This document shows positions 1-64,000 of a DNA stretch of 64,000 nucleotides, one piece after another. Location of the stretch: the NCBI RefSeq assembly GCF_000371785.1, contig NZ_AQUI01000002.1, positions 528,590-592,589 on the forward strand, in the 5' to 3' direction. The notes beneath the pieces were generated by a model. That model had not been told where the DNA came from. It ran no database searches and saw only the letters and a program-made list of their open reading frames with translations. The stretch is from Actinopolyspora halophila DSM 43834. GTDB taxonomy: Bacteria; Actinomycetota; Actinomycetes; Mycobacteriales; Pseudonocardiaceae. Position 1 is the stretch's first letter. Each line of letters begins with the position of its first letter. Both the position numbers and the translations under genes were made by a program.

Positions 1-592
<592 letters not shown>

Positions 593-733
593 GACGAACC
601 CCACACAACGGCCACACCACGGCCCGCGGTCAGCACACAACGATGCCCGCCACCAACTCCCCACCACCAGCCAGCACCACAAACAGAAAACAGCCCACCC
701 AACACACGCAGGACACGCGTCCCCACCGTGTTT

Positions 734-855
734 GGGTCGGTGGCCACAGCGGAGCGGGACACGCCCGGCATCCATCCCGAACCCGGAAGCTAAGCCCTCC
801 AGCGCCCAAGGTACTGCACCCCCACGGGTGTGGGAGACTCGGACACCGCCGACCC
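734..855 (+). rRNA. rrf: 5S ribosomal RNA
   Basis: The conserved loop sequence atcccgaacccggaagctaa is present, and the ends pair (gggtcggtgg near 736 with ccaccgccgaccc-like sequence near 845-856). The gene follows the 23S by about 140 bp, the normal actinobacterial rrn order. Ends are estimated from pairing and may be off by 2-4 bases. The 593-733 spacer shows no gene. Confidence 0.9.
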
Positions 856-866
856 AACCCCCCACC

Positions 867-898
867 GTGCCCGGCCCCCCACACACGGGGCCGGGCAC
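867..898 (+). terminator. rrn operon terminator hairpin
   Basis: A perfect 12-bp GC-rich stem (867-878 with 887-898) with an 8-nt loop lies just downstream of the 5S rRNA. There is no T run, which is common for actinobacterial terminators. It probably ends the rRNA transcript. Confidence 0.7.
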
Positions 899-1025
899 AC
901 TCACATCCCACACCCCCCAACACCACCACGGGACTTTCCGAAACGCTCGAGACCCACTACGGTTTCTCGCGATTCGCAGTGACGAACTCACCACTGTTCT
1001 CGGTGAGAACGATACGTCGATCGGG

Positions 1026-2606
1026 GTGGCGGAAGCATTGGTCGCTGACAATGACGAACGCGGTTCGAAGGCAACACCGGAGATAGGTGGAACCGAGGAG
1101 CCCGCCAGAGTTTCCCGCAGAGCCTGGATCGGTAGATTTCTGGGGCCGATACTGGCCGTCGCCGTCTACTTCCTCCTGCCCGGCGGTGAGGACGGAGTCA
1201 CTCACGCGGGGCGCGGAGTCGCGGCAGTCGGTGTGTTGATGGCGGTCTGGTGGGTCACCGAAGCTCTGCCACTGGCGGCCACCGCGTTGTTGCCGATCGT
1301 GTTGTTCCCGCTGCTGGGGGTCGGGGACATCGAGGAAGCGACCTCCCCGTACGCCAACGACATCGTCTTCCTGTTCATGGGTGGCTTCATGCTGGCCCTG
1401 GCGATGCAGCGCTGGGGCCTGCATCGCCGGATAGCGCTGCGGACCGTGCTCGCGGTCGGTACCCGTCCGATACGGATCGTCGGTGGTTTCATGCTGGCCA
1501 CCGCCTTCCTGTCGATGTGGGTCAGCAACACCGCCACCACGGTGGTCATGCTGCCGATCGGCATGTCGGTGCTGACCCTCGTCTTCGAACACCTGCGTGG
1601 CGACTCCGACGAGGAAACCGTGGAACACGGCATGCGGGATCGGGAGGACACCGGAGCGGGCCGTTTCGCGGTCTGCCTGATGCTGGCCATCGCCTATGCC
1701 GCCAGCATCGGCTCCCTGGCCACGTTGATCGGGACCCCACCGAACCTTTTCATGGCGGGTTTCCTGTCGGAGACCTACGGCATCCAGATAGGTTTCGGGC
1801 AGTGGATGCTGTTCGGTCTGCCGCTGGCGGCCGCGCTGCTGCTGATCGCGTGGGTGCTGTTGACCAGGGTGGTCTACCCGACGAGCATCACCGACATTCC
1901 CGGCGGACGTGAACTCTTCAAGAACGAGCTGGCCAAACTCGGCCCCATGAACAGGGGGGAGCGGGTCGTGCTCGTCGTGTTCACGTTGACCGCTCTGCTG
2001 TGGATTCTGCGTGAACCGCTCTCGAATCTGCTTCCGGGACTCAACCTGTCCGACGCGGGAATAGCGATCGCCGCGGCTCTGGTTCTGTTCGCGATTCCGA
2101 TCCGTGCGGGGGAAGGTGTTTTCACGCTCGATTGGGCATCCGCCGCGAAGTTGCCGTGGGGCGTGCTGCTGCTTTTCGGGGGCGGACTCTCGCTGGCCTC
2201 TGCCGTCGGGTCCAGTGGGCTCGACACGTTCATCGGCAACAAGGTCGGTGCGCTCGGTGGGGTGCCGGTGCTGTTGCTGATCGTGGTGGCCGTGGCCGCT
2301 GTGATCTTCCTCACCGAGATGACCAGCAACACCGCCACAGCGGCCACTTTCCTGCCGATCCTCGCCGGTGTGGCGCTCGGACTGGACATGGACCTGCTGC
2401 TGCTGGTCGTCCCAGCGGCCGTTGCGGCCAGTTGCGCCTTCATGCTGCCGGTGGCGACTCCACCGAACGCGATCGTCTTCGGCTCCGGCTACGTGACCAT
2501 CCCGCAGATGGTGAAAGCGGGTTGGTGGCTCAACCTCACCGCGCTCGTGCTGATCCCCGCCGCGCTGTACGGACTGGGGAGTTGGGCTCTGGGACTCGCG
2601 CTCTGA
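1026..2606 (+). CDS. SLC13/DASS family sodium:anion symporter
   Basis: This is a predicted inner-membrane Na+-coupled transporter for dicarboxylate or sulfate-type anions. Two copies of the family's substrate-binding Ser-Asn-Thr motif are visible (residues about 167-169 and 434-436), each followed by a Pro-containing hairpin region, with GTPPNL and ATPPNA motifs after them. The many hydrophobic segments and the length of about 526 aa suit the DASS fold. The frame is open far upstream into the rRNA spacer, so the start is an inference: GTG at 1026 gives a normal N-terminus, with a weak ggtgag about 16 bases before it. The substrate cannot be told from sequence. The gene stands alone, facing the subtilase gene across a bidirectional terminator. 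Confidence 0.85.
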   Translation: MAEALVADNDERGSKATPEIGGTEEPARVSRRAWIGRFLGPILAVAVYFLLPGGEDGVTHAGRGVAAVGVLMAVWWVTEALPLAATALLPIVLFPLLGVGDIEEATSPYANDIVFLFMGGFMLALAMQRWGLHRRIALRTVLAVGTRPIRIVGGFMLATAFLSMWVSNTATTVVMLPIGMSVLTLVFEHLRGDSDEETVEHGMRDREDTGAGRFAVCLMLAIAYAASIGSLATLIGTPPNLFMAGFLSETYGIQIGFGQWMLFGLPLAAALLLIAWVLLTRVVYPTSITDIPGGRELFKNELAKLGPMNRGERVVLVVFTLTALLWILREPLSNLLPGLNLSDAGIAIAAALVLFAIPIRAGEGVFTLDWASAAKLPWGVLLLFGGGLSLASAVGSSGLDTFIGNKVGALGGVPVLLLIVVAVAAVIFLTEMTSNTATAATFLPILAGVALGLDMDLLLLVVPAAVAASCAFMLPVATPPNAIVFGSGYVTIPQMVKAGWWLNLTALVLIPAALYGLGSWALGLAL

Positions 2607-2611
2607 CAACT

Positions 2612-2650
2612 CACAGCGGAGCTTTGCTCGCGTGGTCGGGTAGCCGCCAC
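2612..2650. repeat. Short intergenic repeat, copy 1
   Basis: This segment, 6 bp after the SLC13 stop, shares cacagcg(g/a)agct and cgggtagccg blocks with 10870-10910, which also lies just after a plus-strand stop codon. The first block can fold on itself. It is probably a dispersed 3'-end element; the function is unknown. Confidence 0.4.
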
Positions 2651-2771
2651 ACGGCCCGCGTAGTCGGTCGGCGACAGCACGGTTTCACGGATCGCGTTCT
2701 GTTTCCCGGTCGATCACTTCGTCGGGCGAGTAGGAGCCCGGGTTCGCCGGACTACGGCGAGCTTCGATGAA

Positions 2772-2814
2772 AGGCTGGTCGGGTGCCACCGTGTCGGTGG
2801 CACCCGACCAGCCT
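2772..2814. terminator. Bidirectional terminator hairpin
   Basis: A perfect 18-bp stem (2772-2789 with 2797-2814) and a 7-nt loop lie between two converging genes, the SLC13 transporter and the subtilase. It probably stops transcription from both sides. Confidence 0.85.
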
Positions 2815-2835
2815 CAAGCGGTCGTCACCGGTGGA

Positions 2836-4392
2836 TCAGCTCGGTGAGCAGTAGGCACTGTCGCCGAAATTCCAGCAATCGAGCGCCCGCGTGGTGGAAT
2901 TCGAATTGTCCTTGCTGTCGGTCACGGTCAGTTCGACGGTGTAGCTGCCCTGCTTCGCAGGATAGGAGTGGTTCACCGTCACCCCGTTGCTCGTCTTGCC
3001 GTCCCCGAAGTCCCAGTGGTACTGGGAGATGTCGCCATCCGGGTCGGTGCTGTCACCGGCATCGAAGGCACATCCGTCGAATCCGTAATTCGCGGTGAAC
3101 GAGGCGGACGGATCGTGATTACCCGGGTCCGGATCCGGGTTTCCGCCACCATCACCCAAATAGGAGACGTTGAGCAGCTTGTTCGGCGAGCCCTGTTTGA
3201 TGCCGGTGAGCTCGCCACTGGAAGCGTTGTTCACCAGCGCGTCGTGAACCCGCTGTGGGCCGGCGTTCGGGTTCTCCGCGAGATGCAGCGCCGCGGCACC
3301 GGCCACGTGCGGCGAGGCCATCGACGTGCCGTTCTTCGATTCCGACGCCGAATCACTCGAATTGGACGCCGAGGTCACGTTGGTCCCCGGTGCGAAGATG
3401 TCCAGGCAGCGACCGTAGTTGGATTCGGACCCCGGGATGCTCGGCCAGGTCGAACGCTCGTCACTCGCGTTGGAAGCGCCGACGGTGATCGCGTTCTCGA
3501 CGCTCGCGGGGCTGCTGTTGCAGGCGTCCTCTCCTGAGTTCCCCGCGGCCACGGCGAACGTGACGCCGGATTCGATGGCCCCCCTCACCGCGTCGTTCAC
3601 CGAGGTGTTGGTGCTGCCCCCGATACTCATATTGGCCACGGCGGGGCCCTGAGCGTTCTCGGCCACCCAGTCCACGCCGGAAATGATCTGCGACCACGCG
3701 CCCCTGCCGTCACAGCCGAGCACGCGGACACCGACCAGTTCGGTTTCCTTGGCCATCCCGTAGGTCTTGCCGCCGATGGTGCCCGCGACGTGCGTGCCGT
3801 GTCCTTGGCAATCGCTCGCGTCGGGGTCGTCGTCGACGAAGTCGTACCCGCTTTCGGCTCGTCCTTCGAACTCGCTGTGGCTCATCCGGACGCCGGTATC
3901 GATGACATAGCTGGTCACCCCGCTACCCGCGCTATCCGGGTAGGAATAGGTGTCGTCCAGCGGGAGCTCAGACTGGTCACTGCGGTCGAGTCCCCACGTG
4001 GGGGAGTTCTGCGTGTCCAGTTTGTGCGCCATCGCGTCCTGCTCCACGTAGGCAACACCGGACTCGGTGGCGAGCTCACGGGCCTGTCGCTCGCTCATTC
4101 GCGCCGAGAACCCGCGTAACGCCGTGTCGTAGGTGGACCGGATACTCGCGTCGTACCGCGCCGCCAACGATCGTGCCGTCGTGCCGACGGACTGTGCGCT
4201 TACCGCGCTGTCCTCGAACACGACGACATAGCTGTCCGAAATCGCTCCCGGCCCGCCGAGTCCGCGAATCTTACCGGTGTCGGACTGTTGTCCGACCGCG
4301 GTACCCCCCATGGCGAACGTGGCCAAGGCGGTGGCGCCGGCCAACGTACACGCCCCGACGACACGTCGCCGGGACCGCTGATGTCCCTGCAT
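2836..4392 (-). CDS. Secreted subtilisin-like serine protease (S8) with PKD domain
   Basis: Predicted exported protease of 518 aa. It has a signal peptide (residues 1-35, Arg-rich start then a hydrophobic stretch), an I9 propeptide (about 53-120), and an S8 proteinase K-like catalytic domain with Asp165 (IDTG), His198 (GHGTH) and Ser357 (GTSMASP). A Gly/Asp/Pro linker leads to a C-terminal PKD domain (about 430-518, WDFGDG motif) that may bind substrate. The propeptide should be removed autocatalytically after secretion; that is family knowledge. The ATG at 4392 is preferred over longer starts because a GGAG lies 7-10 bases upstream and the signal peptide begins there. It is divergent from the LAL regulator. 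Confidence 0.93.
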   Translation of the reverse strand: MQGHQRSRRRVVGACTLAGATALATFAMGGTAVGQQSDTGKIRGLGGPGAISDSYVVVFEDSAVSAQSVGTTARSLAARYDASIRSTYDTALRGFSARMSERQARELATESGVAYVEQDAMAHKLDTQNSPTWGLDRSDQSELPLDDTYSYPDSAGSGVTSYVIDTGVRMSHSEFEGRAESGYDFVDDDPDASDCQGHGTHVAGTIGGKTYGMAKETELVGVRVLGCDGRGAWSQIISGVDWVAENAQGPAVANMSIGGSTNTSVNDAVRGAIESGVTFAVAAGNSGEDACNSSPASVENAITVGASNASDERSTWPSIPGSESNYGRCLDIFAPGTNVTSASNSSDSASESKNGTSMASPHVAGAAALHLAENPNAGPQRVHDALVNNASSGELTGIKQGSPNKLLNVSYLGDGGGNPDPDPGNHDPSASFTANYGFDGCAFDAGDSTDPDGDISQYHWDFGDGKTSNGVTVNHSYPAKQGSYTVELTVTDSKDNSNSTTRALDCWNFGDSAYCSPS

Positions 4393-4510
4393 CGGAGACT
4401 CCAATCGCAACCGATCTGGTGTGAGAAACGACGTGGCATTCGAGTAACGATCACTCATTGCCACGCGATGATTCACTCTCGGAGGTGACCGAAACAGGAG
4501 CAATCCGTGA

Positions 4511-4526
4511 ATCGCTACGTAGCGAT
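4511..4526. promoter_or_regulatory. 16-bp perfect palindrome between divergent genes
   Basis: The sequence atcgctacgtagcgat is a perfect 16-bp inverted repeat in the 252-bp region between the subtilase gene and the LuxR-type regulator. A DNA-binding dimer could use it as an operator for either gene. Which protein binds is not known. Confidence 0.45.
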
Positions 4527-4644
4527 ACCCATATATCCGTGGTTTCTTTCTCGATCTTCAGTCTTAAGTGGGTTAACGTTCTCCTTTCGTGGTTCTATAG
4601 TTGATCGAGAACTGCGACACCGTTCGGGCGTTGGCGGAGGCCGT

Positions 4645-7569
4645 ATGGGGTACGAAAGTCGTTCCGCTTCGGAACCCGTCGCGAGCCGTGCGCCGATGCG
4701 CACGAGCTCGCCTGTACTGATCGGGAGAGACCAGGAGCTGCGCACCCTCGTCGACTGCGCCGAGCACCCCCCTTCCACGATCTTCGTGGCGGGTGAGGCG
4801 GGGATCGGAAAGACCCGCATCGTGCACGAGGTGATCGAGCACCCCCGGCTGTCGGGCAAACGTATTCTGCTCGCCCACTGTCAGGCCATGCGCGAACCCT
4901 TTCCGTACGGTGTCATTCTGGACGCGCTTCGCGAGGTGGATACGAACCTGACGCACACTCGCGAATTGAGTCCTGTTGCCGGAGTGCTGCGCGCGCACCT
5001 GCCGGAGCTGACGAACCTGCTTCCGCAGGCGCCTGAACGTCTCGACGATACGCACGCGGAACGCCACCGGATGTTCCGCGCCGTCCGTGAGCTACTCGAC
5101 GCGCTCGGGCACACCGCGCTGATCGTCGAGGATCTGCATTGTGCCGACGAAGGCTCTCGTGACCTGCTGCGCTTTCTGATGTCCGATATGCCCCGCGACC
5201 TCACGCTGCTGGTCACCTACCGACGGGAAGAGTCCCCGGGGGGAATTCCCCTCGGCTCGGCACATCGCCCCCCGTTCAACGACAACGGTGTCACCGTCGA
5301 AGTCGGCCCGCTCGACGTCACCGGTGTACAACAGCTGACCGGTGCCATCCTCGGCGATCGCTTCGTCCCCCAGGATTTCGCCTCCCGACTGCACGAACGC
5401 ACCGGAGGCATTCCCTTCGTGCTGGAAGAAACCCTGCGCGCGCTGCGCGATCCGGCGGGAGTCGTACAGACCGACGGTGCCCAGGCCCGCCGCCTGCTGG
5501 ACGAGGTCGAGGTCCCGGCCCTGCTGCGGGAGGCCTGTCTGGACCGGCTGTCCAGGATGTCGGATGTCGCCAGGAGTGTTGCCCGGGCCGCCGCCGTCTT
5601 GGGAACACCGGCTTCGACCAAGCTGCTCGGCGAGCTGACCGAGCTGTCCACATCGGACGCGCGGGCCGCGCTGACCGAGGCGCTGGAGGCGGGTGTCCTG
5701 CTGGAAACCGGCGAATCCCGATACGGTTTCCGACACGTCCTCGCGCGTCAAGCCGTGTACTGGACACTGTCGGGCCCGGACCGCGAGCGGCTCCACGCGC
5801 GCACGGCGAGCGAGCTGGCCCGCGTCGAACCACGACCCTTGGTGCAGTTGGCCGAGCACAGTCGTAAAGCGGGAGCACACGACGACTGGCTGCGCTACGC
5901 GGAAGCGGCCTCGGATCGCGCGGCCGAGCTGGGCGATGCCAATACGGCCACATCCACCTTGCAAGAACTGCTCAAAGACGCGGAACTGGCGCCGACGGAC
6001 GTGGGCAGACTGGCCGTCAAGTTGAGCCGAGTGGCATACACCGGGCTCGACCAGCATGAAGTCACGGCGGCGCTGGAACGCCTGCTGGCGGACCAGCGTC
6101 TGCCCGACTCGGTACGCGGTGAGGTGAGACTGGCTCTCGGACTGTTGCTCAACAGGCAGACGGGCGGGGTCGAGTCCGGTCGTGCCGCGCTCATCACCGC
6201 GATCGACGAACTCGACGAACGTCCGCAGCTGCGGATCAAGGCGATGTCGGTGCTCGCGCAGCCCTACATCGGCGACGTCTCACTCGTTGAGCACCGATCG
6301 TGGATGAGCGAGGTGGACGAGGCGGTCGGCAACACCACCGATGTCGCGTTTCGGGTGAGCATGATCGCCAACAACGCCCCCGCACAGCTCATGATCGGTG
6401 TGCCCACCGCATGGCGGGTGATCGAACGACTTCCGGCGGGAGCGGACACCCACGCGGAACAACGGGACCTCACCAGAGCGCACTGCAACATCGCCGATTC
6501 CTGCTCGTGGATCGGTTACTACGAGACGGCCCGCGATTATCTGAGCAGCGGCATTCGGCTGGCCAACGACTGCGGTGCGCCCTTCATCGTCAGTACGGCG
6601 CGCGCTACGCGAGCACATCTCGACTGGATCACCGGACATTGGCAGGGTCTCGCCGAACGTGTGGGCAGACTCCGCGACGAGTACCGGGATCTGCTGCCGG
6701 TCGCGAGTGAACTGTCGTTGGTCCTGGGGTGTCTGGCTGTGGCGGGCGGGCAATGGCAGCGAGCCGCGCAGCACCTCGATGACACCGGTATGGCGGAGCC
6801 GAACAACGCCTACGCCCCGGTGGTGGTCAACGCCCACGCGGCCAAGGTGAGAATGCTGATGGCCCGGGGGGAACACTACAAGGCCACGGAGGTAGCCGAA
6901 CGCGGCATGCGGTTGGTCCGGCGCAAGGAAGCCTGGGTGTGGGCGGCCGAATTGATGCCCGCGGCGGTCGCGGCCCACCTCCGCGTGGGTGGAGATTCGG
7001 ACGCGATCGAACTCACCGAGACGTTCGGTACGGCCATCGCCGAGCTCGACGTCCCCGCAGCCACGGCAGCTCTGCCGATGTGCCACGGCCTGCTCGCGGC
7101 TCGACGGGGGGACGATCAGGCGGAGACGTACTTCGACCGAGCGAGGTCACGCGCCGCTGCGCTGCCCGCACCGTACTTCGCCGCCCTGGCGGCGGAACGA
7201 CTGACCCGCTGGCGGATGGACCACGCCCGTGCGGGTCAGGACGGAGCGGACCCCGCGAGTACGTTCGGCGAGCTCGCCGAGGAGTTCGACGCGCTCGGTG
7301 CTACTCACGACGCGGCCCGCTGTCGGTACGTGCTTCGCGAGCACGGTTTCGCGCAAGCCACCCGATGCGGCCGACACGGATACGGTGAGAAGCTCTCGCC
7401 GCGCGAACACGAGGTGTGTCGCCTCGTGGCCGACGGACACCGCAACCGCGAGATCGCGCGCATTCTGTTCCTGTCGCCGCGAACCGTTGAGCAGCACGTC
7501 GCCAACGTGCTGCGCAAGCTCGAACTCGGTTCCCGTGAGCAGATCCGGAAACATACCCTCGACGGCTGA
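4645..7569 (+). CDS. LuxR-family LAL-type ATPase regulator
   Basis: Large transcription activator of about 974 aa. An N-terminal STAND/AAA ATPase domain carries Walker A GEAGIGKT (residues 50-57) and a Walker B-like LIVEDLH. A long helical repeat region follows, and a C-terminal LuxR HTH (about 917-972, with LSPREHEV and the SPRTVEQHVANVLRKL recognition region) binds DNA. Such proteins usually bind an effector through the middle region and activate a neighbouring pathway. The ATG at 4645 is chosen for the GGAGG at 4636-4640; an upstream GTG at 4507 is in frame but gives an atypical N-terminus. It is divergent from the secreted protease, which is a plausible target (inference). Confidence 0.9.
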   Translation: MGYESRSASEPVASRAPMRTSSPVLIGRDQELRTLVDCAEHPPSTIFVAGEAGIGKTRIVHEVIEHPRLSGKRILLAHCQAMREPFPYGVILDALREVDTNLTHTRELSPVAGVLRAHLPELTNLLPQAPERLDDTHAERHRMFRAVRELLDALGHTALIVEDLHCADEGSRDLLRFLMSDMPRDLTLLVTYRREESPGGIPLGSAHRPPFNDNGVTVEVGPLDVTGVQQLTGAILGDRFVPQDFASRLHERTGGIPFVLEETLRALRDPAGVVQTDGAQARRLLDEVEVPALLREACLDRLSRMSDVARSVARAAAVLGTPASTKLLGELTELSTSDARAALTEALEAGVLLETGESRYGFRHVLARQAVYWTLSGPDRERLHARTASELARVEPRPLVQLAEHSRKAGAHDDWLRYAEAASDRAAELGDANTATSTLQELLKDAELAPTDVGRLAVKLSRVAYTGLDQHEVTAALERLLADQRLPDSVRGEVRLALGLLLNRQTGGVESGRAALITAIDELDERPQLRIKAMSVLAQPYIGDVSLVEHRSWMSEVDEAVGNTTDVAFRVSMIANNAPAQLMIGVPTAWRVIERLPAGADTHAEQRDLTRAHCNIADSCSWIGYYETARDYLSSGIRLANDCGAPFIVSTARATRAHLDWITGHWQGLAERVGRLRDEYRDLLPVASELSLVLGCLAVAGGQWQRAAQHLDDTGMAEPNNAYAPVVVNAHAAKVRMLMARGEHYKATEVAERGMRLVRRKEAWVWAAELMPAAVAAHLRVGGDSDAIELTETFGTAIAELDVPAATAALPMCHGLLAARRGDDQAETYFDRARSRAAALPAPYFAALAAERLTRWRMDHARAGQDGADPASTFGELAEEFDALGATHDAARCRYVLREHGFAQATRCGRHGYGEKLSPREHEVCRLVADGHRNREIARILFLSPRTVEQHVANVLRKLELGSREQIRKHTLDG

Positions 7570-7629
7570 CTGCGGTTCCCGGGAGGGGATCAGGGGGCGC
7601 CCGGGTCTCGCCGGGGAGGGGCCTACCTC

Positions 7630-7857
7630 CCCGTTCGAACGGGTCACCACCGGCGACGGGCTCACACCGACGCACTCGCCCTGCCTGGCGCGCCCCAACG
7701 GCGAGACCGAGCGGTTCCTCCGCGTCCTGCCCAGCGAGCGGGCCTACCGCGTGACCTTCGACAGCTCTCCGGAACGACGCAAGGCCCTACCGGTCCGTCT
7801 GCGCCACTACAACCACCACAGCCCCCACGGCTCCCGCGAACGAGCCGCCGGATTCCG
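7630..7857 (+). pseudogene. IS481-type transposase C-terminal remnant
   Basis: Reading frame 2 encodes the tail of an rve/DDE integrase core: ARPNGETERF, then ERAYRV, a spacer, and RLRHYNHHSPHGS, which match the IS481-family sequence around the catalytic Glu (N-G-K-x-E-R-F) and the YNHHRPH motif. No start, N-terminal half or inverted repeats are present. It fills the gap between the LAL regulator and the ABC permease, so an IS once inserted here and decayed. Confidence 0.75.
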
Positions 7858-7859
7858 GC

Positions 7860-8690
7860 TCAAACCCTGCTGCGGTATGCCCAGAGCGCCAGCGGGAAGA
7901 ACACCGCGACCAGCGCGACCATCCAGACCAGCGTGGCCGACAGCGGCCCGGCCACCGGTCCGCCGATCATCAGCCCCCTGGCGGTGTCGGCCAGCTTGCT
8001 CACCGGGTTCACGCTCACCCACGCCTGCAGCCAGCCGGGCATCGTCTCCGTCGGGGCGAACACGTTGCTGCCCATGGTCAGCGGGAACATGAACGACATC
8101 GCCACCCCCGGTAGTGCCTGCTGGCTCTTGACCAGCATCCCCAGCATCACCGAGATCCAGCACACGCACAGCGCGAACGCGATGACCAGCACGATCGCCG
8201 CCGCTGCCGAGACCACGTCGGTCTCGATGCGGAAGCCCATCAGCGTGGCCACGATCAGCAGCACCGCTATGGAGACCGCGTAGCGAACCACGTCGCCGAG
8301 CACGGCCCCGATCAGTGGCGCCGAGCGTGCCACCGGCAGGCTCCGGAACCGGTCGAACACCCCCTTGGTGATGTCGTTGTTGAGCTGCATCCCGGTGCCG
8401 AGGCTGGCGAAGACCATGTTCATGGCCATCACCCCGGGCAGGGTCTGCTGCAAGTACGCCCCGGTGTCGCCCGCGATGGCGCCGCCGAGCAGGTAGACGA
8501 ACATCGCCAGGAAAAGGATCGGCTGCAGGGTGACGTCCAGCAGCCCCTCCGGCGACTTGCGGATCTTGAGGACGCTGCGTCCGGCCAGCGTCAGGCCGTG
8601 CTGGAGCGTGCGCAGCGGCCCGACACGGCGCGTCGCGCCGCGCGGCTGCTGGTCGGACTGCTCGGGTCGCTCGACGGTCGTCGTGCTCAT
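7860..8690 (-). CDS. ABC-2 type transporter permease (DrrB-like)
   Basis: Predicted 276-aa membrane subunit of a drug-export-type ABC transporter. It has about six hydrophobic segments of the ABC-2 fold and the MNMVFASLGTG and FRSLPVARSA sequences typical of the daunorubicin-resistance DrrB group. Its start codon overlaps the stop of the ATPase gene (ATGA), so the two are translated together and should form one complex. The substrate is not predictable; no biosynthetic cluster is adjacent. Confidence 0.88.
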   Translation of the reverse strand: MSTTTVERPEQSDQQPRGATRRVGPLRTLQHGLTLAGRSVLKIRKSPEGLLDVTLQPILFLAMFVYLLGGAIAGDTGAYLQQTLPGVMAMNMVFASLGTGMQLNNDITKGVFDRFRSLPVARSAPLIGAVLGDVVRYAVSIAVLLIVATLMGFRIETDVVSAAAAIVLVIAFALCVCWISVMLGMLVKSQQALPGVAMSFMFPLTMGSNVFAPTETMPGWLQAWVSVNPVSKLADTARGLMIGGPVAGPLSATLVWMVALVAVFFPLALWAYRSRV

Positions 8691-9667
8691 GCCGTGTCGT
8701 CCTCCTCCTCGTTCTCCCGTGCCGACTCCTCGGTGGCCGGTTGCCCGGTGATCGACAGGAACGCCTCGTCGAGGCTGGGCAACCGCAGCGACAGTTCGTC
8801 GGCCGTGATCCCGGCATCGTCCAGCCCGCGCACCAGTGCCGACATCAGCACCGGATCGTTCGCCGGAGTGGTGAGCAGTCCCGTCTCGTGGTTCGCGGTG
8901 GGGGACCGGTCGGTGAGTTCCCGCAGGATGGTCTCGGTGGCGGCCACGTCGTCCCGGTCGTTGAGCCGCACCTGCAGGGTCTGCCCCCCGCTGTGGCGCT
9001 TCAGCTCGTCGGCACGCCCCTCGGCGACCACCCTGCCGTGGTCGATCACGCTGATGCGGTCGGCCAGCTGGTCGGCCTCCTCCAGGTACTGCGTGGTCAG
9101 CAGCACCGTCACCCCTTCCGAGGTCAGCGCGCCGATCATGTCCCAGACCTGGTTGCGGCTGCGCGGATCCAACCCGGTCGTCGGCTCGTCCAGGTACAAC
9201 ACCTCCGGGCGGCCCACCAGGCTCGCGGCCAGGTCCAGCCGCCTGCGCATCCCGCCCGAGTAGGTTTTGACCGCCCGGTTGCCCGCGTCGGTGAGCCCGA
9301 AGCGTTCCAACAGCTCCTTCGCCCGCGCCTTGGCGCTCGAGCGCGGCATCTCCAGCAGCCGCCCGATCAGCACCAGGTTCTCGGTGCCGGTGAGTTCCTC
9401 GTCCACCGAGGCGTACTGCCCGGTCAGCCCGATCCTGCTCCGCACCCCCACCGGATCCCGCAGCACGTCGTGTCCGGCCACGGTGGCGTGCCCGCCGTCC
9501 GGCCGTAACAGGGTCGCCAGGATGCGTACGCTGGTCGTCTTTCCCGCGCCGTTGGGTCCCAGCACCCCCAGGATCGAACCGGCCGGAGCGGCGAGATCCA
9601 CCCCGTCCAGTGCCTTGGTGGTTCCGAATCGCTTGACCAGGCCCTCGGCCCGGACCGCCAGTGTCAT
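8687..9667 (-). CDS. ABC transporter ATPase (DrrA-like)
   Basis: ATP-binding subunit of 326 aa. It shows Walker A GPNGAGKTT, signature YSGGMRRR, Walker B VLYLDEPTTGLDP and the H-loop region (TTQYLEEAD) of the DrrA/ABC-A group, plus the C-terminal extension with LPSLDEAFL that these exporters carry. The ATG at 9667 has a perfect AGGAGG a few bases before it. First gene of a two-gene operon with the permease at 7860; the upstream region is shared with the divergent EEP gene. Confidence 0.92.
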   Translation of the reverse strand: MTLAVRAEGLVKRFGTTKALDGVDLAAPAGSILGVLGPNGAGKTTSVRILATLLRPDGGHATVAGHDVLRDPVGVRSRIGLTGQYASVDEELTGTENLVLIGRLLEMPRSSAKARAKELLERFGLTDAGNRAVKTYSGGMRRRLDLAASLVGRPEVLYLDEPTTGLDPRSRNQVWDMIGALTSEGVTVLLTTQYLEEADQLADRISVIDHGRVVAEGRADELKRHSGGQTLQVRLNDRDDVAATETILRELTDRSPTANHETGLLTTPANDPVLMSALVRGLDDAGITADELSLRLPSLDEAFLSITGQPATEESARENEEEDDTA

Positions 9668-9853
9668 GCGACCTCCTAGTCCTCCGGCTACCCCAGCGTG
9701 AGTCGATTCCCCGACAAAGACGCACAATCGTCGCACAACTCCGATGAGGTGCGACACAGGTTTGGTCGAGGTTGGAAGTTTTCCGGTAGGTGTGGCTGTA
9801 TGGGGCGTGAGGCGGCGAACATGCACAGTGATGACCTGGTCGAGGACGAGACG

Positions 9854-10852
9854 ATGTCCGAACAGCGGAAGCCGCCGCGTGGTCGCCGCCGCGCTCCCGG
9901 GGGCCGTGTCGTCACCCTGCTGTTGTTGCTGCTCGCGGCGTTTCTCTGCGCGGTGGCCCTGGGCCGGTTCGGCGGGCTGGAGCGCGGTCAGATCTCCTCG
10001 GCGCTGATCGCGCTCACCCCGTACGTCACGGCGGGCGGTGGAGTGCTGCTACTGCTCGCGTTGTCGCTGCGCCGCTGGTTGACCGCGCTGGTCGTGGCCA
10101 TGGTGACCGCCGTGCTCGCCGGCAGCGTCGCCCCTCGGGTGTTCGCCGACGAACCGAGCAATGTGCAGGGGCCCTCGTTGAACGTGCTCAGCGCGAACGT
10201 GTACTTCGGCGAGGCCGATGTCGACCGGCTGGTTCGGTTGGTGCGGCGCAACGATGTGGACGTGCTGAGTATGCCGGAGTTGAACTCCGGGATGGTGGAT
10301 GAGCTGCGCAAGGCCGGTTTGTTCGACATCCTGCCGCACAGCGTGCTCGCGCCGGAGGCCAATGGGGACGGTTCGGGGATCGTCTCGCGCTATCCGCTGC
10401 GCGAGCTCTCGCTGGCCTCGAACACCACCATGCGACAGCCCTCGGCCCTGATCGACCTGCCCGGTGAGCGGGACGTCGAGTACGTCGCGGCGCATCCCGT
10501 GGTTCCGGTCGGGGGAGATACCACGGCCGGGTGGAAACGCGAGATAACTTCACTGCCCGCGCCTGCCACCGACCGGTCCCAGCCGGCGCGGGTACTGGCC
10601 GGGGATTTCAACGCGACGCTGGACCACGCCCCGCTCCGGAAACTGCTGGGGCGCGGCTACTCGGACGCGGCCGAGGTGACCGGTGACGGGCTGGCCCCCA
10701 CCTGGCCCGAGTTGGGACGCCCCTGGGCCCCGCCGGTCGCCCTCGACCACGTGCTGGTCAGCGGGGACACCGCCGTACGTGACTACCGCACGTTCAAGGT
10801 GGACGGCACCGATCACCGGGCCGTGCTGGCCGAGCTCGTCGTTCCGTCGTGA
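9854..10852 (+). CDS. Membrane-anchored endonuclease/exonuclease/phosphatase family protein
   Basis: The protein starts with about three hydrophobic segments (residues about 17-100) and continues with an EEP-fold catalytic domain facing outside. Catalytic signatures are visible: MPELN (metal-binding Glu), AAHPV, GDFNATLDH, ALDHVLV and the final GTDHRAV (Asp-His pair). The family cleaves phosphodiester bonds in nucleic acids or lipid head groups; the substrate here is unknown. The start at 9854 is preferred for the GAGG 8 bases upstream; ATGs at 9800 and 9821 are alternatives. Divergent from the DrrA-like gene. Confidence 0.8.
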   Translation: MSEQRKPPRGRRRAPGGRVVTLLLLLLAAFLCAVALGRFGGLERGQISSALIALTPYVTAGGGVLLLLALSLRRWLTALVVAMVTAVLAGSVAPRVFADEPSNVQGPSLNVLSANVYFGEADVDRLVRLVRRNDVDVLSMPELNSGMVDELRKAGLFDILPHSVLAPEANGDGSGIVSRYPLRELSLASNTTMRQPSALIDLPGERDVEYVAAHPVVPVGGDTTAGWKREITSLPAPATDRSQPARVLAGDFNATLDHAPLRKLLGRGYSDAAEVTGDGLAPTWPELGRPWAPPVALDHVLVSGDTAVRDYRTFKVDGTDHRAVLAELVVPS

Positions 10853-10869
10853 TCACGCGGCGCGCGGTT

Positions 10870-10910
10870 CACAGCGAAGCTTCGCGTGGGTGGGGCCGGG
10901 TAGCCGTCGC
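10870..10910. repeat. Short intergenic repeat, copy 2
   Basis: Second copy of the element at 2612-2650. It contains the 12-bp palindrome gcgaagcttcgc and the same cgggtagccg block, 18 bp after the EEP stop codon. Confidence 0.4.
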
Positions 10911-10983
10911 GTGAGTCGGCGCCTCGACAGCGCTGGTGGGTGGTTCGAGCAGCTACCCGGGCCCCGTCCCGTGGCGGGGGCGG

Positions 10984-11292
10984 TCACCGCTCGGGATACG
11001 ACTCGGTGACCAGTTCGAACTCGAGCAGGCTGGCACCGGTGGCCACGGGTTCCTCGCTTTCGCCTGCGTGAGCTCGTTTCGCGGGGCCTTCCGCCCAGTT
11101 CCGGAAGTCCTGCTCCGATTCCCATTTGGTGCACACGAAGTAGCGGTTGTCGCCCTTGACCGGGCGCAGCAGTTCGAAGCCGAGGAACCCGGGGGCCTGG
11201 TCCACCTCGCCCTGGCGTTGGGCGAAGCGCCGTTCGAGCTCGGCGCCTTTGCCTTCGGGCACTTCCAGAGCGTTGATCTTCACCACGGTCAT
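10984..11292 (-). CDS. mhuD: MhuD-like haem-degrading monooxygenase
   Basis: Small cytosolic protein of 102 aa with an ABM/ferredoxin-like fold. All three catalytic residues of mycobacterial MhuD fall at the same positions: Asn7 (KIN), Trp66 (RNW) and His75 (RAH). MhuD and the IsdG group bind haem and open the ring to free iron; MhuD makes mycobilin. In M. tuberculosis the gene (Rv3592) is also near mutY, as here. It seems to be transcribed alone. Assignment to MhuD rather than a general ABM protein rests on the residue match and the context. Confidence 0.82.
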   Translation of the reverse strand: MTVVKINALEVPEGKGAELERRFAQRQGEVDQAPGFLGFELLRPVKGDNRYFVCTKWESEQDFRNWAEGPAKRAHAGESEEPVATGASLLEFELVTESYPER

Positions 11293-11375
11293 GTCGTCAG
11301 CCTAGGTGCTGCGTGCGTCCCGCCGCACTTCGTCGGCGCGGTGGGCGCGGCGCCGGGCGGGAACGGGGCTCGGCC

Positions 11376-13319
11376 TCACAGTTCGATCCGGGGGTGCAGC
11401 CGTCCGATGGTCCACACCCGTTGTCTGGCTATCACGAGCGTGGTCAGCACCAGCGAGGCGACCAGGAAGCCGCCGAGCACGATCAGGTCGCGGACCAGGT
11501 GTTCGGTGAGACCACCGGATATGGTCACCCGGAGTCCGTCCACCAGGTAGGTCATCGGCAGGTAGGGGTGGATCGCCTGGAAGGGGGCGGGGGTGGTTTC
11601 CATCGGGTACAGCCCCCCCGAGGCGGTGAGCTGCACGATCAGCAACACGAGGGAGACCGCGTCCCCGATGGCGCCGAACGCTGTGCGCAGCAGGTGGTCG
11701 ATGGCGACGAAGGCGGCCGCGGCCAGGGCGAGCAGTCCGACCGTCGGCCACAGGTGGATCGGGTCCAGCCCCAGGCCGAATCCGACGACCGCCAGCAGCA
11801 CCCCGGCCCCGAGCGTTCCCAGCACGGCTGCGGGCAGCCATCCGGCCAGGGCGATGGTGGCGGCCAGGTTCCTCCCGGCCATGGCTCTCGTGTTCACCGG
11901 TTTCAACAGCAGGTAGGCGAACAGTCCGAACACCCACAGGGCGATGGCGAAGAAGAACGGGGCCAACCCGCGCCCGTAGACATGTGCCGGATTCAAGTTC
12001 TGTTGGCTGATCGCCGTGGGGGACCCGAGGACGTCGGCCGCCCGCGACACCTGGGCCGGATCGGTGGGCGGGATGCGGGACAGTCCTTGATCCACCAGGG
12101 ATTTCAGTTCCTCGGCCCCACTGTTCAGCTGCTGTGCGCCCGCGTTGAGGGTCCGGCTGTTGGAGGACAGGTTGTTCAGGCTGCTGGTCAGCGTCTCGGC
12201 TCCGCTGCTCAGTGCCGATGTCCCCGCGGTGACCCGGTCGGCGGGTTCGGTGACCGCGGTGATCCGCTGCTGCACGGTGGAGATGTTCCGCCGCAACGCG
12301 GTCAGTTCGGAGTTGGCCCCGCGGGCCTCGGACAGCACTTCGGAAGCCCGGTCGTCCGCTTTCGCGGTGGTGCCCGCCAGCTGCCGCGCGTTCCGCAGCA
12401 CTCGACGGTACGTGGGGTCATCGCCCAGTTCCGGGTGCTTTCGTCCGAGCTCCTCGAGCCCGGCCACGTCGTTGGACGCCCTGTCGGCGATGAAGGAGGT
12501 CGCGGTGGCGACCGTGCCCAGTCCCTGGACCACCGTGCCCCCGGCGTCGACGGCGTCGTCCATCCGCGCGGGCAGTCTGTCCGCCGTCAGGTTCGTCAGC
12601 GCCGTCAACCGCCGGTCCAGCTGGGACGCGGCGGTGGAGATGTCGTCGACTCCCGTCGAGATGTCGCGCGCACCGTCCACCGCTCCGGACAGACCGCTGC
12701 TGAGCCCTTCGGTGCCTCGCACGCTGAGCGAAGTCCCCTCGACGAGTTGATCGGCGGCCTTGGAAGCGTTCAGCAGCTTCTGCCGCATCGTGTCCATCTC
12801 GTCGTAGAGCGTTCGCGCGTAGGCGCTGTGCGCCGCGGCGTTGATCTGGTTCTGCAGCTCGGCCTCGACCGTGTCGGCCATGATGCCTGCTATGTAGCCG
12901 TTCGCGTCGTTCTTGGTGATCTCGAGTTCGGCACGCTGCGGCAGGCGACGCGTCGCGGTCCCCAGCTTGGCGCTGAAGTCCTCCGGAACGGTGATGGTGA
13001 AGTAGTAGTCGCCCTGACGCAGCCCACGTCGCGCTTCCCGCGCGCCGACGAAGTTCCAGTCGAACAGCTGACGGGAACGCAGCTGTTCGGTGAACTGCCG
13101 CCCCGCGTCGATGAACTGGTCGGAGGCGCGCACCGGTTGGTCGTTGTTGACCACGGCCACGGGGACGCGTTCCATCCTCCCGTAGGGGTTCCAGTTGGAC
13201 CACAGGTACAGCGAGCCGTACAGCAGTGGAACGAGTACCAGCGCGACCAACACCAGTGGTCGGAGTTTGCCACCCCGGAACCTGCGCAGTTCGAGCAGTG
13301 CGAGCTTGACGACCCTCAT
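11376..13319 (-). CDS. YhgE/Pip-type membrane protein
   Basis: 647 aa. One transmembrane segment near the N-terminus (residues about 20-42) is followed by a large outside region of Ser/Thr/Ala/Asp helical repeats of coiled-coil type. Five or six C-terminal membrane segments of the ABC-2 type follow, with the PYLPMTYLVDGLR motif that marks the YhgE/Pip family. Relatives act in phage infection (Pip), type VII secretion (EsaA) and as ABC-like exporters. Its ATG overlaps the stop of the preceding ATPase gene by 4 bases, so the pair probably forms one transporter-like complex. Confidence 0.85.
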   Translation of the reverse strand: MRVVKLALLELRRFRGGKLRPLVLVALVLVPLLYGSLYLWSNWNPYGRMERVPVAVVNNDQPVRASDQFIDAGRQFTEQLRSRQLFDWNFVGAREARRGLRQGDYYFTITVPEDFSAKLGTATRRLPQRAELEITKNDANGYIAGIMADTVEAELQNQINAAAHSAYARTLYDEMDTMRQKLLNASKAADQLVEGTSLSVRGTEGLSSGLSGAVDGARDISTGVDDISTAASQLDRRLTALTNLTADRLPARMDDAVDAGGTVVQGLGTVATATSFIADRASNDVAGLEELGRKHPELGDDPTYRRVLRNARQLAGTTAKADDRASEVLSEARGANSELTALRRNISTVQQRITAVTEPADRVTAGTSALSSGAETLTSSLNNLSSNSRTLNAGAQQLNSGAEELKSLVDQGLSRIPPTDPAQVSRAADVLGSPTAISQQNLNPAHVYGRGLAPFFFAIALWVFGLFAYLLLKPVNTRAMAGRNLAATIALAGWLPAAVLGTLGAGVLLAVVGFGLGLDPIHLWPTVGLLALAAAAFVAIDHLLRTAFGAIGDAVSLVLLIVQLTASGGLYPMETTPAPFQAIHPYLPMTYLVDGLRVTISGGLTEHLVRDLIVLGGFLVASLVLTTLVIARQRVWTIGRLHPRIEL

Positions 13320-14212
13320 CGCGCACGTCCGTCCTCATCGGAGTCCGAATCGGACTGCTCCGGTTCGGGGATTTCCGCGGTGTCCCCGACATTGGTTCCG
13401 GGTTTGTCGTCCTCGTCGGGGGCGTCCTCCACAAGGGAGAAAAGGTCGGGCTGTTCGGGCCCGTTGCCCGGGATCGGGGTGACCGGGGACACGAGCCCGG
13501 TGCCTCTGAGCTGTTCCATCTCGAACGGTGTCGCGATGTCCGGGCGAGTGCCGTGCCGGGGGTCGTCGTCCGGCTCGCCGTCCGGACGGGGCAGTCGGAT
13601 CACCGGCCCGGCCTCGAAACGCGGTGGATCCGTCGTACTGGCGATCACCGTGGTGCCGGTTCCGGTCACCGCCTTCAGGGCCGTCCATACCCTGATCCGC
13701 GCGGCGGCGGGGAGCCCGAGCTCCACATCGTCGACCAGCAGTCCGGCGGGTGCGGCGGCGATGCCGAGCGCGACGGCGAGCAGCAGCCGCTCTCCCGGAT
13801 GCAGCGACCCGATCAGCGCTTCGGGCTCCGGATCCACCCCGACCAGGGCGAAGGACTCGGACACGTCCGTGTTGTCGATTTTGTGGGTGACGCGGCGTTC
13901 GCGCACCGCCTCGCGGACCCTCCAGCACCGCTCCAGTTCGAAACCGGGGCGCAGCAGTGCGGGAGCGAGCAGTTTTCTGGCCCTTTTGGAGTGTTTGGGC
14001 AGCTTGTGGCCGTCGACCTCGATCCACCCGGCGACCGTGCGGAGTCTGCCGGACAGAGCCAACAGCAGCGAGGTCCTCCCAGTGCCGGAGGGGCCGATCA
14101 CCGTGGCCAGCTCGCCGGGGCGGATGGTGGCGTCCACGTTTTCGAACACGGACCCCAACGGCCCGCGCGCGGTGATCCCGCGAGCGGTGACGCCCACTCC
14201 GTCGGAGCTCAT
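13316..14212 (-). CDS. Degenerate ABC ATPase paired with YhgE/Pip protein
   Basis: 298 aa with an ABC ATPase outline, but all three nucleotide motifs are altered. Walker A reads GPSGTGRT (residues 40-47), with Arg46 in place of the invariant Lys. The signature region is GSLHPGERLLLA instead of LSGGQ, and Walker B ends LLVDDVE rather than DE. The C-terminal 80 residues are acidic and Pro-rich. It may bind ATP poorly or act as a structural partner. The start at 14212 follows a GGGGGG stretch. It is translationally coupled to the YhgE/Pip gene. Confidence 0.8.
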   Translation of the reverse strand: MSSDGVGVTARGITARGPLGSVFENVDATIRPGELATVIGPSGTGRTSLLLALSGRLRTVAGWIEVDGHKLPKHSKRARKLLAPALLRPGFELERCWRVREAVRERRVTHKIDNTDVSESFALVGVDPEPEALIGSLHPGERLLLAVALGIAAAPAGLLVDDVELGLPAAARIRVWTALKAVTGTGTTVIASTTDPPRFEAGPVIRLPRPDGEPDDDPRHGTRPDIATPFEMEQLRGTGLVSPVTPIPGNGPEQPDLFSLVEDAPDEDDKPGTNVGDTAEIPEPEQSDSDSDEDGRAR

Positions 14213-14444
14213 GGACCCCCCTGGCAACGGATCGGTTGTTGATCCAACCTGGACCCTCAGCCGGGGCTCGGCAACTCGAGATCGACCCGGGCGTGTCCGT
14301 GGAGCTTTCCCGACGAGTCGTTGGTCGGGACGGGGGGTTTCCCCGCGGAGCGGGCAGTGCAGGAACGCACTCCGGCGGGCGACGCCGCCGCGGGCGGTTC
14401 AGCCCAACGACCGTCCACTAGAGGGGAGAACTGAGAACATCCGT

Positions 14445-15365
14445 CTACTGCTCGCCGGGGAGGCCGAACCTGCCGTCCTCGGTCTGTTCCACCAGACCGT
14501 CCACCAGCAGGGAGTCGAGCGCTCGGTCACGCTGGCCGGCCTCGCTCCACACCGCGTCCAGACTCGCCCTGGGAACGGGCCCCTCGGAGCCGCGCAGCAC
14601 GTCCAGCAGCAGTCCGCGCACCTGGCGATCGGTGCCCGCGAAGCGCTGGACCTTCTTCGGTGGGCCGTCGTAGGCGGGTTTGCCCGCCGCGCGCCAGGCG
14701 CAGCCGTGGTAGAGCGGGCAGCTCTCGCAGGCCGGGGAACGCACGGTGCAGACGGTCTGCCCGAGTTCCATCAGGGCCGCCGACATCCCGGAGGCCCTGT
14801 GGTCGTCGGCGGGCAGCAGCGCGTCGACGTCGGCGAGGTCGCGTTTGGGGGAGGGGTTGCCCGCGTCGCCCGCACCGTGGACCGCGCGCGCGACCACGCG
14901 GCGCACGTTCGTGTCCACGACGGGAGCCCGCTTGCCGTAGGCGAAGGCGGCCACCGCTCTCGCCGTGTAGGTGCCTATCCCGGGCAGGGCGAGCAAGGTG
15001 TCCACATCGGAGGGAACACGGTCTCCGTGCTCCGAGGCGATCACCGCCGCGGCCTCGTGCAGCCGCATGGCCCTGCGCGGGTAGCCGAGCTTGCCCCAGG
15101 CCCGCAGGACCTCCCCCTGGCCGGCGGCGGCGAGATCGGAGGGGCGTGGCCAGCGTTCCAGCCACTCCCGCCAGATCGGCAGCACCCGGTTCACCGGGGT
15201 CTGCTGCAACATCGTCTCGCTGACCAGCACACCCCAGCCGTCGACGTCCGGCCCGCGCCACGGCAGGTCACGTCCCTCGGCGGTGAACCACTCGATCAGT
15301 TCGTCGGGGTCGAGCACGGCTTCCCGCCGCTCGTCCCCGACCGTGTTCGGTTCCGGATTCCTCAT
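14445..15365 (-). CDS. mutY: A/G-specific adenine glycosylase MutY
   Basis: 306 aa base-excision repair enzyme that removes adenine mispaired with 8-oxoguanine. Visible are the catalytic Glu in ETMLQQT, the helix-hairpin-helix LPGIGTYTARAV, the catalytic Asp in VVDTN, and the 4Fe-4S ligands spaced C-x6-C-x2-C-x5-C (TVCTVRSPACESCPLYHGC). The length equals mycobacterial MutY, which also has only a short C-terminal domain. The ATG at 15365 has no strong RBS. Neighbours match the M. tuberculosis Rv3589 region. Confidence 0.95.
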   Translation of the reverse strand: MRNPEPNTVGDERREAVLDPDELIEWFTAEGRDLPWRGPDVDGWGVLVSETMLQQTPVNRVLPIWREWLERWPRPSDLAAAGQGEVLRAWGKLGYPRRAMRLHEAAAVIASEHGDRVPSDVDTLLALPGIGTYTARAVAAFAYGKRAPVVDTNVRRVVARAVHGAGDAGNPSPKRDLADVDALLPADDHRASGMSAALMELGQTVCTVRSPACESCPLYHGCAWRAAGKPAYDGPPKKVQRFAGTDRQVRGLLLDVLRGSEGPVPRASLDAVWSEAGQRDRALDSLLVDGLVEQTEDGRFGLPGEQ

Positions 15366-15574
15366 GACACACCGATCGTGTCATGCGCGTCGTGCACGGG
15401 GGTGTTCGGCTCACCGATGCTGTCCGGCCGGGGCGTCGGTTGCCGCGGTGTGTTTCGGCGCCGCCGTAACTCTTGTCAGGAACTCCCGATCAAGGGTTCA
15501 CGCCAACGCAGGTGCTTACGAGCCCAAGCAGTCGGCGCCGCCGCGGGTTCTCAGTCGTGTGCCCGGCGAGGACG

Positions 15575-15612
15575 GCCCCGACGTTGTGTAGGTGCCTACC
15601 CGATGTCGGGGC
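15575..15612. repeat. Dispersed hairpin repeat, copy 1
   Basis: An outer stem gccccgac / gtcggggc encloses a smaller stem (gtagg-tg-cctac). A close copy lies at 40981-41017, and both are preceded by gccgcgggttctc and a gacg just before the stem. Both lie downstream of a minus-strand gene (carbonic anhydrase here, the MsiK-like ATPase there), so they may be terminators. The rest of 15366-15692 shows no gene. Confidence 0.6.
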
Positions 15613-15692
15613 ATCCGCAGGCGGGCGCCGACTGAGGTTCCGCCACCCGCACCGCCAAGCAAACCGAGCCGACGGAATTCAACAAAGTTCGA

Positions 15693-16187
15693 TCAGTCCA
15701 GGGAAACCTCGGTCAGCCCATCGGAGTCGATGTCGTGCACGAAAGCACGCACGCTCGTGGTTTCCGTCAGGAACGGGCTCTGCCGGACGCGCCGCGCGGA
15801 CTGCCGCAGGTCCTGCTCGGCGTCGGTGAAGGTCTCCACCGACCAGGTGGGACGTTGCCCGGTCGCCTCCTCCAACTCCTGCTTGAACTCGGCCTCGGCG
15901 AAGGTGCCCATGCCGCAGCGGGTGTGGTGCATCAGCACCACCTCGGTGGTGCCGAGCTTGCGCTGGCTGACCGCCAGTGAGCGGAGCACGTCCTCGGTGA
16001 CCGCGCCGCCCGCGTTGCGGATCACGTGTGCCTCGCCGGAGCCCAGTTCCAGGGTCCGCACCGGATCGATGCGGCAGTCCATGCACGTGACCACCGCTGT
16101 CCGCAGACTGGGCGAACCGGGCACCTGCCCGTCCCAGGACTCGCGTTGCCGACGGTTGCGGGTGAGCAGGTCTTCGGTAGCGGTCAT
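15693..16187 (-). CDS. Beta-carbonic anhydrase
   Basis: 164 aa cytosolic zinc enzyme converting CO2 and bicarbonate. Zinc ligands and the active-site pair are visible: Cys35-x-Asp37-x-Arg39 (CMDCR) and His88-x-x-Cys91 (HTRC). A good RBS (AGGAGG) precedes the ATG at 16187. It lies 222 bp after radA on the same strand, as in the M. tuberculosis radA-canB-mutY neighbourhood. The short length places it with the Rv1284-like clade, but that clade call is tentative. Confidence 0.93.
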   Translation of the reverse strand: MTATEDLLTRNRRQRESWDGQVPGSPSLRTAVVTCMDCRIDPVRTLELGSGEAHVIRNAGGAVTEDVLRSLAVSQRKLGTTEVVLMHHTRCGMGTFAEAEFKQELEEATGQRPTWSVETFTDAEQDLRQSARRVRQSPFLTETTSVRAFVHDIDSDGLTEVSLD

Positions 16188-16409
16188 GGTGAACCTCCTG
16201 AGGAGTGCGGTCGGCTCGGCTTGCGTGCGTGGTTCCGCGGCGGCGCCGATTGCGTAGTGGGTCGTTCTCGGTGCCGACGGAGTAAGCGGTGTTCTCGGCG
16301 CCGTCGGGAAGGCTGGTTTTTCGACGCCGGCGCCGGACCGTCCTTTTTGTCCGAGAGTACCGTGATCGCAATCGGGCGATCACGCGGTGTGGCGAACACC
16401 ACGGGCGAG

Positions 16410-17786
16410 TTACTGCCTGCGCAACGCGCGCAGTGCGGAGCGGAGGTCGGCCACCTCGGTGACGCGGATCCCCTGGGGCGGGCTCCCGGTGTCCGGGGGA
16501 ACCAGCGCGTGCTCGAAGCCGAGCCGCGCGGCTTCGGCCAGCCTGCGTCCCACGGAGTTGACCCGGCGAATCTCTCCCGCCAGCCCCACCTCACCCACGG
16601 CTATCGTGCCCGCGGGCAGGGGGATGTCGAGTTTCGCGGAAGCCACGGCCAGGGCGGTCGGCAGGTCGACGGCCGGTTCCGTGATCCGCATGCCCCCGAC
16701 GGTCGCCGCGTAGACGTCCTGGTCGCCGGTCTTGAGGTTCCCCCGCTTGTCGAGCACGGCGAGCATCATCGACACCCGCGCCGAGTCCAACCCGCTGGCA
16801 GCTCTGCGGGGCATGCTCAACTGCGTCGGGCTGACCAGTGCCTGGACTTCGGCGAGCAGGGGCCTTTTGCCCTCCACGATCACCGTGACCGCTGTTCCGG
16901 GGACCGGAGCCTGCTGGCCGTTGACGAACAGGCCGGAGGGGTCGGGAACCTCCGCGATGCCGTCGTCGCCCTGCTCGAAGCAACCGACCTCGTCGGCCGG
17001 TCCGAAGCGGTTCTTCACACCGCGGAGCATGCGCAGCGTCGAGTGCCGATCGCCCTCGAACTGCAGGACCACGTCGACGAGGTGCTCCAGGGACCGTGGT
17101 CCGGCTACCGCCCCGTCCTTGGTGACGTGTCCCACCAGGATGACCGGAAGTCCGCGTTCCTTGGCGAGCGCGACCAGGGCGCTGGTGACGGCGCGGACCT
17201 GGGCCACTCCGCCGGGTGTTCCCTCGACGTCTCCGGACTGCACCGTCTGGACGGAGTCGACGATGAGCAGCCCCGGTCGGAGCTGCTCCACGTGGGAGAC
17301 GGCCGAGGGGAGATCGCTTTCCGCGCCGAGATAGAGCTCGGGGTGCAACGAGCCGGTGCGCTCCGCGCGCAACCGCACCTGTCCGGCCGACTCCTCGCCG
17401 GTGACGTACAGGGAACGCCCTCCCGAGCCGCCTGCCGCCCAGCGGTGGGCCGCCTCGAGCAGGAGTGTGGACTTTCCCACTCCCGGCTCGCCCGCCAGCA
17501 GCACGACCGCGCCGGGGACGATTCCTCCGCCGAGCACCCTGTCGAGTTCGTCGATGCCGGTGGCCACGGCACGTGCCGAGTCGAGGTCGACCTCGGCGAT
17601 GGGCTTGGCCGGAGTGGAGGGCGCCGCGGCGCCGACTTTGGACGGACTGGTGGGTTGGGGCGCGGCTTCCTCCACGGTTCCCCACTGGCCGCAGTCCGGG
17701 CACTGGCCCACCCATTTGGCGACCGTGCGCCCGCAGTCGGCACAGCGGTAACCGGGCTTGCCGGTTCGCGCGTTCTTGGTAGCCAC
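16410..17786 (-). CDS. radA: DNA repair protein RadA
   Basis: About 458 aa RecA-like branch-migration helicase of recombinational repair. It has an N-terminal C4 zinc finger (CADC and CPDC), Walker A GEPGVGKST, the RadA-specific KNRFG motif, and a C-terminal Lon-like domain. The GTG at 17786 is chosen; a TTG two codons earlier also gives a normal N-terminus. It sits divergent from carD across the lipoprotein gene, the standard actinobacterial arrangement. Confidence 0.95.
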   Translation of the reverse strand: MATKNARTGKPGYRCADCGRTVAKWVGQCPDCGQWGTVEEAAPQPTSPSKVGAAAPSTPAKPIAEVDLDSARAVATGIDELDRVLGGGIVPGAVVLLAGEPGVGKSTLLLEAAHRWAAGGSGGRSLYVTGEESAGQVRLRAERTGSLHPELYLGAESDLPSAVSHVEQLRPGLLIVDSVQTVQSGDVEGTPGGVAQVRAVTSALVALAKERGLPVILVGHVTKDGAVAGPRSLEHLVDVVLQFEGDRHSTLRMLRGVKNRFGPADEVGCFEQGDDGIAEVPDPSGLFVNGQQAPVPGTAVTVIVEGKRPLLAEVQALVSPTQLSMPRRAASGLDSARVSMMLAVLDKRGNLKTGDQDVYAATVGGMRITEPAVDLPTALAVASAKLDIPLPAGTIAVGEVGLAGEIRRVNSVGRRLAEAARLGFEHALVPPDTGSPPQGIRVTEVADLRSALRALRRQ

Positions 17787-17867
17787 GGGCAAAGGCTATC
17801 CGGCACGCCCGACAGGACGACCGCCGGTGAGTCGCCCCGTCCGGGGATTCACACCGGAAGGGTGAGA

Positions 17868-18587
17868 TCAGTTCTCGCCGGAGCCGTTCTCCCCGGTCGA
17901 TCCTCCGGACTCGTCGTTGCGCTCGGAGCCGCTGGACCCACCGGACGGGTTTTCCTGCTCCGACTGCGAACCGCTGTGCTCCGCGGACTCCGCGGAGCCG
18001 TGCTGGCTTCCGTGCTCGGGGCGGGGTTCGGGACTGGGCCCGATCGGGACGTGCAGGGTCACCGAGCCCGCCTCGGCGAAGGTGAACCGCACCGGGATGG
18101 TGGTGCCCGGGTAGATGCTCCGGGAGAGTCCGTTCAACGAGATCCGAACGGTTTCACGTTCGTCGTTGGTGGCCTCCGCGGCCGTCAGCTCGTCGGTCGA
18201 GCCGCCCTGCTCCTGAACGGCGTAGACCCGTTGGTTACCGGGGATGGTCTTGGTGCCGGTGATCTCGGCCGACTGCGCGTAACTGCTGCTCACCCGCACC
18301 AGCTGGTCCGACTGCTCGGACTCGTTGACCAGTACCGCGTCGACCGGGGCGCTCGAGCCCTTCTCGTACACGGCCTCCCCGTCGTTTCCCTCGGGGAAGC
18401 CGAGGGTCGCGTTCCGGACCGCCATGGTCTTCGTGCTGGCGTTCGCGCCGGCGACGGCGGCGGTTTGCTGAGAGGTTTCCGCCTGCTGGCCGGTGGCGCA
18501 GCCGGAGAGTGCGACAACGGCACCGAGCCCGACGACTGCGGGCACCAACCGCGGGCGACCTGCCTTGCTGTGCTGTGAGCGGCTCAC
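17868..18587 (-). CDS. lpqE: LpqE-like lipoprotein
   Basis: 239 aa. An N-terminal lipoprotein signal ends in the lipobox LSGC with Cys30, so it should be anchored on the outer face of the membrane. A beta-rich domain with a YPGTTIPVRFTF stretch follows (copper-chaperone PCuAC-like fold is possible). The last 55 residues are Gly/Ser/Glu low complexity. The gene lies between radA and carD, the place of lpqE (Rv3584) in mycobacteria, which supports the name. The GTG at 18587 has an AGGAAGGA upstream. Function unknown. Confidence 0.75.
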   Translation of the reverse strand: MSRSQHSKAGRPRLVPAVVGLGAVVALSGCATGQQAETSQQTAAVAGANASTKTMAVRNATLGFPEGNDGEAVYEKGSSAPVDAVLVNESEQSDQLVRVSSSYAQSAEITGTKTIPGNQRVYAVQEQGGSTDELTAAEATNDERETVRISLNGLSRSIYPGTTIPVRFTFAEAGSVTLHVPIGPSPEPRPEHGSQHGSAESAEHSGSQSEQENPSGGSSGSERNDESGGSTGENGSGEN

Positions 18588-18818
18588 GGATGCAGCGTCC
18601 TTCCTGCTTGCCGGACAACCGAGTATGAGCCTAAACCGTTGTCGTCGGCGATGTTGGCCGCACCCCTCGGCGCGGTGTGCGTGCGGGGTGTGGTGGTTCG
18701 TGTGTCGGTGATCGAGGTTACGTGCGTTGCATGAAACAAGCCTTTTTGTCAACCCCTGTCCGCCCGCTGACCTGCAACGAAGATGTTGAGCCCGTCGAAG
18801 TGGCGTTGCTGACCATGC

Positions 18819-18824
18819 TAGACT
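18819..18824 (+). promoter_or_regulatory. Possible -10 box of carD
   Basis: tagact fits the actinobacterial TANNNT -10 pattern and lies 28 bp before the carD ATG. No clear -35 is seen. The same hexamer recurs in several intergenic places, so this is tentative. Confidence 0.3.
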
Positions 18825-18851
18825 GGACACAGCGAAAGGGGCAGAGGACAC

Positions 18852-19340
18852 ATGGTTTTCAAGGTCGGAGAGACCGTCGTCTACCCGCATCACGGCGCTG
18901 CGCTGATTGAAGCAATCGAGACACGTGTGATCAAGGGCGAGGAAAAGCAGTACCTCGTGCTCAAGGTCGCACAGGGCGATTTGACCGTTCGAGTCCCGGC
19001 GGAGAACGCCGAGCACGTCGGCGTGCGGGACGTCGTCGGTCAGGAGGGTCTCGATCACGTTTTCGACGTGCTGCGTTCGGATCACACCGAGGAACCGACC
19101 AACTGGTCCCGTCGGTACAAGGCCAATCTCGAGAAACTCGCCTCCGGCGATGTGAACAAGGTGGCCGAAGTGGTGCGCGACCTCTGGCGACGCGAACAGG
19201 ACCGCGGACTGTCCGCGGGGGAGAAGCGAATGTTGACCAAGGCGCGGCAGATCCTGGTCAGTGAGCTCGCGCTGGCGGAAGGCACGGACGAAGGCAAGGC
19301 CGAGAGCCTGCTGGACGAAGTGCTGGCGACGACGGCCTGA
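18852..19340 (+). CDS. carD: CarD-like RNA polymerase-binding regulator
   Basis: 162 aa. The N-terminal Tudor-like domain (about 1-60, [13 protein letters not shown]) contacts the RNA polymerase beta subunit, and the helical C-terminal domain touches DNA at the open complex, including the conserved Trp in the NWSRRYK segment. CarD stabilises open promoters, especially of rRNA genes, and is essential in mycobacteria. The ATG has a GAGG 7 bases upstream. It is followed after 17 bp by ispD, a conserved pairing. Confidence 0.97.
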
Positions 19341-19357
19341 CCGACGGTCCGAGTAGT

Positions 19358-20086
19358 GTGCACGTCGTAGCTCTGGTTCCGGCTGCGGGACGTGGAACCC
19401 GTCTCGGCGCCGACATGCCCAAGGCCCTGGTTCCGGTACTGGGCGAGTCCCTGTTGCTGCGTGCCGTCCGTGGCCTGCTGGGCTCGGGGAGCGTGCACCA
19501 CGTCGTGGTGGCGGCCCCTCCCGAGCAGCTCGGCCGTATGGAGCACGAGCTCGCGGAACTGGGTGATCGGGTACAGGTTGTCCCCGGCGGGGACGAACGG
19601 ACGGATTCGGTGCGGGCCGCTCTGGACGCGGCCGAGCGGTTCGTTCCCACCGCCGAGGTCGTGCTCGTGCACGATGCCGCGCGTGCCTTCACCCCGGCCG
19701 AAGTGATCCGTGCGGTGGTGGCCGAGGTGGCGGCCGGTGCGTGTGCCGTGGTGCCGGTGCTGCCGGTGGCCGACACCCTCAAGCGGGTCGACGAGGACGG
19801 CACCGTGCTGTCCACCGTCGATCGTTCGCCGTTGCGCACGGTTCAGACGCCGCAGGCCTTCACTCCCGAGGTGCTGGGGGAGGCCTACGCCCGCTCGCGG
19901 GACGTGGCCACCGATGACGCCGGTCTGGTCGAGCGAGCGGGACATCCGGTTCGGACGGTGCCGGGACACAGTCATGCCTTGAAGATCACGACCTCTTTCG
20001 ATCTGGCCGTAGCGGAGACGGTGTTGGCACCGGCTCACGATTCGGAATCCGAAGTGTACGCGGAAAGTGACCCTCCGGGTGCGTAG
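19358..20086 (+). CDS. ispD: 2-C-methyl-D-erythritol 4-phosphate cytidylyltransferase
   Basis: 242 aa third enzyme of the MEP isoprenoid pathway, joining CTP and MEP. It shows the N-terminal nucleotide-binding PAAGRGTRLG motif, VHDAARAF, and the product-site TPQAF and TDDAGLVE. The start is the GTG at 19358, 17 bp after carD. Upstream of ispF in the same operon. Confidence 0.96.
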   Translation: MHVVALVPAAGRGTRLGADMPKALVPVLGESLLLRAVRGLLGSGSVHHVVVAAPPEQLGRMEHELAELGDRVQVVPGGDERTDSVRAALDAAERFVPTAEVVLVHDAARAFTPAEVIRAVVAEVAAGACAVVPVLPVADTLKRVDEDGTVLSTVDRSPLRTVQTPQAFTPEVLGEAYARSRDVATDDAGLVERAGHPVRTVPGHSHALKITTSFDLAVAETVLAPAHDSESEVYAESDPPGA

Positions 20087-20164
20087 CGTTCTCGCTCGTT
20101 CGTGTGTTGTTTCCCCGAGCGTGCGCTACGGACGGGGCCCGGGAAAGACGGCGGGTGAACGGCT

Positions 20165-20638
20165 GTGAGTGAACTTCCCCGAGTCGGCCAAGGTGTGGAC
20201 GTTCATCCGATAGTGCGGGGAAGACCGTGCTGGATCGCTGGGCTCCACTGGCCCGAGCTGGACGGGTGTTCCGGCCACTCCGATGGTGACGTCGCCGCTC
20301 ACGCGCTGTGCGACGCGGTGCTCTCGGCCGCGGGGCTCGGCGATGTCGGCGCGACCTTCGGAACCGGCGACGATCGCTGGGCCGGGGCGCACGGGGTGGA
20401 TTTCCTCGCTCACGTGGGGGAGCTGGTGACCGGAGCGGGCTTTCGTGTGGGAAACGCGACCGTGCAGGTGATCGGGAACTACCCCCGGATCGGTTCCCGC
20501 CGCGCGGAAGCCGGCGCTGCGCTCGGCGGTGCCCTCGGCGCGGAGGTCTCCGTCTCGGGGACCACCAGCGACGGGCTCGGGTTGACCGGGCGAGGTGAGG
20601 GGATCGCGGCCGTGGCCACGGCGCTGATCCTCGGTTAG
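20165..20638 (+). CDS. ispF: 2-C-methyl-D-erythritol 2,4-cyclodiphosphate synthase
   Basis: 157 aa trimeric Zn enzyme of the MEP pathway. Metal ligands are in GVDVHP and [13 protein letters not shown], and the conserved [14 protein letters not shown] closes the protein. The start is a GTG at 20165 after a gggtgaac stretch. Follows ispD by 78 bp. Confidence 0.96.
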
Positions 20639-20744
20639 GCGGGGGTCGACGGCCCGGTTCGCGTGGCGTTTCGGCGCCGCCGCGCCGCGGGAAAGTCTCC
20701 GAGTTCTCCGGTGCTGCGCCAACCGGTTAGGGAAGTCGCTGTCG

Positions 20745-20775
20745 GTCCTTGCGGACGCGCGGTGATTTTCACCGC
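20745..20775. repeat. Possible double hairpin outside the element
   Basis: Between ispF and the HAD gene, gtcc-ttgc-ggac, a gcgcg link and gcggtga-ttt-tcaccgc form two adjacent hairpins. The layout recalls the double-hairpin elements at 25-35 kb, but the first stem is only 4 bp, so the relation is weak. Confidence 0.3.
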
Positions 20776-20818
20776 ATTCGTGAGGTTGTCGGTGGCGTGA
20801 TCCACGTAGAGTGGACCC

Positions 20819-21508
20819 GTGACCGTGCGCGCAGTACTCTTCGACTTCTCCGGCACGCTGTTCCGACTGGAGCAGGACGAGTCCTGGCTGTCCGGACTCG
20901 TCGACTCGGCGGGACACGAGTGGGACATCGAGGCCCAGACCGAGCTGATGCGGCGCATGACCGCCCCGATGGGGCAGGTGGCCGAGCTTCCCGGGGAGTA
21001 CCAGCAGGCCTGGGAACAGCGGGACCTCGATCCCGATCTGCACCGCAAGGTGTACCTCGAAGTGCTGCGCAGCTCGGGGGTCGATGATCCGGAGCAGGCT
21101 CGTGCGCTGTACTCCAGCCTGGTCGACCCGGACTGCTGGACGCCGTATCCGGACACCGAACCCGTGGTGCGTGGCCTGCACGAGGCGGGGGTCGGTACCG
21201 CGGTCATCAGCAACATCGCCTTCGACATCCGTCCGGCTTTCGACCGGATCGGCATCGGGGAACTTTTCGACTCGGTGTTGATGTCCTACGTCGAAGGTGT
21301 GATAAAGCCGGATCCGAAGCTGTTCCTGCGGGCCTGTGAGCGCCTCGGGGTGGCTCCCGAGGAGACGCTCATGATCGGCGACAGTACCGAGGCCGACGGC
21401 GCGGCGAGCGAGGTCGGCTGCCGATTCGAGCTGGTCGAGCCACTGCCGACCTCGGAACGACCGGATGCCCTCTCGCGGGCCGTGGCCGAGCACGGCATCG
21501 CGCTGTGA
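20819..21508 (+). CDS. HAD-superfamily hydrolase
   Basis: 229 aa cytosolic protein with a HAD fold. Motif I reads DFSGT (Asp9, Ser11) where phosphatases usually have DxDGT; motif II is ISN, motif III the Lys in KPDP and motif IV GDSTEAD. The missing second Asp weakens the case for an ordinary phosphatase; dehalogenase-like or other chemistry is possible. The GTG at 20819 is used; a second GTG two codons later is equally good. It lies between ispF and cysS with gaps on both sides. Confidence 0.8.
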   Translation: MTVRAVLFDFSGTLFRLEQDESWLSGLVDSAGHEWDIEAQTELMRRMTAPMGQVAELPGEYQQAWEQRDLDPDLHRKVYLEVLRSSGVDDPEQARALYSSLVDPDCWTPYPDTEPVVRGLHEAGVGTAVISNIAFDIRPAFDRIGIGELFDSVLMSYVEGVIKPDPKLFLRACERLGVAPEETLMIGDSTEADGAASEVGCRFELVEPLPTSERPDALSRAVAEHGIAL

Positions 21509-21660
21509 ACGTTGCCCGCCGGCTCGGTCGGCGTGGACGGTGATTTCGGCGCTGCCCGCCGCGTGTCGGCCGGTGGCAACTCGAGCCGCCGATCGGATTC
21601 CGGTGCGGATTCCAACGGGCGACCTGCAGCACCGGAGGGGGCGCCCCGTACCATCGCGGT

Positions 21661-23058
21661 GTGAGCCTGTACCTGCATGACACCGCGACCCGCAGCACAC
21701 GCGAGTTCCGGCCGCGCCGCGAGGGCGTGGCCTCGTTGTACCTGTGCGGGGCGACGGTTCAGGGGATGCCGCATGTGGGGCACGTGCGTAGTGGGCTCGA
21801 ATTCGACGTGCTGCGGCGTTGGCTCACCCACAGCGGCTACGACGTGCGCCTGGTGCGCAACGTCACCGACATAGACGACAAGATTCTCGCCAAGGCGGCC
21901 GAGGCCGGACGTCCCTGGTGGGAGTGGGCGGCAACCCACGAACGGGCCTTCGAGAGCGCCTACGACCAACTCGGTTGCCTGCCGCCTTCGGCGACTCCGC
22001 GCGCCACCGGCCACATCACCCAGATGATCGAGCTGGTCGAGCGCCTCGTCGAGGCCGGGCACGCCTACGCTTCGGGCGGGGACGTGTACTTCTCGGTGCC
22101 GTCCTACTCCGAGTCCTACGGAAGGCTTTCCGGGCAGCGCCCCGAGGAGATGCAGCCCGCCGAGGACGCGAGTGGCTCGGGCAAGCGCGACCCGCGGGAC
22201 TTCACGCTGTGGAAGGCGGCCAAGCCGGAGGAACCGAGCTGGCCGAGTCCCTGGGGGCCGGGTCGGCCCGGATGGCATCTGGAATGCTCCGCCATGTCGA
22301 CCCACTACCTCGGCAGCGAGTTCGACGTCCACGGTGGCGGTCTGGATCTCGTGTTCCCGCACCACGAGAACGAGCTGGCGCAGTCCAACGCGGCCGGGGA
22401 CGGTTTCGCCGCGTACTGGATGCACAACGCCTGGGTCACCGCCTCGGGGGAGAAGATGTCGAAATCCCTGGGCAACACTTTGACCATCTCGGCGCTGTTG
22501 CAGCGGGTGCGTCCCGTGGAGCTGCGCTACTACCTCGTCGTTCCGCACTACCGTTCCACGGTGGAGTTCTCCGACGAGGGGCTGAACGAGGCGGTGGCCA
22601 CCTTCGGCCGGATGGAGTCCTTCCTGCACCGCGTCGTCCAGCGCACCGGGAGCGTGTCCCACGGTGGGATGCACCCCGAATTCGCCGCGGCCATGGATGA
22701 CGACCTCGGCACCCCGCAGGCCATCGCCGTGGTGCACAACGTGATCCGTGAGGGCAACGTCGCCCTGGACTCCGGCGACGAGGAGGGGGCTCGCGCGGCC
22801 GCCGCCTCGGTGCGCTCGATGCTCGACATTTTCGGGTTGGATCCGTTGGCACCGCACTGGGTTCGGGACAGCGGCGGCTCCGATGCCGCTTACGACGCGT
22901 TGTCCGAGCTGGTCGAAGGGCTGCTGGAACAGCGCGGCGAGGCCCGAGCACGCCGGGACTTCGCGACGGCCGACGAGGTGCGGGACCGGCTGCAGGCGTG
23001 TGGCATAGCCGTCGAGGACACCCCCGACGGGCCGATGTGGACTTTGAAGGACGGATAG
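21661..23058 (+). CDS. cysS: Cysteinyl-tRNA synthetase
   Basis: 465 aa class I synthetase charging tRNA-Cys. The HIGH equivalent is PHVGHV (residues 37-42), KMSKS is intact, and the zinc-site sequence HLECSAM and HHENE are present. The start is GTG. It is followed 3 bp later by rlmB, an arrangement conserved in actinobacteria (Rv3580c-Rv3579c). Confidence 0.97.
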
Positions 23059-23061
23059 TTC

Positions 23062-24021
23062 GTGGCGGGTAACGACAAACGCAGGGGTGCGGTGCGCAAA
23101 TCCAGCACCAAGAAGGGCATGGTCGTCGGCTCGGGCGGTCAGCGCAAGAAGGGGCTGGAGGGCAAGGGCCCCACCCCCAAGGCGGAGAACAGGTACAACC
23201 ACCCGGCCAAGCGCAAGGCCGACGCGCGTAAGCAGGCCCAGCAGCAGCGGGAGAAGCAGCGCAAGGTCGCCGAGAGCACGGGCGAGCTGGTGGCGGGACG
23301 CAATCCGGTTCTCGAGTGCATCCGCAGTGGGGTGCCTGCCAGCGTGCTCTACGCGGCGCACGGAATCGACACCGACGACCGCGTCAGCGAGTCCGTCCGC
23401 CTCGCGGCCGACCAGGGCATCTCCGTGGTGGAGGTGGCGCGTACCGAGCTCGACCGCATGACCTCGAACGCGGTGCACCAGGGGCTCGCGCTGCGGATAC
23501 CGCCCTACGAGTACTCCGATCCGGCCGATCTGCTCACCACGGCGTGGAACTCCGGGATGCCGCCGCTGATCGTGGCCCTGGACGGGGTCACCGATCCGCG
23601 CAACCTCGGTGCCGTCGTGCGTTCCGCGGCCGCCTTCGGGGCGCACGGAGTGCTGCTGCCGCAGCGGCGCAGCGCGGGGATGACAGCGGTCGCGTGGCGT
23701 TCCAGCGCGGGAACGGCGGCCCGGATCCCGGTCGCGAAGACGAACAACCTGAACCGCACGTTGAAGGACTTCAAATCGGACGGGTTGATGGCCGTCGGGC
23801 TGGACGCCGACGCGGACATCACCTCGGACGAGTTGGAGCTGGCCACCGATCCGATCGTCGTCGTGGTCGGTTCCGAGGGGCGCGGGCTGGCCAGGTTGAC
23901 CAGGCAGCACTGTGATCAGACGGTTTCGATTCCGATGGCCTCCGGGGTGGAGTCGTTGAACGCCTCGGTCGCGGCCGGTGTGGTGATGGCCGAGGTCGCA
24001 CGGCGGCGCAGGCAGAGCTGA
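23062..24021 (+). CDS. rlmB: 23S rRNA 2'-O-methyltransferase RlmB/TrmH family
   Basis: 319 aa SpoU/TrmH methyltransferase. A basic Lys/Arg/Gln-rich extension (1-70) precedes the substrate-binding domain ([10 protein letters not shown]) and the SPOUT catalytic domain with [19 protein letters not shown] and [16 protein letters not shown], which form the trefoil knot that binds SAM. Its GTG follows cysS by 3 bp, so the two are co-transcribed. Confidence 0.95.
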
Positions 24022-24272
24022 TCGAGGTTCTCCGCCGGCCCCTCGCGGGGGCGGTCAACGGCACCTCCAGTCTGTTCGTGAACGGGTGTTCGCCGCTCGC
24101 GCAGTGGCGATCGGCCCCGTGACGGCGCGCCGCACCGCGGGGAGCGCGGTGTGGAACTCGCCTCACCGTGGAATCCACGCATTCGGTACCGGCGGAAAGT
24201 GGCGCTCGGTTAGAGTTCTCGCGATAACCGACCGGGAGCCTTCGTTCCACGCCGACCCGAGCCCGGACACCG

Positions 24273-25706
24273 ATGTCGTTCGCAACTCCGCTTTTCCTGT
24301 GGTACTTCCTGCCCGCGGTACTGCTCGCCGTGCTGCTCGCGCCGCGTGCGGGGCGCAACGCGGTGGTTGCCGTGGGCAGTCTGGTTTTCTACGCCAGCGG
24401 TGCGGGCGGCACCACGGCACTGCTGCTCTGCTGCATCGTGGTGAACTTCCTCGTCGGCAGGAACCTGGAGCCGGACGAGTGGGGGCTGGACAGGAACCGT
24501 CGCCGCTACCTGCTCTTCGGCGCGGTGTTGTTCAACCTGACCGTGCTCGGGGTGTGGAAGTACGCGGGCTTCGCCTCCGAGCAGGCCGCGGTGCTGGCGA
24601 ACTGGTTCGGCGGGCACCTGCCCGAGATCGAGTTCGTGCTGCCGATAGGAATCTCCTTCTACACCTTCCACCACATCTCCTATGTGGTCGACATCTACCG
24701 CGGGGAACGCCCCGCCCTGCGGGACCCGGTCGCGTTCGTCGCCTACATAGCGATGTTTCCGCAGCTCGTCGCCGGGCCGATAGTGCGCTACCGGGAGATA
24801 GCCGATCAGCTGCCGCAGCGCCGCACCCACCGGCTCGACGACATAGCCGCGGGCTTCCCCCGGTTCGCCTGGGGGCTGAGCAAGAAGGTGGTGGTGGCCG
24901 ACAGTCTGGCCCCGGTCTCCGACGCCGCCTTTTCGACCTCGGCGGGGGACATGACCTTCGCGGTCGCCTGGCTCGGTGCGATTTCCTACACGGTGCAGCT
25001 CTACTTCGACTTCTCCGGCTACTCGGACATGGCGATCGGGCTGGGGCGGATGCTCGGTTTCCGGTTACCGGAGAACTTCGCACGGCCGTACTCCTCGGTG
25101 ACGGTCACCGAGTTCTGGCAGCGTTGGCACATGTCGTTGTCGCGCTGGTTCCGCGACTACGTCTACATCCCGCTCGGAGGCAACCGGAACGGCACGGTAC
25201 GCACCTACCGCAACCTCACGATCGTGTTCGTGCTGACCGGTTTCTGGCACGGTGCGGCGTGGACCTACCTCGTGTGGGGGTTGTTCCACGGGTTGCTGCT
25301 GGTGATCGAGCGGGCGTGCGGACTCGACCGGCGTCCTGCGGGGATTCCGGAGCGGGTGGCCCGTCGCGTGGCGACCGTGCTGCTGGTGATGGTGGGCTGG
25401 GTGTTCTTCCGAGCCCCCGATCTGGGCAGCGCGACGACGATGCTGGGCAGCATGTTGGTCCCCGATCTCGCCGGGGTGAACGCTGTGGTCGACGCGGCGG
25501 TGACCAACCAGCGCACGCTGATCCTGCTGGCCGCCCTGGTGGTCCTGCTGCTGCCCACCGGTGCGGGGACGGGGACCTACCTGGAGGTGGCCCGCGGCCG
25601 TGCCGCCACGGGAGTCCGGTTCGGAGTCATGACGCTGGGGGTGTTCTACTCCGGTCTGCTCGTTGCCAGTGGCTCGTTCAGCCCGTTCCTCTACTACCAG
25701 TTCTGA
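24273..25706 (+). CDS. MBOAT-family O-acyltransferase (AlgI-like)
   Basis: 477 aa polytopic membrane enzyme that moves acyl groups onto extracytoplasmic polymers. The family core is visible: PIGISFYTFHHISYVVD, YFDFSGYSDMAIG, the WRRWHMSLS-like FWQRWHMSLSRWFRDYVYIPLGG (cut here by length) and the catalytic-His region FWHGAAWTYLVWG. Its last five codons and stop (25689-25706) are also the left attachment site of the 10-kb element, which leaves the protein unchanged. The likely partner, an AlgJ/AlgX-like SGNH protein, is now at 36.5 kb on the other side of the insertion. The acylated polymer is unknown. Confidence 0.93.
   Translation: MSFATPLFLWYFLPAVLLAVLLAPRAGRNAVVAVGSLVFYASGAGGTTALLLCCIVVNFLVGRNLEPDEWGLDRNRRRYLLFGAVLFNLTVLGVWKYAGFASEQAAVLANWFGGHLPEIEFVLPIGISFYTFHHISYVVDIYRGERPALRDPVAFVAYIAMFPQLVAGPIVRYREIADQLPQRRTHRLDDIAAGFPRFAWGLSKKVVVADSLAPVSDAAFSTSAGDMTFAVAWLGAISYTVQLYFDFSGYSDMAIGLGRMLGFRLPENFARPYSSVTVTEFWQRWHMSLSRWFRDYVYIPLGGNRNGTVRTYRNLTIVFVLTGFWHGAAWTYLVWGLFHGLLLVIERACGLDRRPAGIPERVARRVATVLLVMVGWVFFRAPDLGSATTMLGSMLVPDLAGVNAVVDAAVTNQRTLILLAALVVLLLPTGAGTGTYLEVARGRAATGVRFGVMTLGVFYSGLLVASGSFSPFLYYQF
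25689..25706 (+). repeat. attL core, 18-bp direct repeat
   Basis: ctctactaccagttctga is identical to 35744-35761. It spans the final five codons (Leu-Tyr-Tyr-Gln-Phe) and stop of the MBOAT gene. Bases just outside differ between the two copies (c before and c after on the left; g and t on the right). Confidence 0.92.
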
Positions 25707-25871
25707 CCTTCAGAAGTTGGTAGGTCTAATATCATCCCTGGTTAGACTAGGCAAACTAGCAGCGCACAGCGGGATGTCTAATCGGAGGATGTCCCGCTGT
25801 GTCCCGCTGGAACCCGGTGGTTCCCGGCACTGTGCTGACTCAGTGCTGACCTCCGGAAGATCGATCTCGGC

Positions 25872-25916
25872 TAGCAATCCGAGATTGCTACCGCGCGTCC
25901 GCAGCTCCCGCTGCGG
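25872..25916. repeat. Double-hairpin element A
   Basis: Hairpin 1 is tagcaatc-cga-gattgcta (25872-25890). A link with cgcgcgt follows, and hairpin 2 is ccgcagc-tccc-gctgcgg (25899-25916), followed by gccg. Layout and link match elements B and C while the stem sequences differ. Confidence 0.75.
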
Positions 25917-25976
25917 GCCGACGTCGCCAGGCTCTACCTCGGTCACAAGGCCCTGTTCTATCGCGGCGGACCCGGC

Positions 25977-26027
25977 CCGGTGGCTCAATCGTGAGCCACC
26001 GGACGCGCGTCCGAATCTATGATTCGG
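25977..26027. repeat. Double-hairpin element B
   Basis: Hairpin 1 has an 11-bp stem (25977-25987 with 25992-26002, loop atcg). The link is acgcgcgt and hairpin 2 is ccgaatc-tat-gattcgg (26011-26027), followed by gccg. It lies immediately after the KYRRA end of a coding repeat on the minus strand and shifts its frame. Confidence 0.78.
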
Positions 26028-26105
26028 GCCGATGCGCGCCGGTATTTCCGTACTGTGTCGCGCTTCTTAAGTCCACGGATACCAAGCTCAGCGAATCCGC
26101 TGAAT

Positions 26106-26441
26106 GACCATTTTTGGTCGTTTGAAGGTGTCTGCCCTCTGCCTACGTCCTCCGTCCACGCACGTCGGTACTTGCGTACTGATCGGAAGTCTTTTAGTCC
26201 TCTGATCTCCAGATCGGCAAACCCCTTCAAGCTGAATTTGGTGGATTTTTCCACCGAACTCTTCGGGCCTGGCTTACCCTCTTCCGTCCACGCATAGACG
26301 TAAGCGGCAAGCTCCCAGCCCGTAGCGGAGTGCAGGCGACCATGCGCGCCGGTACTTGCGAACGCTGTCAAGCTTCTTAAGGCCGCGAATGCCGAGCTCG
26401 GAAAACTCTCTACAAGAGAACTGACCCTTTTTTGGGTCAGT
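26106..26441. repeat. Three T-loop hairpins, one per coding repeat
   Basis: Each of the three repeats in the degenerate gene holds one small hairpin at the same place: gacca-tttt-tggtc (26106-26119), ggtgga-tttt-tccacc (26240-26255) and an 8-bp stem around tttttt (26420-26441). Stem sequences differ but pairing is kept in all three. As the T run is in the loop, these are not ordinary terminators. Confidence 0.6.
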
Positions 26442-26495
26442 CTTGCGCGGCCCTCCAGAGCCTTCCTCCGTCCACGCATAGACGTAGGCGGCCGG

Positions 26496-26544
26496 TCACC
26501 CATCAGGAGTGATGGATGACGCGCGTCCGTAGCTTCCGCTACGG
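26496..26544. repeat. Double-hairpin element C
   Basis: Hairpin 1 pairs 26496-26505 with 26510-26519 (one mismatch, loop ggag). The link is cgcgcgt and hairpin 2 is ccgtagc-ttcc-gctacgg (26527-26544), followed by gccg. Compared with the sequence near 26300-26330, the element interrupts an otherwise continuous minus-strand reading GWEL-AAYVYAW, adding about 56 bp. Confidence 0.78.
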
Positions 26545-26585
26545 GCCGGAGCTCCCAACCCGTCGCCGAATGTAGGCGAGCGGCC

Positions 26586-27273
26586 TTGACCGAAGCTGTT
26601 GGGTCGCTCTGATGGCCCGCTCACCGGGCCACTTCCTAAGAGATCATCGGATCTAGACGCAGCCTCTCGGCTGGTTGAGCTTGGTCTGCTCTGAACCTTG
26701 ATCGCGAATCCGACATCCGGCGCCGCGTGGACACGGTTAAGGCTACGATCCCCCTGGACACGGCTTCAGCGTGTACATGACACACGTCTGCCGAGTCCTA
26801 GAGGGGTGAACATCCGTATGCCGGATTGTGCCTTCGGAACTTCACCCGTCGAGCCTGTTACAGCTCGACAGCGCCGGGGTTACCTCCGGGACCGCGATGG
26901 TGGACGTGACCGGAGGATCGCGCGCGCAACGCTTCCAAGCATGGCGGCGGGGTGCTCCTACAACCGCACGTTTGCGCGCTCCGGTTTCACCCGCTCTAAC
27001 CGGGGAGTCAACGTCTGTGAAACGTCACCAGGACTTAGCCCTGCCCACAGACTGCCTGGACCGTCTGCGGAGGGGAGTCTATTCCGTGCTAGACTCAGCA
27101 CTGGTTTTATTTCATCTTGGCGGAAGGAATATTACCACGGTTGATCCCCCGGTTTCGATCGGGGGATCTTCTCGTATCTCGAACACGCCCTACCGGACGT
27201 GTGAGGGTCGCTAGCTCTGCTAGCTCTCGGACCGATACCCCTCCGGAGCGCTGTGCGCTCGTCTGTGGCCAAC
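26586..27273. other. Stretch without a recognisable gene
   Basis: Several open frames exist but none has a convincing RBS, start or family signature. A plus-strand reading around 26820-26930 (RQRRGYLRDRDGGR) resembles the start of an HNH-type protein but no catalytic motif follows. A hairpin with gtcgagc/gctcgac arms and the one at 27143-27168 are the only clear structures. Confidence 0.5.
27143..27168. terminator. Hairpin, possible terminator
   Basis: gatcccccg (27143-27151) pairs with cgggggatc (27160-27168) and is followed on the plus strand by ttctcgt. It lies just beyond the 3' end of the minus-strand gene at 27274-27531, so it could end that transcript. Confidence 0.5.
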
Positions 27274-27531
27274 TCACAGACCTATACCTCGCGCTACCTC
27301 CGGTGGCAACAGCCGTAGCCCGAGACGCTGCCGCTCTTCCCAGAGCGCCCAATCGGCGAACTCTGCGAACGTCGCCGGTCGAGTTACCTTGATCCATTCG
27401 CAGTCTGCCCGCTCTCCGCGAAGGTGCGCGATATAGGCGTCACGGCCGAACCGTCGCACCACGCTCCCGCGCGGGTACAGGTAGTACGACTCGTACGCGC
27501 GCACCACCCAGCTAGCGTTATCGCCCATCAC
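27274..27531 (-). CDS. Hypothetical protein of the element
   Basis: 85 aa, unrecognised. The sequence is rich in aromatic and charged residues (YESYYLYPRG, CEWIKVTRP, FADWALWEERQRLGL) with one Cys and no membrane segment. Composition looks like a real small soluble protein, but the RBS is weak and the start could be the second Met. It lies at the left end of the element, divergent from the frameshifted HTH gene. Confidence 0.45.
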   Translation of the reverse strand: MMGDNASWVVRAYESYYLYPRGSVVRRFGRDAYIAHLRGERADCEWIKVTRPATFAEFADWALWEERQRLGLRLLPPEVARGIGL

Positions 27532-27638
27532 TCACCTGAACAACTGGAACATACGGAACAAGCGGAGTGTATGTCGGATCATGCACGTCGTGAACCTTCG
27601 GCAGGACACGCGCATTCGGAACTCATACGTTTGGGGGT

Positions 27639-27816
27639 ATGGCGAAGCTGGTGAGCACTGCCGAAGTGGCACAAGAGATCGGAGTAGCTCGCCCAGACGA
27701 TCGCCCGATGGGTCCGGGAAGGGGTCATCACGCCTGCGAGCCGTACGGCAGGCGGACAAAGCAGGTTCGACCTCGACGAAGTGAAGCGACAGCTTCGGGA
27801 ACGTCTGGGTGAGTGA
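27639..27816 (+). pseudogene. Frameshifted AlpA/MerR-type HTH (possible excisionase)
   Basis: The first frame gives MAKLVSTAEVAQEIGVAR and the next frame gives AQTIARWVREGVITPAS followed by GGQSRFDLDEVKRQL. Joined at the ccc at 27692-27694, they form one normal helix-turn-helix protein of about 58 aa with a beta-wing, like phage excisionases and AlpA. One extra C (ccc for cc) breaks it: removing it gives GVARQTIARW. It could be a real mutation, a sequencing error or a programmed shift. Confidence 0.7.
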
Positions 27817-27860
27817 CTTCCTTCGGGAAAGTCTCCCCCGGTGATTCGCCGGGGTTCGGC

Positions 27861-27902
27861 TCCAACGAAGTTGGAACGCGTGTTCGCTGGTCTCTGCCAG
27901 CG
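27861..27902. repeat. Double-hairpin element E
   Basis: Hairpin 1 is tccaac-gaa-gttgga (27861-27875), the link is acgcgtgtt, and hairpin 2 is cgctgg-tctctg-ccagcg (27885-27902), then gacc. Divergent from A-C but the same two-hairpin plan. It lies 45 bp after the frameshifted HTH gene in a gene-free stretch (27817-28132). Confidence 0.6.
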
Positions 27903-28132
27903 GACCGTTACCCCTCGGAAGGCTCAACAAAGCTTCTGTGAAGCTCTCAGAGCTCTCTAGGGTAAACCTCCTGGTCACAGGGCTAGAGTCTCAGGCTGTT
28001 TTGCCTGGTCAGTCCACTATCGTGAAACGCGACAGTGGAAGCCCTAACCCGAACCTCACCGTGATCAACGAGCCTGGCTGCTAGAACGGATCGTTCGGTC
28101 AGCTCTCTGACCTGCAAAGACTTAATCTCAGT

Positions 28133-28159
28133 AAGGGTGCGCCATTTCGGCGCACCCTT
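28133..28159. terminator. Terminator at the end of the TerS operon
   Basis: An 11-bp GC-rich stem, aagggtgcgcc with ggcgcaccctt, has a 5-nt loop. It lies downstream of the last minus-strand gene of the cluster (28217-28438). Confidence 0.75.
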
Positions 28160-28173
28160 CGCTGACCGCTGGA

Positions 28174-28200
28174 GCTGACATCCGCAGTATGGATGTCAGC
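28174..28200. terminator. Second hairpin after the TerS operon
   Basis: A perfect 10-bp stem, gctgacatcc with ggatgtcagc, and a 7-nt loop lie 14 bp from the neighbouring terminator and 17 bp after the last gene of the operon. It probably acts with it. Confidence 0.65.
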
Positions 28201-28216
28201 CTCATCGAGAACTGCG

Positions 28217-28438
28217 TTACTTCTGATGCAGTTTTAACCATTCCCGAAGTGTCGAATCCTCCGGAGGAAGGTAGCCGTGGACGCTGAGAGCATCAGCATA
28301 ATTCGTATACGCCTGGTAGGAGTCGTACCAATCTCCGTGTCTGTCCTCTCGGGACGGCCAGAATTCGGCAGGGTCCGGATTCGTCACCCAACCCGGAGGA
28401 AGTTTCCGAGTCTTCTTCGGATGTCTCACACAGTCCAC
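28217..28438 (-). CDS. Hypothetical protein downstream of TerS-like gene
   Basis: 73 aa, not recognised. It is hydrophilic with a PPGWVTNPDPAEFWP segment and several Tyr/Trp residues. Its start overlaps the end of the TerS-like gene by 13 bases, which suggests translational coupling, and terminator hairpins follow its stop. A role with the terminase-like protein can only be guessed from position. Confidence 0.6.
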   Translation of the reverse strand: MDCVRHPKKTRKLPPGWVTNPDPAEFWPSREDRHGDWYDSYQAYTNYADALSVHGYLPPEDSTLREWLKLHQK

Positions 28439-28788
28439 CTGGCCTTAGCAGCCTTACGACCCGCTTCGGAGCGGGTCATCTTAGCTGATTCCGACTCGTC
28501 CTCGTCGGGCTCGTCGGGCTCGTCTGGAATGTTGAGCCTACGAAGTAGATTCGCCAGAGTCACCCTGTGCTGCCTGAGTTCGGTCACCAGCGGATTAATC
28601 GCGTCCTGGCCCATACTTCCCTTGACGAATAGATCAGCCTCGGTCATGGCGTTCTCAAGCCTCTCTACCATGTCAATCTCGTGAGCAGCATCCAGCAAAA
28701 TTCGTTCCTCGTCCGGACGCACTCCCAAGAAATATCCCGCTACGGAGTCGTAGAATTCACTCCCAGCGGGTCCTAGCTGTTGGTTCAT
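28426..28788 (-). CDS. Phage terminase small-subunit-like protein
   Basis: 120 aa. The central part (residues about 10-90) reads like actinophage TerS proteins: a lone domain with RPDEERILLDAAHEIDMVERLE, then GSMGQDAINPLVTELRQHR, then LANLLRRLNIPDE. The C-terminus is acidic and ends in a basic SEAGRKAAKARW. TerS selects viral DNA for packaging. No large terminase is nearby; in satellites a solitary TerS redirects the helper's packaging motor (family knowledge). The ATG at 28788 has AAGGAG 5 bases upstream. Confidence 0.75.
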   Translation of the reverse strand: MNQQLGPAGSEFYDSVAGYFLGVRPDEERILLDAAHEIDMVERLENAMTEADLFVKGSMGQDAINPLVTELRQHRVTLANLLRRLNIPDEPDEPDEDESESAKMTRSEAGRKAAKARWTV

Positions 28789-28913
28789 CGGTCTCCTTCC
28801 AAAAAAAACAAAGATGTCCTTGCGTCGCATATAGCGCCGCCTGCTAAACGAAACGGGAAGAGCCGTGTCGGGAGAGGGGTAACCCCCCAGGTGACACGGC
28901 CGATTCTCTCTCG

Positions 28914-29222
28914 TCAGACATCACGCGAAGGATGCGCTTCGCCTTCGCGGAACTTGTCGCGCTTCATTTTCTGACGTTTCGCCACGCTTTCGCGAGCTGT
29001 CTTGCTCGCGTGACACGAGCGACAGAGCGCTTGGAGGTTATTCAAGCTGTGGTTGTCATTATTCTCGATATGATCCACGTCTGTCGCACGTTTTCCGCAG
29101 AGGCCATATTCCTTCTGCCTCTGGCAGGTGTAGTTATCTCGTACCAGGGTCTTTCTGCGACGACTCCCCCAATCACGGGGGAGCCGTTGCTTACGGGTGG
29201 AGTCTTTGAAACCTCGGGCCAT
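28914..29222 (-). CDS. HNH endonuclease
   Basis: 102 aa. An HNH nuclease is formed by a zinc-binding Cys33/Cys42 pair, the catalytic DHI (Asp50-His51), Asn61-62, then Cys67-x-x-Cys70-His71. The C-terminus is basic. Phages commonly encode such a protein next to the terminase, where it helps packaging of DNA ends; the same placement before TerS is seen here. The fold call is sure, the packaging role is an inference. Confidence 0.88.
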   Translation of the reverse strand: MARGFKDSTRKQRLPRDWGSRRRKTLVRDNYTCQRQKEYGLCGKRATDVDHIENNDNHSLNNLQALCRSCHASKTARESVAKRQKMKRDKFREGEAHPSRDV

Positions 29223-29281
29223 AAGGGTCCTTGTCTATGTTCGGGAGGCCCCCCTGGCCGGAATAGCCAGGGGGAGGGGCC

Positions 29282-30055
29282 TCACATATTTTTCAGCCGG
29301 GGCATGTTCTGATTAGTCCGGGAAATATAGTCGGTCGGCATCTGATTACGAATCCGCTCGTACTCGCGAGCGATATCCTCGATCGAGTGCATGACCAACG
29401 GGACCCCGTTCTGGACAGCGGTCAAGGCGACTACGTTCAGATTCTGGCGAAGTCCCTTCGGGAGGTTCGACGGGTTAGCGTCAACGAGCTTCTGATACTC
29501 GGAGATCGTGGAAGGCTTAGTGATCTTCAGCGGATCACCCGCAACGACGCCCTTCGGACGCTGCTTCGCGGAATAGACCTCGGAGATCACGCCCTTAGTG
29601 AAGCTCTCGATCATCGTGATCGTCTTGCTCGCTTCCTGAGCCGTTTCGAGAGCCTTGAGAGCTTCAGAGCCAGCCCGGATAAGGCTGGACTCGTCCAAGT
29701 CCTCGGGAAGCTTTTTGACGGCTTCAGTGAAGCTGTCAGCGGCAGGAGTGAACTGCTTGCTGAGCTGGGCGGTCACCTCGGGAACTGCGTCCCGAGCTGC
29801 CGGATAGAGCTTGCTAGCCGCATTCGCCTTCAACTGGTTTCGAGCGGGACGCTCGTAATCCTCCGCAGCGAGCTGTGTAGCGAGCTGAAGCAACCGAGCG
29901 GACACGTCCTTGGGCTGTTCCTGCGGGGCTGCAATCGGAGTGTCTTGAGCTTCGTGGAAGGCCTTGATCGCCTCGGTCAGCTGCTTAGGCAGCTTGACTC
30001 CGGGAAGATCGGTGAACAGCTTGCACAGGTTGTTGGCCTTGAGTTCGTCGAACAT
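29282..30055 (-). CDS. Hypothetical alpha-helical protein of the element
   Basis: 257 aa, not recognised. The chain is mostly Ala/Glu/Lys-rich helix with no membrane segment, Cys-poor, with a GVVAGDPLKITKP stretch. The largest protein in the cluster ahead of HNH and TerS, so it could be a scaffold-, capsid-redirecting- or head-associated protein as in other satellites, but nothing in the sequence proves this. The ATG at 30055 has AAAGGA about 10 bases upstream. Confidence 0.7.
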   Translation of the reverse strand: MFDELKANNLCKLFTDLPGVKLPKQLTEAIKAFHEAQDTPIAAPQEQPKDVSARLLQLATQLAAEDYERPARNQLKANAASKLYPAARDAVPEVTAQLSKQFTPAADSFTEAVKKLPEDLDESSLIRAGSEALKALETAQEASKTITMIESFTKGVISEVYSAKQRPKGVVAGDPLKITKPSTISEYQKLVDANPSNLPKGLRQNLNVVALTAVQNGVPLVMHSIEDIAREYERIRNQMPTDYISRTNQNMPRLKNM

Positions 30056-30107
30056 GATGTAGATTCCTTTCTCGGGATTAGCGAACGCTGGTCTTTTACC
30101 AACGGAT

Positions 30108-30323
30108 CTATTTGAGATTCTCTCCACCGGAGAGATGACGCTTAAGGTCATCCTTAACCTTTTTGGTCACCGAAGGACCGTTCAGCGGATGATGGGCGGC
30201 TTCCGGGGAGGACTTCTCGGTATCGTCGGTGAACCTCATCCTCTGGTTTTCCTTTCGGTAGAATTCCCGAAGGATCGGATCGTTCTCGTATTCCTTCGGA
30301 GGACGCGTGTAAACGCGCTTCAT
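30108..30323 (-). CDS. Small basic hypothetical protein
   Basis: 71 aa, Lys/Arg-rich, with RPPKEYENDPILREFYRKE near the start. No family is recognised. The ATG at 30323 overlaps the previous stop by 4 bases (ATGA), so it is coupled to the 92-aa gene upstream. Longer starts run into that gene and are less likely. Confidence 0.6.
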   Translation of the reverse strand: MKRVYTRPPKEYENDPILREFYRKENQRMRFTDDTEKSSPEAAHHPLNGPSVTKKVKDDLKRHLSGGENLK

Positions 30324-30598
30324 GTTGCCCAAAGCTTGACTCCTGTCAGATATTTGTGATCGAGATACGTGATTGCCTCGGGACGGACGAATATCCATCG
30401 ACGGAAACCGTCGATGATTCCTTGACCTGTCTGATCAAGGCTCAGCTCGTCGAGCTGTTCCAGATACTCCGGATACCGCTCCTTGAAGCGGACCGGTAGA
30501 CAGATCGCTACAGACCAGCCCTGTTCGCTGAGTTCTCGGCGGGAATCCCGAGCGGTGAACGCCGAGTCCGGAGCACGCTCTAGCTGTGATACGTCCAT
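30320..30598 (-). CDS. Hypothetical protein of the element
   Basis: 92 aa, unrecognised. It contains a hydrophobic GWSVAICLPV strand and a QGIIDGFRRWIFVRPEA segment suggesting a small alpha/beta fold. It starts 9 bp after the upstream gene and overlaps the next one, so it sits in the middle of a tight operon. Confidence 0.6.
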   Translation of the reverse strand: MDVSQLERAPDSAFTARDSRRELSEQGWSVAICLPVRFKERYPEYLEQLDELSLDQTGQGIIDGFRRWIFVRPEAITYLDHKYLTGVKLWAT

Positions 30599-30607
30599 AA
30601 ACCCCTC

Positions 30608-30850
30608 TCATTTGGCCACAGAGCGATTCTCACCCTCTCCGAGGGTGTTACCACCGGAGAACACTACGATCCGATGGCCGAGCCTGCGGAGCTGCCAGGC
30701 TTCGGGAAGTACGAGACCGTCAGCTAGGCAGTCCGCGAAACCACGAAGGTCGTCTACGTAGTCGGACTGTTCCGGAGAGCTCTGCTCGGTCTTGTCCGCG
30801 AGCTTGCGAACGAATCGTTCGGTTCGTCGGTACGGCTTTCTAGGAGGCAT
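30608..30850 (-). CDS. Hypothetical protein of the element
   Basis: 80 aa, basic at the N-terminus (MPPRKPYRRTERFVRKL), unrecognised. The ATG at 30850 overlaps the end of the zinc-finger gene by 11 bases. Upstream extension is possible but would lie inside that gene. Confidence 0.6.
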   Translation of the reverse strand: MPPRKPYRRTERFVRKLADKTEQSSPEQSDYVDDLRGFADCLADGLVLPEAWQLRRLGHRIVVFSGGNTLGEGENRSVAK

Positions 30851-31031
30851 GACTCCCCCTATCGGGTCGAGCAGTCGCAGAGCCGTGTTCGGCGTTCCAG
30901 CGCTCACGCCTACGGCGAGCTGACCGGCGACGGTGAGCACGCTGACACGTCAAGCACCGTCGATAGCCGTAGAGGAACTCCGAGTTTTCCTCCGTGCGAG
31001 GATGCCCGCACTTCGGGAAGACCTCTTCCAT
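30840..31031 (-). CDS. Small zinc-finger-like protein
   Basis: 63 aa. A C-x-H ... C-x-x-C arrangement (KCGHPRTEENS, then RCLTCQRAHRRR) and a long Arg-rich tail match small actinophage and mobile-element proteins with a CxxGHPRTxEN plus CxxC pattern, which probably bind one zinc and nucleic acid. TTAGGAG precedes the ATG. First gene of the minus-strand operon that ends with TerS, 42 bp after an intrinsic terminator. Confidence 0.7.
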   Translation of the reverse strand: MEEVFPKCGHPRTEENSEFLYGYRRCLTCQRAHRRRSARRRRERWNAEHGSATARPDRGSHAS

Positions 31032-31072
31032 ATCGAACTCCTAACTTATTAAGTAGAGCAGTAGAGACCATG

Positions 31073-31101
31073 AAAAAACCCTGCCCGAGGAACGGGCAGG
31101 G
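31073..31101 (-). terminator. Intrinsic terminator in the leader of the TerS operon
   Basis: On the minus strand, a 9-bp stem (31101-31093 with 31087-31079) is followed directly by six T (31078-31073). This is the most complete rho-independent signal in the window. It lies only 42 bp before the first gene of the operon, so it may act as an attenuator or be read through with an antiterminator. Confidence 0.8.
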
Positions 31102-32001
31102 AATTCTCAACAGGAACTTGTCAAAACAAACGAGTCGGAGTGACCGACCGGAGGTCGGATCACGATCCTTCGCAATCATCTTCGATGGATTGCTCGGAAA
31201 GCGGAAGGGCATCTTCAAGTAAGAGCCCTCCGCATAATCGATCGATTTACTCACCGTGCCGTGGGTAGCACGGTGTCTAGGATCCTCTCGGATAGAACAC
31301 TGAGACCGGCCTTGGCGAGGGAGAGGAAAAGACCAAGGCCGGTCCAGCGGAGAGCGAGGAAAGGATTAACTCGCTCATCTACCGCAGTCGCTCCCCTAAC
31401 GACTGCGGATGTCTCTTTGTATATCTGCTCTTTCCCTGTATATAGGTGCCCCTATCTCTAAAACGGGGCACCGTATGACAGAGATCATAATTATCTCTTG
31501 TCCAGAGGAAGACCCTCTGCGAGGGTCAATCAGGTATCTCTAATCTATCTATTCTTTATCTAATGTCCTCCTCCGGAGGACTTATTATTTAGTCTAGATT
31601 GATCTATATTTCCTTCGGTCGGATAATCGAAGTTCCGAGCCCTCACTTCTCTTGTCCTCCCTCAGTCAATATATAGGGGTTACACCCCTGGGGGGCGTAA
31701 CGTCTCATCCTCTAAATGTGACTACAGTCATACTAATACAGTATTACTAGAGACTCGGCCCCTAAGGGCCGTATAGAGACTCTGACAGCCTCCAACTAAG
31801 GTTTACGGCTGTCCGATACGGAGCCCATAAGCGAAGTATCGGGGATACTTCTCTCTTAACGAGTCTCGATATTGATAAGTGGGTTAAGGGTGGGACATGG
31901 ACCACCCATTAGGGGTCCAGTGTCCCAGTGTCCCAACTCCGTGTCCAGCTAAAATAGAGATCAACTAAAGGCTAGTTGAGACAGCTCTGTCCCAACTTCC
32001 A
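31102..32001. other. AT-richer noncoding region with many hairpins
   Basis: About 900 bp without a convincing gene between the AAA ATPase and the TerS operon, the least GC-rich part of the window. It contains inverted repeats at 31304-31344 (12-bp arms, gaccggccttgg), an 8-bp cgcagtcg pair near 31385, ggtgcccc/ggggcacc near 31447, cggccc-ctaa-gggccg near 31757, and repeated gtgtccca near 31918-31940. It could hold an origin of replication and/or a long regulated leader. Confidence 0.55.
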
Positions 32002-32979
32002 TCACGTTGCGAGAGCCCACCTATCACCCTCGGTACGGGTGAGCAGTTTCGACAACTTCCGTTCCGAGAGGTCTTTCCGGAACCTGTCGGACGATCCTCC
32101 GAACTGCTCGGCCAACTTCCGAGCCGTAGCGCTCGTGTTCAACCCCTGGCAGTGCTGAACCACCCACTGCGCACGCTCGGCGGTTTCATCCATCCGTTGC
32201 TGTTCCCGGTTCCGCTTCCGCGCCTCATCCTCCCGTTCCAACTCTTCGGACGCTCTCGTCTTCTCGACACTGAACCGAGCCCCGGCGCCGTGCTTGAGTA
32301 CAAGCTCATACGGTTCGGCATGGTTGCCGCTGAACTTCAGTGTGAGGTTCCCTTTCCGAGACCGGCGAGCGAAGCACCGCCACCGGACCGACTGCGAGAC
32401 GAGAGCCGATCCCATCGGCTTGTCCGACTTCACCCCGTTCATCCCTGACTTGTCCGAGGAATGGCCGACGATCACCACCGGAATACCGGAACCAGTGAAC
32501 ATCCGCACACCGTCGAAAAACTCCCTGACTACCTCATCCTGATTCATCGAACCGTTCAAACACTGGGTGAGGTTGTCGATCACCACGAAGTTGTGACCGT
32601 TGTCGATGATCGCGTCTCTCAGCTCTCGCCACATGTCGCGGCCTTGCATGATCGGAAGGCCGTAGTACTTCACGTTCGGCTCGGCACCTTCGGGCATCAC
32701 CGATTGAATTCGGGAGCTATACTCAGCCGCTCCCCGGTCGTCGGTCCAACAGACAGCGACCGAGAAATCCCGATCCTGCGGAACCTCCCGTTCTAGGAAC
32801 GGTTGCCCGGTCGTGAGCGAAGCAATCAGGGCCGACACAAGGAAGCTCTTCCCGGACTCCGTTTCCCCGTAGATGATCGTCGAACTAGCACTAACAATGT
32901 GGTCGATCACCCACACGTCGGATTCCTCCGATTCCTTGAGAGCTTCGGTGTGCGTCATAATCGAAAACGAGCTACTCAT
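32002..32979 (-). CDS. AAA (RepA/DnaB-like) ATPase of the element
   Basis: 325 aa RecA-fold ATPase of the AAA_25/RepA group. Walker A is GETESGKS (residues 38-45) and Walker B ends VVIDN (Asp135), followed by VIVGHSSDKSG. The C-terminal 80 residues are charged and look like a winged-helix region (TSATARKLAEQFGG). In plasmids and satellites such proteins work as replicative helicases, sometimes with primase; no primase motif is seen here. AAAGGA lies about 10 bases upstream of the ATG. It is separated by a terminator from the DUF2637 gene. Confidence 0.82.
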   Translation of the reverse strand: MSSSFSIMTHTEALKESEESDVWVIDHIVSASSTIIYGETESGKSFLVSALIASLTTGQPFLEREVPQDRDFSVAVCWTDDRGAAEYSSRIQSVMPEGAEPNVKYYGLPIMQGRDMWRELRDAIIDNGHNFVVIDNLTQCLNGSMNQDEVVREFFDGVRMFTGSGIPVVIVGHSSDKSGMNGVKSDKPMGSALVSQSVRWRCFARRSRKGNLTLKFSGNHAEPYELVLKHGAGARFSVEKTRASEELEREDEARKRNREQQRMDETAERAQWVVQHCQGLNTSATARKLAEQFGGSSDRFRKDLSERKLSKLLTRTEGDRWALAT

Positions 32980-33007
32980 TTTCTGCTGTATCCTTTCTTT
33001 AGTTATC

Positions 33008-33027
33008 TCCGGAGGTTTCCCTCCGGA
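33008..33027. promoter_or_regulatory. Palindrome upstream of the AAA ATPase gene
   Basis: tccggagg-tttc-cctccgga forms a perfect 8-bp hairpin 29 bp upstream of the ATPase start codon. It could be an operator or a leader hairpin. Confidence 0.35.
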
Positions 33028-33095
33028 CCTACCGTGTTCCAGTCTCAGAGGATTTCAGAGGGGTTTATGGGCCTCTCTGATAGACTGGGAGGCAA

Positions 33096-33126
33096 GGCAG
33101 GGGGATAGTTCCCTTATCCCCCTGCC
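33096..33126 (-). terminator. Terminator after DUF2637 gene
   Basis: A 12-bp stem, ggcagggggata with tatccccctgcc, and a 7-nt loop lie 5 bp beyond the stop codon of the DUF2637 gene on the minus strand. Confidence 0.75.
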
Positions 33127-33131
33127 GCTTG

Positions 33132-33905
33132 TCACTCCACCGCCACGAGATGTGGATGATCCTCCGGTGAAGTCTCCGCTTGTTGCCGGAACTCCTTCCG
33201 GCGATCCCTGCCCCACCGGGCAGACCTGCCGAACATCGTGCCGAGAGTCTCGGCAGAGAGGTCCGGATCGCTGCGGAGCTGTTCCAGAGCTGCCGCTCTG
33301 GCTTCGGCAGGGGTCAGCTTCTGGTTCCGAAGTTGCTCGGCAACGTGCCGATCATCCTCTAGTTGTTGGTCGATCGGTAGCCACGGACTCTCGGCAGCCG
33401 AGACCGTCTCCGGAGCGCTGGCAGAGCCGAGCGGAGACGTATCCGGAGGTTCCTCCGGAACACTTTCCTGTTCGGACAGACTCTCTTCCTGGCTTTCTAG
33501 CTGTTCAGAGCTGTGCACAGTGGAACGCTGGACCCGAAGCAGTTGCTCGAACGCCAGGGCCAGAGCAACAGCGGGCCACGCTGCCACCGCAGCCGACAGG
33601 ATCGACATCGCCTGTTCCGGGATCTCGTCCAGGAACGGCACGATGACGTTGGCTGCCAGCGACACGAACAACCCGGTACCGAGAGAGACCACGGTCATGC
33701 CGTGAACCTCGACGCCGTTCCGGCGGGACTGGAAGGCGGACAGCGAGCCTGCCACAACCAGACCGTCCACACTCAACGGCAACAGCCAGGCTCTCCACTC
33801 TTCCCCGGCAGCGATGGCAACTTCCCGAAGGTGCACGAACGAAACCACAGCGGCAACGGCAGTGACTACCGCTACCGCCAGGAGCGTCACTCGGTAACTC
33901 GTCAC
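33132..33905 (-). CDS. DUF2637 (SpdB-like) membrane protein
   Basis: 257 aa. Four membrane segments fill residues about 5-130 (LLAVAVVTAVAAVVSF, LPLSVDGLVVAGSL, VVSLGTGLFVSLAANV, ILSAAVAAWPAVALALAF), the DUF2637 signature. A Glu/Ser/Pro-rich cytosolic tail ends in a helix-turn-helix-like region (SAETLGTMFGRSARWGRDRR). The family is common on actinobacterial conjugative plasmids, AICEs and phages, where it is linked to spread or DNA handling; the actual role is unclear. Its GTG overlaps the previous stop (GTGA). Confidence 0.8.
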   Translation of the reverse strand: MTSYRVTLLAVAVVTAVAAVVSFVHLREVAIAAGEEWRAWLLPLSVDGLVVAGSLSAFQSRRNGVEVHGMTVVSLGTGLFVSLAANVIVPFLDEIPEQAMSILSAAVAAWPAVALALAFEQLLRVQRSTVHSSEQLESQEESLSEQESVPEEPPDTSPLGSASAPETVSAAESPWLPIDQQLEDDRHVAEQLRNQKLTPAEARAAALEQLRSDPDLSAETLGTMFGRSARWGRDRRKEFRQQAETSPEDHPHLVAVE

Positions 33906-34114
33906 CGGTATTCCTCCAAGATTCCCTGTCCGAAGGACATATCCGGATCGTTGATGGTTTTCGAGGACACACGGACCAATCCGTGCGCTTCGATGTGTTC
34001 GCGCACGGGCTGGAATGTTTCCCCGTGCTCTACCGCTACCGGAGAGCGGTAGACGTTTAAACGACCCTGATAGACCCATGCATATATCAGTTTCCTGACA
34101 GAAACGATGTCCAT
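33902..34114 (-). CDS. Small protein upstream of DUF2637
   Basis: 70 aa, not assigned. The start MDIVSVRKLIYAWVYQGRLNV resembles a small DNA-binding excisionase-like or helix-turn-helix fold, but no clear motif is present. An aaaggg lies 7 bases before the ATG. It overlaps the DUF2637 gene by 4 bases and heads that two-gene operon, divergent from the RHH-integrase pair. Confidence 0.6.
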   Translation of the reverse strand: MDIVSVRKLIYAWVYQGRLNVYRSPVAVEHGETFQPVREHIEAHGLVRVSSKTINDPDMSFGQGILEEYR

Positions 34115-34190
34115 CGCTATTCCCTTTCTGTTGTCAACGAGCTAGACTCGGATCAACCCCCGGAGAGGTCAACCAACGTGAACACTAGTC

Positions 34191-34204
34191 GGTGGGTGCC
34201 CACC
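34191..34204. promoter_or_regulatory. Inverted repeat between divergent element promoters
   Basis: ggtggg-tg-cccacc lies between the DUF2637 operon and the RHH-integrase pair and could bind an element regulator. Confidence 0.3.
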
Positions 34205-34247
34205 TGTCAAACAGAATCCGGGAACCACTGCGTGATAAGGTTCTCCT

Positions 34248-34493
34248 ATGCCGAGCAAACACGGGAGCAAGTCCCGAAACCTCCGAGGTGTGGAAGATGA
34301 TCTATGGGAAGAGTTCGGAAAGGCAGTCTCTCAGGCCGACACTGATCGTTCGTCAGTGCTTCGGCAGTGTATCCGGTGGTACCTCGGGTACGGCTCCCTT
34401 CCCGAGCGTCCTTCCGATCCGCTGGCAGAGTCCAGCGGACGCGCGTACGAAGCTCCTGCTTCGTACCGTGTGAGCAACTCAGAAAGCGAGTGA
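34248..34493 (+). CDS. Ribbon-helix-helix-like small regulator
   Basis: 81 aa. Residues about 12-50 (VEDDLWEEFGKAVSQADTD then SSVLRQCIRWYLGYG) fit a CopG/Arc strand-helix-helix DNA-binding fold. The gene ends 4 bp before the integrase start, so the two are co-transcribed; it may act as an excisionase or integrase regulator. The last 27 codons overlap double-hairpin element D, which gives the tail PLAESSGRAYEAPASYRV, so the original C-terminus may have been shorter. Confidence 0.65.
   Translation: MPSKHGSKSRNLRGVEDDLWEEFGKAVSQADTDRSSVLRQCIRWYLGYGSLPERPSDPLAESSGRAYEAPASYRVSNSESE
34418..34466. repeat. Double-hairpin element D, inside the RHH gene
   Basis: Hairpin 1 has an 8-bp stem (34418-34425 with 34432-34439), the link is cgcg, and hairpin 2 has a 9-bp stem around tcct (34445-34453 with 34458-34466). 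It lies entirely in the 3' part of the RHH coding sequence. Confidence 0.75.
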
Positions 34494-34497
34494 CCCT

Positions 34498-35670
34498 ATG
34501 GCTACTGTCTTTCAGAAGTGCAAGCACCGAACAGAGGACCCGTGTACGCAGTCGAGATGTGGGCACCCGTGGACGGTGCGATATCGGGAGCCTGGAGGTC
34601 GAACCGCTCGGCAGCGGGAGAAGTCGCTCCCGAGGAAACGGGAGGCAGACGCTTTCGCGTCGAAAGTTGAAGACCAGAAAAACGAAGGTACCTATAAAGA
34701 TCCCGAGCGCGGGAAGATGACCGTCCGCGCGTGGGCGGACGAATGGCTCGCTAATCAGATTGTCAGTCCTAGTACGCGGGAGGCGTACGAGAGTTTTATC
34801 CGGCTGTATCTCGTCCCGTATCTGGGCAGGAAGACCCTTCAAGGGGTCACCGGGCACGATGTTCAAGGTCTCGTTGCTGCCATGCACAACGGGTACAACG
34901 GTCAGAAGCCACTAGCTCCCTACACGATCAAGACCAGGATCGCGCCGCTTACAGCCATGTTCGCCACGGCTGTTCGGGACAAGCGCATTCCTGACAACCC
35001 GTGCGACGGTGTGACCCTGCCGAGAGTGGCTTCACAAGCCGTAGACCCTGATCAGATCCCCTCGCGTGCCGAGGTGTGCGCGATAGCGGACTCTATGCGT
35101 CCTGCGTTTCAGCTCACCGTGTGGCTTATGGCGGGAGCTGGACTCCGAGTGTCTGAGGCTCTCGCGGTCACGGAGGACTCTCTACGTGGCGACACGCTCC
35201 GCGTGTGGCAACAGGTCAGCTCTACCGGAGCACAAGGCGGGTATCACGCACGGCTCGCACCGTTGAAGCACAGGAAGGAAGGCGAATACCGAGAGATCCC
35301 GTTGCCCTCGTTCCTGGTGGACAAGTTCTATCAGCACACCGCCGAGCACGGCACGGCAACGATCGGAGACCAGGAAGGCATACTCTTCCGGGCCACTACA
35401 GGTGGGCTGTGCGTCCAACAGGCTTACCGGAGGGTCTGGACTCAGGCCTTACAGCACGCTGGACTTACGTCCTACACTCCGCACGACCTTCGGCACTTCT
35501 TCGTGAGCTCCGCTCTCGCGGGAGATGTCTCGTTGCTAGAAGTCTCCCGATGGATCGGCCACAAGTCCATCAAGGTCACAGCCGACACGTACGGCCACCT
35601 GACCGAAGGTGCCCCCGGTCGGCTGCGTCAAGCACTCCAGTCCGCTCTAGACCCTTCCGGGGATGTCTAG
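34498..35670 (+). CDS. int: Tyrosine recombinase/integrase
   Basis: 390 aa phage-type integrase. The catalytic set is complete: Arg217 (GAGLRVSE), His329-x-x-Arg332 (HDLRH), His355 (GHKS) and the nucleophile Tyr365 (DTYGH). An N-terminal arm-binding region holds a Cys/His cluster (Cys8, Cys16, Cys21, His23), then a SAM-like core-binding domain (about 73-180). It ends 73 bp before attR, the usual layout. It should integrate the element into the 3' end of the MBOAT gene and, with an accessory factor, excise it. Confidence 0.95.
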   Translation: MATVFQKCKHRTEDPCTQSRCGHPWTVRYREPGGRTARQREKSLPRKREADAFASKVEDQKNEGTYKDPERGKMTVRAWADEWLANQIVSPSTREAYESFIRLYLVPYLGRKTLQGVTGHDVQGLVAAMHNGYNGQKPLAPYTIKTRIAPLTAMFATAVRDKRIPDNPCDGVTLPRVASQAVDPDQIPSRAEVCAIADSMRPAFQLTVWLMAGAGLRVSEALAVTEDSLRGDTLRVWQQVSSTGAQGGYHARLAPLKHRKEGEYREIPLPSFLVDKFYQHTAEHGTATIGDQEGILFRATTGGLCVQQAYRRVWTQALQHAGLTSYTPHDLRHFFVSSALAGDVSLLEVSRWIGHKSIKVTADTYGHLTEGAPGRLRQALQSALDPSGDV

Positions 35671-35743
35671 AACCTCCGTGCTGGTTTCGTGCTGACCTAG
35701 AGCTTCCTGTTAATCATCATTGCAGGTCATTACTTTACTAGAG

Positions 35744-35761
35744 CTCTACTACCAGTTCTGA
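35744..35761 (+). repeat. attR core, 18-bp direct repeat
   Basis: ctctactaccagttctga, the second copy of the attL core. To its right the chromosomal sequence resumes (tcgtggccacccggg), which would have been next to the MBOAT stop before integration. Confidence 0.92.
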
Positions 35762-35901
35762 TCGTGGCCACCCGGGCCGGGGATCCGCAGCCGGGTGGCC
35801 GTCCGCGGTGCCGTCGAGCGACCGCCCGCTCGACCCGGACGGGGAACCTCGATCAGGTGTTCGTGACCACCGCGACGGTTCCTGCCGTGGTCGCGGCGTG
35901 C

Positions 35902-36072
35902 TCAGTTATTCCGCTCCGTGCGTGCCGCGGTGGCCAGCGCGATGCCGACAGCGAGCCCGATCGCCGCCGTTATGGCGGGATTGCCGGTGAAGAGACCGAT
36001 GATCCCGCCCAGAACCGCGCAGACCACCGCCGCGGTGCCGACCACCGCGTTGTCGTTCCGGCCGAGGTTCAC
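35902..36072 (-). CDS. Small two-helix membrane protein
   Basis: 56 aa hypothetical protein. Two hydrophobic helices (VVGTAAVVCAVLGGIIGLF and ITAAIGLAVGIALATAA) are joined by a short TGNP turn, with a charged C-terminus. The GTG at 36072 is preferred over longer starts for the aaagg about 8 bases upstream. No family is recognised. Confidence 0.55.
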   Translation of the reverse strand: MNLGRNDNAVVGTAAVVCAVLGGIIGLFTGNPAITAAIGLAVGIALATAARTERNN

Positions 36073-36494
36073 GTCGGTGCCTTTCTCACGATGGTGTGGT
36101 GCGCCCACGTCGCTCGTCGGGAGGACGAAAGGAGCCGCGAGGTGGGCGAACTCGGTACATTCTGCCCCACCTCGCACCCCTGCGAAACCGTCGAAGTGTT
36201 TCGGCGGGACAACGCCTAACGACGGGAGTTCACCAGCTCGCCCACGGCCGTGGTGGACAGCGCACCGCCGTCGTGCCGCGCGGTTGAATCGTCGCCGATG
36301 CCGGGGAAATCCTGCTCGAGCGGGATGCTGCCGCGTTGATCGTCGGGGCGACGCCCAACGACGAAGCGCCCTCCGGCACCGGTGGAGCGAGCCTCCGGCC
36401 GGGACGGTGCCGTGGTTTCGCGAATCCGTCCGTGACGACGCGTCGTTGTCGATACGGTGTGGGAGTGTTCGGCGAACGGGGTGGTGCCACCGGT
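36073..36494. other. Intergenic region upstream of the SGNH gene
   Basis: No gene, RNA or clear repeat is seen apart from short GC-rich inverted repeats. The upstream part of the SGNH frame is open here but has no good RBS. Confidence 0.4.
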
Positions 36495-37799
36495 GTGGCC
36501 GATGACGAGAAAGCTACCGCTGCCGCGGAACTCCCTCCCGTGCACGAGGCCTGGCTGCCGCGGGAGCATCCGCTGCACCGTCCCCGGCACGGGGCCAGGC
36601 AGTACCTCGCTCTCGCGTGCGCGTTCCTGTTCTTCGCCGCGCCCGTGCTCGCGTGGACCTTCGGCGCACGGGCGGCTCCGGTGGAGAACCGGGCGCTGAC
36701 CCCTTTCCCGAGCGTCACCGAAGGGTGGGGGTTCTTCACCGGGATGAACGGCTGGGCCTCCGACCACCTGACGTTCCGTTCCGAGGCCGTCACTGCGATG
36801 GAGGGGATCAGCAGGGGGGTGTTCGGCGAGCCGGCCCCGCACGACACCGAATCGGGCGGAGCACCCGTCGGTGGTGGCGGTGGAGGAGAGGGCGAGAAGA
36901 GCGAGTCCAAACCCGATCCGGCCGTTTTCCCCGATGTGGTCCGGGGCGAGCAGGGGTGGGTGTTCCTCGGGCACGACGTCTCGTACAAGTGTCTTCCCGA
37001 CATGGAGTTGGACCGGATAGTCGAGGGGCTGCGCCGCTGGCGCTCGGTGGTGGAGGAGTCCGGCCGGGAATTCCGGCTGGTCGTCGCCCCGGACAAGTCC
37101 ACGGTGTACTCGGAGCACATGCCGGACGACTACGTCGGTCGGCAGTGCATGCGGGAGCTGCGTTCGGAGTTCTGGGAACGGTTGCCCGCGGCCACCGGTG
37201 CCGTCGACATGAGGGAGCCACTGCGTGCGATGGCCCGGGAGCGGGGCAGGCCGATCTACACCAAGCGGGACACTCACTGGCGGCACGCAGGCGGGTTGGA
37301 GATGACCAGGCAGCTGGCGGAGTCGTTGCAGCCGGGGGTCAGCGACTCGTGGCGGGTTCGACAGGGACGAACCTACCGGCACCGCGCCGACATTCCCGGG
37401 ATGCTCGGCAAGGACGAGGAGTGGACTGTGCAGTCGTACTCGCTGGCCCCGGACGGTGGAAGCGACAACACGAGGTTCGTCGGCAGTGACTTCCACGAAC
37501 CGCTGCACTTGGAGTCGACGCCGCGCGAGGGGACGATCGACGAGCCCACGAGGATGATCGCGGATTCGTTCACCCAGTTCGCGAGCCCCTACCTCGGTGC
37601 CGCGTTCTCCGACCTGACCATCTCCCACCCCGAGAACGTGCCTGAGAACCCGCAGCGGACGGGCGAGATGCTGGCGGAGGGCGAGGTCGTGATGTTCGAG
37701 TTCTCCGAGCGCTTCCTGGCGGGAGGGCGTTACTCGATGCTCACGCCCCAGATGGCGGACGAAGTTGGTGCGGTCCTGAAGAAGCACCCGGTCGAGTAA
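36495..37799 (+). CDS. AlgX/AlgJ-like SGNH acetyl-polymer protein
   Basis: About 434 aa. One membrane anchor (residues about 36-56) precedes an outside SGNH-hydrolase-like domain of the AlgX/AlgJ type. The Asp-x-His pair is in KRDTHWRHAG and the nucleophilic Ser in MIADSFTQF; an extra Gly/Glu-rich loop sits before QGWVFLGHD. These proteins transfer acetyl groups, delivered by an MBOAT partner, onto a polysaccharide. The MBOAT gene is the natural partner and would be the next gene but one if the element were absent. Start uncertain (GTG 36465 is an alternative). Confidence 0.85.
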   Translation: MADDEKATAAAELPPVHEAWLPREHPLHRPRHGARQYLALACAFLFFAAPVLAWTFGARAAPVENRALTPFPSVTEGWGFFTGMNGWASDHLTFRSEAVTAMEGISRGVFGEPAPHDTESGGAPVGGGGGGEGEKSESKPDPAVFPDVVRGEQGWVFLGHDVSYKCLPDMELDRIVEGLRRWRSVVEESGREFRLVVAPDKSTVYSEHMPDDYVGRQCMRELRSEFWERLPAATGAVDMREPLRAMARERGRPIYTKRDTHWRHAGGLEMTRQLAESLQPGVSDSWRVRQGRTYRHRADIPGMLGKDEEWTVQSYSLAPDGGSDNTRFVGSDFHEPLHLESTPREGTIDEPTRMIADSFTQFASPYLGAAFSDLTISHPENVPENPQRTGEMLAEGEVVMFEFSERFLAGGRYSMLTPQMADEVGAVLKKHPVE

Positions 37800-37878
37800 G
37801 CCCCACCCGAGCGGTCGGCACCGCCGTGCGCGGTTCCGCCGAGCGGGTTCTCACCCGAACCGCGACGAAGAACCGCCG

Positions 37879-38763
37879 TCAGGCTGTGACCGCGGTGGTA
37901 CGGCGGGCGTTCCTGCTGAGCCGCACCCTGCCGATCAAGCGGCACACCAGGTAGATCCCGAACGAGATGGCCGTGACGAAGGCGCTCACCGGGACGCCGG
38001 GAGCCAGCGACAGCAGTATCCCCCCGAGCGCCGCGGCCTCGGCGAACACCACCGAGAGCAGGGTCGCCCGGGCCGGACTCGAGGTCACCCTGATGGCGGC
38101 CGCACCCGGGGTGACCATCAGCGCCATGACCAGCAGGGCGCCCACCACGTGCACGCCGAGTGCGGTGGCTATCCCCACCAGCAGCGAGAACACCGGTGTC
38201 AGGACCCTGGTCGGCACCCCGCGCGCGGAGGCCACGTGCGGGTCCACGCTGGCGAACAGCAGCGGCCGGTACAGCACGGCGGTGACGACGAGCACCAGCA
38301 GGGCGGCTCCGCCGAGGAGCGTGACGTCGGAGGAGCTCACCCCCACGATCTGTCCGACCAGCAGAGTGAACTTGTTGGCGGTGCGCTCGGGGTTCATCCA
38401 CAGCAGCAGCACCCCGACTCCGAGACCGAAGGAGAGCACCGCCCCGATCACGGAGTCCCGTTCGTTGTCCCGTTGACCGAGCAGGCCGAGCAGCAGGGCG
38501 GCCAGCACGGCACCGACCAGGGCACCGATTCCGACGCTGAAACCGATCAGCAGCGCGGCGGCCGCTCCGGTGAAGGCGAGCTCGGCGGTGCCGTGCACGG
38601 CGAAGGACATGCGCCGGGTGACCACCAGGGGAGCGAGGACTCCGGAGACCAGTCCGAGGGCCGCGGCGGCCAGCAGCGCCTGCTGCACGAAGGGGTAGCC
38701 GAGCAGCTCACCCGTGAGTTCGAATTCGAAGAGCCTGCTCAGGGCATCCGTCAGCCGGTTCAT
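37879..38763 (-). CDS. znuB: Zinc ABC transporter permease ZnuB
   Basis: 294 aa integral membrane protein with about eight hydrophobic segments of the ABC-3 family, including the GTAELAFTGAAAALLIG and GALLVMALMVTPGAAA conserved stretches. It overlaps the ATPase gene by 4 bases (ATGA). With ZnuC and ZnuA it imports Zn2+ (or Mn2+). Last gene of the operon. Confidence 0.92.
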   Translation of the reverse strand: MNRLTDALSRLFEFELTGELLGYPFVQQALLAAAALGLVSGVLAPLVVTRRMSFAVHGTAELAFTGAAAALLIGFSVGIGALVGAVLAALLLGLLGQRDNERDSVIGAVLSFGLGVGVLLLWMNPERTANKFTLLVGQIVGVSSSDVTLLGGAALLVLVVTAVLYRPLLFASVDPHVASARGVPTRVLTPVFSLLVGIATALGVHVVGALLVMALMVTPGAAAIRVTSSPARATLLSVVFAEAAALGGILLSLAPGVPVSAFVTAISFGIYLVCRLIGRVRLSRNARRTTAVTA

Positions 38764-39635
38764 TCCTGCTCCCCCTCCGGCACGTGGTGATGCTGCTCCC
38801 CCTCGGCTCCGGCGACGACGAGCCGCCCGCCGACCCGGGCCACCTCGACCTCGGTGCCGTAGAGCTCGGACAGCGTTTCCGAATTCATGACCTCGTCCGG
38901 AGTGCCTATCCGGAACTGCCCGTTCACCAGGTAGAGCACCCTGTCGACCACGGGCAGCACCGGGTTGATCTCGTGCGTCACGAACAGGACCGCGGCTTCG
39001 GTCCTCCTGGCCTGACGTGCGATCAGACCGCTCACCCTGTGCTGGTGCGAGGGATCCAGCGAGAGCAGCGGCTCGTCGCACAGCAGCACCCGCGGGTCCG
39101 CGACCAGCGCCTGGGCGATCCGCAGGCGCTGTTGTTCCCCTCCGGACAGCAGCCCGACCGGCTTCTTGCCGTAGTCCTCCGCGTTCACGGACCGCAGCGC
39201 GCTGCGCACCAGTTCGGCCCGACGACGACGTCCGCGCAGGCCCGTCCCCCAGCGGTGTCCGTCCAGGCCGAGGCCGACCAGGTCGCTGCCGCGCAGCGCG
39301 AGGCTGTCCTGCAGGGAGCGCTGCTGCGGGATGTAGCCGATCTTGTCGTTGCCGCGGTGGGCGGGCTCGCCCGCGATCCGGACGCTGCCTCCGGTGAGGT
39401 CGGTGAGTCCGAGCAGCACGCGGAGCAGGCTCGTCTTGCCCGAGCCGTTGGGGCCCAGCACGGCGAGGAACTCGCCGGGGTTCACGTCCAGGTCCAGCCC
39501 TTGCCAGAGGGAACGCGTTCCGAAGGAGAGCTGGGCGTCGCGTAGCCGCACAGCAGGCGAGTCCGTTGTGGACGTCTTCGCGTCACCGGCCTCGACGGCC
39601 GGGTCCGTTTCGGTGGTGGGGGGGTCGTAACGCAC
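38760..39635 (-). CDS. znuC: Zinc ABC transporter ATPase ZnuC
   Basis: 291 aa ATPase with Walker A GPNGSGKTS, signature LLSGGEQQRL, Walker B VLLCDEPLLSLDP and the H-loop THE. The C-terminus ends with a His-rich GEQHHHVPEGEQE that may sense metal. The GTG at 39635 lies 27 bp after the znuA stop, so it is co-transcribed. Confidence 0.92.
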   Translation of the reverse strand: MRYDPPTTETDPAVEAGDAKTSTTDSPAVRLRDAQLSFGTRSLWQGLDLDVNPGEFLAVLGPNGSGKTSLLRVLLGLTDLTGGSVRIAGEPAHRGNDKIGYIPQQRSLQDSLALRGSDLVGLGLDGHRWGTGLRGRRRRAELVRSALRSVNAEDYGKKPVGLLSGGEQQRLRIAQALVADPRVLLCDEPLLSLDPSHQHRVSGLIARQARRTEAAVLFVTHEINPVLPVVDRVLYLVNGQFRIGTPDEVMNSETLSELYGTEVEVARVGGRLVVAGAEGEQHHHVPEGEQE

Positions 39636-39662
39636 GATCTCGTCCTGACGGTTCGTGTCGGG

Positions 39663-40724
39663 TCAGCGCTGCGGGGTGGAGCTCGGTGCCTGGTCCAGCG
39701 CCGTTCTCAGGGCGGAGACTCGTCCCGAGATCCACTGTGGATAGGTCTCGTCCGAGGGCAGTGTTTCCGGCATGGAGACGACCGGGATGCCGTTCTCCTC
39801 GGCGCGCTCGTGGAGCCGCTCGGTCAGCGGGGAGGCCGTCTGGGGGTTGTGGACCAGGGCCGCGGGGCGTTCGGAGTCCACCAGGTCCTGGAGTTCGGCG
39901 ACGGTGGACGCCGCGGGGTCGTTGCCCGACTCGACGGCTTGGACGTAGGACCGGGGGGTGATGTCGTTCAACCCGGCCTCGTTCAGCAGCAGATCGGAGA
40001 CCGGGGCGGTGGCCAGCACTTCGGTGCCCCGGTGCTGCTTCTCGATTTCCGCGATGTTGTCGTCGACCTCGTCGAGTCGCCGGCCGAATTCCGCGGCGGC
40101 CTGTTCGAAGTCCGCGGACCGGTCGGGGCTGAGCTCGCTCAGCTGTTCCGCGATCCGGTCGGCCACGCGTCGCACGGAGTGCGGCTGGTACCAGACGTGC
40201 TCGTTGCCGGAGTGCGCGTGACTGTGGGCGTGGTCGTCGGAGTTGCCGAAGCTCTCCTCGTGTTCGTGTGCTCCGTGGGAGCTCTCGGTGGGCTGTTCCG
40301 CGGACTCGTGGGACTCGTGGCCCTCGTCGGTCTCGGCGGCCGCGACGGCTTCGACGGAGGGGGTGTTCGCGCTGTTTCCGGACAGTACCTGGCTGACGAA
40401 GGAGTCGTATCCGCCGCCGTTGTAGACGACCAGATCGGCCTGGTTGATCTTGGCCGCGTCGCGCGGGGTGCTTTCGTAGGAGTGCGGGTCGGCCTCGTTG
40501 TCGCTGATGATCGATTCGACCTCGGCGTGGTCGCCTGCCACGGCTTCGGCGACCTTGGCCCACGTGTCGGTGGAGGCGACGACGGTCGGTTCGCCGCCCG
40601 ATCCACCGGTGTCGGTTCCGCAGGAAGCGAGCAGCAGGGTGGTTGTCAGCCCGAGCAGTGTGGCGGGCACGCCCACTCCGCGGCGAACGCTGCTCCGAAC
40701 ATGGCGACTACGTAATGTGCTCAC
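39663..40724 (-). CDS. znuA: Zinc-binding lipoprotein ZnuA
   Basis: 353 aa. Lipoprotein signal with lipobox LLASC and Cys35. A typical ZnuA cluster-9 binding protein with a His/Glu/Asp-rich loop in the middle (SHGAHEHEESFG, then DDHAHSHAHSGNEH), which binds Zn, and metal ligands in ADPHSYE and VWYQPHSV. First gene of znuACB with a Zur-like box 45 bp upstream of its GTG start. Confidence 0.94.
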   Translation of the reverse strand: MSTLRSRHVRSSVRRGVGVPATLLGLTTTLLLASCGTDTGGSGGEPTVVASTDTWAKVAEAVAGDHAEVESIISDNEADPHSYESTPRDAAKINQADLVVYNGGGYDSFVSQVLSGNSANTPSVEAVAAAETDEGHESHESAEQPTESSHGAHEHEESFGNSDDHAHSHAHSGNEHVWYQPHSVRRVADRIAEQLSELSPDRSADFEQAAAEFGRRLDEVDDNIAEIEKQHRGTEVLATAPVSDLLLNEAGLNDITPRSYVQAVESGNDPAASTVAELQDLVDSERPAALVHNPQTASPLTERLHERAEENGIPVVSMPETLPSDETYPQWISGRVSALRTALDQAPSSTPQR

Positions 40725-40768
40725 GAGGGCTCCTGTGTGGGGGTCGTGTCACGCGATCCGACCGCTAA

Positions 40769-40783
40769 TGGAAATCATTATCA
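40769..40783. promoter_or_regulatory. Zur box upstream of znuA
   Basis: tggaaatcattatca is a near-palindrome that matches the actinobacterial Zur operator (TGaaAATcATTttCA type). It lies 45 bp before the znuA start codon, so the operon should be repressed by Zur when zinc is sufficient. The match is by eye. Confidence 0.75.
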
Positions 40784-40980
40784 ATTGGAGTCTACGCGTC
40801 GCCACTGGGCGAGTTCCACCCAGTCATTCTTTCGAGGGAGTGACGCTCGTGACCTCACCTCGCTGATGCTTTCCTGCCGTGTTGATGGCTGGTGTGGTGC
40901 TTCGGTGCCCGCGGCGCCGAAACGACCACGTTGCCCACCGACGTCGCCGCGGGTTCTCCCGTGGTGCTCTCGTGCGGACG

Positions 40981-41017
40981 GCCCCGACGTCGTGTAGTAA
41001 CTACCCGATGTCGGGGC
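40981..41017. repeat. Dispersed hairpin repeat, copy 2
   Basis: Outer stem gccccgac / gtcggggc with inner gtag-taa-ctac; close copy of 15575-15612, with the same upstream gccgcgggttctc. It lies after the MsiK-like gene on the minus strand. Confidence 0.6.
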
Positions 41018-41086
41018 AACCGCCCACGAGCCCGCGAGAGGTCCCACCGGATGGCCCCCACGACGAGGACGAACGGAAAACCTCGA

Positions 41087-42187
41087 TCAGTCGGACAGCC
41101 TGCTTCCTGTTCGCGGGTCGAACAGGTGCAGTTCCTCCGGGTCGCGTGCCGTGACCGAGATCCTCTCCCCCAGGGTGGGTGGTCTGCGCCCGTCGGTGCG
41201 TATCACCAGCCGCTCCGCGCTTCCCGCCGCGTCCGGCTTGGCGTGCACCAGCGCGTCGGCGCCCAGCTCCTCGACCAGCTCGACGGTCAGCGCCACCCCC
41301 TCCTGCTCGGAGGAGTTCAGGCTCAGCGACTCCGGACGCAGCCCCAGGGTCACCTCGTCGAGCCCGTGAGCGGAGGCCGCCGACAGCGCCGTTCGGGGCA
41401 GCGGGACCGTGCTGCCGTCGAGCAGCGCGCCCTCCGGGGTAAGGGGGGCGGTTCGCAGGTTCATCGCCGGAGAACCGATGAACCCGGCGACGAAGGAGTT
41501 CACCGGCCGTTCGTACAGCTCCCGCGGGGTGTCGACCTGCTGCAGCTTGCCGTCGGCGAGGACGGCGACCCGGTGTCCCATGGTCATCGCCTCGACCTGG
41601 TCGTGGGTCACGTAGAGCGTGGTGGTTCCGAGCTGCCGCTGCAGGCTCGCGATGTTGGCCCTGGTCTCGACACGCAGTTTGGCATCCAGATTGGACAACG
41701 GTTCGTCCATGAGGAACACGCTCGGATCGCGCACGATCGCCCGCCCCATGGCGACCCGCTGTCGTTGACCGCCGGACAGCTCCCTGGGTTTGCGGTCCAG
41801 ATGGGGTCCGAGATCGAGCATATCGGCGGCCCGCTCGACCTTCTCCCGGACCGCGCTCTTGCTCATCCGGCGCAGCTTCAGCGCGAAGCCCATGTTCTCC
41901 GCCACCGTCATGTGCGGGTAGAGCGCATAGGACTGGAACACCATCGCGATGTCGCGCGATTTGGGCGAGACCGAAGTTACGTCCCTGCCTCCGATGTGAA
42001 TGGCGCCACGATCCGTGTCCTCCAGTCCCGCGACCATTCGGAGGGCCGTGGATTTCCCCGAACCGGAAGGGCCGACCAGGACGAGGAACTCGCCGTCGGC
42101 GATCTCCAGATTCAATTCGTCCACGGCGTGCACGGGCGGTGTTCCGGGGAAAATGCGGGAGGCGTCGATGTAGGCGACCTCGGACAT
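41087..42187 (-). CDS. Sugar ABC transporter ATPase (MsiK/UgpC/MalK type)
   Basis: 366 aa. Complete ABC ATPase: Walker A GPSGSGKST, Q-loop VFQSYALYPHM, signature LSGGQRQRVAMGRA, Walker B VFLMDEPLSNLDA, H-loop THD. The C-terminal TOBE/OB regulatory domain of MalK-type ATPases follows. No permease or binding protein is next to it, which fits the shared MsiK ATPase of actinomycetes that serves several sugar importers. AAAGGTG is 8 bases before the ATG at 42187. It is divergent from a LacI regulator. Confidence 0.9.
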   Translation of the reverse strand: MSEVAYIDASRIFPGTPPVHAVDELNLEIADGEFLVLVGPSGSGKSTALRMVAGLEDTDRGAIHIGGRDVTSVSPKSRDIAMVFQSYALYPHMTVAENMGFALKLRRMSKSAVREKVERAADMLDLGPHLDRKPRELSGGQRQRVAMGRAIVRDPSVFLMDEPLSNLDAKLRVETRANIASLQRQLGTTTLYVTHDQVEAMTMGHRVAVLADGKLQQVDTPRELYERPVNSFVAGFIGSPAMNLRTAPLTPEGALLDGSTVPLPRTALSAASAHGLDEVTLGLRPESLSLNSSEQEGVALTVELVEELGADALVHAKPDAAGSAERLVIRTDGRRPPTLGERISVTARDPEELHLFDPRTGSRLSD

Positions 42188-42518
42188 GTGTGATTCACCT
42201 TTCATCGAGGTATTGGTCTGGACAAATTAGCTCCCCGGGTGTGTCGTCGATACCCCCGAACAGCCGGAATTTCCGAACATGGCTCCCTTTTCGTCGTGGT
42301 TCACTGAGGGGTGAGTGCGCGACTCCCCGGGTGTCGGGCCGAGGTCGGGGCACTCGGGACGGGCGCCCTCCGGAAGTTCCGCTCGACGAGCACCCGGCCG
42401 AGGGCGAACGGAGAACCCCGAACCGGTGCCGGATCTCGTTCACGCGCGCGATCCCTTTCGGTACACTTCGAAACGTGTGACTTGAATCCGGGTCAGCAAA
42501 ACTTCACCCAGGCCTACT

Positions 42519-42533
42519 GAACCGTTACGGTTC
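42519..42533. promoter_or_regulatory. Inverted repeat just before the LacI gene
   Basis: gaaccgttacggttc, 6-bp arms around tta, ends 5 bases before the ATG of the LacI-type gene. No other RBS is visible there. It could be an autoregulatory operator also controlling the divergent MsiK-like gene 330 bp away. The rest of 42188-42518 shows nothing clear. Confidence 0.5.
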
Positions 42534-42537
42534 CTGC

Positions 42538-43641
42538 ATGGTGCGGTCTACGAACTCGAGGCGACCCGCGACGTTGGCCTCTCTCGCCGCGGAACTCGGC
42601 GTTTCCCGGACTACGGTGTCCAACGCCTACAATCGCCCCGACCAGCTTTCTCCCGAATTGCGCAAACGTGTACTCGACACCGCCCGCAGACTCGGGTATC
42701 CGGGCCCCGATCCGGTGGCACGCTCGCTGCGTACCCGCAAGGCCGGAGCCGTCGGTCTGCTGCTGACCGAGAACCTGTCCTACGCGTTTCGCGATCCCGC
42801 TGCGGTCGGATTCCTCGAAGGGCTCGCGCTGGCCTGCGAGGACGCGGGGCACGGTTTGCTGCTGATACCGGCGAATCCGGAACACGAGGATGTGGCCGCC
42901 GTGCACAGCGCCGGAGTGGACGGGTTCGTCGTTTACTCGGTCCCCGATGACGATCCGCATCTGGCCGCCGTGATGGAACGCCCCGTCCCCACCGTGATCT
43001 GTGATCAGCCGAGCATCTCCGAGCTCGACCGGGTCGGCATAGACGACGCCACGGCCATCAAGGGGTTGGCCAGGCATCTCATCGAACTCGGACACCGCAA
43101 GATCGGCGTGGTCTGCATGCGGTTGGCTCGCAACCGCAACGACGGCCCCGCTTCCCCGGAGCGTCAGGCGAACGCGCACTTCCACGTGCAGCGGGCCCGG
43201 CTGGCCGCGCTCTCCGAGGTGTTCTCCGAGGTCGGAGTCGAGTGGGAGCAGGTGCCGGTGATCGAGCGCTTCGACCACACGCAGGAATCGGGCGGTTCGG
43301 CAGCGGCCCAGCTGATGGAAATGGACCCGGAGGTCACCGCCGTCATCTGCACCTCGGACATACTGGCGCTGGGCGCGCTGGCCGAGATGCGCAGGCAGGG
43401 GCGCAGGGTTCCGCAGGATCTCACCATAACCGGGTTCGACGGCATCGTCGACGCGGAGCGGGCCGAGCTGACCACGGTCCGGCAACCGGTGCTGGAGAAG
43501 GGCAGGGCCGCGGGGCGGCTGCTGCTCGACGCGAGTGAACCCACGGGACAGCCGCGCGAGGTCGTGCTGGACACGCAACTGATCACCGGTTCCACGGCAG
43601 GCTCGCCCCGTTCGGTCGAGGAGCGTTGGTTCGGCCCGTGA
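42538..43641 (+). CDS. LacI-family transcriptional regulator
   Basis: 367 aa. N-terminal HTH (ATLASLAAELGVSRTTVSNAYNR) plus hinge (LGYPGPDPVARSLR) and a periplasmic-binding-protein-like effector domain with the usual GFDG(I) and NDxxA-like TSDILALGAL motifs. It probably controls the divergent MsiK-like ATPase and senses a sugar or sugar phosphate. Confidence 0.92.
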   Translation: MVRSTNSRRPATLASLAAELGVSRTTVSNAYNRPDQLSPELRKRVLDTARRLGYPGPDPVARSLRTRKAGAVGLLLTENLSYAFRDPAAVGFLEGLALACEDAGHGLLLIPANPEHEDVAAVHSAGVDGFVVYSVPDDDPHLAAVMERPVPTVICDQPSISELDRVGIDDATAIKGLARHLIELGHRKIGVVCMRLARNRNDGPASPERQANAHFHVQRARLAALSEVFSEVGVEWEQVPVIERFDHTQESGGSAAAQLMEMDPEVTAVICTSDILALGALAEMRRQGRRVPQDLTITGFDGIVDAERAELTTVRQPVLEKGRAAGRLLLDASEPTGQPREVVLDTQLITGSTAGSPRSVEERWFGP

Positions 43642-43801
43642 GCGCGCGCCTCCCCGGGAGAACTCGGGGGGTCGGCGGCGCGGGTTGCTCGGGTGGTTCC
43701 GAGCGGCTCCGCCGCTGCGCCGGAGGACGGACCGGGACCACCCGACAAAGCACCGCCGGCCGTCGATCAACCTACCTGCGGAGCGGCCCGCCGGCCCGTC
43801 C

Positions 43802-45418
43802 TCAGCCGGGTGGGCTCGGAGCGGGGTAGTCCCTGGAATCCAGCAGCCGGTAGGCCCTGCGCGAGACGGCGAGCAGTTCCTCGGTGGGCAGCAGGGTGTC
43901 CGGCACTTCTCCCGCGGCGGTCTCGTACGCGTCGTGCAGTTCGATCAGGCTCGCGCGGAGTCGGTCCGGGGGAACCACCCCGCGCAGCTCGGTCAGCTCT
44001 CCGACCAGGCGCAGCGATTCGTGCACCCGGGCCAGCCAGGCTCCGTGCGGAGCGAGTCGTGCCACGAGCACGGCCACGGCGGCGCCCAGCAGGGTCGCCC
44101 ACAGTCTGCTCGCGACGAGCTGTTCAGGGGGGTCCGAGCTCATGAGCCCGCTGACCAGCAGTGCCACCGGAGTCGCGAACAGCAGCCCGAACGCGTAGTT
44201 GATCGTCACCGTCGCCTCGGCCGCCCACTGCAGCACGGCCAGCAGCAGGAGCATCACCCATACGGGCGGGTGTTCGAAAAGCAGCGTGAGGCCGATCAGC
44301 ACCCCGCCCAGGGTTCCGGCGACGCGCTGGAGCATGCGGGGGACCGAGCGGGAGGTGCTGGTCGCCTGCAGCACCGAGACTGCCGAGACCGCCGCCCAGT
44401 ACGTGTGCCCGATGCCGAGCAGCTCGGCCAGCACCCCCGCGAGCAGGGCGGCCGAGCCGACCCGCAGCGCGAACGGGAGCAGCCAGTTCCCGGAAGCGCG
44501 TCGCGGGCGTACCGCGGCCAGCAGCACCCCGCGGACCGCTCGCCAGCGCGAGGGGGGCAGCGGTGGCGCGAGCGGGGTCTCACTGCGGGCATAACCGGGC
44601 GGGTGCGGTGTTCCGCCCGCGCGGATCCGCTCCGCCGTCGAACGCAGCGAGCGGACGGTCTCGGAGGCGACCCGCCCGGAGCCCAGCAGCACCTCGCAGA
44701 TCTCGACGGCCTGGATCAGCTCCCCGTATTCCGCCGTGTCGTGCTTCCGCCCGCCAACCAGGGGGAGTCGTGTCCAGGCCGTCTCGATGGCGACGGCGGC
44801 CCGGTGCCTGGTCGTCAGATCGGTGCGGTCCGCGAGGTGGGCCGCCGTGGCCTCCAGTGCGGCGGCCACGATCCTGCGCTGCGGACGCAGCCCGGCCCAA
44901 CTCGCGCCGAGGGCGCACACTCCCCAGGCGAAGGCGGCGCTGACGGAGCAGGCGACGAGATGGGCGGGGACTTCGGCCGGTTCCAGGGCCGTGTTCGCGC
45001 ACGCCCCGGTCGCGAAGGCGAAGATCAGACCTCCCGGAGCGCCCAGTTTCGCCGCGGTGGTGGCCGCTGTGGCCAGCGCACCGACGACGGCGGTCCCGAG
45101 GACCGCCGCCAGGTGTTGTTGCCGGGGTTCCAGGCCTGCCACGGCGATCAGGTCGCCGAGTCCCACGGCCAGCACCATCCCGGCCGCCACGGCGGCCAGC
45201 GCCCTGGTCTGGTTGCGGTAAGGCTCGCTGCGGCAGTAGACGCTGGTCAGGGCTCCGAAGACGGCTCCGCCGACCAGGTCGACCCGGTCGATCTGGAGCA
45301 GCAGGGCCAGGGGGACCAGCATCGACAGAAAAGCTCTGAGGGCGGGCCACAGAAACGGGCCACGCCGGTTCAGATGAAGAGTCTCCCCTAAGTGACGTGC
45401 CAGTATCGTCGAGGACAC
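43802..45418 (-). CDS. FUSC-family membrane protein
   Basis: 538 aa. Two blocks of about five hydrophobic helices (residues about 25-180 and 345-460) are separated and followed by cytosolic helices, as in FUSC/aromatic-acid exporter (AaeB) family members. The likely role is efflux of a small toxic compound. It is divergent from a MarR regulator across a 46-bp region that contains a palindrome, so it is probably the MarR target. The GTG at 45418 is chosen; a TTG at 45427 is possible. Confidence 0.85.
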   Translation of the reverse strand: MSSTILARHLGETLHLNRRGPFLWPALRAFLSMLVPLALLLQIDRVDLVGGAVFGALTSVYCRSEPYRNQTRALAAVAAGMVLAVGLGDLIAVAGLEPRQQHLAAVLGTAVVGALATAATTAAKLGAPGGLIFAFATGACANTALEPAEVPAHLVACSVSAAFAWGVCALGASWAGLRPQRRIVAAALEATAAHLADRTDLTTRHRAAVAIETAWTRLPLVGGRKHDTAEYGELIQAVEICEVLLGSGRVASETVRSLRSTAERIRAGGTPHPPGYARSETPLAPPLPPSRWRAVRGVLLAAVRPRRASGNWLLPFALRVGSAALLAGVLAELLGIGHTYWAAVSAVSVLQATSTSRSVPRMLQRVAGTLGGVLIGLTLLFEHPPVWVMLLLLAVLQWAAEATVTINYAFGLLFATPVALLVSGLMSSDPPEQLVASRLWATLLGAAVAVLVARLAPHGAWLARVHESLRLVGELTELRGVVPPDRLRASLIELHDAYETAAGEVPDTLLPTEELLAVSRRAYRLLDSRDYPAPSPPG

Positions 45419-45432
45419 ATTTCCCAATGATA

Positions 45433-45451
45433 CACAAGTATTTTACTAGTG
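45433..45451. promoter_or_regulatory. Probable MarR operator
   Basis: cacaagtattttactagtg is a 19-bp inverted repeat with a single mismatched pair in the 46-bp region between the divergent FUSC and MarR genes. The place, size and symmetry are those of MarR operators. Confidence 0.6.
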
Positions 45452-45464
45452 AATTGATGGTGCC

Positions 45465-46010
45465 ATGAAGCGTCCTCCCGATCTGATCGAGACCGCACGC
45501 GCGCAGTGGCAGGACGTCCACCCCGAGCTGGACACCTCCAGCATCGACGTGGTCGGACGAGTGCTCCGGGCGGCGGCGGTGTTGCGGCAACGCCTGGACA
45601 CGATCCTGCTCGACGAAGGATTGAACCGCTCCGAGTTCGATCTGCTCTGCGCGCTGCGCCGCAGCGCGGAGCCCGTCACCCCGGGGCGGCTCAACAGCCT
45701 GATGGTCTCATCCGGCGCAGCCACCACCAAGCGGATCCAGCAGCTGGCCGAGCGGGAGCTGCTGGAGCGCACCCCGGACGAGCACGACAGGCGCAGCGCA
45801 AGGGTACGGCTCACCGAGCGGGGAGCCGAGACGATCGATCGCGCGTTCACCAGGAACCTCGAGGCCGAACGCCACCTGCTCTCCGCGCTGGGGGCGAAGC
45901 AGCGCGAGACGCTCGCGGGCGGCCTGGCCGAGCTGCTGCGCTCCCTGGAGGGCACGGCCGGTCCGGCACTGACGGGTACGAGCACGAACGAGCCCCGCAG
46001 AGGCGGTTGA
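45465..46010 (+). CDS. MarR-family transcriptional regulator
   Basis: 181 aa winged-helix dimer. The HTH is LNSLMVSSGAATTKRIQQL, and the wing has the family DEHDRRSARVRLTERG. It represses an adjacent efflux gene in most family members until a phenolic ligand binds. Divergent from the FUSC gene. Confidence 0.92.
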   Translation: MKRPPDLIETARAQWQDVHPELDTSSIDVVGRVLRAAAVLRQRLDTILLDEGLNRSEFDLLCALRRSAEPVTPGRLNSLMVSSGAATTKRIQQLAERELLERTPDEHDRRSARVRLTERGAETIDRAFTRNLEAERHLLSALGAKQRETLAGGLAELLRSLEGTAGPALTGTSTNEPRRGG

Positions 46011-46148
46011 TCGACTTTCCCCGTTCCGGGCGTCGTAGTTCGCCGGAGCGGAACCGCCGCTGTTCGAGGAGGGGATCGCGGCGAGATCCACTGGGAGATT
46101 CGCCGGGGGAGCGCCCCGGCGACCCGGGCCTGCGCTTGCCTGCTCCGA

Positions 46149-47771
46149 CTAGTAGTTCTGCCAGGCGCCCCGCTCGTACTCGATGATCCTCGGATGCATC
46201 AGGGTCGACGGCTCCACGCTCGGAATCCGGTCCCGGTCGGGTGGGAAGACGCTCGCGGACCGCAGCGTCTCCTCGTCGAGGGTCCGCAACGGGGGAGCCC
46301 GGTCCGGAAGGCGCAGCGAAGGCGCGGAACCGTCCGCTTCGCCGAGGTGGAACCCCCACTGGCCGAAACTGGGGATCGGACGCGAGTAGGGCACCGTGGA
46401 CAGGCTGGCCTCCCGCATCGACGCCTCGATACACCAGTAGGCCTCGGCGGCGAAGTACGGGGATCCCGCTTGGACGTTGACCCGGGCGCCTTCGGCCATG
46501 GCCTGTTGGACCAGGGTGTAGAACTCCGTGGAGTACAGTTTCGCGGTCTCTGTCGAGTCCGGGTCCGGCATGTCCACCAGGACCACGTCGTAGCGGTTCC
46601 TGTTGTCCCGCAGCCAGCTGAACGCGTCGGTGGTGACCGTGTTCACCCGGGGGTCGTCGAAAGCGTGGTCGTTCAGCGAGGTCAGGCGCGTATCGGTGCG
46701 CCCGAGCTGCAGCACGGCCGGATCCATCTCGACGAGAGTGGCCTGCTCCACGTCCGGGTAACGCAGCACCTCCCGGAGCGCGAGCCCGTCACCACCACCG
46801 AGGATCAGCACGTTCGAGTGATCCCCGGTCATGGCGGGGTGCACCAGAGCCTCGTGGTACCTGTGCTCGTCGACCGAGCTGAACTGTAGATCGCCGTTGA
46901 GGTACAGCCGCGTGTCCTCGGGGCCCGTCAACGAGCGAGACCGGGTGAGGACCACTTCCTGGTACTTGGTGCGTTCGGCGAAGACCACGGGATCGGAGTA
47001 CAGGGCCTGCCGTGCCGTCGTCTCGAAGTGGTTGGACAGCGCGAACGCGCCACCGAGCACACCGCCGACCAGGAGAGCGAGAACCGTCATCAGCGTGACC
47101 AGGCGTTTGCCCAGTTCCCTGCGGTAGACGGTGAGCACCAGCCCCAGCCCGGCCGCGGCGTTGAGCATACCGACCAGCAGCGCTCCCTTGATCTGCCCCA
47201 GCAGCGGGAGCAGCAGGAACGGGAACGCCAGGCCGCCGATCAGGGCGCCCACGTAGTCGGCGGCGAACATGTCCGCCACCGCGGAACCGGCCTCCTGCCG
47301 CCTTATGCGCTGCAGCAGAACCATCAGCAGCGGGATCTCCGCGCCGATCAGCACACCCAGCACCAGCGAGGTGGCGATCAGCATCGGCATGTACAGGCTC
47401 AGCCAGGCGAACGCCGCGTACAGCCCGAGCACGCTGAGCCCACCCAGCAGTGCGAGGACCAGCTCCACGGCCACGAAGGAAACCGCGGCCCAGCGTTGCA
47501 GGGGTTTGGCCAGCAGCGCGCCCATGCCCATGGCGAACACCATCAGCGACAGCACGATGGAAGCCTGGCCGACGCTGTTGCCGATCAGGTAGCTGCCGAG
47601 AGCGACCAGAGCCAGCTCGTAGACGAGCCCGCAGGCCGAACAGACGAACACGGCCGCCAGCACCGTGAAACGAGCGAAGCTCTTGCCGCGGAAGCCGCCC
47701 GCGGCCTCCTCCGAGCTCGGCGCGGTCCCGGTGGTGTCGTCCTGTTCGTGCTGTTCGGTTTCGGTCGGCAT
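46149..47771 (-). CDS. Membrane-bound spermidine-synthase-like protein
   Basis: 540 aa. Seven or eight membrane segments fill residues about 33-265, then a spermidine-synthase Rossmann domain with GGGDGLALREVL, the acidic VEMDP that would bind the adenosyl moiety, and VLVDMPDPDS. Related proteins are annotated polyamine aminopropyltransferases. It stands last in a conserved cluster with DUF350, DUF4247 and DUF4178 proteins that has been linked with PspA-type membrane stress; the true substrate is unproven. Confidence 0.85.
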   Translation of the reverse strand: MPTETEQHEQDDTTGTAPSSEEAAGGFRGKSFARFTVLAAVFVCSACGLVYELALVALGSYLIGNSVGQASIVLSLMVFAMGMGALLAKPLQRWAAVSFVAVELVLALLGGLSVLGLYAAFAWLSLYMPMLIATSLVLGVLIGAEIPLLMVLLQRIRRQEAGSAVADMFAADYVGALIGGLAFPFLLLPLLGQIKGALLVGMLNAAAGLGLVLTVYRRELGKRLVTLMTVLALLVGGVLGGAFALSNHFETTARQALYSDPVVFAERTKYQEVVLTRSRSLTGPEDTRLYLNGDLQFSSVDEHRYHEALVHPAMTGDHSNVLILGGGDGLALREVLRYPDVEQATLVEMDPAVLQLGRTDTRLTSLNDHAFDDPRVNTVTTDAFSWLRDNRNRYDVVLVDMPDPDSTETAKLYSTEFYTLVQQAMAEGARVNVQAGSPYFAAEAYWCIEASMREASLSTVPYSRPIPSFGQWGFHLGEADGSAPSLRLPDRAPPLRTLDEETLRSASVFPPDRDRIPSVEPSTLMHPRIIEYERGAWQNY

Positions 47772-47811
47772 GGTGCTCGCTCTCGCTTCTCGCGGGTGGC
47801 CGGGTACCCGG

Positions 47812-48237
47812 TCACCAGATCGCGGCCGCGATGATCGTCGCGATCACCACGTGTGCTGCCGCGGAGACCCACGTGCCCGGGTGGATGGTCGGGGTGGCAA
47901 GCTCATCGCCGAGTTTTCCCGGGGTGAATGCATCGATGAGCAGGAACGACAGCCCCATCAGGATCAGTCCGAGCACACCGTAGGACAGGGTGCCGACCAG
48001 GCCGAGAACCAGCTGGTCGGAGCTGGCCGCGATCGCCGTGGTGAGGATGATCCCGACTCCGAGCAGACCGGACACCAGCAGGATCGCCGCGTTGGCGTTG
48101 CGGTGTACCCAGATCAGGTCCCGGAGCTTGCCCGGTGTGGCCAGGTCCACGAGCACATAACCGAGGGCCATGAGGACCGCGCCGACCACGCCGTAGGCGA
48201 CCGCCGCGGACAGACCGGAGATCAGTTGCTGGAACAC
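47812..48237 (-). CDS. DUF350 (YjfL-like) membrane protein
   Basis: 141 aa with four hydrophobic helices arranged as two similar halves, each containing L(V/I)D(L/A)(A/F)TPGKL, the DUF350 pattern. Inner-membrane. Start is a GTG at 48237. The neighbours (spermidine-synthase-like gene and DUF4247/4178 genes) form the known cluster. Confidence 0.85.
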   Translation of the reverse strand: MFQQLISGLSAAVAYGVVGAVLMALGYVLVDLATPGKLRDLIWVHRNANAAILLVSGLLGVGIILTTAIAASSDQLVLGLVGTLSYGVLGLILMGLSFLLIDAFTPGKLGDELATPTIHPGTWVSAAAHVVIATIIAAAIW

Positions 48238-48279
48238 CAGTAGTGCCTTTCGGATCGAAGACGAACGGATTGCCGATCA

Positions 48280-49326
48280 TCACTGTTGTGGTCCCCGTCC
48301 GGGCGGGCCGGACTCGGGAGGCCACTGTGGATTGTCGGGTGGTTGTTGCGGTGGCTGTCCCCACTGCTGGGGCGGCCCCTGGGGTGGTGGCCCCCACTGC
48401 TGGGGCGGCTGTTGCGGGGGTCCTTGTGGTGGTGGCCCCCACTGCTGCGGAGGCGGCTGCGGAGGACCCTGCTGCTGCCCAGGCCACTGGTTCTGCGGTG
48501 GTGGCGCAGCGTTGTCCGCGGGCGGGGGTGGAGGATCCTGACCGGACTGCGCGGCTCGTTCACGGCGCACCCCGCGTATACCGAGCACCACGGCCACCGC
48601 GGTGGCCACCCCCAGCAGGCTCATCCAGATCCACCTGCCCACGCCCTGAGCGCCGCCGTCGGCGGGAGGGAGGGTCTGCTGCGGGGAAGTTCCCTCACTG
48701 CTTTCCGCCTGCTTGGCCTCGAAGTCCTCGTTGTCCTCGGCCAGCAGCAACGGCAGGGACAGCGCCGCGTGGCCGGTGGCGTCGACCGGGGATGCTATGA
48801 ACGTCTCCGCGTCCATGCCGAGCTCGGCGAAGTCCGAGGTTCCGGGAGTGGTGAGCGACAGATCGGGTGATTCGGCCACATCGAGCCCCACAGCGCTCCA
48901 GTCGTCGCTGATGCTGGAGGTGTAGGCGACGGTGACTCGCAGTTCGACCCACCTGTCGCAGACGTCGACCGGAGTGTTGGGGCCGCGACTGGACCCCCGG
49001 TCGTAGCTGCTCTCCCGATCCGAGGTGGACCGGCCGGAATCGTTGGTCCCGTCGGTGAGTTTCCAACCGAAGCAGATCCCGTACTGCTGCTCGTACTCGC
49101 TCAGCCCCTGCGAGAGATCCTCCGAGTCCGTAGCGGTGAAACGCGGTATCGGTTGTCCGGAATAAATGTCCTGGTGGGAGTAGCGACTGCTTTCGTCACC
49201 CCAGAACGTGGGGGAGTCGGCGTCCGAGTCCACCCCGGTGGCCACGTTGACGACGACCAAGGCGAGCACCCCGAACCCGAACAGCGCCGCGCAGCCGATC
49301 TTGTACTTCTGCTGTTGTTCGCTCAT
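48280..49326 (-). CDS. Membrane-anchored protein with Pro/Gln-rich repeat tail
   Basis: 348 aa, no family recognised. One TM helix at residues about 10-30, a probably outside domain (about 40-210) with a C..C pair (GICFGW, VCDRW), a second TM (about 232-252), and a cytosolic tail of about 80 residues in which QQWGPPPQGPPQQ is repeated. Such tails bind partner domains or form condensates. It overlaps the DUF4247 gene by 4 bases (ATGA). Confidence 0.8.
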   Translation of the reverse strand: MSEQQQKYKIGCAALFGFGVLALVVVNVATGVDSDADSPTFWGDESSRYSHQDIYSGQPIPRFTATDSEDLSQGLSEYEQQYGICFGWKLTDGTNDSGRSTSDRESSYDRGSSRGPNTPVDVCDRWVELRVTVAYTSSISDDWSAVGLDVAESPDLSLTTPGTSDFAELGMDAETFIASPVDATGHAALSLPLLLAEDNEDFEAKQAESSEGTSPQQTLPPADGGAQGVGRWIWMSLLGVATAVAVVLGIRGVRRERAAQSGQDPPPPPADNAAPPPQNQWPGQQQGPPQPPPQQWGPPPQGPPQQPPQQWGPPPQGPPQQWGQPPQQPPDNPQWPPESGPPGRGPQQ

Positions 49327-49763
49327 TTACCGGCTCCAGGACCTCGTCCCCTGAAGGTCTGTCCGTGCGGGCTGGTCCAGCCCCACACTCCACCGACCAC
49401 GTGGTGGTAGTGCCCGTACGCCTGGTCTATGTCCATCACGTGGATGACCGTGCCCCTGTTGTTCCGCGGCTGCGCTATGACGGCGTCCTCCTGGTAGCGC
49501 AGGTAGATGCCGGAGTCGTCCGTGTACTGCGAGATCGGTGTCCACGCCTGGGCCACCGAGTTGGCCACTTCGCTGGGTTTTCGCGCGCTGGTGTATGCCT
49601 TGTTGTCGTCGTCGCCGGGCTTGTCCAGCTGTGCCGCTCTGGTGTAGTGATTCGCCACGTAACCGCGCGGTCCGGTGCCGGTGGAGAAAATCGTCACCAG
49701 GGCGATGATCAACGCCAGCACGGCCGTCATTCCCGCGATGACGAACCAGAATTTCGGTTTCAT
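49323..49763 (-). CDS. DUF4247 family protein
   Basis: 146 aa. N-terminal membrane anchor (about 5-28), then a small outside domain with YLRYQEDAVIAQPRNNRGTV-like sequence (shortened here), which is the DUF4247 core, and a C-terminal GWTSPHG stretch. Unknown function; part of the spermidine-synthase/DUF350 cluster. It starts 21 bp after the DUF4178 gene. Confidence 0.75.
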   Translation of the reverse strand: MKPKFWFVIAGMTAVLALIIALVTIFSTGTGPRGYVANHYTRAAQLDKPGDDDNKAYTSARKPSEVANSVAQAWTPISQYTDDSGIYLRYQEDAVIAQPRNNRGTVIHVMDIDQAYGHYHHVVGGVWGWTSPHGQTFRGRGPGAGK

Positions 49764-49784
49764 CGACGCCGCCGGATCCTCTCG

Positions 49785-50411
49785 TCAGGTCGAAGCCGGG
49801 TAGATGCGCACGTCGTAACGGTTGAGTTCCTCGCCGCGAGTGGCCTCCCACTCGGCGCCGTCGAAGGACTCGAACCCGAGCATCGCTCCGTCCGCGGCCT
49901 CGTAGTCGTGATAGCGGACACTGCCCCGCTCATTGAGACCGGTGGTGGCTTCGCTGCGAAAACTCGCCGATCCGGACTCCTCGGAGCGGAAGGTCCGGCC
50001 GCCCAGTTCGATTTTGGAAGGCCCGGGCGAAGGGAGCTCCTCCTCGTCGCTCAGGGCGGTCCACTGGGCGAGAACCAGATCGGGATCCTCCTCCACGGAC
50101 AACCACACCTGGTTTTCCCGCGCGTCGTCCAGCAGGTGTTCGGCCCAGTTCCAGCCGCCCTCGGACAGACGCAGCGTCCCCCGGACCGTGTAGGACATCC
50201 CGCGGATCTCCACGATGTCGCCCGCGGTCAACTCGCGCGGATCACCGCGCAAGGCGTCCTGGTCCCCCGTGGCGAACGGGTCCTTCGGTGACTGTTCGTC
50301 CCGCTTCGCGTCCTGGGTACGGGAACGTCGACCGTGCAGCACCACGATCACGATCACCGCGACCACGACGAGGACCAGCACGATGATCGGGAGGATCACG
50401 AATATGTTCAC
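49785..50411 (-). CDS. DUF4178 family protein
   Basis: 208 aa. A TM helix at residues 4-26 is followed by a cytosolic domain with the DUF4178 sequence pattern (GDIVEIRGMSYTVRGTLRL, then W.EHLLDD, then LVLAQWT). First gene of the operon; AAGGGG lies before the GTG start. The neighbouring genes point to a membrane-stress or polyamine-related role, not proven. Confidence 0.78.
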   Translation of the reverse strand: MNIFVILPIIVLVLVVVAVIVIVVLHGRRSRTQDAKRDEQSPKDPFATGDQDALRGDPRELTAGDIVEIRGMSYTVRGTLRLSEGGWNWAEHLLDDARENQVWLSVEEDPDLVLAQWTALSDEEELPSPGPSKIELGGRTFRSEESGSASFRSEATTGLNERGSVRYHDYEAADGAMLGFESFDGAEWEATRGEELNRYDVRIYPAST

Positions 50412-50711
50412 TACCGCCCCTTGCTGTGGAATTCCCCGGCGTCACCGGTCGCGCGGTAGCGTATCCGTGGTGAAGCCGAGTTGTCCGCTGTTCGGGCGAA
50501 ATGATGCCGCACGCCCGGTGTGACGTTACCGGTAGGTACACCGCAGCGGCGACGAGCGGCCGCGCCGCGCGGTGGGCCGGGCCTCCCGGCGCACGGAGCC
50601 CGGGACTCGTGGAGGCGAAGTCCCGGGCTCCGACACTTCACCGCCTGGTCGTGCCGATCCCGGAGCCGTGGTGTGGATCACTCCCGAGCCGGTGGGAGAG
50701 GGCGGGACGGT
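50412..50711. other. Intergenic region
   Basis: Upstream region of the DUF4178 operon and downstream of the OtsB-GH15 gene. No gene is visible; a GC-rich inverted repeat (gcccgggactcg / gtcccgggctcc, 50596-50633) could serve as a terminator for the minus-strand or opposite side. Confidence 0.4.
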
Positions 50712-53279
50712 TCAGGCGGCGAGCAGTTGTGCACAGCGGATCAGGCCGAGATGCGAATAGGCCTGTGGATGGTTGCCGAGCGAGCGCTCGGCTATCGGGT
50801 CGTACTCCTCGGGAAGCAGCCCGGTCGGGCCCGCGTTGTCCACGATCTGCTGGAACAGTTCCTCGGCCTCGGTGCGCCTGTCGGTGAGCAGGTAGGCCTC
50901 GATGAGCCAGGTCGCGCACAGGTGGAAACCACCCTCGGTGCCGGGCAGACCGTCGTCCCTGCGGTACCGGTACACGGTGGAACCGCTGCGCAGTTCGGAC
51001 TCGATGGCGGTAACCGTGGCGCGGAAACGCTCGTCCGAGGGATCGATCAACCCCGAAAGCCCCACGTGCAACGAGGCCGCGTCCAGGTCGGAACCCTCGT
51101 AAGAGGTGGTGAAGGCCTGCACATCGGGGTGCCAACCGTTCTTGAGGACGTCCTCGGCGATCTGCTCGCGCAGCTGTTCCCAGCTCGGGTCCGCCGGGCG
51201 GTCGTAGCGGGTGGCCAGCTTGAGCGCGCGGTCGACGGTCACCCAGCACATCACCTTGGAGTAGACGTGGTGGCGGGGGACGTCGCGTTCCTCCCAGATG
51301 CCGTGGTCCGGTTCGAACCAGCGCCGGGAGACGGCCTCGGCCATCCCCTTGACCAGTTCCCAGTCGGCGTCCCGCAGCTTTCCGTGCGCCTGGGCGAGAT
51401 CGGTGGCGAGCTCGACGACCGGGCCGAACACGTCCAGCTGGACCTGCTGGTCGGCCAGGTTGCCCACACGCACGGGCCGGGATCCGGCGTATCCGGGCAG
51501 GGTGTCGATCACGGCTTCCGGACCGAGCGTCCCCCCGGCCAGCGAGTACAACGGGTGCAGCCGTTCCGGTCCCGGCAGGGTGTCCATCACCCGGTGCAGC
51601 CAGTCCAGGAAGGCCTCGGCCTCCGCGGTGGAGCCGAGGGACACCAGCGCACGGGCGCTCATCGCCCCGTCCCGCAGCCAGCAGTAGCGGTAGTCCCAGT
51701 TGCGCACACCGCCGATCTCCTCGGGCAGCGAGGTGGTGGCAGCGGCCATGATCCCGCCGGTGTCGGTGTTGCACAGCCCGCGCAGGGTGAGCGCGGAACG
51801 CACGACCAGGTCCGTTTCCACCTCGGGGAGCCGTAGCTGGTCGACCCATTTGGACCAGTAGTTGTTCGCCGCGGCACGCCGCTGCGGCTCGGAGGACCCG
51901 GAGGCGGCGAGCTCCTCGGTGCCGCAGCGCAGCTCCAGCACCGTGGGGGAGTCCTCGGAGAGGTCCAGCTCGGCGTGGGCGCTCTCGTGCATCCCGTCCG
52001 AGGTGATCCGCCACTGCACTCCCGGCGAGTACAGCACCATCGGCTCCGAGGTGCCGTGCACCCGCAGGCCGCCCGCCTCCGCGGTGAGCCGCACCGGAAC
52101 CTGCCCGAACTCGGGGCGCGGGGCGAACTCGACCACGGCGCGGGTGCTGCCGCTGATGACGCGGATCAGATCGGTGCGGTGCGAATTACCGCCGTGTTCC
52201 AGGTAGTCGGTGACCAGCAACCGGGACCAGCGGGTCTCCACCGTCATGGTGCCCGGTATGTAGCGCTGACCGAGCGGGAGCGTGCTGCGCGGGGCTCCGT
52301 TGCTCGTCTCGGTCTGCGGAAGGTCGGGCCGGACGGAGAAGTGCCCGGCAGCGGGGCCGCCGAGCAGATCGGCGAACACGGCGGTCGAGTCCGGGCCCGG
52401 GTGGCACATCCAGGTGAGTCGCGCGTCCGGGGTCAGCAGTGCGACGGTTCGTTCGTTGGCGAGCATGGACAGGCGTTCGATGGCAGGTGCCTGCTCTCCG
52501 TAGAGCCAGGTGCGGCGCTCCTCCATGAGCAGCGCCATCGCCGTGGCGACGCCCGTCGTGTCGGTCACGCGGTAGTCGGCGAGGGTCTCCCCCTCGCCGA
52601 CCTTGATGCCGATGTCGGGCCCGGACAGCACGCTGAACACCTTCTCGTCGGTGACGTCGTCACCGAGGAAGATCGCCCCGGTGGAGCCGACCTGGTGCCG
52701 CAGCGCCTCGAAGGCGTTGCCCTTGTCGGTTTCGACCACGGCCAGCTCCATCACCGATTTGCCCTCGGTGACCTGCACGCCTTCCCAGGTGGCCGGTCCG
52801 GAACGGAGTTCGTCCAGCGCGGACTCGGCCTCGTCAGGGTCGGCTCGGCGCAGGTGCACCGCGAGGCTGGCCGGTTTCGCCTCGAGGGTGATGCCGGGGC
52901 GGCTGGCGGTGATCTCCTGCACGCTGCGCTGAAGCTGGGTGCGCAGCTGGGTCGTGTCCGGGTCGAGTTCGTGGACGAAGCCCACGTCGAATTCGGAGCC
53001 GTGACTACCGACCAGGTGGACTTCGGCGGGCAGCCTGGACAGGGTGGCCAGGTCACGCAGTGCCCGGCCGGATATGACGGCGGTGGTCGTGGTCGGCAGC
53101 GCTGCCAGGGAGCGCATCGCGTGGACCGATTCCGGTAGTGGTTTGGCCTGACTCGGATCCCCCACGATCGGGGCCAGCGTGCCGTCGTAGTCGCAGGCGA
53201 CCAGCAGCCGAGGTGTGCGCGCGAGCTGCACGATCATGCGACGAAGCTCGGCGGGGAGGGCTTCGGCGGTCAACGCCAC
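50712..53279 (-). CDS. Trehalose-6-phosphate phosphatase fused to GH15 trehalase/glucoamylase
   Basis: 855 aa fusion. The N-terminal HAD phosphatase (about 1-250) has motif I CDYDGTLAP (Asp30, Asp32), motif II VISGRAL and motif IV FLGDDVTDEKVF of OtsB. The C-terminal GH15 part (about 270-855) has NWDYRYCWLRDGA and a second acid region around WLIEAYLL; many actinobacterial GH15 members are trehalases rather than glucoamylases. So one chain may both make trehalose from trehalose-6-P and break it down or act on another glucan. otsA lies upstream on the same strand after 650 bp. Confidence 0.88.
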   Translation of the reverse strand: MALTAEALPAELRRMIVQLARTPRLLVACDYDGTLAPIVGDPSQAKPLPESVHAMRSLAALPTTTTAVISGRALRDLATLSRLPAEVHLVGSHGSEFDVGFVHELDPDTTQLRTQLQRSVQEITASRPGITLEAKPASLAVHLRRADPDEAESALDELRSGPATWEGVQVTEGKSVMELAVVETDKGNAFEALRHQVGSTGAIFLGDDVTDEKVFSVLSGPDIGIKVGEGETLADYRVTDTTGVATAMALLMEERRTWLYGEQAPAIERLSMLANERTVALLTPDARLTWMCHPGPDSTAVFADLLGGPAAGHFSVRPDLPQTETSNGAPRSTLPLGQRYIPGTMTVETRWSRLLVTDYLEHGGNSHRTDLIRVISGSTRAVVEFAPRPEFGQVPVRLTAEAGGLRVHGTSEPMVLYSPGVQWRITSDGMHESAHAELDLSEDSPTVLELRCGTEELAASGSSEPQRRAAANNYWSKWVDQLRLPEVETDLVVRSALTLRGLCNTDTGGIMAAATTSLPEEIGGVRNWDYRYCWLRDGAMSARALVSLGSTAEAEAFLDWLHRVMDTLPGPERLHPLYSLAGGTLGPEAVIDTLPGYAGSRPVRVGNLADQQVQLDVFGPVVELATDLAQAHGKLRDADWELVKGMAEAVSRRWFEPDHGIWEERDVPRHHVYSKVMCWVTVDRALKLATRYDRPADPSWEQLREQIAEDVLKNGWHPDVQAFTTSYEGSDLDAASLHVGLSGLIDPSDERFRATVTAIESELRSGSTVYRYRRDDGLPGTEGGFHLCATWLIEAYLLTDRRTEAEELFQQIVDNAGPTGLLPEEYDPIAERSLGNHPQAYSHLGLIRCAQLLAA

Positions 53280-53931
53280 ACTCCTGTTGAGGTCGTCGGG
53301 TTGTCTGGAAAAGGATCGACCGGAGCGGGTCGTGTGGTCGTCGGCCCCTTGCCGTGGTGGCCGCTCACACGAGTGCCGCAGGTCGATCGGTGCGTCACTA
53401 TTGACGTGGTCGTGTCGCCGGTTCTAAGAGTCTGTGCCGAAACCGGCTCGAATGCTCGGTGGAAGCACCACCGAGTGAGTTTCCTGCCACTCGTACCGGC
53501 TGTTCGGCGGCCCGCACGAGCGGCACGTCCCCCGGTTCGGAGGTGGAAGCCGGGGGCGGGGAAGAAGCTCGGTGCGCGGGGTTCGGTTCGGCCACGGCAT
53601 TCGACGGTGGTTTCCGGCGCGAACGGGGTGCCGGTGCCGTGGCGGGGCGATTGTCGGGAGCGGCACGGGGCGCCCCGCGGGCCGTTCCGCAGTTCACCCG
53701 GCTCAGCGTGGTGGGGCCGGGGAACCCTCCCGGAAGGCAGGGTTCGGCCGTCCGGACGCCGGGGTGGACGGGGGCGTGCCGTGCACGCGGAGAGCGTGGG
53801 CCCACACCCACTTCGCGTGCTCCTTTCCGCGACACGTCCGTCTCACGCACCGGAGCTCCTCGCCGAGCGCAGGATGAGCGTCCTGACCGAAAACATCCCT
53901 GAAGGGCCCCTTAAACCTGCCGTCAATCAAT
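53280..53931. other. Gene-free stretch between otsA and the OtsB fusion
   Basis: About 650 bp. Open frames on both strands lack starts with RBSs and any motif. Nothing else is recognised; it may hold the promoter of the fusion gene. Confidence 0.5.
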
Positions 53932-55371
53932 CTAGCTCGTGGGCGAAGCCCCCAGCGCTTCGAGGAACGACCGCGCCCAGCGATCGACATCGTGCGTGAG
54001 CACTTGCCTACGCAATGCGCGCATCCTACGGCGGCCTTCCGCTTGATCGATATTCAGGGCCGCGAGCATCGAGTCCTTGACCCCGTCCAGATCGTGCGGA
54101 TTGACCAGGAGCGCGCTGGTGAGTTCGGCGGCGGACCCCGCGAACTCACTCAGTACGAGACTACCCCCGAGGTCGCCGCGGCATGCCACGTATTCCTTGC
54201 ACACGAGGTTCATCCCGTCACGCACCGGGGTTACGATCATGACATCGGCGGCGCAGTAGAAGGCGACCAGGTCCTTGCGGTCCACCGAGGTGTGCAGGTA
54301 GTGGACGGCCGGGTGGCCGACACGCCCGAACTCGCCGTTGATGCTGCCGACCTTGCGCTCGATGTCCTCGCGCATCTGTTTGTAGTGCTCCACGCGTTCC
54401 CGGCTCGGGGTGGCCACCTGGATCATCGCCACGTCCTCGACCGTGGCGTGCCCTTCGGAGAGCAGTTCGTACATCGCGTTGAGGCGGACGTCGATCCCCT
54501 TGGTGTAGTCCAGCCGGTCGACACCGAGCATGATCTTGCGCGGGTTGCCCAGTTCGGAGCGGATCGCCTTGGCGCGCTGCTGCACCTCCTTGCTCCTGGC
54601 GAGCTGGTCCAGCTCGCCGGAGGCGATGGATATGGGGAAGGCACCGACCCGCACAGCCCGGTCGCCGACCTGCACCACGCCGGGGCGGGAACGTACTCCC
54701 ACCTGCGCGCGGCTGGGTTCGAAACCGGCCAGTCTGCGGGCCAGCCACATGAAGTTCTGCGCACCGCCGGGGCGGTGGAAGCCGACCAGGTCGGCTCCGA
54801 GCAGACCGCGCACGATCTCGGTGCGCCACGGCAGCTGCATGAACAGTTCCACGGGTGGGAACGGGATGTGCAGGAAGAACCCGATCCGCAGGTCCGGACG
54901 CAGCTCACGGAGCAGCGCGGGGACCAGCTGCAGCTGGTAGTCCTGGATCCATACGGTCGCCCCCTCCGCGCTCACCTCCGCGGCGGACTCGGCGAACCTT
55001 TGGTTCACCCGCCGGTAAGCCTCCCACCAGGAGCGGTCGAAGACCGGCGGTACCACCACATCGTGGTAGAGAGGCCACAGCGTGGCGTTGGAGAAGCCCT
55101 CGTAGTACTGCCGGAACTCGGCCGACGAGAGCCGTACCGGGTACAGCTGCATCTCCTCGTCGGTGAACGGTTCCACGTCGACGTCGGGGACCCCGGGCCA
55201 GCCGACCCACGCTCCCTGCCGGGCGCGGAGGAACGGCTCGAGGGCGGTGACCAGTCCTCCCGGACTGTGCTTCCACCGCTGTGTCCCGTCCTCCAGGCGT
55301 TCCAGGTCGACCGGCAGTCGGTTGGCGACGACGACGAAGTCAGCTTTCGTGGGCGCGTTGCCCTTGGTCAC
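53932..55371 (-). CDS. otsA: Trehalose-6-phosphate synthase OtsA
   Basis: 479 aa GT20 glycosyltransferase joining UDP-glucose and glucose-6-P. The N-terminal loop NRLPVDLER with GGLVTAL, the [11 protein letters not shown] stretch, [20 protein letters not shown] and the donor-site [10 protein letters not shown] are all present. AGGAGG precedes the GTG start. Acts with the OtsB fusion downstream; trehalose is an osmolyte and fits a salt- or drought-tolerant actinomycete. Confidence 0.96.
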
Positions 55372-55625
55372 CGGTCTGCCTCCTAGGTCGGTTCCTGAAA
55401 TCGGTTACCCGTTGTCGAGGTTAGTCAATCGTGATCGTCTACGCGTGGTTCGCGCGTCGCAACGCCACTGGTCGACTACGCTCAGCTCCCCGGGGGTGTA
55501 CGGGGCAAAATCGGAATATTCCGGCAGAGCTTTTTCGTGTTTTTTCCGGCGAGTGGAAGGAACTCGGTGTGAACCGGAGTCCCGGTGGAGTGGTCGGGGC
55601 CTCGGAGTCTCCCGTGGAGTCGTGG

Positions 55626-57170
55626 TCAGTCCAGTCGACGTTCGGTGGGGCGTATGGGGCCGGACATGCGTGGGCCGGACATGCGGCGTTCCAGTCTGCC
55701 GAGACCGGTACGTACGGGTTGGGAGAGGAACTCGCCGAGGACCACTCCGGCGCCGAGTGCCAGCCCGGTGGCCGCGGCCACCATCAGCGTGGAAAGCCCG
55801 GTGGGATTGCCCTGCACGGACAACTCGTAGAGGGCGCGGTAGGTGGACAGCCCGGGAAGCAGCGGGGCGACACCGGAGACCGCGACGACCAGTGCGGGGA
55901 TGCGCAGTCTGCGCGCGATGACTCCGCCGATGAAGCCGACCACGGTGGTGGCCATGGCGGAGGCCAGGATCGAGTCCACCCGGACGAGGGTCATGAGCTG
56001 GAAGACGCTGGCTGCCACGGCCCCGCCCGCGCCGGCCACGATCAACGGTCGGGGCGGGGAGTAGCTGGCCAGGGCGAAGCAGGCCGAGGTGGCAGCGCCC
56101 GCCATCGCCTGGAGCGGCAGTTTTAGCAGGCCGGGCAGCAGCACGACCCCGCCTCCGACGTTGAGGCCACCTCCGAGGGATTCGGCCCCGAGGATGCGTT
56201 CGGCCCCGTACAGCGCGAGGACCACGCCGGAGATGAGCCCGGCCGAGGTGAGCGCGAGCTCGGCTATTCGGCCCGCCGCGGTGACGTTGTAACCGGTGAT
56301 GGCGTCCTGCATGGAGCCGACCACGGTCATGCCGGACAGCAGCACGATGATGTTCGCGGCCACGGCCAGCGCGGCGCTGGGAAGTATGTTCGTGGCGTAG
56401 CAGGCCAGCGCGACGCTGGTGGCGATGGCCCCTCCGACGGTCTGCTGGAAGAAGATCGGCAGGCCGCGTTGGTTGAGGAAGCGGCCCACCCTGTCGACGA
56501 GGGCGGTGGCCGCGGCGGCCACCAGCGGTAGTTGCGGGATGGTGCCGCCGCTGAGCAGCACCGCGAGCGCCGCGGCCATGCCGGCCCAGGCGAGGGTGGC
56601 GACCCAGCGGGGGAAGGGGTGCGACGCCCTGGCGATGGTTTCCAGCTCGGCGTAGGCGTCCGAGGTGGTTATCTCACCGCCGACGATGCGGCGGATCAGA
56701 CGTTCGACCTCGGCCAGGCGCGTGTAGTCCAGCGAGCGGTTCCGTACGACCCGCAGGGAGGTGATCGGAAGATTCTCGGTTCCCCGGTAGCACGAAACGG
56801 TGATCGACGTGTAGATCACGTCCACTTCGCAGTGCGGGAGGCCGTAGGCATCGGTGACGCTGGTGATCGTGGCGCTGACGTCGGAGGCACCGACGCCGCT
56901 GGCCATCTGGATCTCCCCGATGCGCAGTGCCAGTTCGAGTACGAGGTGGACCGTCGAGTCGTCCGGCAGGGAAGGGCCGTAAACGACGTTGCGAGTCCCG
57001 ACGGTTTCGGAAGGTTCGCGCCGCCGCAGCACACCACGTGCGCGCTGCGTGATTCCCACTGCCGTTCTGCCTCCTTGCCTGGACTTGCGCGTGCCGCGCT
57101 GATCGTGCTCTTCTCCCCTGGCATCGGCATCCACGTACGCACCGTTGCACCCGTGGATGGTGGCGTCCAT
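55626..57170 (-). CDS. ThrE-family threonine/serine exporter
   Basis: 514 aa. A cytosolic N-terminal domain with the ThrE/DUF1212 sequence (IGEIQMASG, then VSCYRG, SLDYTRLAEVERLI) is followed by about ten membrane helices in two parts (ThrE and ThrE_2). It should export threonine or serine as in Corynebacterium ThrE. The ATG at 57170 is used; the N-terminal 55 residues are basic and poorly conserved, so the start could be internal. Confidence 0.85.
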   Translation of the reverse strand: MDATIHGCNGAYVDADARGEEHDQRGTRKSRQGGRTAVGITQRARGVLRRREPSETVGTRNVVYGPSLPDDSTVHLVLELALRIGEIQMASGVGASDVSATITSVTDAYGLPHCEVDVIYTSITVSCYRGTENLPITSLRVVRNRSLDYTRLAEVERLIRRIVGGEITTSDAYAELETIARASHPFPRWVATLAWAGMAAALAVLLSGGTIPQLPLVAAAATALVDRVGRFLNQRGLPIFFQQTVGGAIATSVALACYATNILPSAALAVAANIIVLLSGMTVVGSMQDAITGYNVTAAGRIAELALTSAGLISGVVLALYGAERILGAESLGGGLNVGGGVVLLPGLLKLPLQAMAGAATSACFALASYSPPRPLIVAGAGGAVAASVFQLMTLVRVDSILASAMATTVVGFIGGVIARRLRIPALVVAVSGVAPLLPGLSTYRALYELSVQGNPTGLSTLMVAAATGLALGAGVVLGEFLSQPVRTGLGRLERRMSGPRMSGPIRPTERRLD

Positions 57171-57455
57171 CACTGAACTTCTTGTTCACCGACTGTGTCG
57201 TACGGGAGAAGGGTGCGTGATCTTCGAGCAGCGCGGCCGGGTGCGCTGCGAGTTGCGGGATGTGCCCCGTGTCGCGTCCCGGGGGTTGCGTGGATCCGCG
57301 GAAGGGATCCGAGGAATGCGGTGTTCCGGCACCCGAGCTTACGCGTCCTCGCGCGTGGCGGGAGTCGATTCACCGCATCGTGGGAGAGCGCGCGGAGGAC
57401 GCGGCCGCGCGGGGGCCGGGGGCACGAGCGCGGACGGTGAGGGATTACGATGGGA

Positions 57456-57477
57456 ACGCGTGCTTTTCGGCACGCGT
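57456..57477. promoter_or_regulatory. Hairpin touching the tRNA 5' end
   Basis: acgcgtgc-ttttcg-gcacgcgt ends at the base before the tRNA. It could be part of the precursor RNA leader; no function is assured. Confidence 0.35.
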
Positions 57478-57550
57478 GCCGTTGTAGCTCAGTTGGCAGA
57501 GCGCCCGCCTTGTAAGCGGAAGGTCAGGGGTTCGAGTCCCCTCAGCGGCT
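57478..57550 (+). tRNA. tRNA-Thr (anticodon UGU)
   Basis: 73-nt cloverleaf: acceptor gccgttg with cagcggc, D arm gctc...gagc, anticodon loop cttgtaa (TGT), T arm agggg-ttcgagt-cccct. The anticodon stem has one C-A mismatch at 27-43. The 3' CCA is not encoded. The tRNA flanks an accessory island with a truncated integrase, so it may have been an integration site. Confidence 0.95.
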
Positions 57551-57641
57551 CCGGTTCTCACCTGGGATTCTGTTCCCGGGTTTCCCGCGTCGGCGGACTT
57601 TATGACCCAGTTCGTGACCCAGAAGCCCTTATTCTGGATCT

Positions 57642-57896
57642 ATGGCTGGGCGTTCGAAGGGTCGTCGCCGTCAACGAGGCGCGATCGATCAACTGCCGAA
57701 CGGTGCGCTACGCGTCCGGGTCTCGGCCGGTCTTGATCCGGTGACCAAGCAGCGGCACCGACTCGTCGAAGTCGTGCCTCCTGGTCCCGATGCAGAGCTC
57801 GAAGCCGAGCGTGTCCGGACCCGGCTGCTCAACGAGGTCGACGAGCGGCGGAATCCGCGGACGCAGGCAACGGTCGAGCAGCTGCTGGAGGAGTGA
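57642..57896 (+). pseudogene. Truncated phage-type integrase (N-terminal part)
   Basis: 84 codons giving the arm-binding N-terminus of an actinobacterial tyrosine integrase (GAIDQLPNGALRVRVSAGLDP, cut by length; then RTRLLNEVDERRNPRT), ending in a stop. No catalytic domain follows. It lies 91 bp after the tRNA-Thr, as the remains of an element that used this tRNA. Confidence 0.7.
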
Positions 57897-58060
57897 CCAC
57901 GCTCCACCTACAATCACCCAAAGCTGGGCAGCTGATAACCATACCTCCCTTACCGACACTCACCCGGAACACAGAAACTCCGTGCCGATCGAAGCTCCTG
58001 GCGCCAACGTCGCCTACCTCTTCCGCGGTAAATGGGACAACCCTGCGCAGGAGGGGTGTG

Positions 58061-58440
58061 ATGAGTCTGATCGACCTCAACGGCTTCAAGAACCTCAACA
58101 GCCCCACGGCCATCATGCCGGCGATCGTTTGATCAACGAGGTAGTTAGCTGGCCACGGCGCTTTCAGCGGCGTGGCCCGCTGGCTGTGCGGACTTCCGGC
58201 GAGGAATTCCCCTCTGACTCGGTTCTTACGCCAACGCCCCCGTGACCTGGATCCACGTCAACGAGACCGTACGCCACCTCGCAGCTGGCATCGCGGAGCC
58301 GATGTACATCGGCAGAGCTGAGCTGGTCGTTGTTGTCAGCATCGGCACCGGCATCGTTGCCGCAGGTGCGGGCGCGCTCGAAGACCTCCTCGCGCCCTGT
58401 AGACCATGCCATGTACGAAGACAAACACGCCCGGAGTGAC
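58061..58440 (+). pseudogene. Decayed GGDEF (diguanylate cyclase) gene
   Basis: Pieces of one GGDEF domain appear in order but in three frames: LIDLNGFKNLN, PHGHHAGDRLINEV, the active-site position SGEEF, VVSIGTGIVAAG and VDHAMYEDKHAR. Each matches the corresponding part of the diguanylate cyclase fold. Frameshifts break it, so no c-di-GMP synthesis is expected. 57897-58060 has no recognisable gene. Confidence 0.7.
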
Positions 58441-58849
58441 CATCGGACTGCTCGCCTTCCTACACAGCGTGGGAGACCACCACATGATCGGCCATCACGG
58501 CGTCGATGTTCCGGGGCGGCAGCACTCCGAAGTAGACCCAAGCTCGCGCGGAAACCGAAGGGGGATCGCTCGATGACCGGAAACGATCTCCAAACCGACC
58601 GCGCTCGTCGACGGCGCAAGGATTCGCCGCTGCGGCGGCCTGATGAAAACATTGAGCGTGCCAACCACTCGGCGCTTTCTCACCGACCAGAAAGTCCGCG
58701 GCGTCCGTGCCGGCTCGACTTCTCCCGCGCGGACTCCTTGTTGATCACAGTGAGAGGTGGTGCCACCTCGATGAGCTTGCGCTTCGTCACCTCTGCCGTG
58801 CCCCTGTGGTCTCGTCCATTGTCCGGCTGCCTCTGTCGCTGTGCAGCTC
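58441..58849. other. Island stretch without a recognisable gene
   Basis: Short open frames rich in Arg and Ser but no family signature. It may be decayed mobile DNA. Confidence 0.4.
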
Positions 58850-59302
58850 TCAAGCCTTACCAGAGGCCCCCGGCAGGACATCGGCCACGGTGATCGCAGC
58901 GGCCTCCATGTCTTCGTGCTCCCAGAAGCGGAGTGCGACCCAGCCCATCTCGTGCAGCTTCCGGTCTGTCTCGCGGTCGCGTGCCACGTTCGTCTCAAGC
59001 TTGCCGGCCCACCACGAGCCGTTGTTCACCGGAGCGGTAGCATGAAGGGGGCAGCGGTGCCAGAAGCAGCCGTCTACGAACACCGCGACCCGTGCGCGGG
59101 TGAAGGTCACGTCCGCCCGCCTGCGCGGCATACCGGGAAGCGGCAAGTTCACTCGATAGCGTAGCCCCCTGCGATGCAGTGCCCGCCGCAGCCGCATCTC
59201 GGGTGAGGTGTCCCTGCGCTTCTGCCGTGACATCCGGTCTGATGTGGCGGCAGGCACGTTCGTAGGCTGTACGAGCTCGTCCCGCTCCGGGCTGGGAGCC
59301 AC
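58850..59302 (-). CDS. vsr: Very short patch repair endonuclease Vsr
   Basis: 150 aa. Vsr fold: SRQKRRDTSPEMRLRRALHRRG (shortened), metal/catalytic Asp64 (RRADVTF), then VFVDGCFWHRCP with His82 and the C-terminal RFWEHE. Vsr nicks 5' of T in T:G mismatches that arise when 5-methylcytosine deaminates. It is divergent from a C5-cytosine methyltransferase with a 94-bp gap, the classical functional pair. The GTG at 59302 is used; an internal Met could be the true start. Confidence 0.9.
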   Translation of the reverse strand: MAPSPERDELVQPTNVPAATSDRMSRQKRRDTSPEMRLRRALHRRGLRYRVNLPLPGMPRRRADVTFTRARVAVFVDGCFWHRCPLHATAPVNNGSWWAGKLETNVARDRETDRKLHEMGWVALRFWEHEDMEAAAITVADVLPGASGKA

Positions 59303-59396
59303 GTTCTCCTCCTACCGACGGGTTCTCGTATCACTTTCGCACAGATGTGCGCGTCCGAGTGCACATTCGGAGGACCGGCCGGCTAGAGTGACGACC

Positions 59397-60506
59397 ATGC
59401 AGCCCGTCACCGGTTCACCTGCTACCCAATGCCACGGGGCACCGATCCGCATTCTCGACTTGTTCGCCGGGGCCGGTGGTTTCACCCAGGGCTTTCACTC
59501 GGCCAGGAAGCGTTTCAGGACCGTGCGGGCCGTCGAGTCGGATCTCGCCGCAGCTGCCAGCTACGCGCACACGTTCGGGGACGAGCATATCTACGCAGGC
59601 GGGATCGAGGACTGGCTTGCCGAGGAGAATGTCCCCGACGTCGACGTCATCGTCGGCGGGCCGCCCTGCCAGGGATTTTCCACCCTGGGTAAGCAGGACG
59701 CCGAGGACAAGCGCAATCTGCTCTGGCGCGAGTACGTCGAGGTGGTGGCGAAAGCCGATCCCCAGTACTTCGTGCTGGAGAACGTGCCCGCCTTCCTGCG
59801 GTCGCCGCAGTTCGAACTGTTCCGACAGGCCACCGACAAAGAGGAAGCTCTCTGCGAGTACACCTTCACCCCGTACGTCCTCAACGCTGCAGATTACGGC
59901 GCCGCTCAGACGCGTCGGCGTGTCGTCGTCATTGGTCACCACCGCGATCTGCCCGACCCCGGTGAGCCCACGCCGACACACGCGAGCAGGCACATCACCG
60001 TTGCCGAGGCCTTATGTGAGGTCACGCCCACGGTGACTGACGCTGAGCTGCCCGACACGTGGACCGAGTTCGCCGGGCGGTCGTTCCCGGGCGCGTTCAA
60101 GACCGCAGAGCTGCACCTGACCCGTCACTACACCGAGACGTCGCTCGCTCGCTTCGACACCATCCCGCCCGAGGGCAATCGTTTCGACATTCCCGATGAA
60201 CTGCTGTCGCCGTGCTGGAAGAAGCACAAGAGCGGGTCGGCCGACGTGATGGGCAGGATGTGGCCCGACAAGCCGTCCGTGACGATCCGTACCGAGTTCT
60301 TCAAGCCCGAAAAGGGCCGTTATCTGCATCCCACGGAGAACCGGGCGATCACCCACTACGAGGCTGCCCTGCTGCAGGGTTTCCCGGAGGATCATCAATG
60401 GGTCGGCTCGAAAGTCTCCATCGCTCGCCAGGTCGGCAACGCCGTACCCGTCCCGCTCGGCCGTGCCATCGCCCGACATCTTGCCGAGGCGGTGGACGAA
60501 CAGTAG
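59397..60506 (+). CDS. C5-cytosine DNA methyltransferase (DrmMII candidate)
   Basis: 369 aa. Motif I DLFAGAGG (residues 21-28), the catalytic motif IV GGPPCQGFS with Cys91, motif VI ENV (128-130), motif VIII QTRRRVVVIG and motif X RQVGNAVP are intact. It methylates a specific DNA site so host DNA is recognised as self. In class 2 DISARM a C5 methylase (DrmMII) fulfils this role; here it converges on the DrmA/DrmB-like genes and neighbours vsr. The target sequence cannot be predicted. Confidence 0.92.
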   Translation: MQPVTGSPATQCHGAPIRILDLFAGAGGFTQGFHSARKRFRTVRAVESDLAAAASYAHTFGDEHIYAGGIEDWLAEENVPDVDVIVGGPPCQGFSTLGKQDAEDKRNLLWREYVEVVAKADPQYFVLENVPAFLRSPQFELFRQATDKEEALCEYTFTPYVLNAADYGAAQTRRRVVVIGHHRDLPDPGEPTPTHASRHITVAEALCEVTPTVTDAELPDTWTEFAGRSFPGAFKTAELHLTRHYTETSLARFDTIPPEGNRFDIPDELLSPCWKKHKSGSADVMGRMWPDKPSVTIRTEFFKPEKGRYLHPTENRAITHYEAALLQGFPEDHQWVGSKVSIARQVGNAVPVPLGRAIARHLAEAVDEQ

Positions 60507-60559
60507 AGAGTCACTGCAACGGATCGTTGAGGACGGTGCCCGGCCGTGGGGGATACCGA

Positions 60560-60815
60560 GAACTCGGCTGAGCTCGAGCGGGCCAACGGGGTCCTGAAGG
60601 CGCCCTGGGTTTCTTCGTGGGGCGAATTCGGCCGGCTCCGTCTTGGTGAACGTGGTGTTCATCCGTGAGTATCAGGGTCGTCTGCGTTGGGAGGTCGAGT
60701 CGATCTGCACCATGCGGTGGAGAGCATAACGGCCGGGCTGCCTCATCGACTACGAGTACCTGGCCGTCTCTCTCAGCACGGACCCGCTGCGACGAACAGC
60801 ACGAAGTCGCCATCA
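60560..60815 (+). pseudogene. IS3-family transposase remnant
   Basis: Fragments in different frames match the end of IS3 OrfA and the start of OrfB: ENSAELERANGVLKA, then GFFVGRIRPAP, VFIREYQGRLRWEVESIC, and a DEQHEVA-type region. It lies between the methyltransferase and the DrmB-like gene. Neither inverted repeats nor a full frame remain, and 60816-61006 has no feature. Confidence 0.6.
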
Positions 60816-61006
60816 CATGAGTGCACACGAAAGTAACTTCGGGCGGTATGGGCTCGGCTCTGAAGTCGCAGTCCCCGAGCTACGACAGAGGCTTCAGGGA
60901 TAGTCGACTTTGCCCGTGCTCAATTCTGGTTAATAGTGCCTTCCGACGCAGCCCCACCAACGAGTCCCGATGAGTGATGTCGAGTCGGGTCGTGGGGTGA
61001 ATTATG

Positions 61007-62824
61007 TCACTCCTTGGTGGGTACGGTTCGGACCTCCTCCAGCACGCCATCGAGCAGCCCACGAACATCGCTGCCGCCAAGGACGAGCTGGCGGTCGAGC
61101 AGACGGTTGGCGGTTTCACAGGAGGTCTCGCTGACGAGAGAGCAGCCGTGGCATGCAGAGAGATTCAACTGTGACGCTCCCTGACTGTCACTTTCTATAC
61201 AGACCGGGTCGTTCGAGCAGAAGTCTGCGTCTTCAAGTGCCGACACCAGCAGAGAGATCAGCTTCTTCGGTTCACCGAGCCGAACCAGACCGCCCAGTGT
61301 GCCCTGCGCGTCTCCGGCAGCTGTGTAGACGAGGATGCCCGCTGTCTTGTCCGTTCGGTCATGATTGGCGTAGATGCGTTCCTGCAGGGCAGCCGACGCG
61401 TATCCACTCGCGAAGGCAAGCCGCCGTATAAGCAGGTGCGACAGCGTGTGCAAAGCGATGTAGCGTGGCTCAGGGACATCGAGTCGCTTGGAAGCCCAGT
61501 CCAGATTCGTACGACGCCGCTTGAGGATGCCTGCTCGGGCCTGGACCTCCGGCAATGCTTCCCACTCTGCCATTCTCTTCTCGTCGAACCGAAGGAAGAT
61601 GCCTTCACCGAACATTTCGACGGCGGGGTAGGTGGGGTATCGGTACTGGTTGGCCCCGAGATCTGTCCGAATCATCGTTGCGTCGGCATCGTATCGGCGG
61701 AATCCGCGAAGCGCTCTCACCTCACGGATGCGTTGTACCTGCCCGACTCCGCTGATCGTTCCCAGTAGGACCTTCGGACCGTGGGCCTCGTCGAGTGTCC
61801 GACCGTCGACGACGAAGTTGCTGGCGGTGAGGTCCCTTCCGCCCTGCAACTTCTCGAGGAAAGCTGCCCACTCGCCGTCCTTGAGGTCGAGCAGCATCTC
61901 GTTGGCCGATGCTTCCTCGTCGTTCGCCACAGCAAGGACGATTTCAGCCGTGGTGCCCAGCTCGTCCGCGATCCACTCAGCGACCATCTCGGCTTGAGGG
62001 CCGCCGTTGTCAGCGACGATCTTTTGGAAGTAGAGATGGCCTCGAATCCTGTCTGCCATCTCTGCCGACCGCGGGCGTTCCTCGGGGATGTCGAGTGCAG
62101 GGATCCGCTCCGCGATGTAGTTGCCCGTCGCTCCCCGCTGTACGCCGACGAGCGGATACGGGCAAGTCTGCTGCTCCGTGTGTCCTTCCAGCTCCCAAGG
62201 CTGTCGGCCTGTGCAACGGATGCCGTCCCGTTGCAGTGCTCCCTTGCCGACCAGCTCGGACAATGATCGCGAGCTCCCGCAACCGTGGCACTTCGCGATG
62301 AGGGAGCCGAGTCCCTCGCCGTGTGATGCGATCTTTCGGAAACGGAGTTCCTTGTACGACCGGCAGAAGCGGACCTCTTCCCGCAATTCGGCCTCACGGC
62401 CGCGGTGCACCCATCGAAACCATGGGATGTCCTGGATGTGACTGCCCTTCTCGCAGACCGCCACGAACCTCATCGGGACGAGCAGACCACCACACTCGCA
62501 GTGATTGTCCCACTTTCCCCGCTTGTGCCCGGTCAGTTTCGAGAGTTTGTCGCAACGTTCGCAGAAGCGCCACGCCGGGAATCGCCAGTACGGGAGCGAC
62601 GCCGTCTCCTTACCCGCCCACCCCGAGTGTGTGGGCGGTTGCCGGAGCACTCCGGCCCCAAGCCTTGCCGTGAGCCGTTCGCAACTGATCTCCGGTGCGA
62701 ACTTCGGGTCCCACCACGACGTGTCGGCGGCGATGAGCGATTCGCCTCGGACATCGGTGATCGCACCGACACCGAAGGGCGTGATCGTCTCCGAGAGTCG
62801 CAGGTCATGCCTGATCCTCTCCAC
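61007..62824 (-). CDS. drmB: DUF1998 protein, DrmB-like
   Basis: 605 aa. Zinc ribbons near the N-terminus (Cys88-x2-Cys91 ... Cys109-x-Cys111; then CHGCG) and the C-terminal DUF1998 region with YIALHTLSHLLIRRLA, GILVYTAAGDAQGTLGGL and the Cys cluster CHGCSLVSETSC. DrmB partners the DrmA helicase in DISARM, and DUF1998 proteins occur in other defence systems. Its start overlaps the end of the helicase gene by 20 bases, so they are coupled. Confidence 0.85.
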   Translation of the reverse strand: MERIRHDLRLSETITPFGVGAITDVRGESLIAADTSWWDPKFAPEISCERLTARLGAGVLRQPPTHSGWAGKETASLPYWRFPAWRFCERCDKLSKLTGHKRGKWDNHCECGGLLVPMRFVAVCEKGSHIQDIPWFRWVHRGREAELREEVRFCRSYKELRFRKIASHGEGLGSLIAKCHGCGSSRSLSELVGKGALQRDGIRCTGRQPWELEGHTEQQTCPYPLVGVQRGATGNYIAERIPALDIPEERPRSAEMADRIRGHLYFQKIVADNGGPQAEMVAEWIADELGTTAEIVLAVANDEEASANEMLLDLKDGEWAAFLEKLQGGRDLTASNFVVDGRTLDEAHGPKVLLGTISGVGQVQRIREVRALRGFRRYDADATMIRTDLGANQYRYPTYPAVEMFGEGIFLRFDEKRMAEWEALPEVQARAGILKRRRTNLDWASKRLDVPEPRYIALHTLSHLLIRRLAFASGYASAALQERIYANHDRTDKTAGILVYTAAGDAQGTLGGLVRLGEPKKLISLLVSALEDADFCSNDPVCIESDSQGASQLNLSACHGCSLVSETSCETANRLLDRQLVLGGSDVRGLLDGVLEEVRTVPTKE

Positions 62825-64000
62825 GGAACACCTCCTGCGGTTCCTGAACTTCGACGGCGACGTTCGGCTCGACGGACCTCATCGAGTCTCCCACCAGCCA
62901 ACCCTCTCCCGGCTCACCGAAACGTCTGAGCAGCGCAGCGGCGTCGGATTTCGGGCGACGCTCGTAGTGCAGCTCTGTGCCGTCTTCCCGGGCTTCGGAG
63001 GCACGACGGTCCCAGTTCCGAAGCAAGTGCCGGATTTCGTCCTCCGTATCCTGCTGCTCGAACGGCTCGGATCGTGAAATGTAGTAAAGGAATTTCGCGA
63101 TCAAAGCCTCCACGGCATCGTTGATCCGCGCGTCGTCGAGGTCGAGCCTGACGGCGTCGTCGTTGGCTGCGAGCGGCCCGAGCGACTGGCGCAGCAGTGC
63201 AACGAGGGCTCCTGCAAGGGACCTGTCTCGGGAGGCCAGCGACCAAGGAGTCACGCTCGTCGGCTCCACGCTCCGATAAAGTGCTTCGTGGTAGCTGCGG
63301 AACGTTTCGAAGTGGGAACGGTCGCGAGCCCGGCTCGATCGAAACAACGTGACCACGACGCCACGCGTGTCTCCACGGCCGACACGGCTGGTGGACTGGA
63401 TGTACTCGGCAGTGGTCTTCGGCTGTCCCACCATCAGCATCAGCGCCAGGCGCGGGACGTCGATGCCGACGGACAGCATGTTCGACGACAGTACGACGTC
63501 GACGGCTTCGTCGGAATCATCGGCGCCGACGCGTAGAGCCCGAAGGTCCTTGGGAAGCTCCTCGGCGCCTTTACGGCTGGTCAGCTCGATGACCTTATCT
63601 GCACGTACTCGGCGGAAGGGAATGCTCAGACGGTCCGATCGAGGTTCCAGGCGGCCGTTGACGTCATCGACCACCAGCGCGCTCGTACGGCCGAGCTCAC
63701 GAAGGCTGTTGTGATACATCACAAGCGTCCAGTAGGAGTCCCGTGTGGGGACTCCCGTGCCGCGCGCGGTCAGTGCCTCGGGTATCTCAAACATCGGCGT
63801 GACCGCTGAGATCACCGCCGACGGTTGGGACACCGACTGAGGCATCAGGCCGACGTAGAGTCGTCCTTCGCCGTTCTCGACGGGTCTCGAAAAGAAGGTT
63901 CGGTCGTCGTCGAGCCCGGAGGGCGGATACAGTGCGACGTTCCGGCCGTACAAGCCTTGGACCTGCTCATCGGACGCGCGGATCGTGGCGGTGGAAGCAA
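62805..64000 (-). CDS. drmA: SF2 helicase, DrmA-like (5' end outside window)
   Basis: C-terminal part of at least 398 aa; the frame is open to the window edge. Visible: ASTATIR (motif III) with SDEQVQGLYGR at the edge, then HNSLRELG, a motif IV-V area with VVLSSNMLSVGIDVPRL and the motif VI STSRVGRG. The remaining C-terminal 170 residues are helical. Fits DrmA, which moves along DNA and blocks phage entry or replication together with DrmB. Walker motifs lie beyond 64000. Confidence 0.82.
   Translation of the reverse strand, partial: ASTATIRASDEQVQGLYGRNVALYPPSGLDDDRTFFSRPVENGEGRLYVGLMPQSVSQPSAVISAVTPMFEIPEALTARGTGVPTRDSYWTLVMYHNSLRELGRTSALVVDDVNGRLEPRSDRLSIPFRRVRADKVIELTSRKGAEELPKDLRALRVGADDSDEAVDVVLSSNMLSVGIDVPRLALMLMVGQPKTTAEYIQSTSRVGRGDTRGVVVTLFRSSRARDRSHFETFRSYHEALYRSVEPTSVTPWSLASRDRSLAGALVALLRQSLGPLAANDDAVRLDLDDARINDAVEALIAKFLYYISRSEPFEQQDTEDEIRHLLRNWDRRASEAREDGTELHYERRPKSDAAALLRRFGEPGEGWLVGDSMRSVEPNVAVEVQEPQEVFRGEDQA

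Follow-up and report, generated by a model that had tools for sequence, protein, structure and literature searches.

The double-hairpin elements and their host island

The window, a stretch of 64,000 nucleotides of Actinopolyspora halophila DSM 43834, contained a 10.06-kb integrated phage-satellite-like island, and the five double-hairpin elements, A–E, were all located within it (Table 1). The gene at the left att repeat is presumably MBOAT-like. The island ORFs were scanned by Pfam (10 ORFs), PHROGs (9) and NCBIfam (9). The features of a phage satellite were present, namely an integrase, att repeats and packaging-type genes, with no virion genes among the scanned ORFs, and neither a transposase nor a RAYT was found among them with the three libraries; nor was a donor of the elements found. 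The island stretch 25700–28300 gave no nucleotide match to phages and plasmids.

Table 1. Features of the island, with coordinates in the window
Feature	Coordinates	Strand	Size or match	Remark
Left att repeat	25689..25706	+	18 bp	at the 3' end of a gene
Small gene containing repeated segments	25870..26590 (approximate)	-		broken by A, B and C
Copy A	25868..25920		53 bp	CGGC-hp1-CCGCGCGT-hp2-GCCG; close to the 3' end of the broken gene
Copy B	25973..26031		59 bp	within a Trp codon of the small minus-strand gene
Copy C	26493..26548		56 bp	breaks one of two copies of one gene segment
Copy D	27857..27907		51 bp	most diverged
Terminase small subunit	28426..28830	-	phrog_1496, 5.4e-21	
HNH endonuclease	28914..29222	-	phrog_333, 1.5e-29	
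AAA ATPase/primase-helicase-like protein	32002..32979	-	PF13481, 6.5e-16; phrog_906, 5.6e-06	
DUF2637 protein	33132..34079	-	PF10935, 1.6e-15	
RHH/Arc-like ORF with copy E	34248..34493	+	phrog_6506, E=0.038	weak; no Pfam or NCBIfam match
Copy E	34415..34468		54 bp (18 codons)	in frame, close to the 3' end of the RHH-like ORF
Tyrosine integrase	34498..35670	+	PF00589, 3.9e-13	
Right att repeat	35744..35761	+	18 bp	identical to the left repeat

The elements (51–59 bp) were arranged symmetrically in the order CGRY, hairpin 1, ACGCGCGT or a one-base variant, hairpin 2 and RYCG, so that the outer ends were CGRY and RYCG and the centre was near-palindromic. The hairpin–CGCG–hairpin plan described in the earlier note was present in all five copies; the symmetry had escaped that description, which recorded a right end for A–C only. 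In a scan for this plan, A–E scored 16–20 on the plus strand, compared with at most 15 in 20 Markov-shuffled windows. Copies C and D, both scoring 16, barely exceeded the shuffles on this measure, and D scored 13 when read on the minus strand. With a covariance model, A–E scored 29–59 bits and the next match in the window 14.6 bits; the training set of the model consisted of A, B, C and E, which left D as the sole independent match in the window. No Rfam family matched at the A–E sites at gathering thresholds. The single-stranded DNA folds of A–E and of five elements in the Dino_bin20 genome, described below, gave z values of -3.2 to -6.3. The double-hairpin structure of all five copies is genuine and exceeds chance. 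A look-alike that had been placed at 20745–20775 (here 20743–20774) lay outside the island, scored 12.9 bits (E=0.84) with a fold z of -2.65, and is best read as chance.

Copies in other genomes

Beyond A–E, the next match in the same genome scored 22 bits with an E value of about 1 (model R1; 150 of 4,045 candidate places scored). The covariance search whose failure the earlier note had named as counting against a family found two further copies, at 51.1 and 49.6 bits (model R1), in Dino_bin20, a metagenome-assembled genome of another Pseudonocardiaceae (G070; 150 of 4,984 candidates scored). Both resided in a capsid-encoding element. Dino_bin20 additionally held three sister elements with different centres, one of them on a capsid-related contig; the sister element L298 was flanked by short repeats. 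Copies of this type thus numbered seven in two genomes, far fewer than in REP families.

The family search covered 297 genomes with 19 candidates scored per genome, at which depth copy D was missed. Among 397 genomes of the order and 394 of the class, which included the genome itself and may not include G070, covariance matches occurred only in the genome itself (14 candidates scored per genome; its own copy D unlisted). In viral_contigs, a half-element pattern gave 92 stretches, the best at 26.3 bits among the 80 listed and scored by the model; a whole-plan pattern gave at least 120 stretches (80 listed) and a TCGCGA-centre pattern 18, and none of the stretches listed was taken as a family member. 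One strict pattern in genome_contigs, of a form that could match neither A-, D- nor E-like copies and in a collection from which records near this genome were possibly left out, gave nine stretches, eight lacking a double hairpin and the ninth being Dino_bin20. Script scans of the comparison loci revealed other strong double hairpins and no element of this plan.

Model matches of 27–36 bits were obtained in G010, G030, G029, G017, G145 and G103. The G145 match (36 bits) lay in apparent coding sequence with imperfect hairpins and was treated as chance; clear hairpins were absent by eye from the G103 match (30.5 bits). Such look-alikes in six genomes are what would be expected if the elements were chance double hairpins in GC-rich DNA, as are the 24 cases that a general double-hairpin scan yielded in 2.61 Mb of real sequence, 17 of them off-plan and some with longer stems. 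However, 1.25 Mb of shuffled DNA yielded two cases in the same scan, and a strict descriptor with feet and centre matched only A, B, E and the two Dino_bin20 copies over 2.73 Mb, overlaps included. A chance origin is hardly credible.

Covariation of the stems

Stem pairs were counted in six of the seven copies, D being excluded and loops and inner stems trimmed or padded. Of 108 cells, 94.4% were paired, and 11 of 18 pairs showed changes on both sides, which bears out the earlier description of a family with covarying stems. The covariation score was 0.681, compared with 0.210 for shuffled (0/500) and at most 0.137 for slid alignments, which also speaks against chance, with the qualification that the structure was derived from the same copies and that related sequences may beat shuffles without any structure. 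Alignment columns 4–23 were unpaired in four of the six copies. In hairpin 1 of the two Dino_bin20 copies, three of eight pairs differed, all three on both sides. The stems change mostly via paired substitutions. They do not, as had been stated, differ completely between copies: hairpin 2 of A, C and E were related, and hairpin 2 of D resembled hairpin 1 of E in inverted orientation.

The earlier note had further concluded that structure, not sequence, was under selection. Selection on structure is not established by these data, because template switching between the arms can also keep them complementary, according to the available text of PMC8794818. Either selection or template-switch correction may have produced the matched changes. 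A purely mutational account, in which one arm is rewritten from the other and the hairpin stays perfect, is a serious possibility, though it falls short of being the probable one. Template switching is described as able to create and maintain hairpins (PMC8794818, in part), and the wholly paired changes between the two Dino_bin20 copies agree with it; arm correction alone, however, fails to explain the persistence of the conserved feet and centre, or the insert-free segment copies described next.

Insertion into coding sequence

When copy C was compared with the segment copy lacking an insert, 29 of 32 positions were identical in the left flank and 30 of 45 in the right at offset 0, whereas other offsets from -3 to +3 gave at most 14 of 45. 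For B, the right flank matched the insert-free segment at 47 of 60 positions and the left at only 7 of 10. In both, the insert was exactly CGG...CCG, and no duplication or loss of target sequence could be seen; the bounds were defined at base resolution for C and less completely for B, with its weaker left flank. Since the whole element is absent from the segment copy, C, and probably B, did not grow from local sequence. A relative in G203 of the broken gene's protein (40% identity over 72 residues) was unbroken across the C site and the Trp of B; its likeness downstream of B was seen by eye only, tblastn with the downstream piece from the window having missed that place. The insert-free segment and the unbroken G203 relative support the earlier claim that C interrupts an otherwise continuous reading, and the ability to insert into coding sequence is likewise upheld, with C as the stronger case and B as the less complete one. 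For the gene broken by A–C, tblastn found no relative in phages or plasmids, and none was confirmed in viral_contigs.

It is E, not D as first proposed, that occupies the RHH-like ORF, and in our judgement D lies in no convincing gene. No RHH-like ORF was seen beside the integrase in seven integrase-related loci, where tblastn gave nothing significant, and no relatives were found in phages; an empty site for E was therefore not obtained.

Copy E leaves its host ORF open. This would suit working cis-signals of the satellite, acting in packaging, replication or transcription stop and not mobile, as would the very stable folds and the position of the copies in phage-like DNA. Against such signals, a gene is interrupted by A–C, nothing above 16.7 bits was found in seven integrase-related loci (L129 and L146–L151; an eighth, L152, was scanned by script only), and a descriptor scan of four capsid-related loci of other genomes (L305–L308) did not find this plan, though a sister element does lie on a capsid-related Dino_bin20 contig. 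The cis-signal explanation is accordingly improbable.

Just outside the elements, a pyrimidine, mostly T, was present (16 and 12 of 20 ends, respectively). The preference is weak, because two copy pairs share flanks.

Relation to known repeats and proposed movement

The absence of any described family with this layout, as the earlier note had it, was too strong, the layout being shared by REP doublets (REPINs), CGTC-tagged REPs and mitochondrial double-hairpin elements. In our reading, the elements resemble REPINs but do not carry the established tags in their established arrangement. REPINs are described as mobile units of two inverted units with compensating changes between them (PMC3116915, in part), and single-stranded hairpins are presumed to be the form in which they move (PMC3116915 and PMC8266576, in part). 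The elements here also comprise two inverted hairpin units each. In contrast to REPINs, they lack GTAG, the 14 outer feet of the seven copies being CGGC, CGGT or CGAT; copies are very few (five in this genome, two in G070) with widely varying stems; and they occur in phage-satellite-like elements of Pseudonocardiaceae, with no RAYT among the scanned island ORFs.

CGTC-tagged REPs, which include dRS3 and RPE-4/RPE-6, share with the elements short stems, dimers, intragenic copies, the lack of a known transposase and CGTC-like tetranucleotides at the feet (PMC3733652, in part). CGTC was found at the inner foot in 9 of 14 units, its last C lying within the stem. Its inward direction and the two to five copies per genome differ from CGTC-tagged REPs. 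The outer ends were CCG (13/14) or TCG (1/14), and not the CCA tail of CGTC-REPs; the two initial A-T stem pairs that further mark that group were seen in A hp1 alone among the 14 hairpins, hairpin 1 being read from its outer foot and hairpin 2 from its inner foot. Membership of the known GTAG- or CGTC-tagged REP superfamily, with mobilisation by a RAYT-type transposase already present elsewhere in the cell, would account for the doublet layout, the intragenic copies and the alternative complementary stem residues held in common (PMC3733652, in part), and for the GACG-CG-CGTC centre of B, C and F. It is unlikely in view of these tails and stem pairs and of the missing GTAG tag; moreover, outside tags predominate in the dimers of PMC3733652, whose available text does not give Actinobacteria among the phyla for either tag.

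Mitochondrial double-hairpin elements, compared by layout alone, also have two adjacent hairpins in dispersed copies, but in a mitochondrial host; they are regarded as potentially mobile, and repeats of this kind are also found within genes (PMC2800124, in part). Rickettsia palindromic elements, inserts of about 150 bp (PMC10969869, in part), can likewise be in frame in coding sequence, whereas the present elements are doublets of 51–59 bp, and 7 of 10 lengths, with sister-element bounds uncertain by a few bases, were not divisible by 3.

Judged from sequence comparison, A–E are probably short, non-autonomous REPIN-like mobile elements that insert cleanly into phage-satellite DNA. The two hairpins in inverted orientation, with their conserved CGRY/RYCG feet and near-palindromic ACGCGCGT join, would move as folded single-stranded DNA recognised by shape, feet and centre, most likely during satellite replication, through a trans-acting protein. 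Among the candidates for this protein, a RAYT-like Y1/HUH transposase is the best known, although a doubtful one. The stems could drift freely provided that both arms change together. The copies may instead be related by descent inside one element and not by repeated insertion.

Clean inserts, some in frame, would allow satellites to acquire short stretches of protein or to lose genes. More tentatively, the elements may belong to a class of phage-satellite mobile DNA that is miniature in size and set apart by its geometry and not its sequence, with hairpins of nearly free sequence as separable modules, CG feet and a short near-palindromic centre (ACGCGCGT, TCGCGA or TCCTGGA); an enzyme borne by the satellite or its helper would move them as folded single strands. 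If the REPIN-like reading holds, phage satellites too would harbour small palindromic mobile elements of that type, recognised mainly by shape, which would explain the near-free rewriting of the stems, and these would form a compact system in which to ask whether stem covariation needs selection or follows from template switching during replication.

Layout and fold of the double-hairpin elements

The five elements of 51–59 bp in the window (copies A–E) shared one symmetric plan when their flanks were included, CGRY, hairpin 1, an eight-base centre, hairpin 2, and RYCG. Because the ends, or feet, and the centre were near palindromes, the copies read much alike on either strand. A covariance model of the paired hairpins (R1), trained on A, B, C, and E, each in both orientations, matched every one of the five copies on both strands of the window. 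As single-stranded DNA, A–E gave fold z-scores of −3.2 to −6.1, and 1 of 200 shuffles of copy D folded equally well. In the predicted folds, the CG bases of the ends were often paired with those of the centre, so that the two hairpins abutted and a small bulge or internal loop remained.

Positions and centres of copies A–E (window) and of three sister elements of Dino_bin20 (locus)
Element	Sequence	Position	Centre	Setting
Copy A	Window	25868–25920	one-base variant of ACGCGCGT	
Copy B	Window	25973–26031	ACGCGCGT	
Copy C	Window	26493–26548	ACGCGCGT	
Copy D	Window	27857–27907	one-base variant of ACGCGCGT	
Copy E	Window	34415–34468	ACGCGCGT	
Sister element	L127	6768–6820	TCGCGA	same contig as both Dino copies, inside a small ORF
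Sister element	L127	6972–7024	TCGCGA	same contig as both Dino copies, inside a small ORF
Sister element	L298	19740–19790	TCCTGGA	different Dino contig, inside an open frame

When the window was scanned for hairpin-CGCG-hairpin, A–E scored 16–20, and the top score in 20 shuffled windows was 15. A strict descriptor of feet and centre, applied to 2.73 Mb including overlaps, matched only A, B, E, and two copies in the metagenome-assembled genome Pseudonocardiaceae bacterium Dino_bin20 (contig WHSY01000021.1); C failed by one mismatch and D by a G-T pair in its right stem. When the scan was relaxed to any adjacent hairpins that had CGG/CCG close to their ends, 2.61 Mb of real sequence gave 24 cases and 1.25 Mb of shuffled sequence gave 2. 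Seven of the 24 were A, B, and five Dino elements. Since the other 17, mostly from viral contigs, departed from this plan, adjacent hairpins are not rare in themselves, and the set is defined by its common feet and centre. At window positions 28133–28200, a pair of strong, adjacent hairpins separated by 14 bases did not resemble A–E and may represent back-to-back terminators.

Further copies and the Dino_bin20 elements

In the window's own genome, where the best 150 of 4,045 candidates were scored with R1, the matches were A–E and one of 22 bits at position 637131 of contig C2. Weak matches (27.6–31.4 bits) were found in 4 of 60 relatives. Among 297 family genomes, own genome included, Dino_bin20 scored 51.1 and 49.6 bits at two places; a single match in G145 reached 36 bits. 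The second genome of the Dino_bin20 genus gave a 30.5-bit match only, and searches at reduced sensitivity across genomes of the order (397) and of the class (394) gave no match outside the own genome.

Within 9 kb, the Dino contig carried genes for a capsid protein, a head-tail adaptor, an HNH protein, and an integrase that matched a DNA invertase. The capsid shared 34% identity with its counterpart in Mycolicibacterium phages of 11 kb, and the head-tail adaptor ORF (636–1073) was overlapped at its end by the copy at 597–651. All three sister elements, double hairpins with other centres, kept the CGGC...GCCG ends and lay in phage-like regions. Further adjacent hairpins in the Dino element, at L127 5566–5650, had other centres and departed from the plan.

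Insertion into coding sequence

Copies A, B, and C interrupted a small minus-strand gene of the island of ~10.06 kb that houses A–E. One gene segment was present in repeated copies within the island; at 26032–26399, inside the interrupted gene, degenerate repeated segments each ended in a KYRRAW-like motif. An insert-free comparison was therefore possible. When exactly the 56-bp element C was removed, its flanks were identical to an insert-free segment copy at 29 of 32 (left) and 30 of 45 (right) positions, with at most 14/45 for the right flank at other offsets. The corresponding values for B were 47/60 on the right and 7/10 on the left. With the flanks joined by script, the frame continued through B, ran through C until a stop beyond the first segment copy, and met a stop soon after A.

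Relatives of the interrupted gene were found among 190 family genomes, own genome included, in G203 (E=6.7e-9) and G127 (E=0.001). The G203 protein matched at 40% over 72 residues, unbroken across the site of C and up to the Trp of B, past which the likeness was seen by eye only. The ORF hosting the Dino sister elements had relatives without the added segments in G071, G080, and elsewhere in Dino_bin20, in an alignment that was loose near the ends; two other matches, in G151 and G018, looked unrelated. Copy E was in frame within its ORF, for which a search for an insert-free relative found none.

Stem covariation

When six of the seven copies were aligned, standard pairs filled 94.4% of the 108 pair cells, and 11 of 18 pairs showed two-sided change; columns 4 and 23 were unpaired in four of the six. 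The covariation score was 0.681, compared with 0.210 for shuffles (0/500) and at most 0.137 for slid partners, in a test tilted toward the proposed structure because this was drawn from the same copies. The two Dino copies were identical in hairpin 2 and differed in hairpin 1 at three of eight pairs, all three two-sided. Hairpin 2 of A, C, and E differed mutually by two-sided changes only, at 1 or 2 of 7 pairs, and hairpin 2 of D differed from inverted hairpin 1 of E by a single one-sided change. At least these stems are therefore related and drift as pairs. The matched changes do not necessarily reflect selection, because stems can also be restored and rewritten by template switching (PMC8794818).

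Possible mechanism and comparison with REP families

The element may be handled as folded single-stranded DNA, which would fit the clean insertion without duplication, the two inverted hairpins, the conserved feet, and the free stems. Such handling has been proposed for REPINs and their RAYT transposases, in which the stem sequence is partly free (PMC3116915, PMC8266576). No transposase was identified among the island ORFs scanned.

The layout of A–E and the Dino copies was the same as that of REP dimers. The GTAG and CGTC superfamilies have stems of 5–13 and 8–9 bp with alternative residues that remain complementary, form dimers, and can lie within genes (PMC3733652); Actinobacteria are not among the phyla listed there, and untagged REP-like sequences are mentioned for M. 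tuberculosis. The window and Dino copies lacked the GTAG tag, carried CGTC-like bases that faced inward and not outward, had CCG instead of CCA tails, mostly lacked initial A-T pairs, and were few. On these grounds they are REPIN-like and are not filed as members of the REP superfamilies. Among open-access papers, judged by their titles and the openings of their abstracts, none was found that describes elements of this kind in phage satellites or actinobacteria.

The host island

All five copies lay within the island, whose two ends are marked by a direct repeat of 18 bp (at 25689 and at 35744). On the left, this repeat lay at the 3′ end of a gene that we take to encode an MBOAT acyltransferase. 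Island products included a tyrosine integrase, an AAA/primase-like protein, a DUF2637 protein, an HNH endonuclease, and the small subunit of a terminase, whereas the ORFs scanned yielded neither a capsid or portal protein nor a large terminase. In these features the island resembles a phage satellite. In the family genome G010, a relative of the window integrase adjoined a relative of the Dino capsid (L307; contig C17, 104282–105842), a pairing that links the window and Dino kinds of element.

Near copy D, an ORF at 27640–27818 could be read by eye as excisionase-like only across a frame change and therefore looked broken, as did the gene hit by A–C. The island may be decaying.
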